This document shows, piece after piece, positions 1 to 52,347 of a DNA stretch of 52,347 nt. Under the pieces are notes generated by a model. The model searched no databases. It had not been told where the DNA came from and saw only the letters and a program-made list of their open reading frames with translations. Numbering within the stretch: position 1 is the stretch's first letter; every line of letters begins with the position of its first letter. The stretch lies in NCBI GenBank assembly GCA_021813445.1, contig JAKAKP010000130.1, positions 1 to 52,347 on the forward strand, in the 5' to 3' direction. Made by a program: the position numbers and the translations under genes. The DNA is from Deltaproteobacteria bacterium. GTDB taxonomy: Bacteria > Desulfobacterota > Desulfobaccia > Desulfobaccales > 0-14-0-80-60-11.

Positions 1-62
1 TTGATCCTTTCCTGAATCTCTTCCTTGGAAAGGTGGGGGATGCTTTTGGTTATATTTCCCAT
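1..62 (-). CDS. Partial gene, possible transposase N-terminus
   Basis: Only the first 21 codons are inside the window, on the minus strand, starting from an ATG at 62-60. A strong ribosome site (AAGGGGG) lies a few bases upstream. The visible protein includes HLSKEEIQERIK, which resembles the N-terminal helix-turn-helix start of IS630-type transposases. With so few residues this is only a suggestion. Bases 63-185 between this start and the next feature hold no gene. Confidence 0.4.
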   Translation of the reverse strand, partial: MGNITKSIPHLSKEEIQERI

Positions 63-185
63 GACTGCCCCCTTAATGATTTTGGAGCAGTCTATCATAT
101 TACTCATTAGAACGCAACTTGGTATTAACCCCGGTGCACTACTTGCTCCTGCTGGATTGAGTGAGCAGCCTTTGATCTAACCTTA

Positions 186-410
186 TCAATCGAACTCCAC
201 CCCCTGCTGGATCCTCAAAGTATCTTCGGCCGTGAGTATTGACAGATACCGCATGGTCATAAAAGGGCTGGCGTGGCCCAGGTGCAGCTGGAGGGCTTTG
301 GGGTTGCTGGTCTGCCGTAGCCTCTCGATGGCATCAGAGTGCCGCAAGAGGTGCGGGTATACCTTTTTGGTGAGGCCGGCCTGCTTTGCCGCCTCCTTGA
401 TGACATGCCA
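186..410 (-). pseudogene. Decayed 3' fragment of a short tyrosine integrase
   Basis: The minus strand encodes about 75 residues that match, nearly residue for residue, the C-terminal half of the intact integrase at 3373-3966. The fragment keeps the catalytic HLLRH, LGH and MRYL motifs and ends at its own stop (186-188). The match breaks off near base 410, where no start codon or ribosome site is present. The N-terminal part with the first catalytic arginine is missing, so the product cannot be an active recombinase. It is one of three copies in the first 4 kb. Confidence 0.85.
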
Positions 411-500
411 GGCCCAAACCGGCTGATAAGCCTGATTGTGGACTTTGTGCTATTTTGAGCTACAATGTGGCTCAGAAGGATATTTGAAAAGGAGGATCAC

Positions 501-767
501 ATGATGGCCTCAAATGCTGTTGTCCGCGCTCGCATTGACGAGCATATAAAGGAGGAAGCCGAAGCCGTGCTGGCTTCGATCGGGCTGACCGTGTCCGATG
601 CTTTTCGTATGATGATGACGCGCATTGCCTGCGAAAAGAAACTGCCCTTTGAGCCTCTTGTACCCAACAAGGAAACCATTGAGGCCATGAGAGAGGCGCG
701 GCGCGGTAAATTCGAGTGGGAAGGCCCTACTGACAAACTTCTTGAGCACTTGAATGCGGATCGTTAG
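501..767 (+). CDS. dinJ: RelB/DinJ-family antitoxin
   Basis: This 88-residue protein matches DinJ/RelB antitoxins. It has an N-terminal ribbon-helix-helix DNA-binding segment (VVRARIDEHIKEEAEAVL, then GLTVSDAFRMMMTRIA) and a C-terminal toxin-binding tail. In this family the protein neutralises a YafQ/RelE mRNA interferase and represses its own operon. The start at 501 is chosen because AAAAGGAGGATCAC lies directly before it; an upstream ATG at 465 has no such site. The partner toxin overlaps its 3' end (754-828) but is cut short, so this is an antitoxin without a functional partner. Confidence 0.88.
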   Translation: MMASNAVVRARIDEHIKEEAEAVLASIGLTVSDAFRMMMTRIACEKKLPFEPLVPNKETIEAMREARRGKFEWEGPTDKLLEHLNADR

Positions 768-828
768 GACATCCCGCCGTTTCGAACGTGACTTCAAACG
801 GGAAAAATCAGGGCATCCTCGGCCGTGA
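754..828 (+). pseudogene. Truncated YafQ/RelE-type toxin
   Basis: An ATG at 754, overlapping the dinJ stop, opens a frame that begins MRIVRTSRRFERDFKREK. This is the typical first strand and helix of YafQ toxins, which are normally about 90 residues. The match stops at codon 19; the last few codons before the TGA at 826-828 come from the integrase fragment that begins near 808. All catalytic residues of the family lie further downstream and are missing. The toxin was therefore destroyed by arrival or rearrangement of the integrase remnant. Confidence 0.8.
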
Positions 829-945
829 GGGTGGAAAGATAGCGCATGGTCATAACAGGCTGGCGTGCCCCAGGTGGAGTTGGAGGGCCTTGGGATTGCC
901 GGTCTGCTGGAGCCCTGGTAATGGTGCGTCTGAATGCCGCTAATT
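808..945 (-). pseudogene. Second decayed integrase fragment
   Basis: These bases align on the minus strand with the last third of the integrase at 3373-3966. The match starts at the GGGCATCCTC near its C-terminus and runs past the LGHASP region. The segment is more degraded than the copy at 186-410: the frame breaks around 913-925. The left junction lies inside the toxin gene and shares the short TCAGGGCATCC sequence with it. Confidence 0.8.
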
Positions 946-970
946 CTATCGGTCCCAGGGATTATTCTGA

Positions 971-1000
971 TTGACTATCTTCACCTGCTAGCCATAAACT
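971..1000 (+). promoter_or_regulatory. Possible promoter of the ApeA-like gene
   Basis: TTGACT (971-976) and TAAACT (995-1000) are separated by 18 bases in the AT-rich stretch ahead of the ApeA-like gene. They resemble a sigma-70 promoter. No other support is visible. Confidence 0.3.
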
Positions 1001-1063
1001 ATTTGGTATGGATTGTAATCTCTCTCTATTGTATTTGAATGCCTAACATACATTAGGTTGATT

Positions 1064-2518
1064 ATGCCTCAAAACTTATTAGGTCTCGATTATTTTAAGT
1101 GCAAGTCACTCGAAGGTGAATGGTGGGAACCAGATCAACCAGACAATAAATTCGAAGGTACATTATATATTGAAAAAAATAATCACGGCAAACTGACAAT
1201 TAGAGGTTATTCCAGTGTTTTATTTAAGTTAAGTCTCCGGATAATACAATCACCCCTTGGAGCCATATTCGGCCATCTTACAACCCAAAACAAATATAAG
1301 ATAACACTGTTTAATCCTGTTATATCACGTGGTGCGTCCCATTGTGAGGATCGAGACCTTAAAACAGATGTTCTCTTTTTTACCAACCACATCATAATTG
1401 GGGAACATGTTGCATCTGAAGATGATCAGATTGTCAACAGGGCCTTGTTAAGTGTAACATGGCTTGAGGAATGGTATGACAAAACCGGGTTCTCTGGCAA
1501 TGTTTCAAGCTATCTTCGTACAGAAAAAGTTGATCTCTTATATCAGGCAAACCATAGCCCATTTTACACAGTTGCAGCTGAGAGGCTGTTGCGCGTTATC
1601 TCTCATTATTCCGGGCCGCTATTTTTTGACGGCATTAAAAATTTCAAGGTTAGGGAATATAATCTAATTTAACTTCACTTCGAAAACCCCTTGTCAATTA
1701 ATGAAGTTATCCGCGAAGTTACGATTTGGCAATTATTTATAGCTTTTGCAATGCGTCAAACAACCTACCCGGGCAGCTTAAGACTTTCTATCGGCGAAAG
1801 AGAAGATGCACCTGTAGAGGTTGATTTAATTGTTCCTGGATGGAAAGGCAATTCTGAACCGAGAAGCTACCACAACTCAGAGATTATTTTCACTTTTTCG
1901 AAACTCGGATCAAGGGCTGAGGAATTCTTGCGAGCTTGGCGAGAAAAATATGACGTTATTGAGATTGCCGTCATGCTCTTCACTTCCCCCTATTATCATG
2001 AGGCACATGCTCATATAGATCTGCTTATGTATCTTCAAGCGCTTGAGGTTTTGCACCGATCCCTCTTTGATAGAGACAGGAAGGGCTACTTTCCAGATAG
2101 GAACACAAAAAAGAGTACGCTCCAAGCACTACAAGCAGCCATCCCAGCGAACCTTCCTGAGAGGTTGCCAGAAAAAATCTATAAGCAAATTAATTGGATT
2201 GGTAGTTTAACATTAGTCGATAGTTTGAAATATCTTTATAATCTCTATCCACTTAGCCTTCGTCCGCTCTTCCCTATGTGTGATGATGATATGGAGTTAT
2301 TGAAAGATGCGCGTAACTATCTCACTCATTTTGATGATCGAAAGGGGTTTAAACAAGATTTCCTATGGTCTCGTCAGCTATATTTTCTGTCTGAGAAGAC
2401 AAAGTTTTTCATCGAGATTTGTCTTCTGGGAGTAATTGGTATGAGTGATAGTGAGATTGCCCAATTACTCCACAACTTGGAACATTATAACGCGTTGAGT
2501 TCCCAGACTCATCGCTAA
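1064..2518 (+). pseudogene. ApeA-like HEPN defence protein interrupted by one stop codon
   Basis: Read through a single TAA at 1670-1672, this frame gives about 484 residues with no other interruption. The N-terminal part (GEWWEPDQPDNKFEGTLYI) matches the ApeA N-terminal domain. The C-terminal part has the HEPN RNase motif R-x4-H in KDARNYLTHF. ApeA is known as an abortive-infection, anti-phage protein. The upstream and downstream parts share the same frame, and the downstream part has only a weak TTG-type restart (1691). The gene is therefore either recently inactivated or read through at low level. The region is AT-rich compared with its surroundings, which suggests transfer. The start at ATG 1064 has only a weak ribosome site. 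Confidence 0.75.
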
Positions 2519-2560
2519 GGTGTTGAGTCTTTAACAATACGAATAAGCTGTAAACTGCTT

Positions 2561-3217
2561 TTAGTTAAAATATGAGGCAAAACTATGGTCAGGTAAAAAT
2601 GATGAAATCAGGTTGTAATATTCTCTGAGGAAAATCTTCATTTCAGTATAGATTTCTATGGCATTGTTTGCAGTAAAATCTTCAAGTCTGTTTGGTAAAT
2701 TCTTTAGTTGCTTATAAAGAACTTCTTTTTTATCAATAGTTAGTCCTTTTCCTTTAGGTACTCCTGTCCCAGCAGCTATTGACCAAGCTTGGGGATGTGC
2801 GATTATCTGATTCCTAATCAGAAAAAGATCATCAATAGCATTTCGATTCAAGGGTAATCTTGGCTTATTTTCCTTTTCAAAAGGTATTTTTTTAAAAAAT
2901 GCATAGATTCCAAGAAACTTATCATTTTTATATCTTTTTAATTGAGGTAATTGAGGTTCGTTTTTAAATTTATCTATTATCATGTCGAATAAAGCTTTCT
3001 CTAATGATTCATAAAAAAAGGGCATGAACATAATCGCAGTTCGAGCATAGCGTTTCCTATCTTCTTCATTAATACTTTGGTCTTGCGATTCTTTCAGAAA
3101 CATATTAATATCTCTATATAATGTTCCGCAAGTTGGCGAAATAAAATGATACTCGCTTTTAATAGATAACCTAAGATTACTATTTCCATTATATTCGTTA
3201 TGATCTATCTCAGACAT
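2561..3217 (-). CDS. HEPN-like protein, convergent with the ApeA-like gene
   Basis: I do not recognise the exact family of this 218-residue AT-rich protein. It is mostly helical and contains LIRNQIIAHPQAW, in which R-x5-H fits the R-x4-6-H signature of HEPN ribonucleases. It faces the ApeA-like gene tail to tail, with 40 bases between the stops. HEPN proteins are commonly toxins or abortive-infection effectors, so a defence role is a reasonable inference. No nucleotidyltransferase (MNT) antitoxin lies next to it. It could also be a HEPN protein without RNase activity. Confidence 0.55.
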   Translation of the reverse strand: MSEIDHNEYNGNSNLRLSIKSEYHFISPTCGTLYRDINMFLKESQDQSINEEDRKRYARTAIMFMPFFYESLEKALFDMIIDKFKNEPQLPQLKRYKNDKFLGIYAFFKKIPFEKENKPRLPLNRNAIDDLFLIRNQIIAHPQAWSIAAGTGVPKGKGLTIDKKEVLYKQLKNLPNRLEDFTANNAIEIYTEMKIFLREYYNLISSFLPDHSFASYFN

Positions 3218-3372
3218 AATGGTTTTCTTCCTCTAAGGTGTCTGAAAGGCTTACTTTAAAGATAGTTATTAAATTCCTTTCGAAATAAATTTCCCTTAAC
3301 CTGCCGCGGCCAATTATACAAATTAATTTCCTCTTTCTCTTTGGCTTTTGCTGAGTTTTTATTACTTTCATT

Positions 3373-3966
3373 TTACTCGAACTCCACCTCCTGCTGGATC
3401 CTCAGGGCATCCTCAGCCGTGAGGGTGGAGAGATACCGCATGGTCATAAAAGGGCTGGCGTGCCCCAGGTGAAGCTGTAGGGCTTTGGGGTTGCCGGTCT
3501 GCCGCAGCCTCTCTATGGCGTCCGAGTGGCGCAGGAGGTGCGGGTACACCTTCTTCGTGATGCCGGCTTGTTCTGCCGCCTCTTTAATGATTTGCCAGCC
3601 CCGCTTGCGGTTAATCCGAAAGAGTCTTTCATCGACACTCAGCTTCTTATCAAAGGCATAGCTTTTCAGCCGGTGGGCCAGGACGTCGGGGCAGGCCACC
3701 ATCCGGGGCTTCCGGCCCTTACCTTCGATATAGAGAACCGCGTGGCCACCGTGGGCGCCGATCTTTCTTGGGGTGATGCTCAGGGCTTCAGATATCCGCA
3801 ATCCCGTCTGAAACAGGGTCAGGATCAGGAGTCCGTCCCTCTCCTTATGCCTTCCCTGGCAGGCCCGGGCCATGGCCTGCACTTCTTCAGGAGTGAGGTA
3901 GGGGACTATGCATAGGGCCCGGGGAAGCAGGGCCTTGCTGGTGATGAGGGCGTGGTTATTGGGCAT
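3373..3966 (-). CDS. Short tyrosine recombinase/integrase
   Basis: This is a tyrosine recombinase of about 197 residues consisting almost only of the catalytic domain. The full catalytic set is visible: R in TGLRISEAL, K in GKGRKPR, HLLRHS, LGHASP and the nucleophile in MTMRYL. The usual N-terminal core-binding SAM-like domain is missing, as in some integron- or XerCD-like mini-recombinases. The start at 3966 is preferred because TTAGGAGCACC precedes it. Two decayed copies of its 3' half lie at 186-410 and 808-945, so this gene has been duplicated repeatedly. Two small paralogous genes lie directly upstream and may be co-transcribed. Confidence 0.85.
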   Translation of the reverse strand: MPNNHALITSKALLPRALCIVPYLTPEEVQAMARACQGRHKERDGLLILTLFQTGLRISEALSITPRKIGAHGGHAVLYIEGKGRKPRMVACPDVLAHRLKSYAFDKKLSVDERLFRINRKRGWQIIKEAAEQAGITKKVYPHLLRHSDAIERLRQTGNPKALQLHLGHASPFMTMRYLSTLTAEDALRIQQEVEFE

Positions 3967-3984
3967 GACTGGTGCTCCTAACAA

Positions 3985-4170
3985 CTACTTGACGATTTTG
4001 AGGGAATAAGGTTTTTTGATATCCCAGATCAATATCTTCCATCCGGGACCATGTTTTTCGGCCATTTTCTGGAAGATGGTATTCCAGGCTTCGATGTCCT
4101 CCTCAGAGTAAGCAACGCGATCGGATTGCCAATGCCCTTTCACAAATCCGCCTTCAATGGCTTTCATCAT
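3985..4170 (-). CDS. Small protein, tandem paralogue B
   Basis: This 61-residue protein is unrecognised. It starts MMKAIEGGFVKGHWQSDR, contains an acidic helix (YSEEDIEAWN) and ends with WKILIWDIKKP. It is clearly related to the gene before it (4167-4352): both share M-MK-I-GG, -KG-W--DR, a central acidic helix and LIWDIK. Its ATG overlaps the stop of that gene (ATGA), so the two are translationally coupled. It ends 19 bases before the integrase start, hinting that it belongs to the integrase module. No catalytic motif is visible. Confidence 0.7.
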   Translation of the reverse strand: MMKAIEGGFVKGHWQSDRVAYSEEDIEAWNTIFQKMAEKHGPGWKILIWDIKKPYSLKIVK

Positions 4171-4352
4171 CTGACCCGCCGAATCTTGGGTTTGTCATCC
4201 ACTTTGATATCCCAGATTAGCTTCAGCCACCGAGGATCATGTTTTCCTGCTTCCCGGAAGGCCGCATTCGCGAAATCAATTTCTTCCTGAGTGTGGGCTC
4301 CCCGATCATGGAACCAGAAGCCCTTCCGGTAGCCGCCATCGATGACCTTCAT
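4167..4352 (-). CDS. Small protein, tandem paralogue A
   Basis: This 61-residue protein starts at an ATG with a good site (AAGGAGAGG) upstream. It reads MKVIDGGYRKGFWFHDRG, then HTQEEIDFANAAFREAGK and LKLIWDIKV. It is a diverged duplicate of the next gene (3985-4170). The repeated W, aromatic and DR positions look structural. The family is unknown to me; the position before an integrase makes a small accessory or regulatory protein plausible but unproven. Confidence 0.7.
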   Translation of the reverse strand: MKVIDGGYRKGFWFHDRGAHTQEEIDFANAAFREAGKHDPRWLKLIWDIKVDDKPKIRRVR

Positions 4353-4392
4353 CAATTACCTCTCCTTATGTGAACTAAAGACCAGAGGAAAA

Positions 4393-4500
4393 ATAGGACA
4401 ATTGAAACTATTGTCCAATTATGGGGTCAAAAACGGATGGAAGTCAAGCGAAAAGGCGGGGAAATCTGCCAGAACTGGGGCAATAATTGGACATTATCAC
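4393..4500. promoter_or_regulatory. Inverted repeats with a shared TTGTCCAATTAT/ATAATTGGACA motif
   Basis: The 200-base gap between the paralogue pair and mqsR holds GGACAATT...ATTGTCC (about 4397-4416), followed near 4482-4493 by ATAATTGGACA and near 4508 by GTCCAATTA. These are repeated, partly palindromic sites between divergent transcripts and look like regulator binding sites. Which protein binds is unknown. No gene is supported here. Confidence 0.4.
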
Positions 4501-4537
4501 TGTTTTCGTCCAATTACAAATACCTAAAGAAAACGGC

Positions 4538-4570
4538 TTGACAATACACCGCTATGGTGTATTTTATAAC
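4538..4570 (+). promoter_or_regulatory. mqsRA promoter with palindromic operator
   Basis: A TTGACA (4538-4543) overlaps a perfect palindrome AATACACC-GCTAT-GGTGTATT (4542-4562), followed by TATTTT (4560-4565) at a 16-base spacing. The arrangement puts the palindrome across the core promoter, as expected for autorepression by the downstream MqsA protein, which carries a helix-turn-helix domain. Confidence 0.65.
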
Positions 4571-4589
4571 TGTTCCACAAAACCTGAAA

Positions 4590-4910
4590 ATGACAGAAAA
4601 GCGCCAGCCCACCTACGATCTTGAAGCATTCAAAGCTGCGTTTAGAAGCGTGGAGAAGCTGGCAATTACAGGCACGGCACTCAGAAGCGCCGCGGCCCTG
4701 GGATTTGGCCGCGCCGAAATCATAGCCACGATCCAGACCATGAAACGAGAGCATTTTTATAAATCCATGACGGCCTACGCCGATCACCGACTTTGGCAGG
4801 ACGTGTATCACGTCCCCTCAGCGGTCGGCGTACTCTATGTCAAATTTACCGCCGACGTTTTAACCGAGTTTTTGCTGCTCTCCTTCAAGGAGAAAAACCA
4901 TGATCACTAA
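4590..4910 (+). CDS. mqsR: MqsR toxin (mRNA interferase)
   Basis: This 106-residue protein matches MqsR, a RelE-fold ribonuclease that cuts mRNA mainly at GC-containing sites. The diagnostic block FYKSMTAYADHRLWQDVY and the closing LLLSFKEK are both present. The ATG at 4590 is preferred over 4554 because the latter lies inside the operator palindrome and would add residues foreign to the family. The gene overlaps mqsA by 11 bases, with the toxin first as usual for this system. Length and motifs look intact, so the locus is probably active. Confidence 0.92.
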   Translation: MTEKRQPTYDLEAFKAAFRSVEKLAITGTALRSAAALGFGRAEIIATIQTMKREHFYKSMTAYADHRLWQDVYHVPSAVGVLYVKFTADVLTEFLLLSFKEKNHDH

Positions 4911-5358
4911 TCCAGTATGTCCGAAGACCGGGGCCCCGATGCATCGCAGCGTGCGCCCCATGACGTTGACCTATAAGGACGAGTCCGTCACCTTTGATAT
5001 GCCCGGCTGGTATTGTAACGATTGCGACGAGGGTATACACAGCGGCAAAGATATGAAGGTATCCGACCGCATGTTGAATCGCCTTAAGGCCCGTAGCGAG
5101 GGGTTGCTTGAACCGGGAGACATCCGGCGCATCCGCAAAAAGCTCGGTCTTTCTCAGGAGACAGCTGGGCTATTAATCGGCGGCGGTCCGCGGGCATTCC
5201 AGAAATACGAAAGCGGCGATATGCTACCAAGCCGGGCGGTCAGCAGCGCCTTGATTCTTCTCGATCATGACCCTGATGCCTTGATGGTTCTAAAGGAGCG
5301 GCATGAGGCAATCAAAGCTCCCGAATCATCGCCTTCGTACTCTCCTGAGAGTCTTTAA
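4900..5358 (+). CDS. mqsA: MqsA-type antitoxin
   Basis: This 152-residue antitoxin has an N-terminal zinc-binding half (WYCNDC, residues about 37-42) and a C-terminal Xre-type helix-turn-helix (LGLSQETAGLLIGGGPRAFQKYE). It binds and blocks MqsR and represses the operon. E. coli MqsA uses two CxxC pairs; here the first pair reads CPKT, so one ligand is replaced by threonine. Zinc may be held differently or only weakly. The C-terminus carries a Ser/Pro-rich tail of about 12 residues beyond the usual end. Confidence 0.9.
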   Translation: MITNPVCPKTGAPMHRSVRPMTLTYKDESVTFDMPGWYCNDCDEGIHSGKDMKVSDRMLNRLKARSEGLLEPGDIRRIRKKLGLSQETAGLLIGGGPRAFQKYESGDMLPSRAVSSALILLDHDPDALMVLKERHEAIKAPESSPSYSPESL

Positions 5359-5413
5359 CTATTTTCATTTAATACCCTGGCATCATTAATGCCTAGAGCT
5401 AATTTTTTCTGCT

Positions 5414-5500
5414 TGCGAAAAAAGCGAATTAAGCGAAAAAAGGCTCCAGCTCTGGGTTTGCGCTGCGAAAAAACTGCGAATTAAGTGCGAAAAAAGGGGG
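5414..5500 (+). repeat. GCGAAAAAA-type repeat, copy A
   Basis: An 86-base block is built of five or six short units of the form GCGAAWWAA, arranged as three units, a central GGCTCCAGCTCTGGGTTTGC spacer, then three units. Near-identical blocks occur at 7974-8057 (same orientation) and 26620-26705 (inverted). The block ends immediately before the ATG of the Phd-like gene, and its final G run serves as that gene's ribosome site. Iteron-like or recombinase-binding roles are possible. Confidence 0.85.
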
Positions 5501-5503
5501 GCC

Positions 5504-5776
5504 ATGACCACGAGTCCATCCGGAATGAGAATCATGATTCAGGTAGGGGCCTCTGAGGCCAGAACTCATTTTGCCCAGCTGCTGGAACGGGTGGCCAGGG
5601 GGAAAGAAAGAATTATCATCACCCGCCGTGGCGTGCCGGTGGCTGAGTTAAGACCATTTCAGGGTGCTATCCAAAAGAATGCACAGGAGGCAGTGAAAGC
5701 CCTTAAGGCCTTTGGTGAAAAACATCCCCTGGGAGACCTCTCCATCCGCGAAATGATTGAAGAGGGGCGGATGTAA
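5504..5776 (+). CDS. Phd/YefM-family antitoxin, partner missing
   Basis: This 90-residue protein contains the Phd/YefM core VGASEARTHFAQLLERVARG and IIITRRGVPVAELRP. In this family the N-terminal half binds the operator and the C-terminal tail wraps the toxin. Downstream, an overlapping ATG (5776) opens a frame of only 12 codons before a stop, so the expected VapC-like toxin is absent. The start follows the G run at the end of repeat copy A. The gene is either a leftover antitoxin or a stand-alone protective one. Confidence 0.8.
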   Translation: MTTSPSGMRIMIQVGASEARTHFAQLLERVARGKERIIITRRGVPVAELRPFQGAIQKNAQEAVKALKAFGEKHPLGDLSIREMIEEGRM

Positions 5777-5828
5777 TGTCACTGCTCGTCCCCACCTGGA
5801 AGACCTCCCATTGAATTCCAGAGGCGAA

Positions 5829-6188
5829 CTATAACGCCATCCGCCGCTCTTTCATTAAATCAACTATCGGCTTGGCCATTTCCGCCGAAAACCCGGCGGC
5901 CTTCAGGTCCCCCTCGACTTTAAGGCCGACTTCCTCAACATTGTCATTAGCCGCCCGGCTTATCTCGTACTTTGCCCGAATAAGGGCCTCGGCCTGTTCC
6001 CTGGACATTCCTGCTTCTTGCAAATCCTCAAGATGATCAAAGTCGTTCAAGGGTCGCCCGATTCTCTCAACTTTTTTAATGACTTTATTCAGACCCGCAT
6101 TCAAATCCGCCAGGCCTCTCTTAATCTCCGCCAACTCCGGCACCAGCAGTTCGTTCAGAGCAGCCATGACCTCTTCCTTATCCGACAT
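5829..6188 (-). CDS. Helical protein sharing an N-terminal motif with the 11.5 kb gene
   Basis: This 119-residue protein has no known family. Its N-terminus EEVMAALNELLVPEL followed by an IKR-rich helix is strikingly like EEVTAAFQKLLLPEL in the protein at 11513-11806. A predicted long helix (residues about 10-50) suggests a coiled coil. The C-terminal half (GMSREQAEALIRAKYE, AAGFSAEMAKPIVDLM) looks like a helical UBA-like repeat pair. It starts with a site ACTAAGGAGGCCCAAC-like (AGGAGGCC) upstream of 6188. Both members of this pair lie near orphan antitoxins. Confidence 0.6.
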   Translation of the reverse strand: MSDKEEVMAALNELLVPELAEIKRGLADLNAGLNKVIKKVERIGRPLNDFDHLEDLQEAGMSREQAEALIRAKYEISRAANDNVEEVGLKVEGDLKAAGFSAEMAKPIVDLMKERRMAL

Positions 6189-6261
6189 GTTGGGCCTCCT
6201 TTTTAGGGGATAGGTTATCCTTCAGTTATGGTGCCAAAAGATAGATACTGAAAATCAGTTG

Positions 6262-6849
6262 CTATTTGTTTTTTCTGTGATGCTTTAACCAATTCTTTAG
6301 TTTCAGTTCCAGGTCAGATAACCATTCGCATTCTAAGTCTGATGGTTCCTTTATTCTATAAAGAAAATCATCCATACCCTCAAGATATGAGTGTAAGCTT
6401 TCTCTTAAGCATTTTTTATATAGATCGCGATCAATATCCGGATTATTCATCAATTCCAGGGCTTCCATTTCCAACCTGATTGCCACGTCCAGATAATTTT
6501 GATATCCTTGAGGAGCAGGATAGTATCCGCTTTTCTCGATAACCTTGAAAAACCATTCAAAAATGTCTTTCACCGGCTCCGAATTTTCTATATTTGCCAT
6601 CTCGTACGCACAGTGGCAAAGGGATTGAATCATGTTGTCCAGGTTAATGCCGGTTAACTTCATCCATTGCTCAATCTGACTAACCGTTAGCCCCTTCTCT
6701 CGCCAATACTTGAGTTCTGGGCGGTAGGTTAAAATCATCTCAACAGTGCCAGCTCGCCAGAGATGATCAAGGAGAACATATCTTATCATTTCGTTATCTT
6801 TTCGAGCCATGGCTATAAATTTTTTCACGAAATCATTAAAGAAACTCAT
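6262..6849 (-). CDS. Hypothetical helical protein
   Basis: This 195-residue protein, on the minus strand, is unrecognised. It is rich in aromatic and charged residues and predicted to be all-helical, with no signal peptide, membrane segment or cysteine cluster. It starts after GGGGGAAAACAAAGGC. It lies between the two direct copies (A and B) of the GCGAAAAAA repeat, together with the Phd-like gene, the gene at 5829 and the recombinase at 6972, and so may move with them. Confidence 0.5.
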   Translation of the reverse strand: MSFFNDFVKKFIAMARKDNEMIRYVLLDHLWRAGTVEMILTYRPELKYWREKGLTVSQIEQWMKLTGINLDNMIQSLCHCAYEMANIENSEPVKDIFEWFFKVIEKSGYYPAPQGYQNYLDVAIRLEMEALELMNNPDIDRDLYKKCLRESLHSYLEGMDDFLYRIKEPSDLECEWLSDLELKLKNWLKHHRKNK

Positions 6850-6971
6850 GCCTTTGTTTTCCCCCTGATTATTAACTTTCCATAGTGTCCGAGAAGCCTT
6901 AATCTCCAGTTCCCGAAATTGCTACCTCAAAGGGCCGTAGCTCCCCTGCATAGTCCCCTGTTCAGACCAAA

Positions 6972-7943
6972 TCATTTAAGATAATGCTCAGTTATATCCC
7001 CCCTCACGTGACCCATCTCGTCAGAAACCTGGGACAACGACTCCAGATACGACTTGCCTTCCTGCTGGACCTCTTGGTGGCGGTCCTGGGCATAATTATA
7101 CCTGAACCCATGGCTGCCCTTGGTCTTCCCCTGTGGATTTTTATACTGCTCCCCTGCTCGTTCGCAAGCTGCTTTAATATCTGCCCTATAGGCGTTTTTG
7201 TCGGATTCGTTTTTGATGCCCCACTTCTGACCATGATGGAGTTTAGCTACCTCCTTTTTAATCTCCTGGTAGGTCTTCATCTCCACGCGAATTTCCCTGG
7301 GCTTACCGCCTTTGCCTTTTCGGATGGACAAGACCCCTTTTCCGTTCCTTATCCCTTTCAGGTCTTCCCGCCCGAACCTAACCTCGTGTACCCTAGCGCC
7401 TCCTTCACGCTGCACGGCCGCAATAGTGCGATACCGGTCGTCTTTTATGTTCTCGATTACCCTTTCCGGGTTCTTATAGGCCCGGGTGCCTTCGAATCGG
7501 GGTGCAGACTGATTTGCTATTCTGCGGATCTCCCTTAGCTCCTTGCTGAAATCGTAGGTTCGCCCGGTCCCTTTCTCCTGATTGTAATGATTCAATGCCT
7601 GCTCCAGCTTCTCATGGGCGGAGCAGTACTGGCGGAGGGTGGCGTTGGCGCAGCCGGCATCCAGCTTCGATTGCAGAAATCCTTTGATATGACTGACCTC
7701 AATTTTCTCCAGGTCCCGGATACCGTAGTTTTCTCTCGCATAAGCGAAGCTCTGTCGCCAAACGTCCTGGTAGGCGTCCTGGGTGCTATAACTAAAGACC
7801 CCAATATTTTTTCCGATTTCATGCCAGGTCCTGGCGCCGGCTTCCCTCGCAACCTCTTTCGCAGCGTGCTTGGATTGCCCGATATGATTCAATCCGGAGC
7901 GCTGCCACAAAAAGTTGACCTGGCCTTTGACGCTGCCGTGCAT
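6972..7943 (-). CDS. Tyrosine recombinase
   Basis: This 323-residue tyrosine recombinase appears complete. A helical N-terminal core-binding part (about residues 30-130) is followed by a catalytic domain with R in GGARVHEVRF (about 182), K in RKGKGGKPREI, the HGFR box and a final MGH...EHYLK with the nucleophilic tyrosine three residues from the end. That C-terminus is shorter than in most integrases. The start has a strong GGGAGG site. The promoter region upstream is repeat copy B, 30 bases from the start codon. This adjacency makes the repeat a candidate substrate or regulatory site for this enzyme. Confidence 0.8.
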   Translation of the reverse strand: MHGSVKGQVNFLWQRSGLNHIGQSKHAAKEVAREAGARTWHEIGKNIGVFSYSTQDAYQDVWRQSFAYARENYGIRDLEKIEVSHIKGFLQSKLDAGCANATLRQYCSAHEKLEQALNHYNQEKGTGRTYDFSKELREIRRIANQSAPRFEGTRAYKNPERVIENIKDDRYRTIAAVQREGGARVHEVRFGREDLKGIRNGKGVLSIRKGKGGKPREIRVEMKTYQEIKKEVAKLHHGQKWGIKNESDKNAYRADIKAACERAGEQYKNPQGKTKGSHGFRYNYAQDRHQEVQQEGKSYLESLSQVSDEMGHVRGDITEHYLK

Positions 7944-7973
7944 CCAGCCTCCCTTAATAATTTTTTCTAAGAT

Positions 7974-8057
7974 TGCGAAAAAAGCGAATTAAGCGAAAAA
8001 AGGCTCCAGTGCTGGGTTTGCGCTGCGAAATAAGTGCGAAGAAATGCGAAAAAAGGG
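7974..8057 (+). repeat. GCGAAAAAA-type repeat, copy B
   Basis: The first 45 bases match copy A almost exactly (units TGCGAAAAAA, GCGAATTAA, GCGAAAAAA, then GGCTCCAG). The second half has drifted slightly (GCGAAATAA, GCGAAGAAA, GCGAAAAAA). It is in the same orientation as copy A, 2.5 kb away, and sits between the recombinase start and the end of the NlpC/P60 gene. Confidence 0.85.
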
Positions 8058-8065
8058 TCCCCCCG

Positions 8066-8728
8066 TTACTGGTATTGAACCTCAAAGACCCGCTTGGCCA
8101 CCACGAAGGTGTCCTCGTAGTAGGGCTGACGTAAATTGGTGATGATCACGCCATACCGATGATTGGAGGCGTGGATCATCTTTCCTCCCCCTAGATAGAT
8201 GCCGGCATGGCCGATATGGTGGCCTCCCCTGCGGAAGAACAGCAGATCCCCAGGGAGCAGCTTGGAAAAGTCCATATCGCGGGTTACGACCTTCCCCACC
8301 TGGGCCTGCTCTGCGCTGGAGCGGGGCAGATCGATCTTGAAGCCCTTATAGATATACTGCACGAACCCGGAGCAATCCGTGGCCGAGCTGTTGGCCAGGG
8401 AGGCTCCCCGGCGGTAGCGGGCCCCGCAATAATGGTTCGCCTGGGCCAGGACCAGGTCGGGGAAAGCGAGTCCTTTACTGCCGCTTTCTCCCATGGGGCA
8501 GTAAATGGCGGGATTTTCAGAGCCCAGAAGCTGCAGCACGAAACAGCCGTCCCGCCGGGGAATTACCCGCACCAGGAGGGCGCTTTTCTGGGATCTTTCG
8601 GGCCTTTTCCTCTTGGTTTTAACGGAGCTGCTTTTCTTAATGCCCTTGATAGGCACTGATTGAGCCGCCCCGGGGGATAAGACCAGGGCCAACGAGATCA
8701 CTGCGCCAAGAATCATCCTACTCGCCAT
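8066..8728 (-). CDS. Secreted NlpC/P60 peptidoglycan hydrolase
   Basis: The 220-residue product starts with a signal peptide (about residues 1-24), followed by a basic linker rich in Lys and Arg and a C-terminal NlpC/P60 cysteine peptidase domain. The catalytic residues are visible: Cys in TDCSGFVQYIY, His in HIGHAGIYLG and a polar third site in MIHASNH. Enzymes of this family cut cell-wall peptides. In mobile elements they often open the wall for a transfer apparatus. AAGGAGGTGCTGG sets the start. A phage-type or housekeeping origin cannot be excluded. Confidence 0.85.
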   Translation of the reverse strand: MASRMILGAVISLALVLSPGAAQSVPIKGIKKSSSVKTKRKRPERSQKSALLVRVIPRRDGCFVLQLLGSENPAIYCPMGESGSKGLAFPDLVLAQANHYCGARYRRGASLANSSATDCSGFVQYIYKGFKIDLPRSSAEQAQVGKVVTRDMDFSKLLPGDLLFFRRGGHHIGHAGIYLGGGKMIHASNHRYGVIITNLRQPYYEDTFVVAKRVFEVQYQ

Positions 8729-8869
8729 CCAGCACCTCCTTGGTTAGGGTCCATCTTGAAGTGGAAATTTTCTCCCCTGCTTTCTCCTGGTCTTTTCGCC
8801 GTATTTTTTGCCCCGGCGTGTGGGTGAACATTTCTTAAGTTTTTTTGTTGCAAGCTTTTTTAACGTGGT

Positions 8870-9055
8870 GCGTATCCACGGCGCCTAAGCGCAAGATAGA
8901 GCTATGGTCCCGACGGCAAGTCTAAAGAGACGAGTCGGAGACACGATATGATAACTGACCAGCCCAAGTGGGCGGGCCAGATGAAACGGGAAGTTGAACT
9001 CCCTGGTCTGACCTAAACGGAGGGTCAGACCAGAGAGCGTTTATGATAACTGACG
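8870..9055. repeat. Hairpin-linker array, part 1
   Basis: This gap between genes holds successive short hairpins: CGTGG/CCACG, CCGAC...GTCGG with inner GTCT/AGAC, GCCC-AAGT-GGGC, and a perfect 11-pair stem CTGGTCTGACC/GGTCAGACCAG (9003-9033). They are separated by linkers ATGATAACTGA (8948-8958), ATGAAACGGGAAGTTGA (8981-8997) and again ATGATAACTGA (9043-9053). The same architecture fills the next two gaps. No coding potential is apparent. Confidence 0.75.
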
Positions 9056-9063
9056 CCGGCTAA

Positions 9064-9471
9064 CTACTCTGGGCGCCAGGTGACCCGGGAAAGCTCAAAC
9101 CGGCCGAACGGCGAATGCCGGTCGAAAAGCTGCCGGCGCCGCCACTCATCCTGATCCAGCGGAAAATCCAGCCGGTCAGTCGGCACGCCCCGGAGGCGCA
9201 AGAACTCTTCCGCCTCAGCCCGGGAAATCTTCCGAACCGCGAAGAATGGTTCGTAATCGATCAATGCCCAAATGTGCTGATAATACGTCGTTTGGGAGCG
9301 GAACAGCGCTTCGGTCGAAAAATCCGAGAATGGCCAGAAGCGAATCTTTACGCCTCGTGGATCCCAATGCGGATCCCTCCAAACCGGGATGCCGCGCCGG
9401 TAGAGCTGTTTGCGAGCGTAGTTGGCGGCCTCGGCTACCTCAAAGCTCACCCTTTTGGCAGATTTTGCCAT
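9064..9471 (-). CDS. Hypothetical protein inside the hairpin array
   Basis: This 135-residue soluble protein is unrecognised. It is rich in Arg, Trp and Phe (KIRFWPFSDFSTEALFRSQ, then EWRRRQLFDRHSPFGRFE), a composition compatible with nucleic-acid binding, although no known fold is obvious. It starts after GAGAGGAGATTTCAA, a clear ribosome site. Hairpin-linker arrays flank it on both sides, so it is the nearest candidate for a protein that recognises the hairpins. That idea is inference from position only. Confidence 0.6.
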   Translation of the reverse strand: MAKSAKRVSFEVAEAANYARKQLYRRGIPVWRDPHWDPRGVKIRFWPFSDFSTEALFRSQTTYYQHIWALIDYEPFFAVRKISRAEAEEFLRLRGVPTDRLDFPLDQDEWRRRQLFDRHSPFGRFELSRVTWRPE

Positions 9472-9486
9472 TTGAAATCTCCTCTC

Positions 9487-9636
9487 AAGAAGGAATGGGA
9501 TGCTGACCCAGAATGGGTCAGAAATGGAAGAACCTGACGGCCATGAAAAGCATGGCCGAGGGAATGGAATTTTCAGGCCCTCAAAGAAGTTGCAGGGCGG
9601 AAGTGGGATTACTGAGCGGCCGACACTATGGCCAGC
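9487..9636. repeat. Hairpin-linker array, part 2
   Basis: Four clear units occur in 150 bases. Linkers are AAGGAATGGGATGCTGA (9490-9506), GAAATGGAAGAACCTGA (9521-9537), AGGGAATGGAATTTTCA (9559-9575) and CGGAAGTGGGATTACTGA (9598-9615). Between them lie perfect hairpins CTGACCC/GGGTCAG, CGGCCATG/CATGGCCG, GCCCT/AGGGC and GAGC-GGCC/GGCC-GCTC. Hairpin sequences differ while linkers are conserved, the opposite of a simple tandem duplication. Confidence 0.8.
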
Positions 9637-10344
9637 TCAGATAGAATGATGGCCTGAGTCCTCAAAATACTGATCCCAGACCAGATAATACGATGCTATG
9701 CTCCCGATCCCGATAATTACCCAGGGAGTAATAATCCCCCAGCATATGCTCAGCAACGGCAGCAAAAACTTCACCAAATTGGAAATATAATATATTCCCA
9801 GAAAAGTCGCGATGCCGGCGAGAAGGTAGCATAGCTTCATGGGATTTTCAATTATAATATCCATTATGGAATCCATTAAGGATATCATCAGAGGAGTAAA
9901 AAAAAACACCCCTACTATCACGAGCAGACTGGCATATGGCGCCCAAGAGAAGATAGTTTCAGCGCATTTTGTGATAGTTTCGGTGTTTCCAGTGATAGTT
10001 TCAGTGATAGCTAAGCAGATATCCCCCAGCGCTACGAAATCACCGGTAATAAGATGTATGCCGGGAGATATCGCGGCTGCGGCATAAGAGCCTATCACAA
10101 CCATGGCAAATGCAAAGCACCTTTTAATGTGCGGTTGCACATTTGAGAATGCGTAACTAACAACGTCACGCAGTAAAACTGCAATAGGGCTTGCCAAAGT
10201 GATTACAGCAAAGGTCAAGACGCTCTGTGGAAATCCGCCGATCAAACTACCCAAATAAAGCAGAATGAAAAAAGAACCGATGTCCATCAAAAGTTCTTTC
10301 CAAATTTCATCCCATGTGAAAAAGGATTTGGCAATAGCCTTCAT
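9637..10344 (-). CDS. Multi-pass membrane protein inside the hairpin array
   Basis: This protein of about 235 residues has five or six predicted membrane segments, such as SFFILLYLGSLIGGF, LLVIVGVFFFTPLMISLM and ICWGIITPWVIIGIGSI. I do not recognise a family. The start at 10344 is chosen for the strong AAGGAGG upstream; part of that ribosome site can pair with CCTC in a small stem (10354-10366). Hairpin-linker arrays lie directly downstream and upstream. A pore-like or holin-like effector is possible but nothing in the sequence proves it. Confidence 0.6.
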   Translation of the reverse strand: MKAIAKSFFTWDEIWKELLMDIGSFFILLYLGSLIGGFPQSVLTFAVITLASPIAVLLRDVVSYAFSNVQPHIKRCFAFAMVVIGSYAAAAISPGIHLITGDFVALGDICLAITETITGNTETITKCAETIFSWAPYASLLVIVGVFFFTPLMISLMDSIMDIIIENPMKLCYLLAGIATFLGIYYISNLVKFLLPLLSICWGIITPWVIIGIGSIASYYLVWDQYFEDSGHHSI

Positions 10345-10359
10345 AACGATATTCCTCCT

Positions 10360-10740
10360 TATGAGGTGAATTGAGATTATCTGACCAAAAAGGCCAGGGG
10401 AAATGGGAGTTGTCCGGCAGCTTAAAAGGCGATCCGGAAGTGGGATAACTGACACGGACCTGAAACAATGGCCGGATCAGGGAAATGGGAAATATCTGAA
10501 GGCCGGAACTAAGGCCTATACAGAGGAAGTGGAATTTTCTGCCTTACAACACAGTCAAGACAGGGAAATGAGAAGGGAAAAGTGAAAAGGTATTCTACCG
10601 GTGGCAGAATGTGTGAAAAGCTGACTCCCTGAAACCGAAGCCAGAAGTGAGAAGCTTACCTTCTCAAGCTCGCTAAGTAGCGGGCAGGAAAAGTAAAGAT
10701 AAGAAAAAAAACTCTGAAAACTGGCAAAGCCAGATTAATA
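10360..10740. repeat. Hairpin-linker array, part 3
   Basis: This 380-base gap has no supported gene and continues the array. Linkers include GATTATCTGA (10375-10384), GGGGAAATGGGAGTTGTC (10397-10414), CGGAAGTGGGATAACTGA (10435-10452), AGGGAAATGGGAAATATCTG (10479-10498) and GAGGAAGTGGAATTTTCTG (10523-10541). Hairpins include CTGA..CGG.CC/GG.CCG..TCAG, AGGCC/GGCCT, ATTCT-A-CC/GG-C-AGAAT and CTGGC/GCCAG. Units become less regular to the right, toward the VapBC genes. Confidence 0.75.
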
Positions 10741-10782
10741 CCAATACAGTAAAATTCAGGATAATTTCAGCACAACAAAAAG

Positions 10783-11145
10783 TCAAGAAGAAAGTGCCAA
10801 TTCCAACTTTATCGCCGCCTCATTTAGCCTCTTGTCCAGGGTCCAGAGGGGCAATTTGGTCAAGAGAGCCGAAGCCAGCAAATGCATATCAATGTACCCC
10901 AGCCCCTTTCCCATGAGACTAAAATTTTCGATAAACCGCATCACTTCTTCATGTGCCGCCGTGATTGCCTGCGGCAGGGCCTGGAGATTAATTAAGATTT
11001 CAGACCGGTTCTGGAGATTGCCACACGCAAGCTCACCGATGATGAAGGGATGGCACACGACCCTTCCTTCATTCAGCAGCGCCTCCAGCCCAATGGTTCC
11101 ATGACGCAGATGGGCCACCCAAACCGACGTGTCAACCAGGATCAC
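10783..11145 (-). CDS. vapC: VapC toxin (PIN-domain RNase)
   Basis: This 120-residue PIN-domain protein has all four expected acidic residues: D5 in VDTSVW, E in IIGELACG, D in GYIDMHLLASA and D in LWTLDKRLN. VapC toxins are magnesium-dependent RNases that often cut tRNA or rRNA. It starts at a GTG one base after the vapB stop (TAAAGTG), so the two are coupled. Length and motifs suggest an intact toxin. Confidence 0.92.
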   Translation of the reverse strand: MILVDTSVWVAHLRHGTIGLEALLNEGRVVCHPFIIGELACGNLQNRSEILINLQALPQAITAAHEEVMRFIENFSLMGKGLGYIDMHLLASALLTKLPLWTLDKRLNEAAIKLELALSS

Positions 11146-11146
11146 T

Positions 11147-11344
11147 TTAGTTCTCTTCCATCCGTCGGCGGGGGATCATCTCCAAATTCTTTTCGGTTCC
11201 CCCTAAGGCAGCAAGTCTTTGGGCACTTTCCCTGGCTATCAGAGCTTCCAGGCCAAGCTTGACAAGCGCGGTTTTCTCCTTAATGCCGGTCAACTCCGCT
11301 GCCCTGGCCAGCAATTCATCTTCTATGTTCAACGTTGTTCTCAT
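11147..11344 (-). CDS. vapB: VapB antitoxin
   Basis: This 65-residue protein begins MRTTLNIEDELLARAAELTG, the ribbon-helix-helix typical of VapB antitoxins paired with PIN toxins, and ends with RLAALGG and a basic tail. It binds VapC and represses the operon. The start at 11344 has GGGGGGAAAATTC upstream; longer frames would run into the operator. Repeated ATGCAT sites upstream are likely its binding sites. Confidence 0.9.
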   Translation of the reverse strand: MRTTLNIEDELLARAAELTGIKEKTALVKLGLEALIARESAQRLAALGGTEKNLEMIPRRRMEEN

Positions 11345-11358
11345 GAATTTTCCCCCCA

Positions 11359-11404
11359 ATGGATATGCATTATTATATGTATTAATATGCATTATATGAT
11401 GCAT
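11359..11404 (-). promoter_or_regulatory. vapBC operator with ATGCAT repeats
   Basis: Three ATGCAT copies (11365-11370, 11387-11392, 11399-11404) lie in an AT-rich near-palindrome just upstream of vapB, and the last two form ATGCAT-TATATG-ATGCAT. This is a plausible autoregulatory site for a ribbon-helix-helix antitoxin. Confidence 0.5.
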
Positions 11405-11512
11405 TTGTCAAGGGGGTATTTGAATCCAGAGGCTAATCGTATTCTTGGTCTTTCTTGATTTTCCCTTTTATTTACATTAGCATAGGGTAATATATTTCAA
11501 CGGAGGCATGAC

Positions 11513-11806
11513 ATGACGGTTAATGAAGAAGTCACGGCCGCTTTTCAAAAGCTGTTGCTTCCGGAGTTATCGTTGCTCAAGCAAGAATTTGCGAAAATCA
11601 ATATGCCTTCGAGTTTGCCCTCATCAGATTTTAACTATCTGAATGCCAGAGTGATGAACGAAAGACAACGTATTGACCGGCTTTATGAAGTTGTTGCTTT
11701 TCGTGATGAGCTTAAGCAAATTCGCGCTGATTATCAGCGATTAATCACCAGGATAAGCCTCCTGGAGCAGGAAATCGCAGAGCTGAAAAAGAAGGCGGGG
11801 TCCTGA
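11513..11806 (+). CDS. Coiled-coil protein paired with an orphan MazE
   Basis: The 97-residue product starts at an ATG following CGGAGG and is almost entirely helical, ending in a heptad-rich coiled coil (RISLLEQEIAELKKKAG). Its first 25 residues resemble those of the gene at 5829-6188, sharing EEV-AA---LL-PEL. It ends 7 bases before the MazE-like gene, so both are probably one transcript. The family is unknown to me. It replaces the MazF toxin expected at such a locus only by position, not by similarity. Confidence 0.65.
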   Translation: MTVNEEVTAAFQKLLLPELSLLKQEFAKINMPSSLPSSDFNYLNARVMNERQRIDRLYEVVAFRDELKQIRADYQRLITRISLLEQEIAELKKKAGS

Positions 11807-11813
11807 ACCCGTC

Positions 11814-12056
11814 ATGGCTGCCATTAAAAAATGGGGTAACAGCCTGGCAGTCCGTATCCCTGCACAAATCGCCCGACAATTAAATCTTACAGAAAATACC
11901 CTCGTTAATTTTGCCGTGGTGGATGGTTGCCTGGTAATCAGAAGGGTTGCACCACAGAGGACATATTCTTTAGATCAATTGGTCAGCCAGGTCACTGAAG
12001 GAAATATTCACGGCGAGGACGACACAGGTCCTGACATCGGCCAGGAAATTTGGTGA
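11814..12056 (+). CDS. MazE/AbrB-family antitoxin, partner missing
   Basis: This 80-residue protein starts KKWGNSLAVRIPAQIARQL, the swapped-hairpin AbrB/MazE DNA-binding fold, followed by LVIRRVAP and an acidic tail that would normally bind MazF. No MazF-like gene follows: the next 260 bases are noncoding. It therefore looks like an orphan antitoxin or a free-standing regulator coupled to the coiled-coil protein before it. Confidence 0.8.
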   Translation: MAAIKKWGNSLAVRIPAQIARQLNLTENTLVNFAVVDGCLVIRRVAPQRTYSLDQLVSQVTEGNIHGEDDTGPDIGQEIW

Positions 12057-12092
12057 GCCCCGTAGATCCCGGAACTGAAGGGTGTCATTCTG

Positions 12093-12164
12093 CCAATAGG
12101 TAGGCCAATAGATAATCCAATAGGTATTTCAATGGATGAATGAATCGGTGAGTGAATCGGTGAG
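12093..12164. repeat. Six tandem 12-base repeats
   Basis: Six consecutive 12-base units run without gaps: CCAATAGGTAGG, CCAATAGATAAT, CCAATAGGTATT, TCAATGGATGAA, then TGAATCGGTGAG twice. They lie in the noncoding gap between the MazE-like gene and the lipoprotein gene. In-frame stops in the repeats argue against coding. They may be iterons or a variable-number repeat. Confidence 0.8.
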
Positions 12165-12316
12165 CCAGTCCACATTCTTGTCCGTAGGCGGGAAGAAAAT
12201 AAATCTCTTTATCCAGCAAGTTAGATGACAAATTTTGGGAAATTGGTGGTATGCTGCTTCCCGCAGAACAATTCGGCTAAAGCAAAACGAAATCTGGCCT
12301 ATCGGGAGGGAATGTT

Positions 12317-13000
12317 ATGATAATGATGGTTTTCGCCCTGGCTCTTTCATTTTGTCTCTGCTCCTGTGGCACTGTGAACAACATGTTAGCCGAAAAGACG
12401 AAGACGATTGAATACTACCGTATCTTTGACATCAAGACTTCCGCCAGCAAAGAGGCGGTGATAAAGGCTGCAAGCGACGGGCTGGGCAGGAATGTCAATA
12501 AAACCCAAGAGGCGACGCCTGTCCCTGCCACCGGAGAGATACCAGATAAACCAGGCCGGTTCACTCTGGTGAATCCTTTGCAAGGCTCGAAACTGGCCGC
12601 CTTAGCCAGCGCCGGAGGATCAATCGGTCTCCGGGTGGCCACCTGCGAAGGCGCCGTCTGGTCAGCAACAGCCCTCCGCGATGTTGAAAGAAGCCGCGTT
12701 TCTTTGACCGCATGCCTTTATCAGTACACCAAAGGTTATCATCTCGATCTCTATGCCGTATTTACCAAGCATGAAGGCGGGGCCAACATATCAAAACGGC
12801 TGGGAGAGGCAATGGCCTATGCCGCCGTGGGCACGCCCGAACAATGGACGGAAAAGACGATGCTGGATGTCGTCCGGAGCATCAAAGAGGCTACTGGAGC
12901 ACGGGTCACCTTCGTAGAAGGGCAGCCGGCTTTTGGAGGGCTTCCGCACATTGATGATATGGCTGGTAAATATGGAGAGCCAGCTAAAGGAGCAAATTGA
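12317..13000 (+). CDS. Predicted lipoprotein
   Basis: This 227-residue protein has a short hydrophobic leader and a lipobox around LCSCG (residues about 14-18), so it should be lipid-anchored. The mature part carries YYRIFDIKTSASKEAVIKAAS and a mixed alpha/beta region without a motif I recognise. Start is ATG 12317 after GGGAGGGA. It stands alone between the 12-base repeats and the convergent HigBA locus. Its function is unknown. Confidence 0.7.
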   Translation: MIMMVFALALSFCLCSCGTVNNMLAEKTKTIEYYRIFDIKTSASKEAVIKAASDGLGRNVNKTQEATPVPATGEIPDKPGRFTLVNPLQGSKLAALASAGGSIGLRVATCEGAVWSATALRDVERSRVSLTACLYQYTKGYHLDLYAVFTKHEGGANISKRLGEAMAYAAVGTPEQWTEKTMLDVVRSIKEATGARVTFVEGQPAFGGLPHIDDMAGKYGEPAKGAN

Positions 13001-13111
13001 ACAGCAAAATTGAATGCCGCTTGATCTGGAGGCCGATATGATAGTCGATCTGCCGGTCAGCAACGAAGCTTGATTCTTGGTTTCCGGCCTTGGCTTGCGG
13101 CATGAGGTCGA

Positions 13112-13420
13112 TCAAGCTTCAAGTTTTTTCGGCGTCAGTTTGTACCCCATGGCGTGCATGATGGCATTTATGCTGGCAAATTCAGGGTTTCCTTCCTCGG
13201 AAAGTGCTTTTTGAATGCCCTTGCGGCTCATGCCCGTTTCTTCGGCCAGCTTGGTCAAGCCTTTAACCCGGCCAAGAACCCGCAGGGAAGAAAGCAACGC
13301 CTTTATATCGCCGTCCTTTGCGTATTCCTCAAAAAGGATTGTGATGTAATCATCAATTTCCTCAGGATGGTCGCGGAGGTAGGATTCCTCAACATCAGTG
13401 AAGGTTCTATAGGTTCTCAT
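13112..13420 (-). CDS. HigA-like antitoxin (addiction module antidote)
   Basis: This 102-residue protein carries a C-terminal helix-turn-helix (LTKLAEETGMSRKGIQKALS and ASINAIMHAMGYKLTP) typical of the 'probable addiction module antidote' family. It follows, and overlaps by 14 bases, the toxin gene at 13407-13751, the toxin-first order usual for HigBA. It should neutralise that toxin and repress the pair. Confidence 0.85.
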   Translation of the reverse strand: MRTYRTFTDVEESYLRDHPEEIDDYITILFEEYAKDGDIKALLSSLRVLGRVKGLTKLAEETGMSRKGIQKALSEEGNPEFASINAIMHAMGYKLTPKKLEA

Positions 13421-13751
13421 GGCTTAAATACTCCTTCCAGTAGGCTTTGGCCTCTCTGATATCTTGGCCTTGGCTTCCTTTGTCGCCGCCGCATAGCAGG
13501 ACGACAACGTTGTGTTCATCCTCTCCGAAATAAACCCGATAACCGGGGCCAAAAAACATTCTCAACTCGCTCACCCCGTCCCCGATAGGCTCACAATCTC
13601 CATAGTTGCCTTGAGCCAGTCGAGCTACGCGGGCAAGTATGCGTTTGCGCCCCATGATGTCCCGCAAATTGTAGAGCCAATCCGTGAACGGCTCTTTTCC
13701 GTTCTCATCGGCATAGACGATAACGCTCTTGGGCTTTGCTTCCTTTGGCAT
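13407..13751 (-). CDS. HigB/RelE-type toxin (Gp49-like)
   Basis: This 114-residue protein matches the phage-derived Gp49-like/HigB toxins: EPFTDWLYNL, RILARVARLAQGNYGD, GVSELRMFFGPGYRVYFG and a C-terminal AKAYWKEYL. These are RelE-fold ribosome-dependent mRNases. The N-terminus has a few additional charged residues before the core. It overlaps the antitoxin start, so translation is coupled. Length and core appear intact. Confidence 0.85.
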   Translation of the reverse strand: MPKEAKPKSVIVYADENGKEPFTDWLYNLRDIMGRKRILARVARLAQGNYGDCEPIGDGVSELRMFFGPGYRVYFGEDEHNVVVLLCGGDKGSQGQDIREAKAYWKEYLSHENL

Positions 13752-14195
13752 TGGCCCTGCTCCTCATAATATACACCTGCGTACCATAGTTCGCAATAAA
13801 GAAAAAAGCAAGGGATTTTTCCCCTCAGCTAAAAAAAACCGGAGCGCCTGCAAGGGAGTCCCGACAGGCGTTGAGATTCTCGCGATAATTATGTTCGAAA
13901 ATATTTACAATAACTACCCCTTTTTGCCTAAGAAGCTGTTGCGCAGTTAAGTGTTCTTAATTTATAAGAAAATTACTTTGTTTTTTAACCCTTATTTATG
14001 TAGTTTATGTCTTTATATTATAGTGAACAATCATTTTATAAATATATTGACATACTGGCTCAATCCAATTAAAACCGCCAAAGGCGGTTTTAATTGGAGT
14101 TTGCTTTTTTTTAGCAACTTTTTTTTGTATTATTATATTAATCTAAAAAAAATTCAAAAAAAATCTTGACAACCAGTCGTAATCGTGGTAACGAT
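13752..14195. other. AT-rich noncoding region with hairpins
   Basis: About 440 bases separate the minus-strand accessory block from the rightward gene train. A CGCCTG...CAGGCG hairpin lies near 13847-13872, and 13930-14165 is strongly AT-rich. An inverted pair ATCGT-GGTA-ACGAT (14181-14194) precedes a TATAAT at 14195-14200. Short frames here are low-complexity and cross the strong terminator, so I call no gene. The region could hold the main promoter, or an origin, for the right half of the element. Confidence 0.5.
14065..14114 (+). terminator. Strong hairpin terminator
   Basis: A perfect 15-pair stem (arms 14065-14079 and 14083-14097, core AAAACCGCC-AAA-GGCGGTTTT) with a three-base loop is followed by a run of eight T and then another T run. 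It would work as an intrinsic terminator on the plus strand and insulates the downstream gene train. Confidence 0.85.
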
Positions 14196-14201
14196 ATAAT
14201 T

Positions 14202-14576
14202 ATGACGCGCAACTATCGCCCCCGGCGCCGCATCCCAGGCTGGATGATCCCCCCCCTAGTGGGTGGGGCGACCGCCTGGGCCCTCTGCGCGTACGGCGCA
14301 ACGGGATCGGCCACCCTCCTGGTGGCCGTCATCGGGTGCGCGTTGCGGCCAGATCTGGCCGTCCAACTCGGCCAGGGCCTATACCGGATGGTGCGGCTGG
14401 CCGTCTCCACGGCCACCGCGATCGCCGTCGGCATCGTCGAGTACCTGCAGGCGAACTGCTCCTGGTCATCCACCAGGGCCCAGGCCACCCGGGCCCGCGA
14501 ACACATCGCAGCCCATCTCCACGGCATCGCCCACATCGGCATTTTCCCCATTATTTTCAGCACTTCCCTGCTGTAG
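14202..14576 (+). CDS. Small membrane protein at the head of the transfer region
   Basis: The roughly 124-residue product has a basic N-terminus (RNYRPRRRIP) and two hydrophobic segments (MIPPLVGGATAWALCAYGA and ATLLVAVIGCAL), with a third in the middle (LAVSTATAIAVGIV). The start is uncertain: ATG 14202 lies one base after a TATAAT, too close for a normal leader, so ATG 14244 or a leaderless message are alternatives. Family and function are unknown. Position before the coupling ATPase suggests a mobilisation accessory. Confidence 0.5.
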   Translation: MTRNYRPRRRIPGWMIPPLVGGATAWALCAYGATGSATLLVAVIGCALRPDLAVQLGQGLYRMVRLAVSTATAIAVGIVEYLQANCSWSSTRAQATRAREHIAAHLHGIAHIGIFPIIFSTSLL

Positions 14577-14599
14577 CATCTCCCATCTCTAGTGTCTGT

Positions 14600-14631
14600 C
14601 CCCCACACCGCGGGGGTGGACGCCTCTTTTT
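14600..14631 (+). terminator. Possible terminator
   Basis: CCCCC (14600-14604) and GGGGG (14612-14616) can pair, with a T run at 14627-14631. The ten-base gap between stem and T run makes it a weaker candidate. A second hairpin (CCCGC-TACGA-GCGGG) lies just before the next gene's ribosome site near 14708-14725. Confidence 0.35.
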
Positions 14632-14737
14632 GACCCTGTTGTAATCCGTCCTAACTAATGCCCCACTCCCGGATATCCACTATGCGGGGGATTGAGGGGC
14701 CTGTCACCCCGCTACGAGCGGGGGAGAGGAGATCAAC

Positions 14738-15037
14738 ATGAGCGGACACGGCAGTTCAACGGCGAGGGCTCAAGCGCGCAATCTGGGAATCTCATTTCTG
14801 GCTGGTTGGTCTGACGACGCCGTGCTGGCGCTGGCCAGCGGCCGTACCGGCTACGACTGCGGGGAGCGGTTTGATTCTCCGGAGGAGGTTCGGGAGTATA
14901 TGCAGCTCGAGACGGTGGGGGACCTGGGCGACTACTGCGGCCCCCTTGATTTCACCCACCGAACTGGCCTGCATCAGATCGATCTGGACCAGATCGCCGA
15001 GGTGATTATCCGGACGCGGAGTCACTGCGCGTTCTGA
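14738..15037 (+). CDS. Hypothetical protein
   Basis: This 99-residue acidic soluble protein starts after GAGAGGAGATCAAC. It contains YDCGERFDSPEEVREYMQ and ends with EVIIRTRSHCAF. No family is recognised. It is followed 60 bases later by the coupling ATPase and reads in the same direction, so it likely belongs to that operon. The small size and negative charge recall regulatory or anti-restriction proteins of mobile elements, but I see no defining motif. Confidence 0.6.
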   Translation: MSGHGSSTARAQARNLGISFLAGWSDDAVLALASGRTGYDCGERFDSPEEVREYMQLETVGDLGDYCGPLDFTHRTGLHQIDLDQIAEVIIRTRSHCAF

Positions 15038-15097
15038 AGCGGAGAGGGCGGGGGCTATCCAGCCCCCGCCCGGCACCGCCTGGAGACACGAAAAAAT

Positions 15098-16909
15098 ATG
15101 AAAATTCAGCCAACTCCGCCAAGCCCGTTCGACCGCCTGTCTACCGGTGGTGACGTGGCGATGACTCGCTTCCGGTTCATAGCCCATGCAATCCTGGATC
15201 TGGCGGGGGTGTTCCTCCTGACCACGCTGATGGTCTGGGTGATCATGGCCACGCTGATTCTAGGCCCGGCCCGGGCCGAAGTCTGTCTCATGGCGATGGT
15301 TGCCAAATTAATCCCCCTCCCCGGGGGGCTGGGACTGGCGCTGCCGTGCTGGCTACCCCGCGGAATTACCTGGATGGCGATCGGAACCTTGAAGGATCAG
15401 CCCCTGCCCTGGATTTTTTGGGGAGCCGGCGTGCTGGGGGCCGCAGCAGGATTTGCAGCCACCGCGGCCGCCCGCCGGTACTTCCTCAGGACTGGCGAGG
15501 CAGTTGGGCAATCTGAGTTCATCAGGGGAGCACAGGTCGATGAGGCATCTGCGCTGCAGGCCATGATCCCCAACCCCGGGCATCTCAGCGCCGGGGAAGT
15601 GCGGCTCCCCGTCGAACGAGAGACACATCACTTTTTTGTGGCGGCCTCCACTGGAGGCGGGAAAACCACGATCCTTCTTCAATGGCTGACGGCATTGCCC
15701 CCAGAGGTTCAGGCGCTCATCTATGACCCTGTTGGCGAAATTACCGCCAGGCTATGGCGGGCAGGGGACATCATTTTAAATCCTTTTGATTTACGAATGC
15801 TTCTTTGGACCTTTTGGGGAGAAATCAGAACGATAACTGATTATCTGTTTATGGCCGAAAGCCTCATTCCTATGGATCAGAAGTACATGGCGTTCATCCA
15901 CCCGGCCAGGAAGGTTACCGCAGCGCTGCTGCAATTATGCAGCAGTTTTTCGGAGTTTCGAGCAGCCCTTCGGTTGACCCTCAGCAAACTGGCAAACTTA
16001 CTGGTTGGCACCATTGCAGAGGGGATCATTAGCACAGATAACCGCGGTGCTCCAATCATTCAGTCAATCGTTAACACCAACCTAAATTTCATTAACTTTT
16101 TGGCGGATCCTGCTCCCGGAGAGCAGGCATTTTCCATCCGCGAATTTATCCGAAACGGCAAGGGGCGGATTTTCATGACCGCCCCCGAGGACCAGCGGCC
16201 CATCCTCAAGACTCTGATCGCTTTATGGCTGGATTTGGCGACCCTGGAACTTTTAAAACTGCCGCCAGACCCAAATCGCAGGATATTGTTCGTTCTCGAA
16301 GAGCTTGCCTCTCTACCGGCTCTGTCCGCATTACATGGGCTGGTCACCCGCGGCCGGAAATATGGTGGGTGCGCGGTCCTGGTGACTCAGGACCCGGGCC
16401 AGTTGGCCACCATATATGGGCCCGAACTCGCCCAGACCATTCTTCAAAACTGCGGAACCTGGGTCCTATTCAGGTCGAACAACGCCCAGGCCGCAAAATT
16501 CCTGGCAGATCAGGTGGGCCAGTTTGAAGAGATAGAAAAGACACAATCCTTGAGCGTTGGCCCTGGGGATGCGGCCCGGGACGGAGCTACCTATACCGCC
16601 CACAGGGTCACCAGGCCTGTATTACTTCCCAGCGAACTCCAGACTCTGCCGGATTTGACCGCATTTTTGTTACTTCACGGGAATTATCCCCGGACAAAAA
16701 TCCACCTGACCTACCAAAATCTCCCGGAGGTGGCTCAAGCTTTAATGCTGAACCCAAAATTCGTTATTCCCCCAAAAGGGGTCCCCCTCCCATTGCCTGA
16801 GTCACCCGAACCCGATGCAGCGTCTGAGGACCCCATCCTCCCGACGCAGCCAGGCAAGGGGGGTTTTAAGAGCGCTATGAATAAGTTTAAGAAATCATTG
16901 GAGAAATAG
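15098..16909 (+). CDS. Type IV coupling protein (TraD/TrwB/TraG family ATPase)
   Basis: This 603-residue protein has two N-terminal membrane segments (about residues 30-55 and 100-125) and an AAA-type motor domain. Walker A reads ASTGGGKT (about 183-190) and Walker B reads RILFVLEELAS (about 393-403), followed by GRKYGGCAVLVTQD. This is the layout of coupling ATPases that bring DNA to a type IV secretion channel. It is the only clear conjugation gene in the window: no relaxase, VirB4 or pilin was recognised nearby. The acidic/proline C-terminal tail may contact partner proteins. The start at 15098 is provisional; ATG 15161 is an alternative. Confidence 0.85.
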   Translation: MKIQPTPPSPFDRLSTGGDVAMTRFRFIAHAILDLAGVFLLTTLMVWVIMATLILGPARAEVCLMAMVAKLIPLPGGLGLALPCWLPRGITWMAIGTLKDQPLPWIFWGAGVLGAAAGFAATAAARRYFLRTGEAVGQSEFIRGAQVDEASALQAMIPNPGHLSAGEVRLPVERETHHFFVAASTGGGKTTILLQWLTALPPEVQALIYDPVGEITARLWRAGDIILNPFDLRMLLWTFWGEIRTITDYLFMAESLIPMDQKYMAFIHPARKVTAALLQLCSSFSEFRAALRLTLSKLANLLVGTIAEGIISTDNRGAPIIQSIVNTNLNFINFLADPAPGEQAFSIREFIRNGKGRIFMTAPEDQRPILKTLIALWLDLATLELLKLPPDPNRRILFVLEELASLPALSALHGLVTRGRKYGGCAVLVTQDPGQLATIYGPELAQTILQNCGTWVLFRSNNAQAAKFLADQVGQFEEIEKTQSLSVGPGDAARDGATYTAHRVTRPVLLPSELQTLPDLTAFLLLHGNYPRTKIHLTYQNLPEVAQALMLNPKFVIPPKGVPLPLPESPEPDAASEDPILPTQPGKGGFKSAMNKFKKSLEK

Positions 16910-16918
16910 GAGGTGAAA

Positions 16919-17518
16919 ATGGACAAACAGCATGAACAGCAACAGGGTGAAGGGCAGGACGCTCAGGGAGCCCACCTGATCCCCCAGCGTAACCTGGGTC
17001 CAGGGGTCACCGTGGACCTGGCAATAGCCGACCACGGCCTGCGTAAAACTTGCGAATTCCTTTTTGGGCGTTTGGATTTCGAGCTTGAGAGGATCGTCAA
17101 GGCGCTCCCCCTGCCCCCCAGCTATCGCCGGCAGACCCTGGATGGGCTTACGGAGCTTTTAACCACTGCGCAGGCGGATCTTGACCGGGCGGCCGCCGAG
17201 TTACCTCAAGGGTCCGTGGCGGTGCAACACCAGGTCATCCCGGTGATCGTACATACCCCATACGCTGGACAGTTCCTGGAGGTTGTGCGTGCTGGGGACC
17301 GCGTTTTGACTGCGCTGCATGCCGCTTGGATACTGGGTCAACTGCCCGAGGAAAATTTTGAGGCCAGTTCCCGCCAAGTCCGGGGGCAATTGCACCAGCT
17401 GGCGGGCGCGGTGGACGCCCTGTTTAGAGCATGCCTGGGCAAAACGCGGCCCAGGCCCAGAAACGGGAATGGGGCTGGTGGCGACGGGAACGTCGGGGCG
17501 AGGGGAGGTGAGAAATGA
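16919..17518 (+). CDS. Hypothetical conjugative-element protein
   Basis: The protein has 199 residues and is soluble. AGGAGGTG upstream favours ATG 16919 over the GTG at 16913. The segment FLEVVRAGDRVLTALHAAWI, with preceding long helices, loosely resembles the AcaB/DUF1845 family of integrative elements, which may regulate transfer. I hold this as a weak suggestion. Its Gly/Arg-rich tail ends in an ATGA overlap with the next gene, so it is part of the coupling-protein operon. Confidence 0.6.
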   Translation: MDKQHEQQQGEGQDAQGAHLIPQRNLGPGVTVDLAIADHGLRKTCEFLFGRLDFELERIVKALPLPPSYRRQTLDGLTELLTTAQADLDRAAAELPQGSVAVQHQVIPVIVHTPYAGQFLEVVRAGDRVLTALHAAWILGQLPEENFEASSRQVRGQLHQLAGAVDALFRACLGKTRPRPRNGNGAGGDGNVGARGGEK

Positions 17519-17889
17519 ACCGGACTGCGGCCATTGTAGTTGGTTGTTTGGGAGTGGTGGTTATTCTATTGTTTTTGTTACATAAATCTGAATTCCGAGC
17601 GGACTATCAGGTTCGCCAAGCCGAGCGGCGGCTGAATGCAGCGGAGTTTGACCGGGACTTCGGCCGAAGGTGGGATGGCACTCTGGCTCAACCCTCGCGG
17701 GAGTTTGGAGGAAGGCCGGCCCCCGAAGATCAGCAGATGCAGGAACTGCAAGCCCGGGCAGACGAGGCCCGGGAGGAGTTCAAGCGCCGCCAGCGAGAGT
17801 TGGAGCAACAGACGCAGGCCAGCCGGGTCACCGAGGATAAGCTCCGGAAAGACCTGAACAAATTCATCGAGGGAGAGGAACAGAAATGA
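17515..17889 (+). CDS. Membrane-anchored coiled-coil protein
   Basis: The 124-residue product has one N-terminal membrane anchor (AAIVVGCLGVVVILLFLL) and a long charged helix beginning with QVRQAERRLNAAEFDRDFG and ending ELEQQTQASRVTEDKLRKDL. The topology suggests a periplasmic or cytoplasmic coiled-coil spacer. It overlaps both neighbours by four bases. It could structurally parallel small TraM-like or VirB-type accessory proteins, but there is no specific similarity. Confidence 0.65.
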   Translation: MNRTAAIVVGCLGVVVILLFLLHKSEFRADYQVRQAERRLNAAEFDRDFGRRWDGTLAQPSREFGGRPAPEDQQMQELQARADEAREEFKRRQRELEQQTQASRVTEDKLRKDLNKFIEGEEQK

Positions 17890-18233
17890 AAATCAGGATG
17901 GGAATCGGGCTGGCGTTATGTTTGGTGCTGCTGGCGGCAGGAAACTCCGGCGCTTGGGCCGCGAACGCACCGCCGGTGACGGAAACGAATACGTACGTCA
18001 TGGAATTTCTCAACGCCCAAGACAGGCCGGGGAATGACGGCGTTTATTACTGGGTTGATGGAATTGTCCAGATCCGGGCTAAGGGCAACAGCGCCCAAGG
18101 GTTCCAGGATGGTATACGCGCCCTGGATGCTGCGCTCTGGCAGATTTTGGGCGTGGTTGAATCTGGTAGCCCCGTGAATGGACTCGCCACTATTTTCTAT
18201 CGGATGTCTAAGGGCAGGAAAGGGTACGAATAG
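17886..18233 (+). CDS. Small exported protein
   Basis: This 115-residue protein begins with a clear signal peptide (about residues 1-25, ending GAWAANA). The mature domain of about 90 residues contains NDGVYYWVDGIVQIRAKGN and a C-terminal IFYRMSKGRKGYE. No family is recognised. ATGA coupling to the membrane coiled-coil gene suggests the two act together at the envelope. Confidence 0.65.
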   Translation: MKIRMGIGLALCLVLLAAGNSGAWAANAPPVTETNTYVMEFLNAQDRPGNDGVYYWVDGIVQIRAKGNSAQGFQDGIRALDAALWQILGVVESGSPVNGLATIFYRMSKGRKGYE

Positions 18234-18254
18234 ACAAGCTGGAGGAAAGGGTAA

Positions 18255-19100
18255 ATGAATAAGTCCTTGGGGTTGTTGTTAATTTTACTGATTTGCTGTC
18301 TGGGCTGCGGTGACAGTCATACCGTTGGCGTGGGGGGAGGATCATCACAAAAATCTGACGAACAGTCTCGGGACGCGATCCAGCGCAGCAGAAGGATGAC
18401 GATCGATCGCCGCGCCTCGACCTCCATCAACGTGGCCGCCCGGCCGTTGATCCTGGAAACCTTCAGGGCTCAGTTGCAAGGCCGGGAACCGGAGATCCAT
18501 GCGGGCATCCCGAACAAATGGCCCCATCGGCTTGACCACCTGGACCTGGCCTATCTGCTCACCCTGCCCGCAGAGCCCCTGATCGCCTGGCCCCTCAATC
18601 AGATGGGCAGCGATCTGCATCTGACTCAGATCGGGCGCCAATGGTGCGCCTGGCGGACGGCGCTGGCGGAGGTGGCGGGCCAGCTATTCCTGGACCTCTC
18701 CGTAAATCTGAGGGGGGAGATCATCGCTGATCGGGAGGCGGCCGTGAGCCGTATCTGGCAGGATTTTTTGCGGCGTGATCCCCTCAAAATCTCAGCAGCC
18801 ATCAACGAGCGATTGGATCACTACCTCCATGGCGACTTTCTGGTGGAGGTCATCGGCGGTCCGCCGGGCTGGCAATTTCCGGTGGACGGGGTTCGGGTGC
18901 AGGGGTCCCCTGCGGGGATGGTGCTGGTCAGACATGGGGTCGAAGAATGGTCGGAGCGGCTCCTCTGCGGCCAGGCTGTTGATTTGACCCTGGCCTCCAC
19001 CCGGGGGTTGCAGATGGACCGGGGCCATGCCATCGAAACGGGTGAGCACACCGTTGCCTCCCAGGATCTGCATGGCAACCTCGGGGTGGGCAAAAAATAG
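18255..19100 (+). CDS. Predicted lipoprotein, possible relative of the 22.8 kb gene
   Basis: The 281-residue product starts after GGAGGAAAGGG and has a lipobox at CCLGCGD (Cys about 19). After a Ser/Gln-rich linker it shows RRMTIDRRAS and PLILETFRAQL. The secreted protein at 22759 has the comparable RRFTVDQEVS and PLIIEAIRDFE, so the two may be diverged paralogues. Two further globular regions have no known match. It follows the coupling-protein operon closely and is likely an outer-membrane or periplasmic component. Confidence 0.65.
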   Translation: MNKSLGLLLILLICCLGCGDSHTVGVGGGSSQKSDEQSRDAIQRSRRMTIDRRASTSINVAARPLILETFRAQLQGREPEIHAGIPNKWPHRLDHLDLAYLLTLPAEPLIAWPLNQMGSDLHLTQIGRQWCAWRTALAEVAGQLFLDLSVNLRGEIIADREAAVSRIWQDFLRRDPLKISAAINERLDHYLHGDFLVEVIGGPPGWQFPVDGVRVQGSPAGMVLVRHGVEEWSERLLCGQAVDLTLASTRGLQMDRGHAIETGEHTVASQDLHGNLGVGKK

Positions 19101-19113
19101 ATAGGAGGAACAG

Positions 19114-19299
19114 ATGATACGCACAATCGCACTGATAATTCTGGGGATTTGGATTTCGTTGCTTACCGGGTTCCTCGAACCCCGAGACATCGCTCAGGTA
19201 TTTAGGGGTTTCGACAGGGGGCAAAAAGCAATTTCTAGTTTATTGCCCCATCAGGCTCCCCTGGCAGTCGCAGATGAGGATGATGAAGATGATGATTAA
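19114..19299 (+). CDS. Small single-span membrane protein with acidic tail
   Basis: The 61-residue product starts after TAGGAGGAACAG. It has one hydrophobic segment (residues 3-20) and ends in a highly acidic tail DEDDEDDD. The stop overlaps the start of the M50 protease gene. Small membrane proteins next to site-2 proteases can be substrates or adaptors, but no evidence beyond position supports that here. Confidence 0.6.
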   Translation: MIRTIALIILGIWISLLTGFLEPRDIAQVFRGFDRGQKAISSLLPHQAPLAVADEDDEDDD

Positions 19300-19777
19300 T
19301 TTCACAATCTTAGCGGCAATTGCACTTTCCATCGCTTGGCATGAACTCTTCCATGCCCTGGCCCTATGGGCAGTCGGAGTCCCTGTTCGCCTTTTCCAGA
19401 TTGGAGGGCCCCCGGTAATTTATCGCCGCGGACGCTTCTCCCTTGGTCTTAATCCGTTTATCGGTTGCGTGGGAGCGGATCTGGAAGGAGTCCCGAGGGC
19501 CGCGCAGGCTCTGTACTATGCGAGCGGGCCGGCGGGGTCCTTACTGCTGGGAATTGGCTCTATTCTGCTTGGAATCTCCGTAAACCTCTACAGCTTGAAG
19601 ATGCTGGGCGTTGTCAGCCTGGCCATGGGCGTTTTCAACCTGGTCCCAATCCCGCCCTTGGACGGCTATCGCCTCGTGACCTTATTGGTGCGCATGCCTT
19701 ATCGCGTACAAGTTCTATGGGCTTTGCTCGCGTGGGGGGCGGTGTTGGTTCAATGGGGCTTTGTGCACTTGTGCTAA
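19274..19777 (+). CDS. Site-2 protease-like membrane metallopeptidase (M50)
   Basis: This compact protein of about 167 residues has four or so membrane segments and the M50 signature HELFH (residues about 23-27). A GPAGS turn follows, then a second metal-ligand motif, NLVPIPPLDG. Such proteases cut membrane-embedded substrates, often anti-sigma factors or signal-peptide remnants. The family core is complete but it has no PDZ domain. The start may be ATG 19292 or 19295 rather than 19274, because the first codons are an ATG-rich run overlapping the acidic tail of the preceding gene. An M50 protease in a mobilisation operon is unusual. Confidence 0.8.
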   Translation: MRMMKMMINFTILAAIALSIAWHELFHALALWAVGVPVRLFQIGGPPVIYRRGRFSLGLNPFIGCVGADLEGVPRAAQALYYASGPAGSLLLGIGSILLGISVNLYSLKMLGVVSLAMGVFNLVPIPPLDGYRLVTLLVRMPYRVQVLWALLAWGAVLVQWGFVHLC

Positions 19778-19794
19778 TTGCGGCTTTGGAAGGT

Positions 19795-19945
19795 GTGCGC
19801 CGTGGGAGCGGTTTGCTTCGTAGGGGGTTTTCTTGACCGGCGCACGAGATTTAACGGGCAGGCGGTGAAGGGTTGTTGCTCCGTAGGAGGTTTATTGACC
19901 CGCCCGCCTTTAGGCACGCTGTGCCTAAAGGCGGGCGGGGGAGGC
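19795..19945. repeat. Structured intergenic region with repeated loop and 18-pair hairpin
   Basis: Two copies of a roughly 28-base sequence containing TCGTAGGGGGTTTTCTTGAC (near 19818-19837) and TCCGTAGGAGGTTTATTGAC (near 19879-19898) lie in the gap after the M50 gene. The first sits inside a GTGCGCCG/CGGCGCAC stem (19795-19802, 19838-19845). The second leads into a perfect 18-pair hairpin (arms 19900-19917 and 19921-19938, loop GCT). No T run follows, so it is not a standard terminator. A structured RNA is possible. Confidence 0.65.
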
Positions 19946-19997
19946 GGATTGCTTGGTAATTCGCGTAGTTGTGTAGGTAAGACCAGGGGCCGCGGCG

Positions 19998-20046
19998 TGG
20001 CCACTGAGGCCAGCCATTGTGGCCAATATAGTGGCCATTTTGGCCC
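19998..20046. promoter_or_regulatory. Cluster of TGGCCA palindromes
   Basis: TGGCCA occurs at 19998, 20020 and 20032, with AGGCCA at 20007 and TGGCCC at 20041, about 9-13 bases apart, directly ahead of the regulator gene at 20088. The spacing near one helical turn suggests cooperative protein binding. Confidence 0.45.
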
Positions 20047-20087
20047 ACGTGGTTAATGCCAGCCTCCCCCCGCGAAAGGATGAAAAG

Positions 20088-20591
20088 ATGAATGCTCACT
20101 ATGATTATGATCTTGATTTCGTTCGCCGGCATGCACCTGCCGAGGACCCTTCTTCGCTCCTAGGCTGGTTGGCCCGGCAACCCGTTGCAGTCGCTTGCGA
20201 AGCGGTCAAGTTGCAAACTGACTTGCTGCGCCAGCGGCGAACGGAGGCACCCAGGGAGCGCCAGGTGGAATTTCGGTTCGCAATGCTCCTAACCGCTATC
20301 GACAAGATGTTGAAAGCAGAACGAGGTTACCATCGCAAGGAAATTCCGGATCATCGAATGATGGCAAAGCTCGAAAATCTTCGTGTAGGCCGCATTAACG
20401 TCCAAAAAGCCGCCAAGCCTGCTGAGAAGGCGCGGATTCTCAAGTTGAGATACAGCGAACTAATTAAAAAGTTGAGGGGGGAGGGACTGTCTTGGCGAAA
20501 GGTTGCCACTTATCTGAGAAAGTACCATCGATTCAAGGTTGCCAGATCCTATTTAGAAAAGGTTTTTAAGGAGGAGGTGTACTCAAAATGA
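20088..20591 (+). CDS. Putative DNA-binding regulator
   Basis: This protein of about 167 residues is highly basic. Its C-terminal part, KLRGEGLSWRKVATYLRKYH followed by YLEKVFKEE, reads as a helix-turn-helix. The start at 20088 (MNAHYDYDLDF) is preferred because GAAAGGATGAAAAG precedes it; an upstream GTG frame runs through the palindrome cluster. It overlaps the next gene by ATGA. Together with the TGGCCA cluster upstream it may be an autoregulated controller of the downstream exported-protein operon. Confidence 0.6.
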   Translation: MNAHYDYDLDFVRRHAPAEDPSSLLGWLARQPVAVACEAVKLQTDLLRQRRTEAPRERQVEFRFAMLLTAIDKMLKAERGYHRKEIPDHRMMAKLENLRVGRINVQKAAKPAEKARILKLRYSELIKKLRGEGLSWRKVATYLRKYHRFKVARSYLEKVFKEEVYSK

Positions 20592-20872
20592 GCCCGACGC
20601 TGATCGCTTTCACCGTGGGCGTGTTCGTCGGAGTCCTGGGAGGGATTTTCATTATCGGCATCTTGCAAATGGCGAAAGAGGAGAGAGGTGACCACCATGC
20701 CCAAATTTACTGCGGCCGAAGCAGCGAAAGTTTTGCATGTTACGGAAGGGACGGTTCGGCGCTGGATTTCCCAGAGGAGATTGCGGGCGGTGCGGCGCAA
20801 AGTCATGCTGATCAACGCGGAGGATCTGTTGGAATTTCGAACTCCGGCAGAGAAGAGGGGAAAAACCAATGA
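20588..20872 (+). CDS. Small membrane protein overlapping a helix-turn-helix gene
   Basis: The first 28 residues form a strong membrane segment (LIAFTVGVFVGVLGGIFIIG), similar in style to the tiny DUF3789-like proteins of integrative elements. Codons from about residue 34 onward lie out of frame over the helix-turn-helix gene at 20697-20885 and look like incidental coding. The stop overlaps the ATG of the next lipoprotein gene. The membrane part is probably real; the C-terminal part may be an accident of a lost stop codon. Confidence 0.45.
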   Translation: MSPTLIAFTVGVFVGVLGGIFIIGILQMAKEERGDHHAQIYCGRSSESFACYGRDGSALDFPEEIAGGAAQSHADQRGGSVGISNSGREEGKNQ

Positions 20873-20885
20873 GAAGCCTTTTTAG
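20697..20885 (+). CDS. Excisionase/AlpA-like helix-turn-helix protein
   Basis: The 62-residue product matches the MerR-like helix-turn-helix (HTH_17) group: KFTAAEAAKVLHVTEGTVRR, then WISQRRLRAVRRKVMLI and EDLLEF. Such proteins act as excisionases or small activators of mobile elements. GAGAGGTG lies just upstream; the GTG at 20688 is an alternative start. It is the best candidate for the directionality factor of the integrase, although it lies 8 kb from it. Confidence 0.75.
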   Translation: MPKFTAAEAAKVLHVTEGTVRRWISQRRLRAVRRKVMLINAEDLLEFRTPAEKRGKTNEKPF

Positions 20886-21642
20886 CCGCATCGTCACCCT
20901 GGCCTTCCTCACGGGGGCCATGGCCTGCGCCACTCTCTCCCCAATGCCTGAGTGCCTGGACAACGTGGACAGGCAGCCCCAGCGCCAGATCGTCTGGCGG
21001 CCCGTGTCCGGGGACCTCTTGCAGGCGATGAAATCCCAGATGGACCCGGCCTGGCGGAACGACCCCGGAGCCGTAGTGGAGGTAAACCCGGATAAGTGCA
21101 TCGTCTATTCTCCCGAGCCCAAAACGTTTGGGGATTTGCTGGAGTTTTGGCGCCTGGGGGACGGGATCGAGCGCTGCTATCGCCCGCGCCGCCCTTTAGC
21201 CCTGGCAGACGTCGAAAGCGAAATGTCAAAGGAGATCACCGTCGTTCCCGATGCCAAAGAATTCAGAGTGAAGCCTGAATACCGGCGGTACGAGGTTTCG
21301 TTAACTCCGGTGCTTATGCCCAAAAAGAATGTGGGAGATTTGGCGGCCCTCCTGGACCCAGTAATGGACGAGATAAAGGATTATTACCGCTTATACGGCT
21401 TCTCCTTGCCCGACCCCTCAACCCAGCCGGTGAACTGTATGGTGGTGGCCCCGCGTGTTGAAAGCCACAAAGACCGGCTGGCAACAACCATCCTGGGGCA
21501 TGAGTTCCTCCACTGCGTTTACGGCAGCTGGCATCCGGTCGATGACCGGGACCAACAGGAATTTGGGGTGCTGCACTACCAGCCTGAACTTAAGGAGGTG
21601 AGGCGCAACCTGGAGGAACTACTGAAGGAGAAGGGGGAATGA
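20869..21642 (+). CDS. Lipoprotein with HExxH metallopeptidase motif
   Basis: The 257-residue product has a signal sequence with a lipobox-like MACA (Cys about 20), so it is probably lipid-anchored. Near residues 211-215 it carries GHEFLHCVYGSWH, a zinc metallopeptidase HExxH motif with a downstream His as a possible third ligand. The family is otherwise unknown to me. Its start and stop overlap the neighbouring genes by four bases (ATGA), placing it first in a block of five exported proteins. A role in processing surface proteins or peptidoglycan is inference. Confidence 0.7.
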   Translation: MRSLFSRIVTLAFLTGAMACATLSPMPECLDNVDRQPQRQIVWRPVSGDLLQAMKSQMDPAWRNDPGAVVEVNPDKCIVYSPEPKTFGDLLEFWRLGDGIERCYRPRRPLALADVESEMSKEITVVPDAKEFRVKPEYRRYEVSLTPVLMPKKNVGDLAALLDPVMDEIKDYYRLYGFSLPDPSTQPVNCMVVAPRVESHKDRLATTILGHEFLHCVYGSWHPVDDRDQQEFGVLHYQPELKEVRRNLEELLKEKGE

Positions 21643-22307
21643 TGAACCACTCTAAGACTTTCTTTATAGTCATGGTTCTATTTTGGGGATGTTCGGTGGT
21701 CGCATGCAGCTCATTGGACGGCCTCGTCGTGCTGAACCCCCAGAAATACTATTACGAAAAAGTGGTTTTACCGAGACGCGGCAGCACCAAAACTCCGGAG
21801 ATCGTCCAAGCGGTTTTGAACAAGGACACCGCCATGGTGGAGGCTTTGGTAGCCAAGGGGGTAAAAATCGACGCCCCGGACCCGAACCGTCAGGGGTCAT
21901 CGGCACTGAGAGTTGCGGTTATGCAAAATTTCGCTCCGGTTGTCCCGACTCTGCTAAAGGGGGGAGCGGATCCCAATTTCAAAAATCTGCACGGCCGCAC
22001 TCCCGTCTTTTTCGCAGTTATGCACGGGTCCGACGACATCCTGGAGCAGTTGCTCAAGCATGGCGCTCGGGTAGATGGCACTTATTCTTTGGTTTTACGA
22101 GGCGTTCAGGGCAAATACACATTGCAGGATATAGCCCTGTACAACAGGGTAGGCACCAACCCCCAAAGAAACAAACAAGTTGCTGCAATCCTGACAAAAC
22201 ATGGCGCTCCCGGACCCAGGGGATTCGCAGCCGTTACAACAAACACATTAAATAAGGACAGTGTAGCCCGGCTCGAACGGGTGGCAAAATTCTTTCAGGA
22301 GGAATAG
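21639..22307 (+). CDS. Ankyrin-repeat lipoprotein
   Basis: The 222-residue product has a leader with a lipobox (VVACSS) and then three to four ankyrin-type repeats, seen in ALRVAVMQNFAPVVPTLLKG and GADPNFKNLHGRTPVFFAV and repeated LL-HGA- turns. Ankyrin repeats bind other proteins. Exported ankyrin proteins in bacteria are often immunity proteins or effectors. It is coupled to the HExxH lipoprotein upstream (ATGA), so the two may form a pair, for example protease and partner. Confidence 0.8.
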   Translation: MMNHSKTFFIVMVLFWGCSVVACSSLDGLVVLNPQKYYYEKVVLPRRGSTKTPEIVQAVLNKDTAMVEALVAKGVKIDAPDPNRQGSSALRVAVMQNFAPVVPTLLKGGADPNFKNLHGRTPVFFAVMHGSDDILEQLLKHGARVDGTYSLVLRGVQGKYTLQDIALYNRVGTNPQRNKQVAAILTKHGAPGPRGFAAVTTNTLNKDSVARLERVAKFFQEE

Positions 22308-22309
22308 AG

Positions 22310-22762
22310 ATGCTTATTATCCGGCTGTTTTTTGTATTGTCTGTATGTGTTTTTGGATTGAACGGCTGCGTCGCTACTGGGGCTTGGTTGCAACAAATGC
22401 ACGAAGACGCCCAAGAAGGAGCCTCTAAGGTTAACAAACAGGTATATGAGGCCAAACAAAGGGCGGAAAAGGAGGCGCAGGAGCGCCAACACAACTACAA
22501 CCAGGCCTGGGACGGAATAATTAAAGACTACCGGTTGAAGAACGCGCAAAAGAAATGGGCAGTTGAGGCTGAAAAACTTGAGACACGCGCCGCCAAGTAT
22601 CGGGCCGAGGGAAAGAAGGCGGAGGTCATGTATTCAAAAGACGGGAAACCTCTCTGCGTTGTGGTGAGCGATCCCGAGAGTGAGCGGGCACATCAAAGAA
22701 TGCTGGAACGAGAGAAAGCCCGGAAAAACCAAAATGAAGCAGCAAAGGAGGCGGCCCAATGA
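22310..22762 (+). CDS. Coiled-coil lipoprotein
   Basis: This 150-residue protein has a lipobox FGLNGC (Cys about 20). The mature part is almost wholly charged helix (KQRAEKEAQERQHNYN and EAEKLETRAAKYRAEGKKAE), interrupted by a short KPLCVVVSDPES strand. It overlaps the next gene's start by four bases. It resembles a structural or tethering protein. No known family was identified. Confidence 0.65.
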   Translation: MLIIRLFFVLSVCVFGLNGCVATGAWLQQMHEDAQEGASKVNKQVYEAKQRAEKEAQERQHNYNQAWDGIIKDYRLKNAQKKWAVEAEKLETRAAKYRAEGKKAEVMYSKDGKPLCVVVSDPESERAHQRMLEREKARKNQNEAAKEAAQ

Positions 22763-23903
22763 AAAAATACTTTCTCTTTATGATGGTTTTCTTGGCGTGC
22801 GTTGGAGGCCCATCGGCCGATGCGCTGGGCCAAGGGCAGGTGGGAGTTTACGAGAACAATAAAAGTTCGGGGACTTCCACTCACCAGGAAAAATCTAATT
22901 ACATCGAACGGGGGGCCAGCCGGGGGAAGTCTAAAACCCAATCCTCTACGCAGTCCCGCAGATTCACGGTGGATCAGGAAGTCTCCGCCATCCCCCTGAT
23001 TATCGAAGCCATCCGCGATTTCGAGCAGTATCTGCCGGGGTCTTTACGAGCCGGCACCCTCTTGTCCTATGTATCTTATCACGGTTTGCTCACCCGGCGT
23101 TCGCCGGTGTTTTGGGGGGCATATGGAACCCGCGAGCAAAGGGAGTGGTTCTTTGTGAATGTCGTTAATCGCAATGTATCTAATTACCAGATCAGTCAAG
23201 CCAAAGGCGGTTTGCTTCGAAGTGTGATTGGGCGACGTACGCCCGATGATGATGCTGATATTCTTCGTAAGTATGAAGAAATTAATAAACACTTGGTCTA
23301 TCCCTATATTTACTACGCAGAGCTGATAGCACGATCCGTGGAGTTGCTGGAGGATGCGGCGAACCGCATGGGAGCCGCAGCGATTTATGGCGCTCCCGTA
23401 GTAAACTCTGTCAGCCAGGCAAAAGACGTAGCTATCGGAGCCGTAATCCTGGCTGCCAAGGATACAGAAACGCAAAACAGGATAAATGGACGTAAAGCAG
23501 AATTAGCAGCAAAGGTGCCCTGGTTATCGGGTAAAGTTGATCTAAAACTTAGTCCGGGATCGAAAGTTATTCCGATCAACATTAATTTCCAGACCGTAGG
23601 GGGTGCCGTAGAATTCACGGATAACACCTATAAACCTTTAACCATACAAGTCGGCCCTTTGCTGGTTATCCCCGAAACAAATGAAGTCTCCTATTACGGC
23701 AAACCCTATTTCAACACCGAGGGCGCCATGGGACGCACCGCAAAAATAATAATTCCCGGTCGGCGGATGTGCAGGCTGCCCAGGCTCAGGAGCAACGACT
23801 GCAGGAAACCAAAGGCATCCGGGGCGGGGTCAGCACCAGTTCCGAGACTCGTTCCACGAAGTCCTACCGGACAACGGCGCCGGTGCAATCAGGAGCTAAA
23901 TAA
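22759..23903 (+). CDS. Secreted protein with a -1 frameshift near its end
   Basis: The signal peptide (about residues 1-23) is followed by a Ser/Thr/Gln-rich linker (SRGKSKTQSSTQSRRFTVDQ) and a globular domain up to about residue 328. At the A5 run at 23742-23746 the reading must slip by -1 to continue with RSADVQAAQAQEQRLQETKG and end at TAA 23901-23903. That stop overlaps the next ATG as TAATG, strong support for this frame. The unshifted frame would run on to 24165 with Arg/Cys-rich nonsense. The shift may be a mutation, a sequencing error or programmed slippage; the run is not a standard slippery heptamer. The N-terminal region recalls the lipoprotein at 18255. Confidence 0.65.
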
Positions 23904-24529
23904 TGAAGAAAAAGGCCCTTGTGCTCCTGGGGTTAACCCTGTTTTTGTGGTCTGCCGTCGCCTGGGCCGGGTCCATCCGGGCCTATTTCTCTCCCGACGG
24001 CGGCTGCACCGGTGCCATTGTGCAGCAGATAAACCATGCCCGACAAGAAATTCTCATCCAGGCCTATTCGTTTACCAGCAAGCCCATTGCCCGGGCCCTG
24101 ATGGGGGCGCAGCAGCGAGGTGTCGCGATCACTGCCTTAATGGACAAGTCAAACGAGATTCATAGATATGTGGCCACCCTTTTGAATAATGCGGGCATCA
24201 GGGTCTATATCGACGATAAGCACGCCATTGCCCACAACAAAATCATGATTATCGACAATCACGTGCTGATCACCGGGTCCTTCAATTTCACCAGGGCGGC
24301 GGAGCATGATAATGCTGAGAACCTCCTGATCTTGGACAACGTGCCCGACCTCATCCAGGCTTACCGGCAGAACTTTCAGAAGCACTTGAGACATTCTGTG
24401 GCCTATGTTGCCCGAACGGATAAAGAGCGCAGCCGTAGGAAGGCTGGGCATCTTAGATATCAAAGAATTCCCTTCTACAAAGAGCCTTATAAACCTTCAG
24501 CCGGGGGATTGATCCCGCTCTCAGGGTGA
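23903..24529 (+). CDS. Secreted phospholipase D-type nuclease
   Basis: This 208-residue protein has a signal peptide (about 1-22) and one complete PLD motif, AHNKIMIIDNHVLITGSFNF (H-x-K-x4-D), near residues 112-130, with the upstream IQAYSF strand. Single-motif PLD proteins such as the IncN plasmid Nuc endonuclease act as dimers, cut DNA and are periplasmic; that is the closest likeness. The start overlaps the previous stop as TAATG. A C-terminal basic extension of about 45 residues goes beyond the core. Confidence 0.85.
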   Translation: MKKKALVLLGLTLFLWSAVAWAGSIRAYFSPDGGCTGAIVQQINHARQEILIQAYSFTSKPIARALMGAQQRGVAITALMDKSNEIHRYVATLLNNAGIRVYIDDKHAIAHNKIMIIDNHVLITGSFNFTRAAEHDNAENLLILDNVPDLIQAYRQNFQKHLRHSVAYVARTDKERSRRKAGHLRYQRIPFYKEPYKPSAGGLIPLSG

Positions 24530-24532
24530 GAA

Positions 24533-25171
24533 ATGACTTCTCAAGAAAAGATCATGAATCTGCTGAACAGCACGGTGACGGCCTTGATGTACGCCGTCGC
24601 CTCAAAGGACCCGTACACGGCCAAACATCAGCGCCGGGTGGCGTACATCTCCTGCGCCATCGCCCAGGAGATGGGGGAGGGAGCGGAATTTATCGAGGGA
24701 ATGCGGGTCATGGGCTTGGTCCACGACTTGGGGAAAATCGCCATACCCAGCCAGATTCTAAGCAAGCCCGGACAGTTGAGCCGGCAGGAATTCGACCTGG
24801 TGAAAACTCACCCTGGGGTTGGCGCAGAAATTTTGGCAAAGATCGATTTCCCGTGGCCGGTGGCCCTGGCGGTATTGCAACACCACGAGAGGCTGGACGG
24901 CTCCGGCTACCCTTGCGGGTTGCCCGGAAGCCAAATTCTTCTTGAGGCCAAGATCCTGGCGGTGGCGGACGTGGTGGAAGCCATCACGTCCCACCGCCCT
25001 TACCGGCCGGCCATGGGCATAAAGAAGGCACTGGCAGAGATCTCCGAAAAGCAAGGGGAGTTGTTCGACCCTTGGGTGGTCGGGGCCTGTCTGAAGATCT
25101 TCGCCGCTTTGCCAAAGGACCAGGATGATCAATTTTTTAATGATCAATGCCTTAAGTACGGTGTGAATTGA
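24533..25171 (+). CDS. HD-GYP cyclic-di-GMP phosphodiesterase
   Basis: The 212-residue single-domain protein has HDLGKI (about residue 63) and HHERLDGSGYP (about residues 113-124), the two hallmarks of HD-GYP enzymes that hydrolyse cyclic di-GMP. There is no receiver or membrane domain, so it is cytoplasmic and constitutively exposed. It lies between the secreted nuclease and the DUF3987 gene, with four-base overlaps. In a mobile element this could shift the host between biofilm and motile states, together with CheD downstream. Confidence 0.88.
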   Translation: MTSQEKIMNLLNSTVTALMYAVASKDPYTAKHQRRVAYISCAIAQEMGEGAEFIEGMRVMGLVHDLGKIAIPSQILSKPGQLSRQEFDLVKTHPGVGAEILAKIDFPWPVALAVLQHHERLDGSGYPCGLPGSQILLEAKILAVADVVEAITSHRPYRPAMGIKKALAEISEKQGELFDPWVVGACLKIFAALPKDQDDQFFNDQCLKYGVN

Positions 25172-26619
25172 GAGGTCAAAAAGAGGTGTACCGAGACTCA
25201 TGCAATGCCGGCACATTGGCTGAGGACCTGCAGGTGAGCACCGACGAGGTAAAAGAAGGGGATTTTGCCAATGCTCCTCGCCAGGAGGGATATGGCCATG
25301 GCGGCAACGGTGCAGCCGGGGTGAGTGCTACGACCAGGCTGGATGCTCTGGATGATACCTGGCCGGTGATGGCTCCGCAGGCTTATCACGGTCTGGCGGG
25401 AGAGTTTGTGGAGATGGTGGACCCGCACACTGAATCTGACCCAGCGGCCGTGCTGGTGCAATTATTAATTGGATTCGGCAATCTAATCGGCCGGGGCGCC
25501 TATGCCTTAGTGGAGGCGGTTGTACATTACTGCAACCTCTTCGGCGTCGCGGTGGGGAAAACTTCCAGGGGGAGAAAAGGGACGAGCTGGGGGCAGGTCA
25601 AGGCTCCCCTCATCGCGGTTGACCAAGTCATGCCGGCCGACCAAAGCTGGCAGGCCCGGGTGAAATCAGGGTTAAGCAGCGGGGAGGGTCTGATCTACCA
25701 GGTAAGGGACCCATTTTACGAGACAGTGGCCAGGAAGGTGAAAGGGGAAACCGTTTACGAAAAGGAAATGGTCGATTCCGGCGAACCTGACAAGCGCCTT
25801 CTGGTGGTAGAGACGGAGTTCGCCAAGGTATTGAGGCAAATCGAGCGCCAAGGCAACGTCCTTAGCGTTGTCTGCCGGGACGCCTGGGATTCCGAAGGTT
25901 TAGGCACTCTGGTCAAGAATTCTCCCACCACCGCCACGGGCGCCCACATTTCGTTAATAGGCCACATAACCGCAGAGGAGCTGAAGCGCTACCTGACCCG
26001 GACCGAGGCCGCCAATGGCTTTGGGAATCGCATACTTTGGTTCTGCGTTCGACGGTCCAAGATCTTGCCGGAGGGTGGAAATATTAACGAAGTCGATTTT
26101 GCACCTTTCCTGAAGCGCTTAAAGAAGGCTGTGGCCTTTGCGAACAACGCCGGAGAAGTGAGTAGAACCCCCCAGGGCAAGGCTTTGTGGGCCCAGGTTT
26201 ATCCCAAGTTGACTGAAGACGTGCCAGGGATGGTGGGAGCCCTAACCTCCCGGGCCGAGGCCCAGGTTCTGAGGCTTTCAATGATTTTTGCCCTATTGGA
26301 CCGTACGGTCTTTGTGGGTCCCGAACACCTGCTGCCGGCCCTGGCCGTGTGGGACTATTGCGAAGCCTCAGTCAAGCATATCTTCGGCCAGGCCATAGGG
26401 GACCCGGTTGCGGATACGATTCTTAACGCGTTAAAAGCGGCCCCGGGTGGAATCACCCGCACCGAAGTGAACCATCTCTTCGGACGCCATGAATCTGCCG
26501 ACCGCATCCAGCAAGGTATCCACGAACTGCTTAACCGCGGGTTGATCGTCATAGAAACAATTGCGACTGCCGGCAGACCGACAAATAGATTCATCCTGAA
26601 AAAAGGGATTAAACCATGA
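25168..26619 (+). CDS. DUF3987-type protein, probable replication-linked ATPase
   Basis: This protein of about 480 residues matches the DUF3987 type: YHGLAGEFVEMVDPHTESDP, VGKTSRGRKGTSWGQVK, VVETEFAKVLRQIERQGN and LIGHITAEELKRYL. Such proteins resemble helicase or primase partners in plasmids and phages. The final 90 residues form a winged-helix-like segment. The start is uncertain: TTG 25168 overlaps the HD-GYP stop and GTG 25186 is an alternative. Repeat copy C begins directly after the stop codon. With the DnaC-like ATPase downstream it may form a replication module. Confidence 0.75.
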   Translation: MRGQKEVYRDSCNAGTLAEDLQVSTDEVKEGDFANAPRQEGYGHGGNGAAGVSATTRLDALDDTWPVMAPQAYHGLAGEFVEMVDPHTESDPAAVLVQLLIGFGNLIGRGAYALVEAVVHYCNLFGVAVGKTSRGRKGTSWGQVKAPLIAVDQVMPADQSWQARVKSGLSSGEGLIYQVRDPFYETVARKVKGETVYEKEMVDSGEPDKRLLVVETEFAKVLRQIERQGNVLSVVCRDAWDSEGLGTLVKNSPTTATGAHISLIGHITAEELKRYLTRTEAANGFGNRILWFCVRRSKILPEGGNINEVDFAPFLKRLKKAVAFANNAGEVSRTPQGKALWAQVYPKLTEDVPGMVGALTSRAEAQVLRLSMIFALLDRTVFVGPEHLLPALAVWDYCEASVKHIFGQAIGDPVADTILNALKAAPGGITRTEVNHLFGRHESADRIQQGIHELLNRGLIVIETIATAGRPTNRFILKKGIKP

Positions 26620-26705
26620 CCCTTTTTTCGCACTTTTTTCGCAGTTTTTTCGCAGTGCAAACGCAGAGCTGGAGCCTTTTTTCGCTTAATTCGCTTTTTT
26701 CGCAA
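26620..26705 (-). repeat. GCGAAAAAA-type repeat, copy C (inverted)
   Basis: Read on the minus strand, this block matches copies A and B: TGCGAAAAAA, GCGAATTAA, GCGAAAAAA, then GGCTCCAGCTCTGCGTTTGC, followed by three more units. It lies in the short gap between the DUF3987 gene and the Cys-rich gene. Its opposite orientation to A and B means recombination between them would invert about 18-21 kb. A lone TGCGAAAAAG unit also lies at 28671-28680, just before the integrase. Confidence 0.85.
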
Positions 26706-26725
26706 TGTAAGTTGGAGAACAAATC

Positions 26726-26989
26726 ATGAGCTTTCTTAAGATGGCTTTAACGGCGATGAAGACAGCTACTGCCGAGTATGAGGCGGAAGCCCAGGACCGC
26801 AGACTTGAAGACCAGAGGAAGAGATCTTCAGCCGCCCCCCGGGAGCGTATCCTGACCTGCGCCGACTGCCCCCATTTTAAGGCCAACCTTGGCCCGAACC
26901 CCAGGCAGGGTTGGGGCTTTTGCCGGAAGCTCGGACATGGCCGGTTCGCCTGCGCCATGGCCTGTGAGGCGAGCTTGGGCGATGTCTAG
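26726..26989 (+). CDS. Small Cys-rich protein
   Basis: This 87-residue protein has a charged helical N-terminus and a C-terminal zinc-binding pattern: LTCADCPHFKANLG, then GFCRKLGH and FACAMACEA. Five or six cysteines and two histidines suggest a small metal-stabilised fold. The end of the gene lies inside a 57-base duplication, whose second copy encodes almost the same last residues (CAMACEASL-D) out of frame at 27849-27885. A DNA- or protein-binding adaptor is plausible; the family is unknown to me. Confidence 0.6.
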   Translation: MSFLKMALTAMKTATAEYEAEAQDRRLEDQRKRSSAAPRERILTCADCPHFKANLGPNPRQGWGFCRKLGHGRFACAMACEASLGDV

Positions 26990-27020
26990 AGGGGCATTCG
27001 ATGCAGCAAGGAACGAGCGC
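26948..27020 (+). repeat. Direct repeat flanking the DnaC-like gene, copy 1
   Basis: Fifty-seven bases (26948-27004) match 27845-27901 with five mismatches; weaker similarity continues to about 27020. The copy covers the end of the Cys-rich gene and an ATG start (about 26981) of a 28-codon remnant resembling the CheD N-terminus. It marks duplication during insertion of the DnaC-like gene. Confidence 0.8.
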
Positions 27021-27170
27021 TGCAAACAAGCCGGGCTCCGCCTCAGCAAGCAGGGTGATCCCGAATAGTGGCAATAGCTGTTCGAGAAGGTCCGGGTGCT
27101 GAATAAGCCCTGGCTGACCTTCGATTTTTTCATGCGCAGCGACACTGATTGCAAGTTTTGGAGGGCAATT

Positions 27171-27875
27171 ATGACAACGACTTTGGCGCCGGAGGAAACA
27201 GCCGGAAAGACGGACTCCGGTCTGGAACCCATCAAAAACCGGATCGGGCGCATCCTGGAAAATATGCCGCCATCGGCCGCACCTTCCCCACCGACCCCGG
27301 AGCAGGAGGAACAGGCCCTGCAACGGATTCTCCTGAGCAAAGGGGTGTTCCCGGTCCATCTGGGGGCTCGTCTTAACGACTTTCACAACCCCCCGGAGAC
27401 GCCGCCCGTGTTTATTCACGGCGGCGCCGGGGTGGGGAAAACCCACCTTGCCGTGGCTTATCTGGTGCGGGAGATCCAGACCCGAGGGGAAGCCAGCAGA
27501 GTTTTTATCAGGAGCGTGGATCTGATGAACCGATTGAGGGACTCTTTTCGCAGTTCCTATAACCAGGCGGCTTCGGAAATTATCAGCGCCTCTTCCCGCT
27601 ACCGCTTCCTGGTGATCGACGATCTGGGGGCGGGACGGCACACCGATCTAGTGCAGGAGGCCGTTTACGACCTTCTGGATTTCCGGGCCGGCCATCGGCT
27701 GCCGACTGTCATCACCAGCAACTTTTCCCTGGACCGGGTAGCGAACCATTACGGGGATTTCGGTGGGCGAATCGTCTCCCGGATCGTCGGCATGGGAGAG
27801 ATCCTGACCCTAAAGGGCCGGGACCGGAGGCTTCCTGCCGGTCAGCCTGCGCCATGGCCTGTGAGGCGAGTTTGA
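27171..27875 (+). CDS. DnaC/IstB-like ATPase
   Basis: The 234-residue product has a clear AAA+ core: Walker A in [12 protein letters not shown], Walker B in RFLVIDDLGAG and sensor-like VITSNFSLDRV. These are hallmarks of DnaC/IstB helicase loaders. The start follows TTTTGGAGGGCAATT. The last ten residues (QPAPWPVRRV) are encoded by the second copy of the duplicated 57-base segment and are not part of the family, so its original C-terminus was probably replaced. With the DUF3987 protein it may load a replicative helicase. IstB-type transposition function is less likely because no transposase is adjacent. Confidence 0.82.
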   Translation: MTTTLAPEETAGKTDSGLEPIKNRIGRILENMPPSAAPSPPTPEQEEQALQRILLSKGVFPVHLGARLNDFHNPPETPPVFIHGGAGVGKTHLAVAYLVREIQTRGEASRVFIRSVDLMNRLRDSFRSSYNQAASEIISASSRYRFLVIDDLGAGRHTDLVQEAVYDLLDFRAGHRLPTVITSNFSLDRVANHYGDFGGRIVSRIVGMGEILTLKGRDRRLPAGQPAPWPVRRV

Positions 27876-27917
27876 GCGATGCATAGAGGGGCATTCAATG
27901 CCGCCAGGAAGGATCAA
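27845..27917 (+). repeat. Direct repeat flanking the DnaC-like gene, copy 2
   Basis: This is the partner of 26948-27020. It supplies the last codons of the DnaC-like gene and the start of cheD. In another frame it still reads CAMACEASLSDA and stop, the tail of the Cys-rich protein, which suggests the Cys-rich gene and cheD were once adjacent. Confidence 0.8.
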
Positions 27918-28412
27918 TCTGCGGCGGCGTCAAAAAGAATCGTGGTAGGCGTAGCCGACATGAAGGTCAGCAACCATCCTGAGGACCTATTGGTGACGCA
28001 TGCCCTGGGGTCTTGCATCGCCCTAGCGGTCTATGACCCCAGGGCCATGGTGGGTGGAATCCTCCATTACCTGCTGCCCGATTCTTCCCTGGACTTCTTG
28101 AAGGCTCAGAAACACCCGTACATCTTTGCCGACACCGGAATTCCCCGGCTCTTCAAGGAATGCTACAGCCTAGGCGCGGAGAAGCGCCGGACATTGGTGA
28201 AAGTTGCCGGGGGCGGTCAGATCCTGGGAGAACACGAGCCCTTCAATATCGGCCGGCGCAATTACGCGGCCTTGAGGAAGATATTTTTGAAGAACAACGT
28301 CCTTATCGGCAATGAAGACGTTGGAGGGACCAAACCCAGAACGATGTACCTGGAGATCGCCACCGGCAGGGTTTGGGTGAAGACCACGGGGAAAGAAATT
28401 ATCGAGTTGTAG
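27879..28412 (+). CDS. cheD: CheD, chemoreceptor glutamine deamidase
   Basis: This 177-residue protein matches CheD: VVGVADMKVSNHPEDLLVTH, ALGSCIALAVYDP with the catalytic Cys (about 46), GGILHYLLP with the catalytic His (about 63) and KVAGGGQILG. CheD deamidates glutamines on chemotaxis receptors and modulates their signalling, usually with CheC. Here there are no other chemotaxis genes, so it could act on host receptors or have been re-purposed. The first 15 residues come from the duplicated segment; GTG 27943 is a conservative alternative start. Confidence 0.9.
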   Translation: MHRGAFNAARKDQSAAASKRIVVGVADMKVSNHPEDLLVTHALGSCIALAVYDPRAMVGGILHYLLPDSSLDFLKAQKHPYIFADTGIPRLFKECYSLGAEKRRTLVKVAGGGQILGEHEPFNIGRRNYAALRKIFLKNNVLIGNEDVGGTKPRTMYLEIATGRVWVKTTGKEIIEL

Positions 28413-28436
28413 ACCACGATGATCGGGGATGCCTAG

Positions 28437-28658
28437 ATGCGACGTACAGCAACCATGGATTTGAGCCCTATCAAAGCCCACAGGAAACGTTGTCTGAAAT
28501 GTGTCGGGGGAAGCTATAAGGCGGTGAGGGAGTGTCCCGAAACCGATTGCGAGAGTTACCCTTATAGGCTTGGTAAAAACCCGCACCGCAGGGGAGTGGG
28601 AGGTAACCCTTTGCTCAAGGAAAAGACCCCCCTAATTGACCCTCAACTCCCAACTTAA
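28437..28658 (+). CDS. Small zinc-ribbon-like protein
   Basis: This 73-residue basic protein contains RCLKCVGGSYKAVRECPETD followed by CESYPYRLGKNPHRRG, with four cysteines in a CxxC...CxxxxC arrangement. The same type of small protein is common beside phage and integrative-element genes in anaerobes, but its role is not known to me. The ATG at 28455 is an alternative start. It lies just before the integrase. Confidence 0.7.
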   Translation: MRRTATMDLSPIKAHRKRCLKCVGGSYKAVRECPETDCESYPYRLGKNPHRRGVGGNPLLKEKTPLIDPQLPT

Positions 28659-28718
28659 GTTAGGACTCTTTGCGAAAAAGGGTTGAACTTGGAAGGTCTC
28701 CTCCCATATAATTTTTCC

Positions 28719-29942
28719 ATGCTCGGAAACATCCGGACTAAGGAAAAATGCCCTCGCTGCCGCGGGCGTTTTCAGGGGGAGCCCTTAACCTGCCCTGCCT
28801 GCGGGACCGTTCCAACCCGGTATTATATTGATTTCTTTTGGAAGAAAAAGAAGCACAAGCTCTATTCCGATGAGGACGGCTACCCCTTAAGTTCCTGGGA
28901 GCAATCCCACCGCCTCCTTACCCATATCCGCCATGAAATTGACCGGGAGAAAAAGAGCCAAGGTAAGTTCCGTTTCGACCCACGGAACTACGTGCGCCGG
29001 GACCTGAACGAGCTGAAATTTGAGAACTACATCCTTAAGTGGTTAGCCTGGCGGACCGAAGAAGTTGATCTGCCGGACGGCATTTCCAGATCATATTTAA
29101 AAGGTGCGGAGTCTTACGCCCGTAATCATTTGCTGCCCTTTTTTGGCGACATGAACATCAGGGAAATTGATGGAGCACAATTTGAAAGGTTTCGCCGCAA
29201 GCTTCCCCGTAACTTGAGCGCCAAGACAGTTCATAATATTTTTGGCCTGCTCCACAAAATCCTGCGGGACGCCAAGCGCGTGGGGGACATTCAATGCCTT
29301 CCCGAGTTCCCGGTAATAAAATTCGTTGTCCCCAGGATCAAATGGATCGACGAGGAAGACCAAGCCCGTATCCTGGCTGAAGTGCGTAATCCGGTTTATT
29401 ACGCCCTGTTCCTCTTTTTGATGAAACAGGGTTGTCGGCCAAATGAGGCCCGGGCCCTTAAATGGGATCGGATAGATTTTGATCGCAACGTGGTGACAAT
29501 TAATGCTGCCATCGATGAAGGCGTTTTTCGGGAGCGTACCAAGACCAGGGATGATCGGCCTCTCCCCCTCCATCCAGACGTCAGAGCAGCCCTAGAAGCC
29601 ATTCCTACCCGGGCTCTGAGCGGCTTTGTTTTTACCTACCGGGGAGAACCGCTCAAGGAAAATACGGTCCAAGATTATTGGCGACGTGCTACCGCGAGGG
29701 CGGGGATTAAAATCAGCCTCTATCAAGGAACAAAACATTCGGGCGGGTCCCAGGCCATTAATGCCGGCGTAGATTTGAAGGTTATCCAGGAAATGATGGG
29801 TCACAAGGATCCACGCACCACGGCCCGCTATCTTGAAGTCTGCATTGAGAGAAAAAAATCTTATTGGGACCGTCCCAGGCCCCAAAGTGGCCCCGGCACA
29901 AAAAAGAAGAAAGGTAAGTTATTAGATTTCCAGAAGAAATAA
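28719..29942 (+). CDS. Element integrase with N-terminal zinc ribbon
   Basis: This protein of about 407 residues begins with a zinc ribbon (KCPRCRGRFQGEPLTCPACG), then an arm/core-binding region (about 60-190) and a tyrosine-recombinase catalytic domain. The first arginine (GCRPNEARALKW), the GHKDPRTTARYL end and the nucleophilic tyrosine are present. The usual HxLR box reads QGTKH, so the first His is Gln and the second catalytic Arg is Lys. It ends 7 bases before the tRNA-derived attachment site, so it most likely integrated this element. ATG 28719 is preferred; the upstream TTG at 28683 has no proper site. Whether the altered box is active is unknown. Confidence 0.88.
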   Translation: MLGNIRTKEKCPRCRGRFQGEPLTCPACGTVPTRYYIDFFWKKKKHKLYSDEDGYPLSSWEQSHRLLTHIRHEIDREKKSQGKFRFDPRNYVRRDLNELKFENYILKWLAWRTEEVDLPDGISRSYLKGAESYARNHLLPFFGDMNIREIDGAQFERFRRKLPRNLSAKTVHNIFGLLHKILRDAKRVGDIQCLPEFPVIKFVVPRIKWIDEEDQARILAEVRNPVYYALFLFLMKQGCRPNEARALKWDRIDFDRNVVTINAAIDEGVFRERTKTRDDRPLPLHPDVRAALEAIPTRALSGFVFTYRGEPLKENTVQDYWRRATARAGIKISLYQGTKHSGGSQAINAGVDLKVIQEMMGHKDPRTTARYLEVCIERKKSYWDRPRPQSGPGTKKKKGKLLDFQKK

Positions 29943-29948
29943 TAGAAG

Positions 29949-29980
29949 TGTGGTGGGTTCGAATCCCACCCCCTCCGCCA
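29949..29980 (+). repeat. Right attachment site: orphan tRNA 3' end
   Basis: The sequence GTGGGTTCGAATCCCACC plus CCCTCCGCCA forms a complete T-arm, 3' acceptor half, G discriminator and CCA end of a serine-type tRNA. The 5' part of a tRNA is absent: the integrase stop is immediately upstream. This is the signature of integration into a tRNA gene. The other copy, with the intact tRNA, should lie left of base 1. Confidence 0.88.
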
Positions 29981-29982
29981 TT

Positions 29983-30225
29983 ATGAAAGTGGGCAGTGAC
30001 CAGTGGTCAGTAATTAGTGAAAAAGACCGGGAACCGCCGGAGTACCTCATGGGACTCACCTATATCCATAAAAATTGCGAAATCTACCTGGGGGAGGAGA
30101 ATACCTACCGGGAGGACATGACTTCTCTCCCTCTGGATTGTATTATTACAGAAGAGGAATATATCGCCCTGCCGCCGGAGAAAAAAAAGAACTACGAGGT
30201 CCTGGTGCCTAAGCCGGAAAAATAG
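29983..30225 (+). CDS. Small hypothetical protein
   Basis: This frame of up to 80 codons starts immediately after the attachment site. It reads MGLTYIHKNCEIYLGEENTY and DCIITEEEYIALPPEKKKN further on. The first 20 codons overlap a dispersed CAGTGACCAGTGGTCAG-type repeat and are doubtful; ATG 30049 would give a 58-residue protein. No ribosome site is obvious. It may be a real small protein or chance coding. Confidence 0.35.
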   Translation: MKVGSDQWSVISEKDREPPEYLMGLTYIHKNCEIYLGEENTYREDMTSLPLDCIITEEEYIALPPEKKKNYEVLVPKPEK

Positions 30226-30347
30226 GAGCCGGGGGCCAGGGAGCAGGGTGCAGGGGCGCATAGGGCGGGCATTGCCCGCCATTTTGATGTTTATCTCGAT
30301 ATCTTAATCCGCAATTTCTTGGCTAAGCGGGGTAAACCGGGTATATA

Positions 30348-30412
30348 TAAAAGGTGTCCAAGCAGAGCTTGGACGGAAAATCTGCCTTCCCAAGCTGAGC
30401 TTGGGAACGAGA
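30348..30412. repeat. Dispersed hairpin repeat, copy 1
   Basis: GGTGTCCAAGCAGAGCTTGG and a following TTCCCAAGCTGAGCTTGGGA form two adjacent hairpins. A direct copy lies at 31073-31136. Such short palindromic repeats between genes are common in this type of genome. Confidence 0.75.
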
Positions 30413-30418
30413 GGGAAA

Positions 30419-30512
30419 GTCCCCCTTTTCTAAAGGGGGATTTGGGGGGATTATGAGGCGATTGCTAATATCCCCCGCCCCCCTTTAGAAAAGGGGGGAG
30501 CAATATTGCTGA
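30419..30512. repeat. Long inverted repeat (MITE-like)
   Basis: CCCCCTTTTCTAAAGGGGGA at 30421 and CCCCCCTTTAGAAAAGGGGG near 30480 form a large imperfect palindrome around GATTATGAGGCGATTGCTAA. It lies between the element and the tRNA gene. No gene is supported from 30226 to 30532. Confidence 0.6.
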
Positions 30513-30532
30513 AGATAAAGTTTATCCTTAGC

Positions 30533-30625
30533 GGAGAGATGCCCGAGAGGCTGAAGGGGCACGATTGGAAATCGTGTGAGCGCCTAATAAGTGCTCCGAG
30601 GGTTCGAATCCCTCTCTCTCCGCCA
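30533..30625 (+). tRNA. tRNA-Ser (GGA)
   Basis: The acceptor GGAGAGA pairs with TCTCTCC, followed by discriminator G and encoded CCA. The anticodon arm CACGA-TTGGAAA-TCGTG carries anticodon GGA. A long variable arm is present, as in class II tRNAs, and the T-loop reads TTCGAAT. It is about 550 bases right of the attachment site and differs from that site's tRNA fragment in the T-stem and acceptor, so it was not the target. Confidence 0.95.
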
Positions 30626-30690
30626 CTTGCATTTGTCAACAGCCGGGCCTACTTTTTCTCTGAGTTTTCAAAATAAGAAGGATTAGGGAT

Positions 30691-31068
30691 ATGCCTAACA
30701 TCGTGCACTTTGAGATTCCCGCAGACGATGTGGAGCGCGCCCGGAAATTCTATGGAGAGCTGTTTGGCTGGAAGATCGAGAAATTCACCGGCCCCACCCC
30801 CATCGACTACTGGTCGATCACGACCGGCAAGGAAGCAGGCCAGATGGGCATCGACGGGGGCATGATGCAACGCCAGGACCCCCGGCAGCAGACCATCGTC
30901 TATATCGATGTGCCGTCGGTGGATGAATACATGGACAAGGCAAAGAAATTAGGCGGCAGCGTCTGCGTCCCCAAAATGGCGGTGCCCGGCATGGGCTACT
31001 TCGCCGTCTGTCTCGATCCGGAAAATAACGGTTTCGGTATTTGGGAGTGCGACGCCAACGCCAAGTAG
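30691..31068 (+). CDS. VOC-family (glyoxalase-like) protein
   Basis: This 125-residue protein has two beta-alpha-beta-beta-beta modules typical of the vicinal oxygen chelate fold: MPNIVHFEIPADDVERARKF followed by YGELFGWK in the first, and LDPENNGFGIWECDA closing the second. Possible metal ligands are His6 and Glu120. The family covers glyoxalases, dioxygenases and resistance proteins, so the substrate cannot be told. A plausible ribosome site, AAGGATTAGGG, precedes the start. Confidence 0.85.
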   Translation: MPNIVHFEIPADDVERARKFYGELFGWKIEKFTGPTPIDYWSITTGKEAGQMGIDGGMMQRQDPRQQTIVYIDVPSVDEYMDKAKKLGGSVCVPKMAVPGMGYFAVCLDPENNGFGIWECDANAK

Positions 31069-31072
31069 ATAG

Positions 31073-31136
31073 ATAAGGTGTCCAAGCAGAGCTTGGACGG
31101 ATAATCGGCGTTCCCCAGCAGAGCTGAGGAACGAGT
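31073..31136. repeat. Dispersed hairpin repeat, copy 2
   Basis: This copy shares the exact GGTGTCCAAGCAGAGCTTGG core with 30348-30412, followed by a second hairpin TTCCCCAGCAGAGCTGAGGA. It lies between the VOC gene and dnaX and is followed by a low-complexity TGGCCCC run. Confidence 0.75.
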
Positions 31137-31181
31137 GCAGCTAACTGGCCCCTGGCCCCTGGCCCCTGACCCCTGATCACT

Positions 31182-32843
31182 ATGTCCTACCAAGTCCTGG
31201 CCCGGAAATGGCGACCGCAGACCTTTGAGGCAGTGGTGGGCCAGGAGCCCATCACCCGCACCCTGCAAAACGCCATCTCCCAGGGCCGCATCGCCCATGC
31301 CTTTTTGTTCAGCGGCCCCCGGGGAGTGGGGAAGACCTCGGTGGCCCGCATCCTGGCCAAGGCCCTGAACTGCCAGGCAGGCCCCACCCCCCACCCCTGC
31401 AACCAGTGCCAGTCCTGCCTGGAGATCACCCTTGGGTCCTCCATGGATGTCCTGGAAATCGACGGCGCGTCCAACCGGGGGATTGACGAAGTCCGGGACC
31501 TGCGGGAAAAGATCAAGTATCTGCCTACCCACGGCCAATATAAAGTTTATATAATTGATGAAGTGCATATGCTCACCAAGGAGGCCTTCAACGCCCTGTT
31601 GAAGACCCTGGAAGAGCCCCCGGCCCACGCGGTCTTTGTCCTGGCCACCACCGAGCCCCACAAGGTGCCGGCCACCATCCTCTCCCGCTGCCAGCGCTAT
31701 GATTTCCGGCGCATTCCCACGGCCCTGATTAAATCGCACCTGGAGAAGCTGGCTGGCCAGGAAGGCTGGCAGATCGAGCCCGAGGGCCTGGCCCTGATCG
31801 CCCGGGAGGCGGAAGGGGGCCTCCGGGACGCCCAGGGCTTCCTGGACCAGGTGGTGACCTTCGGGGGCGAGAAGATCTCCGCCGCGGAGATCGCCCGCAT
31901 CCTGGGGGTCACGGAGCGGGGCTCGCTGCTGAAGGCCCTCCAGGCCATTGTCCAGCGCCAGGGCCCGGCCCTGCTGGAACTGATCGACGATCTCTATAAC
32001 CAGGGCCATGATTTGCAGCGCTTCTACCAGGATCTGACCTTATACGCCCGGCATCTCCTGCTGGCCGGGCTGCACCCCGAGGCCCGGCACCTGGTGGCGG
32101 TGGCCGACCAGGAGTTCGAAGAGATCGCCCAACTGGCCCGCCAGGCGCCCCCGGTGCACCTGCAGAACCTGCTCAGCGTCCTGCTCCAGGGGGAAGAGGA
32201 ATTGAAACGGGCCCCCCAGCCCCGGCTGGCATTGGAGGTCCTGCTCCTGCGGTTGATCCACCTGGAGCCGGTGCAGCCGGTGAGCGCCTGGCTGGCCCGG
32301 TTGGAGGACCTGGAGAAGCGTTTGGGTTCGGGGCAGGGGAGGGTGTCAACTCCGCCTGCCAGGGCCGCCGCGGTGTCAGAAGCCGCGGCCCCGGCGCCGC
32401 CGGCGTCACCTGCTAAGGTAGTGGCCCCGGCGTCCCCGGCCGCAACTGCGCCCGCCGCGCCTACCGCTCCCGGAAACGATTCAGATTTGGCAGCCAGGTG
32501 GCAGCAGTTCTTGCAATATATCGAGGAGCAGGGAGAAGCTCCCCTCTATGGCAAGATTTCCCAATGCCGTTTGCTGGGCCTGACCGACCACCGCCTGCAA
32601 GTGGAAGCGGGACGCTCTTGGAACGCGGTGGGTGCCAGTCACGAAGCCCGTTTGCAGGAGTTGGCCCGGACCTTTTTCGGCCCCCAATATTCCGTAGAAA
32701 TTAAGGCCCAGGAAAAAAAAAGGGCCGCTAAGGCCCCGGCTGCCGCCAAAAAGCCGGTGGACCTGGACACCCTCAAACAGCAGGCGTTAGAGATTTTCGG
32801 GGGCCAATGGGTCGCCCCCCCGGGGAAGGAGGAACCCCAGTGA
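31182..32843 (+). CDS. dnaX: DNA polymerase III subunit gamma/tau
   Basis: This 553-residue protein is the clamp-loader ATPase of the replicative polymerase. It shows SYQVLARKWRPQTFEAVVGQ, Walker A GPRGVGKT (about 45-52), a four-Cys zinc site (CQAGPTPHPCNQCQSC), Walker B IIDEVHML and the SRC box (LSRCQRYDF). An Ala/Pro-rich linker (about 395-430) leads to the tau-type C-terminal region. The start is 31182. The ybaB start overlaps its stop, as in many bacteria. Confidence 0.97.
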   Translation: MSYQVLARKWRPQTFEAVVGQEPITRTLQNAISQGRIAHAFLFSGPRGVGKTSVARILAKALNCQAGPTPHPCNQCQSCLEITLGSSMDVLEIDGASNRGIDEVRDLREKIKYLPTHGQYKVYIIDEVHMLTKEAFNALLKTLEEPPAHAVFVLATTEPHKVPATILSRCQRYDFRRIPTALIKSHLEKLAGQEGWQIEPEGLALIAREAEGGLRDAQGFLDQVVTFGGEKISAAEIARILGVTERGSLLKALQAIVQRQGPALLELIDDLYNQGHDLQRFYQDLTLYARHLLLAGLHPEARHLVAVADQEFEEIAQLARQAPPVHLQNLLSVLLQGEEELKRAPQPRLALEVLLLRLIHLEPVQPVSAWLARLEDLEKRLGSGQGRVSTPPARAAAVSEAAAPAPPASPAKVVAPASPAATAPAAPTAPGNDSDLAARWQQFLQYIEEQGEAPLYGKISQCRLLGLTDHRLQVEAGRSWNAVGASHEARLQELARTFFGPQYSVEIKAQEKKRAAKAPAAAKKPVDLDTLKQQALEIFGGQWVAPPGKEEPQ

Positions 32844-33151
32844 AGAACCTGGCGGGCCTGATGAAACAGGCCCAGAAACTGCAATCCAAGATGGCGGAAA
32901 TGCAGGCGGAGGTGGGCAACCGCACGGTCACCGCCCAGGCCGGCGGCGGCATGGTGGAGGCGGAAGTCAACGGCCGCCTGGAACTGGTGCGGCTGCGCAT
33001 CGATCCGGAAGTGGCCACCCCTGATGACGTGGATATGCTCCAGGACCTGATCCTGGCCGCAGTCAACGAAGCCCTGAATCGGGCCCGGGAAATGATGGCC
33101 CAGGAAATGGCGAAGTTGACGGGGGGCATGCAGATTCCCGGCATGTTTTAG
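32840..33151 (+). CDS. ybaB: Nucleoid-associated protein YbaB/EbfC
   Basis: This 103-residue protein shows the YbaB pattern LAGLMKQAQKLQSKMAEMQA, EVNGRLELVRLRIDPEV and MLQDLILAAVNEAL. It is a small dimer that binds DNA. The GTG at 32840 overlaps the dnaX stop (GTGA) and has GGAAGGAGG upstream, so it is preferred to a longer frame. The dnaX-ybaB-recR order is conserved. Confidence 0.94.
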   Translation: MKNLAGLMKQAQKLQSKMAEMQAEVGNRTVTAQAGGGMVEAEVNGRLELVRLRIDPEVATPDDVDMLQDLILAAVNEALNRAREMMAQEMAKLTGGMQIPGMF

Positions 33152-33275
33152 AGACAGGGGCAGGGGTCGGGGATCAGGGGCAAGATGGGATGGTACTGCT
33201 CCTTTTCCCTTAATTTTGTTGCCCCTGGATTATCCTAATCATTTGATCTTAAAGGTCTTTAACTCCCTCCCCCTT

Positions 33276-33301
33276 GAGGGGGGAGGGGTGGGGTGGGGGT
33301 G
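33276..33301 (+). repeat. G-rich tract, dispersed repeat
   Basis: The run GAGGGGGGAGGGGTGGGGTG plus GGGGTG between ybaB and recR has four or more G tracts and could form a G-quadruplex. It resembles widespread intergenic repeats. The surrounding 250 bases hold no gene. Confidence 0.5.
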
Positions 33302-33404
33302 AAAACGCTGGCAATCACGCCAAGCTACTCATTCCTCTAACGGACATTATACGGGCAATACCTGCAAAAGATAACATCCCTAATCCATCGCTATTGAGGA
33401 ACCG

Positions 33405-34010
33405 ATGTCCAAAGGCGCATACCCCGCGGCGTTGCGACGCGTTATCGCCGCTTTGAGCAAATGGCCCGGAATTGGTGAAAAGACCGCGGCCCGCATGGCC
33501 ATGTATCTGCTCCGGGCCCCTAAGGGGGAAGTGGGGGAACTGGCCCAAGCGTTGCTGGAGTTAAAGGAAAAGATACGGCTCTGCCGCCGCTGTTACGCGT
33601 TTGCCGATGCCGATCTCTGCCCCTTGTGCGCCGATCCCGAACGTCGCACCGGGCAGATCCTGGTGGTGGCGGACCCCGGGGACCTGCTGGCCCTGGAGAA
33701 AATCGGCTGGTTCCGGGGCCAATACCACGTCCTGGGGGGCCTGCTTTCGCCCCTGGAGGGCGTGGGCCCGGATGATCTGCGCATCCGGGAACTTTTGGAA
33801 CGGGTCCGGGCGGAGGGCATTCAGGAAGTGATCCTGGCCCTGAACCCCAGTCTGGAAGGGGAGGCCACCACCACCTACCTGGGGCAGGAACTGCGCCCCC
33901 TGGGCGTGAAGGTGAGCCGCATCGCCTACGGCCTGCCCATGGGCGGCGATATCAAATACACCGACCAGCAGACCCTGAAAGAGGCCTTGAGCCATCGGGT
34001 GGAGGCGTAA
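33405..34010 (+). CDS. recR: Recombination mediator RecR
   Basis: This 201-residue protein has a helix-hairpin-helix (LSKWPGIGEKTAARMAMYLL), a four-Cys zinc finger (CRRCYAFADADLCPLC) and a Toprim domain (ILVVADPGDLLALEKIGWF). It works with RecF/RecO to load RecA at single-strand gaps. GAGGAACCG precedes the start. Length matches the family. Confidence 0.97.
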   Translation: MSKGAYPAALRRVIAALSKWPGIGEKTAARMAMYLLRAPKGEVGELAQALLELKEKIRLCRRCYAFADADLCPLCADPERRTGQILVVADPGDLLALEKIGWFRGQYHVLGGLLSPLEGVGPDDLRIRELLERVRAEGIQEVILALNPSLEGEATTTYLGQELRPLGVKVSRIAYGLPMGGDIKYTDQQTLKEALSHRVEA

Positions 34011-34014
34011 GCAG

Positions 34015-35028
34015 GTGTCTACCCCTGGCCGCTCCCAGGAAATCAGCCCTACCGTCATCATGCGCAACGTCTACGGAGTATACCAATCCCTGGCCATGGT
34101 GGCGGGGATGGAACTGGACGTTTTCACTCCCCTGAAGGATGGTCCTCTGGATGCTGCCGCCTTGGCGCAAACCCTGGGGGTGCAGACGGCTAAATTGACG
34201 CCCCTGCTCTACGCCCTGGTGACCGCAGGCCTGCTGACGGTGGAGAACGGGACTTTCGCCAACACCGCTGAGTCCCAGGCCTTCCTGGTGCGGGGCCGCC
34301 CCCAATATCTGGGGGGCTTACACGGATTCTATAAGAAGTTGTGGCAGGCCACTTTTCAGACCGCGGCCAGCATCCGTACGGGCCAACCCCAGGCCAAGCT
34401 CGACTGGCTGGCTTTGCCCGGGGAGCAACTGGCCAACTATTTTCAGGGGCAATACCCCAGCAGCCTCCGGGCTGGCCGGGAACTGGCCGGGATCATTGAT
34501 TTTTCCCGGTTTCAGAGCCTGCTGGACGCCGGAGGCGGGACCGGGGGAGTCTGCACCGGCATTTGCGAGGCCTACCCGGAGCTGCGCGGCACGGTGGCTG
34601 ATTTGCCCGAAGTGGCCACTATTTCCCCTCGCTTCATTGCTGAAGCGAAGATGGCCGAGAGGATCGGGGTGGCCGCGGTGGACCTCACCGCCCAGCCGCC
34701 CGCGGGGCGCTATGACGCCGCGGTGGTGCGGGCCTTGCTCCAGGTGTTACCCGCAGTCCAGGCCCCAAAGGTAATACAAAATATTTATCAGGCCCTGGAG
34801 AGTGGCGGCGAAATCTATATTATCGGTAGCATCCTGGAGGACAACTGCCTGGGGCCGCCTGCATCCATCGGTTTCAGCCTGGTCTTCCTCAATCTCTATG
34901 ATGACGGGCAATCGTATACGGAGCAAGAGCACCGGCAGTGGTTGGCTGCCGCGGGCTTCAAAGATATCTCCATCCAACATAACGCCACCATCGATGGCCT
35001 GGGGCTGGTGCGCGGCCGCAAACCGTAA
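34015..35028 (+). CDS. SAM-dependent methyltransferase (O-methyltransferase type)
   Basis: This 337-residue protein has an N-terminal dimerisation winged helix (AMVAGMELDVFTPLKDGPLD and LTPLLYALVTAGLL) and a Rossmann SAM-binding domain (LLDAGGGTGGVCTGICEAYP). The layout is that of class-II O-methyltransferases such as acetylserotonin or tetracenomycin methyltransferases and BchU. It starts at GTG 34015, five bases after the recR stop. The substrate is unknown. Confidence 0.82.
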   Translation: MSTPGRSQEISPTVIMRNVYGVYQSLAMVAGMELDVFTPLKDGPLDAAALAQTLGVQTAKLTPLLYALVTAGLLTVENGTFANTAESQAFLVRGRPQYLGGLHGFYKKLWQATFQTAASIRTGQPQAKLDWLALPGEQLANYFQGQYPSSLRAGRELAGIIDFSRFQSLLDAGGGTGGVCTGICEAYPELRGTVADLPEVATISPRFIAEAKMAERIGVAAVDLTAQPPAGRYDAAVVRALLQVLPAVQAPKVIQNIYQALESGGEIYIIGSILEDNCLGPPASIGFSLVFLNLYDDGQSYTEQEHRQWLAAAGFKDISIQHNATIDGLGLVRGRKP

Positions 35029-35039
35029 CGGCAAATACC

Positions 35040-35894
35040 ATGATGCCCGTAATCTTCAGTGTGGACGTGGAGGACTGGTTCCACATCCTGGATGTGGGCG
35101 CGCCGGTCATAGAGGATTGGGAGCGCCTCCCCAGCCGGCTGGAGGCCAATTTCCGGCGGTTCCTGGACCTGGGCGCCGCCGCGGGGGTGCAGATTACCTG
35201 CTTTTTCCTGGGTTGGGCCGCGGCGCGGTTCCCGGCGTTGGTGCGGGAGGCCGCGGCCCAAGGCCACGAGGTAGCCTCCCACGGCTTCGGGCACCGGCTG
35301 GTGTACGAACAAAGCCCCAAGGAATTTTACGAAGATGTCCGTCGAGCCCGTCTGCTCCTGGAGGACCTCCTGGGCCAGCCGGTTCAGGGGTACCGTGGTC
35401 CGGGTTTTTCGGTGACCAAAGAGACCCCCTGGTTTTTTGAGGAACTGGTGAAAGCCGGTTATGCTTATGATTCCACCGTCTTTCCTGCGGCCCGGGGGCA
35501 CGGCGGCCTGAAATTGGAGCGCTATGCCCCTTTTCGGATGCAGACCCCATCCGGTCCCCTGGTGGAGTTTCCGGTCACGGTGGTGGACGTGGGCGGCAGG
35601 CCCAGATGCTTTTTCGGGGGAGGCTACCTCCGGCTCTTTCCCTATGCCGTGGTGCGCCTGATGACCCGGCGGGTGCTCCGGGAGGGCCGGCCCGCGGTCT
35701 TTTATGCCCATCCCCGGGAAATCGACCCGGATCATCCCCGGCTGCCCATGAGCCTCAAGCGGCGGTTTAAATCTTACGTGGGGTTGAGGTCCATGAAGGG
35801 GAAAATCCGCCGGGTGCTCCAGGATTTTCCCATTACCAGCTTTGCCCGCTTCCTGGCGGATTTCGGGGAGTCCCTGGAGGAAATGAGTCCATGA
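35040..35894 (+). CDS. Polysaccharide deacetylase (DUF3473 type)
   Basis: This protein of about 284 residues has the NodB-type core: SVDVEDWFH with the catalytic Asp and metal ligands, EVASHGFGHRLV, GYRGPGFSV and a C-terminal FYAHPREIDPDHPR. This form, with the DUF3473 extension, is typical of exopolysaccharide clusters linked to PEP-CTERM/exosortase systems. It removes acetyl groups from polysaccharides. It sits between two methyltransferase genes, without an exopolysaccharide cluster in view. Confidence 0.87.
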   Translation: MMPVIFSVDVEDWFHILDVGAPVIEDWERLPSRLEANFRRFLDLGAAAGVQITCFFLGWAAARFPALVREAAAQGHEVASHGFGHRLVYEQSPKEFYEDVRRARLLLEDLLGQPVQGYRGPGFSVTKETPWFFEELVKAGYAYDSTVFPAARGHGGLKLERYAPFRMQTPSGPLVEFPVTVVDVGGRPRCFFGGGYLRLFPYAVVRLMTRRVLREGRPAVFYAHPREIDPDHPRLPMSLKRRFKSYVGLRSMKGKIRRVLQDFPITSFARFLADFGESLEEMSP

Positions 35895-35964
35895 AAATAA
35901 TTGTTTTTCATATCCATTCAATAAGTTATCATATATTTGCAATATAGTTCTTGGGGATTGACGC

Positions 35965-36609
35965 ATGCCTGCAGCCGCAGACCGCACCTCGGAATTTTTT
36001 CAGGCCTACGCCCGGGACTTCGACGCCATCTATGGCACTCGCAACACCTGGCTCAACCGGCTCATCAACACCTTTTTGCGCCGCAGCATGAAACTGCGCT
36101 ATGAGGAGACCCTCAAGGGCTGCAGCCCCATTGCCGGGAAAACGGTGCTGGACGTGGGCTGCGGCCCGGGACATTACGCCGTGGCCCTGGCCCAAAAGGG
36201 CGCATCGTCCGTCCTGGGCCTGGACTTTGCCCCGGGGATGCTGGACCTGGCCCGGGTCCGGGCCGAACAAGCGGAAGTGGCAGAGCGCTGCCACTTTGAA
36301 GTTGCAGACTTTCTGACCTATCCCCTGCAAGAAACCTTTGATTATAGTGTAGTCATGGGCTTCATGGATTACGTGCGGGAGCCCGGGCCGGTGATCGCCA
36401 AGGTATTGCAGGCCACCCGGGGGAAGGCCTTTTTCAGTTTTCCCGCGGCCGGGGGCTTGCTGGCCTGGCAGCGGCGGCGGCGCTATCAGCGGCGCTGCGA
36501 CCTATTCCTTTACTCCGAATCCGATCTGAAAAAATTGTTTGGCAAAACGGGAGTCCGATGGGAACTCAAACGCCTTGCAAGGGATTATTTCGTTACGGTA
36601 TATTTATAG
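35965..36609 (+). CDS. Class I SAM-dependent methyltransferase
   Basis: The 214-residue product has motif I VLDVGCGPGHYAVALAQKGA and GLDFAPGMLDLAR, and motif II around FDYSVVMGFMDYV. The methyl acceptor is unknown. It is separated from the deacetylase gene by 70 AT-rich bases that contain no gene. It may be a polyketide- or lipid-type methyltransferase, but substrate residues cannot be read here. Confidence 0.82.
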   Translation: MPAAADRTSEFFQAYARDFDAIYGTRNTWLNRLINTFLRRSMKLRYEETLKGCSPIAGKTVLDVGCGPGHYAVALAQKGASSVLGLDFAPGMLDLARVRAEQAEVAERCHFEVADFLTYPLQETFDYSVVMGFMDYVREPGPVIAKVLQATRGKAFFSFPAAGGLLAWQRRRRYQRRCDLFLYSESDLKKLFGKTGVRWELKRLARDYFVTVYL

Positions 36610-36702
36610 GCAAATTAGGAATAAAATGTATGTTCTACACAGTTCGATTGATTTCCAAAGAAGAAGCTATGGTGTGAATGCCCTTAGAATGAGGTGAGGG
36701 TC

Positions 36703-36945
36703 ATGGAAGCGACGAACGATACGGAAGACCTGCTTCTTAAGGTCAAGGTTATCGCTGGAAGTCCCGAGGGTGATCTGCTGCGTAGGCTGGTAGACATCCT
36801 CTATGAGCGGAATGTAGCTCTGGAAGAGTACGATGATGAGCCGTTAACGCCGGAAGATTTGGAGGCGATTGAGAGGGGAAGGGAAGACATCAAACAAGGA
36901 AGATATCTCTCCCTGGAAGAATACCGGAGTGGCAAGCGTCTGTGA
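36703..36945 (+). CDS. Antitoxin of a RelE-type pair
   Basis: The 80-residue acidic product (MEATNDTEDLLLKVKVIAGS, then PLTPEDLEAIERGREDIKQG) is a typical small antitoxin preceding a RelE/ParE toxin. The ATG at 36703 follows GAGGTGAGGG, so it is preferred to upstream starts. It overlaps the toxin start (GTGA). The N-terminal part should bind DNA, the C-terminal helix the toxin. Confidence 0.75.
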   Translation: MEATNDTEDLLLKVKVIAGSPEGDLLRRLVDILYERNVALEEYDDEPLTPEDLEAIERGREDIKQGRYLSLEEYRSGKRL

Positions 36946-37208
36946 GATATACCGTCACCTTTGCCAAAGAGGCTATGCAGGCTCTAGACCGGATGGACAG
37001 AAAAACTGAAAAACGGATACAGGACCGGATTGATGAATTAGCAATCGACCCCTTTTCTTTTAGACTGTCGAAGCGATTGGTAACTACTTCAGAAGAACGT
37101 ACATCTAGAGTGGGGAGTTGGCGCATTGTTTATCTGGTTCACGATTTAGACCGGAAAATTGAAGTTCTTGCCGTCCGGCCACGCCAGAAAGCCTACAAGA
37201 AGCTCTAG
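36942..37208 (+). CDS. RelE/ParE-family toxin
   Basis: This 88-residue protein shows YTVTFAKEAMQALDRMDRKT, then RVGSWRIVYLVHDLDRKIEV and a VRPRQKAY end. This is the RelE/ParE fold. The GTG start overlaps the antitoxin stop, implying coupled translation. Members cut ribosome-bound mRNA or inhibit gyrase; the RVGSWRI box and final Arg/Tyr residues favour RelE-type activity. The pair lies on the chromosomal side of the window. Confidence 0.88.
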   Translation: MRYTVTFAKEAMQALDRMDRKTEKRIQDRIDELAIDPFSFRLSKRLVTTSEERTSRVGSWRIVYLVHDLDRKIEVLAVRPRQKAYKKL

Positions 37209-37243
37209 GCATTTTTAAACCAAAAGCTAAAAACCGTCCTTAA

Positions 37244-38350
37244 ATGTTTGATCGCCGGCTCGTCCAAAACTTTGATTGGCTCTTCCTGGCCCTGGTGTTG
37301 ATCATTGCCGCCATGGGTATCGTTAACCTCTATAGTGCCGGGTTCAACCGCACGCCCCTGGGAGCCACTCCCATCTATCTTAAGCAGATTTATTGGCTGG
37401 CGGTGGGGTTGATCCTCATGGGGGTGACGATACTCTATGACTACCGCCACCTGCAGAAGCTGGCCTACCCTTTGTATATCCTCACCATTATCTTGTTGCT
37501 GGCGGTGATGTTCGGCGGCAAAATGGTCTCCGGCTCCAGGCGCTGGCTGCCTCTGGGGCCCTTCGGATTTCAGCCCTCGGAACTGGCCAAGATCGCCATT
37601 ATTCTGGTGATGGCCCGCTACTTCAACCGGCGGCTGCCCGGTCCGCCCATGCGTTTTAAGGAACTCCTGGCCCCCATGGGTCTGGTGCTGCTGCCGGTGC
37701 TGCTGATCGTCAAACAGCCGGATCTGGGCTCCGGCCTCTTGGTGCTGCTGGTGGCCCTGTCCATGATTCTTTTTGTGGGCGTCAACTGGCGGACGCTGCT
37801 GGGCAGCACCATGTCCCTGGTGCTGCTCTCCCCGCTGATCTGGCATTTCCTGAAGGACTATCAGCGTCAAAGGGTGTTGACTTTTCTCAACCCCGAGCAT
37901 GACCCGCTGGGCGCGGGCTATCATATCATTCAGTCCAAGATTGCCGTGGGCTCCGGCCAGTTTTGGGGCAAGGGATTCCTTCACGGCACCCAGAGCCAGC
38001 TCCAGTTTCTGCCGGAGCAGCATACGGATTTCGTGTTCTCGGTCTTCGCCGAGGAGTGGGGTTTTGTCGGCTCGGTCTTTCTGCTCCTGCTGTTCACCGG
38101 GCTGACTCTCTGGGGTCTGCAGATCGCCCGGGATTGCAAGGAGAATTTCGGCCATCTTCTGGCCCTGGGGGTGGTCTCCCTGATCTTCTGGCAATTCTTC
38201 ATTAACCTGGGGATGGTCACGGGCCTGCTGCCGGTGGTGGGCATTCCCTTACCCCTGTTCAGTTACGGCGGCTCCTCCTTAATCACCACTCTTCTGGGGG
38301 TGGGATTTCTCTTGAATATTCGTATGCGTCGCTTCCTTTTCGGGGGGTAA
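37244..38350 (+). CDS. rodA: Rod-shape glycosyltransferase RodA
   Basis: This 368-residue membrane protein of the SEDS family has about ten membrane segments and the conserved blocks RWLPLGPFGFQPSELAKIA, QPDLGSGLL, GAGYHIIQSKIAVGSGQ and LPLFSYGGSSLI. RodA polymerises peptidoglycan glycan strands during elongation together with a class B penicillin-binding protein. It stands alone, with the ATP synthase operon downstream; no mreBCD genes are in view. FtsW and SpoVE are relatives; length and end fit RodA best. Confidence 0.9.
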   Translation: MFDRRLVQNFDWLFLALVLIIAAMGIVNLYSAGFNRTPLGATPIYLKQIYWLAVGLILMGVTILYDYRHLQKLAYPLYILTIILLLAVMFGGKMVSGSRRWLPLGPFGFQPSELAKIAIILVMARYFNRRLPGPPMRFKELLAPMGLVLLPVLLIVKQPDLGSGLLVLLVALSMILFVGVNWRTLLGSTMSLVLLSPLIWHFLKDYQRQRVLTFLNPEHDPLGAGYHIIQSKIAVGSGQFWGKGFLHGTQSQLQFLPEQHTDFVFSVFAEEWGFVGSVFLLLLFTGLTLWGLQIARDCKENFGHLLALGVVSLIFWQFFINLGMVTGLLPVVGIPLPLFSYGGSSLITTLLGVGFLLNIRMRRFLFGG

Positions 38351-38369
38351 ATTTTTTTGAAAATATTTT

Positions 38370-38397
38370 TTGACAGTGGGTTGAAAATAGGTTAAAA
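38370..38397 (+). promoter_or_regulatory. Possible promoter of the ATP synthase operon
   Basis: TTGACA (38370-38375) and TTAAAA (38392-38397) are 16 bases apart in the AT-rich gap ahead of atpF'. The -10 is imperfect. The position fits an operon promoter with a leader of about 85 bases. Confidence 0.4.
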
Positions 38398-38489
38398 GTG
38401 GAATTCGTGAAAAGTTACACATGGATTTGTTCCCCTTAAATCCGCAAAGCTTTTGAAATCATAAATACTTAACAAGGTGGCAGCTCAGG

Positions 38490-38918
38490 ATGATAGATTT
38501 TGACTGGACTTTAGGCGTACAAATCATCAATGTCTTGGTTTTGGTCTATCTTCTGAACCTGGTCCTGTACCGACCCATCCGCAAAAGCCTCAAAGATCGC
38601 CAGGAGCGGCTGCAGGCCTATGAAGCCGCGGTAGCCGAACTGGCGGAGAAGAGTCAAGGTCTTGCCGGAGAAATCCAGGAAAACCTGACTGCGGCCAGGC
38701 GCGCGGGGGTGGGCGAAAAAGAGGCCCGGCGTCAGCAAGGGGCCCAGGCCGAAGCTTCTCTGCTGGAGAAGGTGAAGCAGGAAGTGGACGCGGAATGGAC
38801 CAAGGTGGAAAAGAAGATCAAAGAAGACATGAACAAGGCCCGGAAATCCTTAAAGGACCAGGCCCAATCCTTTGCCCAGGTGATGGCCGCGAAGATTTTG
38901 GGGAGGGAGCTCTCATGA
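38490..38918 (+). CDS. atpF': ATP synthase subunit b'
   Basis: This 142-residue protein has one N-terminal membrane segment (VQIINVLVLVYLLNLVLY) and a long helical stalk (RPIRKSLKDRQERLQAYEAA). It is the first of two b-type genes, so the peripheral stalk is probably a b/b' heterodimer. The start follows AAGGTGGCAGCTCAGG. It overlaps the next gene by ATGA. The a and c subunit genes are not beside it, as in many related anaerobes. Confidence 0.9.
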   Translation: MIDFDWTLGVQIINVLVLVYLLNLVLYRPIRKSLKDRQERLQAYEAAVAELAEKSQGLAGEIQENLTAARRAGVGEKEARRQQGAQAEASLLEKVKQEVDAEWTKVEKKIKEDMNKARKSLKDQAQSFAQVMAAKILGRELS

Positions 38919-39514
38919 ACCTGGCGAAAAGAATTACGGGACTGGGGGCCCTGCTGATCGGGCCCATGTTGCTCCTGGCCGGCGTGGCTGGAGCCAGCGA
39001 GGCCGCCCACGGCGGCCACGGCGGCATTGATCCGGCCAAGGTGACGGACCTGATCCTGCGGACCGTTAACTTCGTGATCTTTGCCGGCATCCTCATCAAG
39101 TTGCTGGTCAAACCCGCCAAGGGCTTCTTCGCCAAACGGGCCCAGGATATCGCCCAATCCCTGGATGACCTGGAATCCCAGAAGGCTTCGGCCGCCAAGG
39201 CCCTGGCGGAAGCGGAAGCCAAGCTGGCGCAGGTGGCCGCGGAACGGGAAAAGATTATCCAGCAGTACATCGCCGAAGGCGAAATGGAGAAGGCCAAGAT
39301 TCTGGAGAAAGCGGAAATGGTGGCGGCCCGCATCAAAGAGATGGCGGCCATGACCATTGACCAGGAGACCAAAAAGGCGGTTCAGGAATTGAAACAGGAG
39401 ATCGCCGACCTGTCCACTAAGCTGGCCGAAGACCTCCTGAAAGAGAAAGTCACCTACGCCGACCAGTTGCAGTTGGTGGAGGAATATTTGAAGAAGGTGG
39501 TGGAAGCCCATTGA
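38915..39514 (+). CDS. atpF: ATP synthase subunit b
   Basis: The 199-residue product has an N-terminal leader-like segment (LGALLIGPMLLLAGVAGASE), a His/Gly-rich turn, the membrane helix (LRTVNFVIFAGILIKLLV) and a long coiled coil. The extra leader gives this b subunit the look of a cleavable signal peptide, known in some deltaproteobacterial b subunits. The ATG at 38915 overlaps the b' stop. It overlaps atpH at the 3' end. Confidence 0.9.
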   Translation: MNLAKRITGLGALLIGPMLLLAGVAGASEAAHGGHGGIDPAKVTDLILRTVNFVIFAGILIKLLVKPAKGFFAKRAQDIAQSLDDLESQKASAAKALAEAEAKLAQVAAEREKIIQQYIAEGEMEKAKILEKAEMVAARIKEMAAMTIDQETKKAVQELKQEIADLSTKLAEDLLKEKVTYADQLQLVEEYLKKVVEAH

Positions 39515-39519
39515 TCGAC

Positions 39520-40062
39520 ATGACCGTACCCCGACGCTATGCCAAAGCCCTGCTCACTTTGGGCAAGGATGACGGCAATTACAAGGCCTACGGGGAAGGG
39601 CTGCAAGGCTTCGCCCTTCTCCTGGAGCGGGAGCCGGAGCTCAAAGATGCCCTGCTCAATCCTATCTATGGCCGGGAGGACCGCCGCAAGCTGCTCCTCC
39701 GGATGATCGATCTTTTACAGATGGCCCCCATGGTGGGCAATCTGCTGAAGTTGTTGTTCGACAAGCATCGGTTGGGGGCCGTGGCCGGAGTCTCCCAGGC
39801 CTACCAGCAACTGATGGATGAATTGGAAAAAGTGAGCCGGGCCCGGGTCAAGGCCGCCATCGCCTTGGATGAAGGCGCCAAGGAGAGGCTGAAGAAGACC
39901 CTGGAGAAACTCACCGGCACCACCGTAGTGATGGAAGTCGAGGAAGATCCCGCGATCATCGGCGGGGTCCTGGCCCGGGTGGGAGACCTGGTGCTGGATG
40001 GCAGCGTGCGGACGCAGCTCTTTTCCTTAAAGGAATCATTAATAAAAGGCGAGGTCTTATAA
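39520..40062 (+). CDS. atpH: ATP synthase subunit delta
   Basis: The 180-residue protein matches AtpH/OSCP: VPRRYAKALLTLGKDDGNYK at the N-terminus, and VEEDPAIIGGVLARVGDLVL plus DGSVRTQLFSLKESL at the C-terminus. It joins the peripheral stalk to the top of F1. ATG 39520 is chosen; TTG 39511 overlaps atpF by four bases and is an alternative start. The atpA start follows immediately after the stop. Confidence 0.93.
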   Translation: MTVPRRYAKALLTLGKDDGNYKAYGEGLQGFALLLEREPELKDALLNPIYGREDRRKLLLRMIDLLQMAPMVGNLLKLLFDKHRLGAVAGVSQAYQQLMDELEKVSRARVKAAIALDEGAKERLKKTLEKLTGTTVVMEVEEDPAIIGGVLARVGDLVLDGSVRTQLFSLKESLIKGEVL

Positions 40063-41580
40063 ATGGAAATCAGAGCCGAGGAAATCAGCCAAATTATTCG
40101 CTCCCAAATCCGGGATTATGAAAAGAAGGTGGAGGTGGCCGAAACCGGCACCGTCCTGTCCGTGGGTGACGGCATCGCCCGGGTCCACGGAGTTGAGAAA
40201 TGCATGGCCATGGAGCTCCTGGAGTTCCCTGGCAGCATTTTCGGGATCGCCCTTAACCTGGAAGAGGACAACGTCGGTGTGGCCATCTTGGGTGAAGACA
40301 CCCACATCAAAGAAGGCGACATCGTTAAACGGACCGGCCGTATCGCCCAGGTGCCCGTAGGCGACGCAGTCCTGGGCCGGGTCATCGACCCGGTGGGCAA
40401 CCCCCTGGACGGCAAAGGCCCCATCGAAACCAAGGAATTCCGGCGCATTGAGGTCAAGGCCCCCGGCGTCATCGAGCGCCAGCCGGTGAATGAGCCTATG
40501 TACACCGGTTACAAGGCCATCGACGCCATGACTCCGGTAGGCCGCGGCCAGCGGGAACTGGTGATCGGCGACCGCCAGATCGGCAAAACCGCCCTCTGCG
40601 TCGACGCCATCATCAACCAGAAAGACTCCGGCGTGCTCTGCATTTACGTGGCCGTGGGTCAGAAGAAATCCACCGTGGCCCAGGTGGTGGACGCGCTGGA
40701 GCGCCACGGCGCCATGAAGCACACCATCGTGGTCAATGCGTCGGCTTCCGAGCCCGCGCCCATGCAGTACGTCGCCGCTTACTCCGGCTGCGCCATGGGC
40801 GAGTACTACCGGGATACCGGCCGCCACGCCCTGATCATTTATGACGATCTCACCAAGCAGGCCCAGGCTTACCGGCAGATCTCCCTGCTGCTCCGCCGGC
40901 CGCCGGGACGTGAGGCCTATCCTGGTGACATCTTCTATAACCACTCCCGCTTGTTGGAGCGGTCCGCCAAATTGAACGACGCCCTGGGAGGGGGGTCAAT
41001 GACGGCTCTGCCTATTATTGAGACCCAGCAGGGCGACGTGTCGGCCTACATTCCCACCAACGTTATTTCCATCACCGACGGCCAGGTGTACCTGGAGCCG
41101 GCTCTGTTCTTCTCCGGCGTCCGGCCCGCCATCAACGTCGGTCTGTCCGTGTCCCGGGTCGGTGGCGCCGCCCAGTGCAAGGCCATGAAACAGGTGGCCG
41201 GCTCCCTGCGGCTGGATTTGGCCCAGTACCGGGAACTGGCCGCGTTCGCCCAGTTCGGCTCCGAACTGGACAAGGCCACCCAGCAGCAGCTCAACCGGGG
41301 CGTGCGGCTGGTGGAAATCCTGAAGCAGCCGCAGTATGAGCCGCTGCCCATGGAAAAAGAGATCTCCATCCTTTACGCCGGCACCCGGGGCTTCCTGGAT
41401 AAGTATCCCCTGGACGTGCTGGCGGCTTACGAGCAGCAGCTCTATAGCTTCATGGAGTCCAAATACTCAGACGTCCTGGCCGACATCAAGGATTACAAAG
41501 AGTTCACCCCGGAACTCGATGCCCGGATGAAGTCGGTGCTGGAAGAGTTCGACACCGTATTCCAGCCCGCCACGGCGTAA
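40063..41580 (+). CDS. atpA: ATP synthase subunit alpha
   Basis: This 505-residue protein is the non-catalytic nucleotide-binding subunit of F1. The P-loop reads GDRQIGKT, where most homologues have GDRQTGKT. The other landmarks are standard, such as [15 protein letters not shown]-type [20 protein letters not shown] and [17 protein letters not shown]. Length and gene order are normal. Translation is coupled to atpH (no gap). Confidence 0.97.
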
Positions 41581-41595
41581 GTTCGGGAGTACAGG

Positions 41596-42477
41596 ATGGC
41601 GACGCTACGAGATATCAGAAATAAGATCGCCGCGGTCAAAAAGACCCAGCAGATCACCAAGGCCATGAATATGGTCTCCGCCGCCAAGCTGCGGGGCGCC
41701 CAGTCGCGCATGGAAGGGTTCCGGCCTTATGCCGAAGCCTTCTCCATGATGCTGGGCAATATGGCGGGGCGGGTGGAGCCCGATATTCACCCCTTCTTCC
41801 AGAAGACGGAGCCGGTGACCAGGGTGGGTTTGGTATTGATGACCTCGGACCGGGGTTTGTGCGGCAGTTTTAACGTCAACCTCATCAACACCGCGGTGAA
41901 ATTCATGCGTGAGAAGGAAGCCGCGGGCATTGATGTTTCCCTGATCTGCGTGGGCCGCAAGGGCCGGGATTTTTTCCGGCGCCGCAAGATCGAGATGGCC
42001 GCCCAATACGTGGATGTCTGGAATAAGTTCGACTTCTCCAATGCGGTGACGGTGGCCCGGGAGATCATGAACATCTTCCTCTCCGGCGAGGTGCAGGAAG
42101 TGCACCTGGTTTACGCCACCTTCATCAACATGGCGATTCAAAAGCCCAAGATGGTGCAGCTCCTGCCCATTCAGCCGGAAGAGACTACGGAAGAGGCGGC
42201 GGAGGCCGGGGCGAAGGTTGAATATCTTTTTGAACCGCCCATGGAGCAGTTCCTGGAGTTCCTGCTGCCCAAGTATATCAACGTGCAGGTGTACCACGGC
42301 TTCCTGGAAAACAACGCCAGCGAGCACGCGGCCCGGATGACCGCCATGGACAACGCCCAGAGCAACTGCAAAGAGATGATCACCCAGCTTACCCTGGTGA
42401 TGAACAAGGCCCGGCAGGCGGCCATTACCAAAGAACTGATGGATATCGTGGGCGGGGCTGAGGCCCTTAAAGGCTAA
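41596..42477 (+). CDS. atpG: ATP synthase subunit gamma
   Basis: The 293-residue central-stalk subunit has the conserved N-terminus ATLRDIRNKIAAVKKTQQIT, the SDRGLCGSFN block and the C-terminal AMDNAQSNCKEMITQLTLVM with NKARQAAIT following. It rotates inside the alpha/beta ring. Start and stop fit the operon, 15 bases after atpA and 30 before atpD. Confidence 0.96.
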   Translation: MATLRDIRNKIAAVKKTQQITKAMNMVSAAKLRGAQSRMEGFRPYAEAFSMMLGNMAGRVEPDIHPFFQKTEPVTRVGLVLMTSDRGLCGSFNVNLINTAVKFMREKEAAGIDVSLICVGRKGRDFFRRRKIEMAAQYVDVWNKFDFSNAVTVAREIMNIFLSGEVQEVHLVYATFINMAIQKPKMVQLLPIQPEETTEEAAEAGAKVEYLFEPPMEQFLEFLLPKYINVQVYHGFLENNASEHAARMTAMDNAQSNCKEMITQLTLVMNKARQAAITKELMDIVGGAEALKG

Positions 42478-42492
42478 GGCCGCCCGGATTAG

Positions 42493-43917
<1,425 letters not shown>

Positions 43918-43935
43918 GGCGGGAGGGTGTAACCC

Positions 43936-44343
43936 ATGGCAGAAAAACAACTCCTGTTGGAGGTAGTGACTCCCGACCGCAAGGTGCTGTCCACCGATGC
44001 GGATGTGGTGGTGTGCCCGGGAGTGGAAGGCCAGTTCGGCGTCCTGGTGGGCCACATCCCCTTCCTGAGCGCCCTGGACATCGGCGAGATGTACTATAAG
44101 CTCGGCGGCAAGACGGAGTACCTGGCGGTGAGCGGCGGTTTCGCCGAAGTCACCGGTTCCAAGGTGACCATCGTCGCCGAATCCGCCGAAGTCGGCCACG
44201 AAATCGACGTGGAACGGGCGAAACGGGCTAAGGAACGGGCCGAGAAACGGATGGCCGCAGGCAAGACCGCGGACCTCGACTGGGCCCGGGCCGAAGCCGC
44301 CCTGCGCCGCTCCCTGGTCCGCGCCAAGGTGGCCGCCCGGTAA
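43936..44343 (+). CDS. atpC: ATP synthase subunit epsilon
   Basis: The 135-residue product has the beta-sandwich ([53 protein letters not shown]) and the C-terminal two-helix domain that can inhibit F1. It starts after GGCGGGAGGGTGTAACCC and closes the operon. A strong terminator follows the stop. Confidence 0.95.
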
Positions 44344-44370
44344 GGCACCGATAATCAGACAATCAATCCA

Positions 44371-44405
44371 AAGGCAAGCCCGGAAACCCGGGCTTGCCTT
44401 TTCAT
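44371..44405 (+). terminator. Terminator of the ATP synthase operon
   Basis: A 13-pair stem AAGGCAAGCCCGG/CCGGGCTTGCCTT with a short loop is followed by TTTTC and an AT-rich stretch, 27 bases after the atpC stop. Confidence 0.92.
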
Positions 44406-44816
44406 TTTTACAAATTACCGGTTATTATATATCCTTAATGGGTAATCATTTTGATACCGAGTTGCATTCTAACGGCGTGGGTTTGTAGGGGGGCACCCAT
44501 GTGTGCCCCCTGGACGTTCGCAAAAGCACAATCCTTCGCTTTCTAAAGATAAATTATGATAATAGAATTAACGCAGGGGTATTGCGGCCGCCGGGGCGGA
44601 CACACGGGTCCGCCCCTACAGAAAAATTGCCGTTAGATTGCAACTCGGTATGAGAAACCATATCCTGGTGGCACAGGCGTCCCACCTGTGCTCTATCCCA
44701 GGGGATTCCCAGATAAAGTTGGTAGCCGCAGACGTTAGCCTGTCTCGACTTGGAAACGTTGGGCAAAAAAGCGCAGGCTAAAGCCTGCGGCTACCAGCGA
44801 ATGATAATGACGTGTC
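44406..44816. repeat. Noncoding region with dispersed repeats
   Basis: The 410 bases after the terminator hold no gene. TACCGAGTTGCATTCTAACG (44455-44474) is matched in inverted form by CGTTAGATTGCAACTCGGTA near 44629-44648, one mismatch. GTAGCCGCAGACGTTAGCCT and GCAGGCTAAAGCCTGCGGCT make a further inverted pair near 44722-44796. GGGGGCACCCATGTGTGCCC forms a hairpin. These are typical dispersed intergenic repeats. Confidence 0.6.
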
Positions 44817-45014
44817 ATGAAGATAACCTATGATCCAGAAGTGGATGTGCTGAGAATAATATTCAGCAATGCCCCCATCGAAGAAAGCGATGAGGACAAG
44901 CCCGGCGTGATCATTGACTATGACAAAGACGGCAATGTCGTGGGGATGGAGATTTTGGATGCCTCCAAGCGCATGGATAATCCCCGGGCGGTGGATTATG
45001 CGGTGATGGATTAA
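44817..45014 (+). CDS. DUF2283-family protein
   Basis: The 65-residue product has KITYDPEVDVLRIIFSNAPI, EESDEDKPGVIIDYDKDGNV and VGMEILDASKR, matching the DUF2283 family. These are small beta-rich proteins of unknown function, often found beside toxin-antitoxin genes. It is followed 9 bases later by the broken DUF2971 gene. Confidence 0.85.
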   Translation: MKITYDPEVDVLRIIFSNAPIEESDEDKPGVIIDYDKDGNVVGMEILDASKRMDNPRAVDYAVMD

Positions 45015-45023
45015 TTATTCTTT

Positions 45024-45881
45024 ATGAATAAGAGTGAAAACATCCTATATCATTATACCTCCCTTGATGGTTTGTTGGGAATTATCAAGGACAAAGCTAT
45101 TTGGGCAACTAATATCCTTTATTTAAATGATGCCAGCGAGATAAATTATTCAAAGAGATTGCTTATTGATCAGATTTATGCGTATAAGAATGATATCCTA
45201 ATGGATAAGGAATCTATTTATAAGCTAAAATTTATTGATAAATTAATTGATAATATCAATGAATATATTACCGATAAAGAACATTCTGGGTTTTTTGTAT
45301 GTTCTTTTTCAGAAAAGAAAGATCTATTAAGCCAATGGCGCGGGTATTGTCCAGAAGGTATCGGATTAAGTCTATGATTCAGTTTAAGAAAAATGAGAGA
45401 AGTTAGTAGATATAATGAATGTTCTTTAAATAAATGTATCTATGAAGAGCAAAGACAACAAAGTCAGATAAGAGGGATTATTGATAAAATATTTGTACAA
45501 TTCGATGCAACGCGTTTTGAAGAAGATCGTGAAGGATAAGAATTTATTTTATTCGTTGATTTATATATAGATTTCTTAAAATTAGCTCCAACTTTCAAGC
45601 ATCCGAAATTTAAGGAGGAAAAAGAATGGAGGATAATTAAGAGTCTGAAACCTAAAGAAGATAGTGAATTAATTAAATACCGGTCAGGCCAATCAATGAT
45701 TGTCCCCTTTATAGAAATTCCTTTGCCAAAGGAAGAAGATAATTTAATTATAGATGAGATTATGGTGGGGCCAACGCATGATCGTAATCTTTCAAAAGCC
45801 TCTGTGGAAATGTTATTAAGTTCAAAGAATGTGAAATTTGATAAAGTTCAATATTCGACAATTCCTTACAGAAATTGGTGA
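45024..45881 (+). pseudogene. DUF2971-like gene with two in-frame stops
   Basis: The frame begins NILYHYTSLDGLLGIIKDKA, WATNILYLNDASE and continues with FFVCSFSEKKDLLSQWRGYC, the DUF2971 pattern common in defence-related loci. It is interrupted by TGA (45375-45377) and TAA (45537-45539) but otherwise stays in one frame to the end at 45881, giving about 285 codons. The coding is AT-rich, unlike the GC-rich neighbours, indicating transfer. Two nonsense changes and no shift suggest recent decay. Its former function is unknown. Confidence 0.75.
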
Positions 45882-45940
45882 TTGAAGAGGAATCTTTGAT
45901 AATCTCTGGCATAAAGAGTGCATAAAGATAAAGGATGGAG

Positions 45941-47332
45941 ATGCTAACCGAAAAAATCACTGCCGTCATCCTGGCTGCGGGGCAGGGGACCCGCATGAAA
46001 TCCAGCCACCCCAAGGTGTTGCACCAGATCCTGGGGCGGCCCATGATTACCTATCTTTTGGATACCCTTATCAATCTGGGAATCGGAGATATCCTGCTGG
46101 TGGTGGGTTATCAGGCTGAGAAAGTCCAGGAGGCCCTGAAGGATTACCCGGTGCGCTTCGTGGTCCAGGAGCCCCAGTTGGGCACGGGCCACGCGGTACA
46201 GGTGGCCATGGCCGCGGTGCCTGAAGAAACCCGAGAGGTTATGGTCCTCTGCGGCGACGCGCCCTTGATCTCCGGAGATAGCATCCAGGCACTCCGGCAG
46301 TTGCATAAAAACCAAGAGGCCGTAGTGATCATTCAGACCGTAGTCCTCCCGGACGGCCTGCACTACGGCCGGGTGGTGCGGGATGAGGCGGGCCGGGTCA
46401 CTGCGGTGCTGCAATCCAAGGATTCCAAAGACCGCCCGGAGATTCTGGCGATTCGCGAGATCAATACTGGAGTGTATGTCTTTGACAATCCCTTTCTCCG
46501 GGAAGCCTTACAAAAAATCCCCAAGAGCCCGGTCACCGGGGAAATCTATCTCACCGACCTGATTCATATTGCCCGGGAGCAGGGCCGGGTGGTGGAGGCC
46601 CTCATCGACCCGGATGTCGATAAACTTCTGGGCATTAACAGCCGGGCGGAGCTGGCCGCGGCCACCCAGACGGTGAAACGCCAGATCAATGCCCGGCACA
46701 TGGACGGGGGCGTCACTCTTATCGACCCGGAGTCCACCTACATTGAGCCCCTGGTGCGCATCGGCCGGGACACGGTGATCTATCCCAACGTCTATCTCCA
46801 GGGCCGGACCGTCATCGGCGAGAACTGCCTCATCGAGTCCACCGTGAAGATCGTGGATTCGACCCTGGAAGACGGGGTCCATATCAAGATGGGCTGCGTC
46901 ATCAACCAGAGCCGCATTGCGGAAGGAGCAGATATGGGACCCTTTGCCCATCTCCGTCCCGGCGCCGACCTGCGGCAACGGGTGCACGTGGGCAATTTCG
47001 TGGAGGTGAAAAAATCGGTGCTCCATGAAGGGGTGAAGGCCGGGCACCTCACCTACCTGGGGGACGCGGACGTGGGGCCGGGCACCAACGTGGGCGCGGG
47101 CACCATTACCTGCAATTATGACGGCGTTAAGAAGCATAAAACCACGATAGAAGAGGGGGCTTTTATCGGCAGCAATACTGCCCTGGTGGCGCCGGTGACC
47201 ATCGGCAAAGGCGCTTACGTGGGCGCCGGCTCCACCATTACCAAGGACGTGCCCCCGGATAAATTGGGTATCGGCAGAGCGCGGCAGGTAAATCTGGAGC
47301 GGCGGTTCATCGCCAGGAAAAAGGAAGAATAA
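45941..47332 (+). CDS. glmU: Bifunctional UDP-GlcNAc pyrophosphorylase/GlcN-1-P acetyltransferase
   Basis: This enzyme of about 463 residues makes UDP-N-acetylglucosamine for wall and lipopolysaccharide synthesis. The N-terminal uridyltransferase shows VILAAGQGTRMKSSHPKVLH and LCGDAPLI. The C-terminal left-handed beta-helix acetyltransferase shows RPGADLRQRVHVGNFVEVKK and GAGTITCNYDGV. GGATGGAG precedes ATG 45941; 45935 is an alternative. It lies near glmS, the first enzyme of the same pathway. Confidence 0.96.
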   Translation: MLTEKITAVILAAGQGTRMKSSHPKVLHQILGRPMITYLLDTLINLGIGDILLVVGYQAEKVQEALKDYPVRFVVQEPQLGTGHAVQVAMAAVPEETREVMVLCGDAPLISGDSIQALRQLHKNQEAVVIIQTVVLPDGLHYGRVVRDEAGRVTAVLQSKDSKDRPEILAIREINTGVYVFDNPFLREALQKIPKSPVTGEIYLTDLIHIAREQGRVVEALIDPDVDKLLGINSRAELAAATQTVKRQINARHMDGGVTLIDPESTYIEPLVRIGRDTVIYPNVYLQGRTVIGENCLIESTVKIVDSTLEDGVHIKMGCVINQSRIAEGADMGPFAHLRPGADLRQRVHVGNFVEVKKSVLHEGVKAGHLTYLGDADVGPGTNVGAGTITCNYDGVKKHKTTIEEGAFIGSNTALVAPVTIGKGAYVGAGSTITKDVPPDKLGIGRARQVNLERRFIARKKEE

Positions 47333-47349
47333 GCAGTGGCCAGTGGCCA

Positions 47350-48219
47350 GTGGTCAGAATTATAGGGCGGCCTGTGGCCGGCGTCAGGAAACGGTGGACG
47401 CAGCTCGTCCTATTGCTGGCTACCTTGGGACTATGTCTGGGGGTCCTGCTAATTTGCGGTTATGCGCTTGTTGCCAAGCCGAACTATGAGGGGTTGAACT
47501 TCGTGCAGCGCTTCGTGGTGGGGCGGGCGCTGGCCCAATGGGAAAGGCAGGTGGAGGCTCTGCCGGAGGATCAGCGGGTCCTGGTGGATTATGACTATCT
47601 GCTGGGAAAGTTGAATTTTCTTGAGAAAATGGTGGTGCGGCGGATTTTTACCATTCCTCCGGGGGAATTGGGCTTCCAGGGGCCGTTCCATGGCCTGAAG
47701 AAGCCGGTTAACCTGGTCAAGATCGCTCCCTGGACTTATAAACAATATGGCCGGGAACTGTCCACCGGCACCCAATATTGTCCCGAAGCATCCTATAACG
47801 ACTACTTGCGGATGATGGCGCAGATGCGCCGGGACCTGGGCCGGGAGTTATTCATTGAAAGCGGCTACCGGTCACCCGGCTTCCAGGCCTTTAATTTTCT
47901 CCGTTATCTGGTTATAAGCCACGATTATTCTTTAATGAGAACCGCCCGGCTGAATGCCCTGCCCGGCTACAGCGAACACGGCGATCCGGTCAATAATGCC
48001 CTTGATTTTATCAACGCCGAGGGCATCAGCGGGGAGAACCCGGGGCAGACCGCAGAGGACTTCGAGAGGCTGCCAGAGTATCAGTGGCTGCTTAAGCATG
48101 CCCATGAATTCAATTTTTACCTGTCTTATCCCCGGGGCAATCCCTGGGGAATCTCCTTTGAACCCTGGCACTGGCATTGGGAGAAGCCCTCTCCTGATCA
48201 GGAGATTAAAACAAAATGA
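47350..48219 (+). CDS. M15/VanY-like D-Ala-D-Ala carboxypeptidase
   Basis: The 289-residue product has one N-terminal membrane anchor (LVLLLATLGLCLGVLLICGY) and a periplasmic M15 domain. The zinc signature is visible in GYSEHGDPVNNALDF (S-x-H-x6-D-like, slightly altered spacing) and EPWHWHWE. These enzymes trim peptidoglycan stems. It lies between glmU and glmS, all wall-precursor genes. The start is uncertain: GTG 47350 or a later GTG near 47374, because a CAGTGGCCAGTGG repeat covers the upstream side. Confidence 0.78.
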   Translation: MVRIIGRPVAGVRKRWTQLVLLLATLGLCLGVLLICGYALVAKPNYEGLNFVQRFVVGRALAQWERQVEALPEDQRVLVDYDYLLGKLNFLEKMVVRRIFTIPPGELGFQGPFHGLKKPVNLVKIAPWTYKQYGRELSTGTQYCPEASYNDYLRMMAQMRRDLGRELFIESGYRSPGFQAFNFLRYLVISHDYSLMRTARLNALPGYSEHGDPVNNALDFINAEGISGENPGQTAEDFERLPEYQWLLKHAHEFNFYLSYPRGNPWGISFEPWHWHWEKPSPDQEIKTK

Positions 48220-48303
48220 AGAGAGCCTCTGGCAAAATTGTCATCCTGAGGGACCGGCTCAGCATGACAAAGTAATTCAAATCAAGGGAAAATTGAGGTC
48301 TAT

Positions 48304-50133
48304 ATGTGCGGCATTATCGGTTATTTGGGGCCCCAGGAGGCCATGCCCATCATCCTGGACGGCCTGAAACGTTTGGAATATAGGGGGTACGATTCCGCGG
48401 GCATGGCGGTCATCGGCGACCATGGGATGGCCATCCGCCGCAGCCTGGGGAAGTTGAAGGAACTGGAGAACAAGCTGCGCCAGGACCCCCTGCCGGGTCA
48501 GGTGGGCATCGGCCACACCCGTTGGGCCACCCACGGCCGGCCCTCCGAGGCCAACGCCCATCCTCACCAGGTGGGGGAGATCGCGGTGGTGCATAACGGC
48601 ATCATCGAAAACTACCTGGAGCTCAAAGAGCAGTTGCTCAAAGAAGGCCATCGCTTCGCGTCGGAGACGGACACGGAGATCGTTTCCCATCTTATTGTTA
48701 AGCACTTGCAGCAGGGCGCGGCCTACCTGGAGGCCGTGCGCCTGGCCTTAAAAGAGATCAGAGGCTCTTATGCCCTGGTGATCATCAATGCCCGGGAGCC
48801 CCGCATGCTGGTGGCTGCGCGCAAGGAGAGCCCCCTGATTCTGGGTCTGGGAGAGGGAGAATATTTCCTGGCCTCGGACATCCCGGCCATCCTTCCCTAC
48901 ACCCGGCGGGTGATCTTTCTGGAAGACCACGACCTGGTGGTGGTGCAAGACGGCCAATATTTGCTCCAGGACCAGGAAGGGCAAAAGCTGGATAGGCCGG
49001 TCAACCAAATCAATTGGAGCCCGGCCATGGCGGAGAAGGCGGGCTACAAGCATTTCATGCAGAAAGAAATCTTCGAGCAGCCCCGTGCCCTCATCGACAC
49101 CTTCCGGGGCCGCATCAACCCGGACCTGGGGGAAGTGGTCCTGGAGGAAATCTCCCTGACCCCCGAGGACATCCGGGGTTTGAAGAAGGTCTTTCTGGTG
49201 GCCTGCGGTACCTCCTACCATGCGGCCATGGTGGGTAAACAGATCATCGAAAGCCTCTGCCGCCTGCCCGTGGAGGTGGACCTGGGCTCAGAATTCCGCT
49301 ATCGCCAGCCCCTGGTGGATGCAGGGACCTTGCTCATTCCCATCTCCCAATCCGGAGAGACCGCGGATACCCGGGCGGGCCTCTCCGCGGGCAAGGAATT
49401 GGGGGCCAAGACCCTGGCCATCGTCAACGCCGTGGGCTCCAGCATCGCCCGGGACGCGGGCAGCGTCTTTTATACCCACGCGGGCCCGGAGATCGGGGTG
49501 GCCTCCACCAAGGCCTTTACCACCCAACTGGTGGCGCTCTATCTCATCGCCCTGTACCTGGCCCAACACCTGGGAAGGCTCGACCGCTCTGAGATCCGCC
49601 AGCGCTTGGCCCAGCTACTGAAACTTCCCACCTGGGTCCAGGAGACCCTGGACCGGGATCATGAAATCCGGGAAATCGCCCGGCGCTATATGACCGCCCA
49701 TAATTTCCTCTACCTGGGCCGCAGCCTCCATTACCCCATCGCCCTGGAGGGGGCCCTGAAACTCAAGGAAATCTCCTATATCCACGCGGAAGGTTACGCT
49801 GCCGGGGAGATGAAACACGGCCCCATCGCCCTGATCGATGAGAAGATGCCGGTGGTGGTGCTGGCCAGCCGCAGCCCGGTCCTGGAGAAGGTCCAGGGCA
49901 ATATCGAGGAAGTGGCGGCCCGGGGGGGCCGCATCATCGCCCTCACTGAGAGCGACAATTACCTGGTGCAAGAACGGGTGGAAAGCGTCATCACCGTGCC
50001 CGCCGTGCCCCTGGAGCTCTCTCCCATCGTCCTGGTGGTGCCTTTGCAGCTCCTGGCCTACCATATCGCCGATCTGAGGGGCACCGACGTGGACCAGCCC
50101 CGCAACCTGGCCAAGAGCGTCACGGTGGAATAA
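48304..50133 (+). CDS. glmS: Glutamine-fructose-6-phosphate aminotransferase
   Basis: The 609-residue enzyme converts fructose-6-phosphate and glutamine to glucosamine-6-phosphate. Cys2 of CGIIGYLG is the N-terminal nucleophile for glutamine hydrolysis. Two SIS sugar isomerase domains follow, with KKVFLVACGTSYHAAMVG, ISQSGETADT and the C-terminal KSVTVE. No ribozyme-like structure is evident upstream. A terminator follows. Confidence 0.97.
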   Translation: MCGIIGYLGPQEAMPIILDGLKRLEYRGYDSAGMAVIGDHGMAIRRSLGKLKELENKLRQDPLPGQVGIGHTRWATHGRPSEANAHPHQVGEIAVVHNGIIENYLELKEQLLKEGHRFASETDTEIVSHLIVKHLQQGAAYLEAVRLALKEIRGSYALVIINAREPRMLVAARKESPLILGLGEGEYFLASDIPAILPYTRRVIFLEDHDLVVVQDGQYLLQDQEGQKLDRPVNQINWSPAMAEKAGYKHFMQKEIFEQPRALIDTFRGRINPDLGEVVLEEISLTPEDIRGLKKVFLVACGTSYHAAMVGKQIIESLCRLPVEVDLGSEFRYRQPLVDAGTLLIPISQSGETADTRAGLSAGKELGAKTLAIVNAVGSSIARDAGSVFYTHAGPEIGVASTKAFTTQLVALYLIALYLAQHLGRLDRSEIRQRLAQLLKLPTWVQETLDRDHEIREIARRYMTAHNFLYLGRSLHYPIALEGALKLKEISYIHAEGYAAGEMKHGPIALIDEKMPVVVLASRSPVLEKVQGNIEEVAARGGRIIALTESDNYLVQERVESVITVPAVPLELSPIVLVVPLQLLAYHIADLRGTDVDQPRNLAKSVTVE

Positions 50134-50143
50134 AGGGATTCAC

Positions 50144-50265
50144 CACAGAGACACAAAGAGCACGGAGGAACACAGAGAAAATATTTGAGGTCCGGCGGAA
50201 CCGCCGGACCTCAATTTTTTTCCCCTCTGTGTATCTCTGTGTCCTCTGTGCCTCTGTGGTGAATC
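50144..50265. repeat. Long inverted repeat enclosing a terminator
   Basis: CACCACAGAGACACAAAGAG near 50151 is matched in inverted form by CTCTGTGCCTCTGTGGTGAA near 50245. Between them lies a near-perfect hairpin with a T run. This type of CACAGAGG repeat is widespread in environmental genomes. Confidence 0.7.
50185..50221 (+). terminator. Terminator after glmS
   Basis: TTGAGGTCCGGCGG (50185-50198) and CCGCCGGACCTCAA (50201-50214) form a perfect 14-pair stem with loop AA, followed by seven T. It can also serve the convergent gene from the right. Confidence 0.93.
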
Positions 50266-50266
50266 T

Positions 50267-50587
50267 TTATTTTTGCTTTTCCAGCGCAAAGCGCGGGCGG
50301 CGGATGGATTCGCCCCGGCAGAGGGGGCAGCGGGAGGGGCTGGTGAGGCGCTCCCGCTTCTTGAAACTGAAGCCGCAGTGTTTGCAGGCCGCCGGGGTCA
50401 CCTGAAAATGGCAGCCCGGGCCGGGTGCCCGGGCGAGATGCTCCAGGTGGGACAAAACCTCCTTTTCCGGCAGGGACAGGAGCTGGGAGATTTCCAGGGC
50501 GGAAAGGGGCTGCTCCAGGAGCAGTTCTCTGATGGCCTGGCGGGAGGTGGTGGCGCTTTCCCGGGGTGTGGGCGGCTGCTTTGCCAT
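50267..50587 (-). CDS. Winged-helix regulator with zinc ribbon
   Basis: The 106-residue protein has a winged helix (AIRELLLEQPLSALEISQLL and VLSHLEHLARAPG) followed by a zinc ribbon (CKHCGFSFKKRERLTSPSRC with PLC completing the four cysteines). This matches the COG3357-type predicted regulators. Its targets are unknown. It converges on glmS. Confidence 0.8.
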   Translation of the reverse strand: MAKQPPTPRESATTSRQAIRELLLEQPLSALEISQLLSLPEKEVLSHLEHLARAPGPGCHFQVTPAACKHCGFSFKKRERLTSPSRCPLCRGESIRRPRFALEKQK

Positions 50588-50773
50588 GGGGCTATTCCGA
50601 AAAGATTTGCCTCACGCAAAGGCGCAAAGGCGCAAAGGAAAGACGCAAAAGGTTTTAAAAGTGGTAGCACAGGCTTTCCAGCCTGTGCGGATTGAGGGGC
50701 GGGCGAGGACGCCCACCCTTACCGGACCTTTCACAATTCGGTGTTAGCCGCGGCTCTTAAGGACTGTCCGGGT

Positions 50774-51301
50774 TCATTGCTTAGTAACTACCCCGCAAGC
50801 GATTCTCGCACCGGCATTGCCCGCGGGATCGGTCATGTAATCATCGGGCCCCGCATGGATTACCAGCGAAGTGCCGCCCGGGTGGAACAGGGAATTCTCC
50901 CCCGGTTTCAGGGTTACCAGGGAGGCAACGGCCTCCAGGGTGTCCTTGCCATCCGCCCCCACCACCAGGTTGGGCAGATCGCCGGCATGGGGCCCTGCCG
51001 GGTTTTTCAAGCCGTGATGCTTATGGAAGGGATTAAAGTGGCCGCCCGCAGTCATAAAATCAGGGGGATCGCACAGGCCTTTTTCATGGATATGAAAGGC
51101 ATGCGTGCCCGGGGGCAGGTTTTCCACCGTGAGGGTGATCTTCACGCCTTTAGAAGTCTCTTCCAATTGGGCCTGGCCCACCTTCTGGCCCTGGGAGTTG
51201 ATCAGAGTGGCCTTGGCCTTCGGGGCCGGGGATTCCCCGCATCCCCAGATAAACAAGAGAAAAAAAGCCATTAACACCGGCAGCAGGGCGCGATATTTCA
51301 C
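50774..51301 (-). CDS. sodC: Cu/Zn superoxide dismutase, predicted lipoprotein
   Basis: The protein of about 175 residues has a lipobox near FLLFIWGCGES and the SodC motifs HAFHIHEKG, GGHFNPFHKHHG, HAGDLPNL and GNAGARIACGVV. It dismutates superoxide in the periplasm. The metal-ligand histidines are present. GTG 51301 is chosen because AAGGAGGCAAACC lies just upstream; the longer frame from 51322 would cross that site. Intergenic 50588-50773 holds only short repeats. Confidence 0.9.
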   Translation of the reverse strand: MKYRALLPVLMAFFLLFIWGCGESPAPKAKATLINSQGQKVGQAQLEETSKGVKITLTVENLPPGTHAFHIHEKGLCDPPDFMTAGGHFNPFHKHHGLKNPAGPHAGDLPNLVVGADGKDTLEAVASLVTLKPGENSLFHPGGTSLVIHAGPDDYMTDPAGNAGARIACGVVTKQ

Positions 51302-51399
51302 GGTTTGCCTCCTTGCAGTCATAGAAGAGACTTAAATTTGCTAAGAAAGCTAATCACTGGGAAAGGGGTTGACAATAGGGCTGCCGGAAAAGGCCGCGC

Positions 51400-52218
51400 T
51401 CAAGCCCGTCCCCAACGGGAACGCAGCCAGGGGACCGCGGTGGTTAGAAGATAGAGGCCGGCCAGCAGCAGCACGATGGTGGCTCCGGAAGGAAAATCCA
51501 GGAGATAGGAGAGCCAGAGCCCTCCAACCACGCTGCCCGCGGCCACCGCGGTGGAAACCAGGATCATGCTGCGGACGCGGCCGGTCAGGTTCTGGGCCGT
51601 GGCCCCGGGGATGACCAGCAGGGCCGAAACCAGGATGATGCCCACCAGGTAAATGGAGATGATGACCGCCAGGGCCAGCATGATCAGAAACAGGTAGCGC
51701 AAGGCCCGCACCGGCACCCCGCTGACCCAGGCCATCTCTTCGTCAAAGCTTAAAAAGACCAGTTCCTTGTAAGACCCGAGGATAACCGCCAGGACCGCGA
51801 CGCTGACCCCGAAGATTTCCCAGACCTGCTTGGAGCCGATGGCCAGGATGTTGCCAAAGAGAAAGCCGAAGACGTCCACGTTATAGGTGCGGGAGAGGTG
51901 GAGGAAGACCAGCCCCAGGGCCATGGAGGCCGCGAAGAAGATGCCGATGGCAGTATCCTCCTCCACCCGGCTGTGGGTTTGGGCCCACTCGATGGCCATG
52001 GCCACCAGCACCGCAAAGCCGACGCCGGTCCACAGGGGATCAACGGCCAGCCAGAACCCCAGGGCCACTCCGCCGAACGCGGAATGGGAAATACCCACGC
52101 CGATGAAGGCCATGCGCCGCAGGATCACAAAGACGGAGAGCACCCCGCACAGCAGGCTGACCATGATTCCCGCCAGCAGCGCCCGTTGCAGGAAGCCCAG
52201 GGACAGCAGATCAATCAT
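51400..52218 (-). CDS. znuB: Metal ABC transporter permease (ZnuB family)
   Basis: This 272-residue membrane protein has about eight membrane segments and the ABC-3 (ZnuB/MntB-type) signature: QRALLAGIMVSLLCGVLSVF, FIGVGISHSAFGGVALGFWL and VGIILVSALLVIPGATA. It moves zinc or manganese, delivered by a periplasmic binding protein. It overlaps the ATPase gene upstream (ATGA). Confidence 0.9.
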   Translation of the reverse strand: MIDLLSLGFLQRALLAGIMVSLLCGVLSVFVILRRMAFIGVGISHSAFGGVALGFWLAVDPLWTGVGFAVLVAMAIEWAQTHSRVEEDTAIGIFFAASMALGLVFLHLSRTYNVDVFGFLFGNILAIGSKQVWEIFGVSVAVLAVILGSYKELVFLSFDEEMAWVSGVPVRALRYLFLIMLALAVIISIYLVGIILVSALLVIPGATAQNLTGRVRSMILVSTAVAAGSVVGGLWLSYLLDFPSGATIVLLLAGLYLLTTAVPWLRSRWGRA

Positions 52219-52347
52219 CGTGCACCTTCACCACCCGGTGGGGAATCTCCCCATGGAAGAGATATTCCACACTGCAGCCGAACGCGCTTTCCAGGGGAAG
52301 GCGCCCGATGGGAGGAGCCTGATGCACGTGGATGCGGCGGTTGATGC
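52211..52347 (-). CDS. znuC: Partial metal ABC transporter ATPase (ZnuC family)
   Basis: Only the last 44 codons are in the window, reading ...NRRIHVHQAPPIG and PHRVVKVHDD to the stop at 52211-52213. This matches the C-terminal end of ZnuC-type ATPases, where an HG--PHRVV-VHDD tail is usual. It overlaps the permease start by ATGA, confirming an operon. Confidence 0.8.
   Translation of the reverse strand, partial: INRRIHVHQAPPIGRLPLESAFGCSVEYLFHGEIPHRVVKVHDD

What the first reader, a model, noticed from the sequence alone, without database searches (positions are those of the whole stretch)
1064..3217. ApeA-like defence gene with a single in-frame stop facing a second HEPN gene
One TAA (1670-1672) is the only break in a complete ApeA-like frame with its RNase motif intact. 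A convergent gene carries another R-x5-H HEPN motif. The AT-rich pair looks like a defence island that has recently been inactivated or is regulated by readthrough.
Basis: partly seen in the sequence, partly recalled or inferred. Interest (0 to 1): 0.5.

Follow-up and report, generated by a model that had tools for sequence, protein, structure and literature searches.

The report
ApeA defence gene with stop codon
A bacterial anti-phage gene of a known family (ApeA) is cut in two by one stop codon, beside a small intact gene of unknown, possibly RNA-cutting, family, in a stretch that also holds recombinase gene fragments; it is most likely an ordinary case of a defence gene that recently broke.

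Summary
A frame at 1064-2518 (+) has one break, TAA at 1670-1672. Read through, it matches Pfam ApeA_NTD1 across the stop (positions 2-271 of 271, E 4e-28) and HEPN_Apea (1-135 of 136), with R-x4-H intact. The stop replaces one residue in an aligned block where five homologues all have a residue; five phylum frames with a HEPN_Apea domain are unbroken. I read it as a recently inactivated ApeA gene. Readthrough is not supported: TAA is an ordinary stop here (12 of 36 genes picked). The convergent 218-aa gene is intact. Its R-N-x4-H motif is kept in its one full-length relative (Desulfobacca sp.), and an acidic residue is invariant in three sequences. No profile matches it, and two low-confidence models disagree about a HEPN fold, so 'second HEPN gene' stays unproven. 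The pair is not conserved: both relatives of the 218-aa protein lie at another locus without ApeA. New here: the block sits between a 203-aa tyrosine recombinase gene and two 3'-end remnants of that gene, beside toxin-antitoxin genes. Ordinary overall; interest is low.

The parts
1064..1672 (+). 5' part of the ApeA-like gene (ATG to premature TAA)
   Evidence: Pfam ApeA_NTD1 2-127/271, E 3.5e-14
1670..1672 (+). premature in-frame TAA
   Evidence: at that alignment column all five other ApeA-type proteins have a residue
1673..2518 (+). 3' part of the ApeA-like frame: end of ApeA_NTD1 and the HEPN_Apea domain
   Evidence: HEPN_Apea 1-135/136 E 9.4e-13, ApeA_NTD1 187-271 E 3.7e-6; one continuous NTD1 match when read through
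2312..2329 (+). R-N-Y-L-T-H, the HEPN R-x4-H motif of ApeA
   Evidence: an R-N-x3-H motif is present in 4 of the 5 unbroken homologous frames (not in that of G125)
2561..3217 (-). intact convergent gene, 218 aa, orphan family, possibly HEPN
   Evidence: relatives found only in G025 and G023
2795..2815 (-). R-N-Q-I-I-A-H motif of the 218-aa protein
   Evidence: kept as R-N-Q-V-I-C-H in the Desulfobacca relative
3373..3984 (-). 203-aa tyrosine recombinase gene, catalytic domain only, open frame
   Evidence: Pfam Phage_integrase 2-167/172, E 1.4e-21; no N-terminal domain hit
808..940 (-). remnant of the recombinase 3' end (84%)
190..415 (-). remnant of the recombinase 3' end (86%)
465..767 (+). 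RelB-type antitoxin gene between the two remnants
   Evidence: Pfam RelB E 9e-19
4554..5358 (+). mqsR-mqsA toxin-antitoxin pair upstream of the recombinase
   Evidence: Pfam MqsR_toxin E 5e-30, MqsA_antitoxin E 1e-20

Best explanation
This is an ApeA anti-phage gene (beta-rich N-terminal domain plus HEPN RNase domain) acquired with AT-rich DNA into a recombinase-marked accessory zone. A single nonsense codon in the N-terminal domain has inactivated it, recently enough that the rest of the frame is still clean. Shown: the family, the position of the stop, the open frame after it, and unbroken homologous frames. Inferred: that an intact copy would sense phage infection and cut RNA; that the present allele makes only a 202-residue stub; that the HEPN part is not made, since the first in-frame starts after the stop (TTG at 1691, ATG at 1751) have no ribosome-binding site that I could see by eye. 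The neighbouring 218-aa gene is a separate, intact accessory gene.
For: One continuous ApeA_NTD1 match across the stop, 99 bits read through against 53 and 27 bits for the halves. PADLOC Cas13-ApeA and PDC-S58 models match the 3' part, and PDC-S58 the 5' part too. At the stop's column all five aligned homologues have a residue. Unbroken frames of 477-503 aa with a HEPN_Apea domain occur in G085, G398, G241, G125 and G003. 0 of 20,000 shuffles are stop-free downstream. TAA ends 12 of 36 genes picked in the window. Similar G+C at third positions in both halves: 0.35 and 0.40. Two recombinase remnants next to it show decay in the zone.
Against: No reads were available, so an assembly error or a minority-strain base is possible. 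No homologue above 26% local identity was found, so loss of selection could not be measured. A clean remainder of the frame would also fit an error. Of the five unbroken homologous frames only the HEPN_Apea domain was tested by profile, not the N-terminal domain, and one of them (G125) lacks the R-N-x3-H motif.
Confidence: 0.72

Rival explanations
1. The TAA is a sequencing, assembly or strain-mixture artefact and the population carries an intact ApeA gene.
For: The genome is a draft of 166 contigs; the frame is otherwise perfect.
Against: A single wrong consensus base is uncommon in such assemblies (general knowledge, not tested); other pieces of the zone are decayed.
Confidence: 0.2
2. Two-part or regulated protein: readthrough of TAA, or separate translation of the HEPN part.
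For: Both halves keep family-like sequence; a TTG start is possible at 1691.
Against: TAA is a standard stop in this genome; the stop lies inside the NTD1 match; no ribosome-binding site is visible by eye before the first in-frame starts (sequence printed); none of the five unbroken homologous frames has a break.
Confidence: 0.06
3. The ApeA-like gene and the 218-aa gene form one functional defence unit (two HEPN RNases, or toxin and partner).
For: Adjacent and convergent with a 42-base gap, both AT-rich, both with R-N-x-H-type motifs.
Against: Relatives of the 218-aa protein in G025 and G023 lie in a region with genes that look like rlmE and yebC (by eye), without ApeA nearby; neither genome has a HEPN_Apea hit; convergent, not an operon.
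Confidence: 0.08
4. The 218-aa protein is a member of a new HEPN RNase family (toxin or defence).
Against: No Pfam, NCBIfam or PADLOC hit over a cut-off and only weak PHROGs and PDB hits; first model pLDDT 46; the second model, of the relative, pLDDT 54, has no row titled HEPN; by the tool's note Z under about 13 may mean little for helical bundles; G023's copy has lost the motif by truncation.
Confidence: 0.45

Closest known systems
ApeA anti-phage protein (Pfam ApeA_NTD1 PF18862 + HEPN_Apea PF18739; PADLOC Cas13-ApeA / PDC-S58)
   Same: Both domains, their order, length (484 residues read through, against 477-503 in five homologous frames) and R-x4-H motif
   Different: One nonsense codon in the N-terminal domain; 16-22% identity to the homologues aligned
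HEPN superfamily (as reviewed in PMC3710099, passages seen)
   Same: The 218-aa protein has a conserved R-N-x4-H at a predicted helix end and an invariant acidic residue in the long helix before it
   Different: No profile or confident fold match; seen here only in three genomes of one order
Small tyrosine recombinases of about 200 residues (FimB/FimE-type invertases; resemblance recalled, plus NCBIfam invertase hits far below cut-off)
   Same: Catalytic domain only, about 200 aa
   Different: Best NCBIfam similarity is to XerA and XerD, also far below their cut-offs; lies beside toxin-antitoxin and defence genes

Membership tests
ApeA | ApeA N-terminal domain 1 | tested here: met
   PF18862 2-271/271, 99 bits against a cut-off of 25.5, when read through
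ApeA | Apea-like HEPN domain with R-x4-6-H | tested here: met
   PF18739 1-135/136, 47.6 bits against 24.4; R417-x4-H422
ApeA | Single unbroken reading frame | tested here: not met
   TAA at 1670-1672; so it is filed as a broken ApeA gene, not a working one
ApeA | Anti-phage activity | not testable with these tools
   needs phage challenge
HEPN superfamily (218-aa protein) | R-x4-6-H motif, polar residue after R | tested here: met
   RNQIIAH / RNQVICH in the two full-length members; definition from passages of PMC3710099
HEPN superfamily (218-aa protein) | Acidic residue in helix 2 | tested here: inconclusive
   E70 invariant in 3 of 3 sequences and in predicted helix 51-83, but the model has mean pLDDT 46
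HEPN superfamily (218-aa protein) | Four-helix HEPN fold | tested here: inconclusive
   9 of 50 VIA rows of model 1 are titled HEPN; no row of model 2 is, one chain at Z 3.0 (1wty) being HEPN by recall only; best Foldseek E 1.0 and 0.70
HEPN superfamily (218-aa protein) | Match to a described HEPN profile | tested here: not met
   no HEPN family in the Pfam, NCBIfam, PADLOC or PHROGs results; so it is not filed as HEPN here

The most novel reading that the evidence does not exclude
The small catalytic-domain recombinase is the active agent of the zone. Its own gene ends act as recurrent junctions at which toxin-antitoxin, defence (ApeA, a type I-C-like CRISPR-Cas operon, type ISP restriction, HepT with a nucleotidyltransferase) and probable arsenic-resistance modules are added in Desulfobacca-like bacteria, leaving 3'- or 5'-end remnants behind, and the broken ApeA gene is one worn-out module. 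Against it: the breakpoints of the remnants differ.
Probability: 0.12. Interest if true: 0.5.

Novelty: new member of a known kind. Interest (0 to 1): 0.17.

Why it matters
It is a clear example of turnover of an anti-phage gene by a point nonsense mutation inside an accessory zone. It matters mainly as a caution: domain-level searches (Pfam, PADLOC) still call both halves positive, so a defence census that ignores frame breaks could count this as a working ApeA system. The 218-aa family may be a new HEPN branch, and the recombinase remnants are a lead on how defence genes accumulate in this order.

Tried and rejected
Readthrough or recoding of TAA: rejected as unlikely. Compensated frameshift around the stop: rejected, since NTD1 matches as one stretch in one frame. 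ApeA plus 218-aa protein as one conserved system: rejected on present data.

Close relatives of the ApeA: none confirmed in IMG/VR, in a scan by short patterns; three plasmids at 21.5%; 3 of 148 genomes including the own one, at most 26%; HEPN_Apea in 7 of 395 phylum genomes including the own one, and in 0 of 14 control genomes. DNA relatives of 900-3400 in plasmids: none. Relatives of the 218-aa protein: none in plasmids, phages or viral contigs; 3 of 395 phylum genomes including its own; one locus in genome contigs, whose 14,555-base contig has the length of G025:C199. hhalign of the 218-aa profile against my ApeA alignment: nothing. PDB by sequence: nothing significant for the 218-aa protein or the 3' part of ApeA. 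Structure models of the 218-aa family were poor (pLDDT 46 and 54), and the better one gave no HEPN-titled match.

A cassette model with fixed junctions at the recombinase 3' end: not supported. The two remnants begin at different points of the recombinase gene (positions 383 and about 453 of the 615-base query) and end at different points (608 and 583) (the 453 is worked out), and a 5'-end fragment also exists (G025:C104). The rows listed by the paper searches (15 of 40 papers; 4 of 4; 10 of 532; 1 of 1) held no paper on this locus by title or abstract start; only passages of PMC3710099 and PMC7699616 were seen.

Full report
What was checked. The window is a whole contig, G000:C143, of a draft genome of 4.18 Mb in 166 contigs. 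Its right part looks like ordinary chromosome (ATP synthase, glmU- and glmS-like genes, by eye); the middle holds a TrwB/TraG-type conjugation coupling protein.

Is it one gene? Yes. The two halves separately hit ApeA_NTD1 (positions 2-127 and 187-271 of 271), and the second half HEPN_Apea. Read through with X at the stop, they give one ApeA_NTD1 match over 2-271 (99 bits, cut-off 25.5) and HEPN_Apea over 1-135 of 136 (47.6 bits, cut-off 24.4). In an alignment with five other proteins of the phylum (16-22% identical) each has a residue at the column of the X; that the block is a beta strand is my inference. One search found HEPN_Apea in 7 of 395 genomes including this one. Five of the other six (G085, G398, G241, G125, G003) have unbroken frames of 477-503 aa; G003's was not put into the alignment. 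The sixth, G040, is in two pieces at two contig ends; its N-terminal piece is in the alignment. An R-N-x3-H motif stands in four of the five unbroken frames, not in G125's. I did not test these five for the N-terminal domain by profile. The 281 codons after the stop have no further stop, while the other two frames have 12 and 31; none of 20,000 base shuffles was stop-free.

What the stop means. TAA ends 12 of the 36 window genes that I picked, so it is a normal stop in this organism. The first in-frame starts after it are TTG at 1691 and ATG at 1751, and I see no ribosome-binding site before them (sequence, by eye). I therefore read the allele as a nonsense mutant that makes a stub of 202 residues. 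That it is recent is an inference from the clean remainder. I could not measure relaxed selection, because no homologue above 26% local identity was found, and I could not see reads, so an artefact keeps a probability of about 0.2.

The facing gene. The gene at 2561-3217 (-) is intact, with AGAGGA upstream of its ATG. Its family is tiny as far as searched: 3 of 395 phylum genomes counting its own, one locus in genome contigs, none in plasmids, phages or viral contigs. The one full-length relative (225 aa, 35% identical) keeps F-L-I-R-N-Q-V-I-C-H-P against F-L-I-R-N-Q-I-I-A-H-P; E70 is invariant in all three sequences. The model of the window protein puts E70 in a long helix (51-83) and R135 near the end of helix 125-140; that of the relative puts R142 in helix 132-147. 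That is the arrangement which PMC3710099 gives for HEPN domains (passages seen). Against this, no profile library names it HEPN. The second model (of the relative, pLDDT 54) has none by title; 1wty at Z 3.0 is HEPN by recall only. So 'HEPN' is a fair lead at about 0.45, not a result. The relatives in G025 and G023 lie between genes that look like rlmE and yebC (by eye), with a 133-aa ORF (G025) or a PIN-like gene (G023, by eye) beside them and without ApeA; neither genome has a HEPN_Apea hit. The G023 copy is truncated to 118 aa and lacks the motif.

The surroundings. A 203-aa tyrosine recombinase gene (3373-3984, -) follows, and its 3' end recurs at 808-940 and 190-415, in the same orientation. 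Between the two remnants is a RelB-type antitoxin gene, and upstream of the recombinase are mqsR and mqsA. A second copy, 89% identical over nearly the whole gene, lies in G000:C164 beside a cas operon: cas3, cas5 and cas1 by Pfam, the others and the label type I-C by eye. In one search, 12 of 59 genomes including this one had DNA matches; only ten candidates per genome were scored there, so this is a lower bound. Of its 23 rows, eight cover at least 500 of the 615 query bases (not all of them open frames: G025:C103 and G001:C105 look frame-broken). Five of these eight have toxin-antitoxin, defence or probable arsenic-resistance genes close by (G000:C143, G000:C164, G025:C67, G025:C103, G002:C77; Pfam); three do not in what I saw (G025:C181, near a contig end; G001:C105; G013:C207; ORFs by eye). 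I have no control for how often such neighbours occur elsewhere in these genomes. This fits an accessory zone that grows by insertion and decays. Fixed cassette junctions are not supported, because the remnants' ends differ.

Verdict. A real, broken member of a known defence family, next to an intact orphan gene with a HEPN-like motif.

Noticed in passing
window 190-415, 808-940, 3373-3984: A 203-aa tyrosine recombinase gene and two 3'-end remnants of it in the same orientation, enclosing a RelB-type antitoxin gene and the ApeA/218-aa block.
   Followed up: partly
L013 (G000:C164) 130-9359: Second copy of the recombinase gene directly before a cas operon (type I-C by eye) and repeats; the contig end (9233-9359) is 85% like window 3-128, so both contigs may break at related repeated sequences.
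   Followed up: partly
window 3985-4355 (-); L043 11133-11786: Two tandem, related small ORFs (61 and 62 aa) upstream of the recombinase, with relatives (up to 88% DNA identity) in G002:C31; no Pfam family over its cut-off.
   Followed up: no
L041 (G025:C104) 3870-4410: A 5'-end fragment of the recombinase gene, then a small gene that looks HTH/antitoxin-like by eye, then a second recombinase start: about 40 bases repeated on both sides of an insert of roughly 375 bases.
   Followed up: partly
window 28683-30625: Tyrosine integrase (28683-29942) and, 12 bases after it, a 26-base copy (88%, E 0.02) of the 3' end of tRNA-Ser (30533-30625): a possible attachment site of the conjugative element at about 8-30 kb.
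   Followed up: partly
L055 (G040:C60 start) and L049 (G040:C37 end): Another ApeA-type gene of the phylum lies in two pieces at two contig ends, either an assembly gap or an insertion.
   Followed up: no
L038 (G025:C67) 5096-10001: HTH gene, recombinase, nucleotidyltransferase/HepT-like pair and type ISP restriction enzyme in a row.
   Followed up: partly
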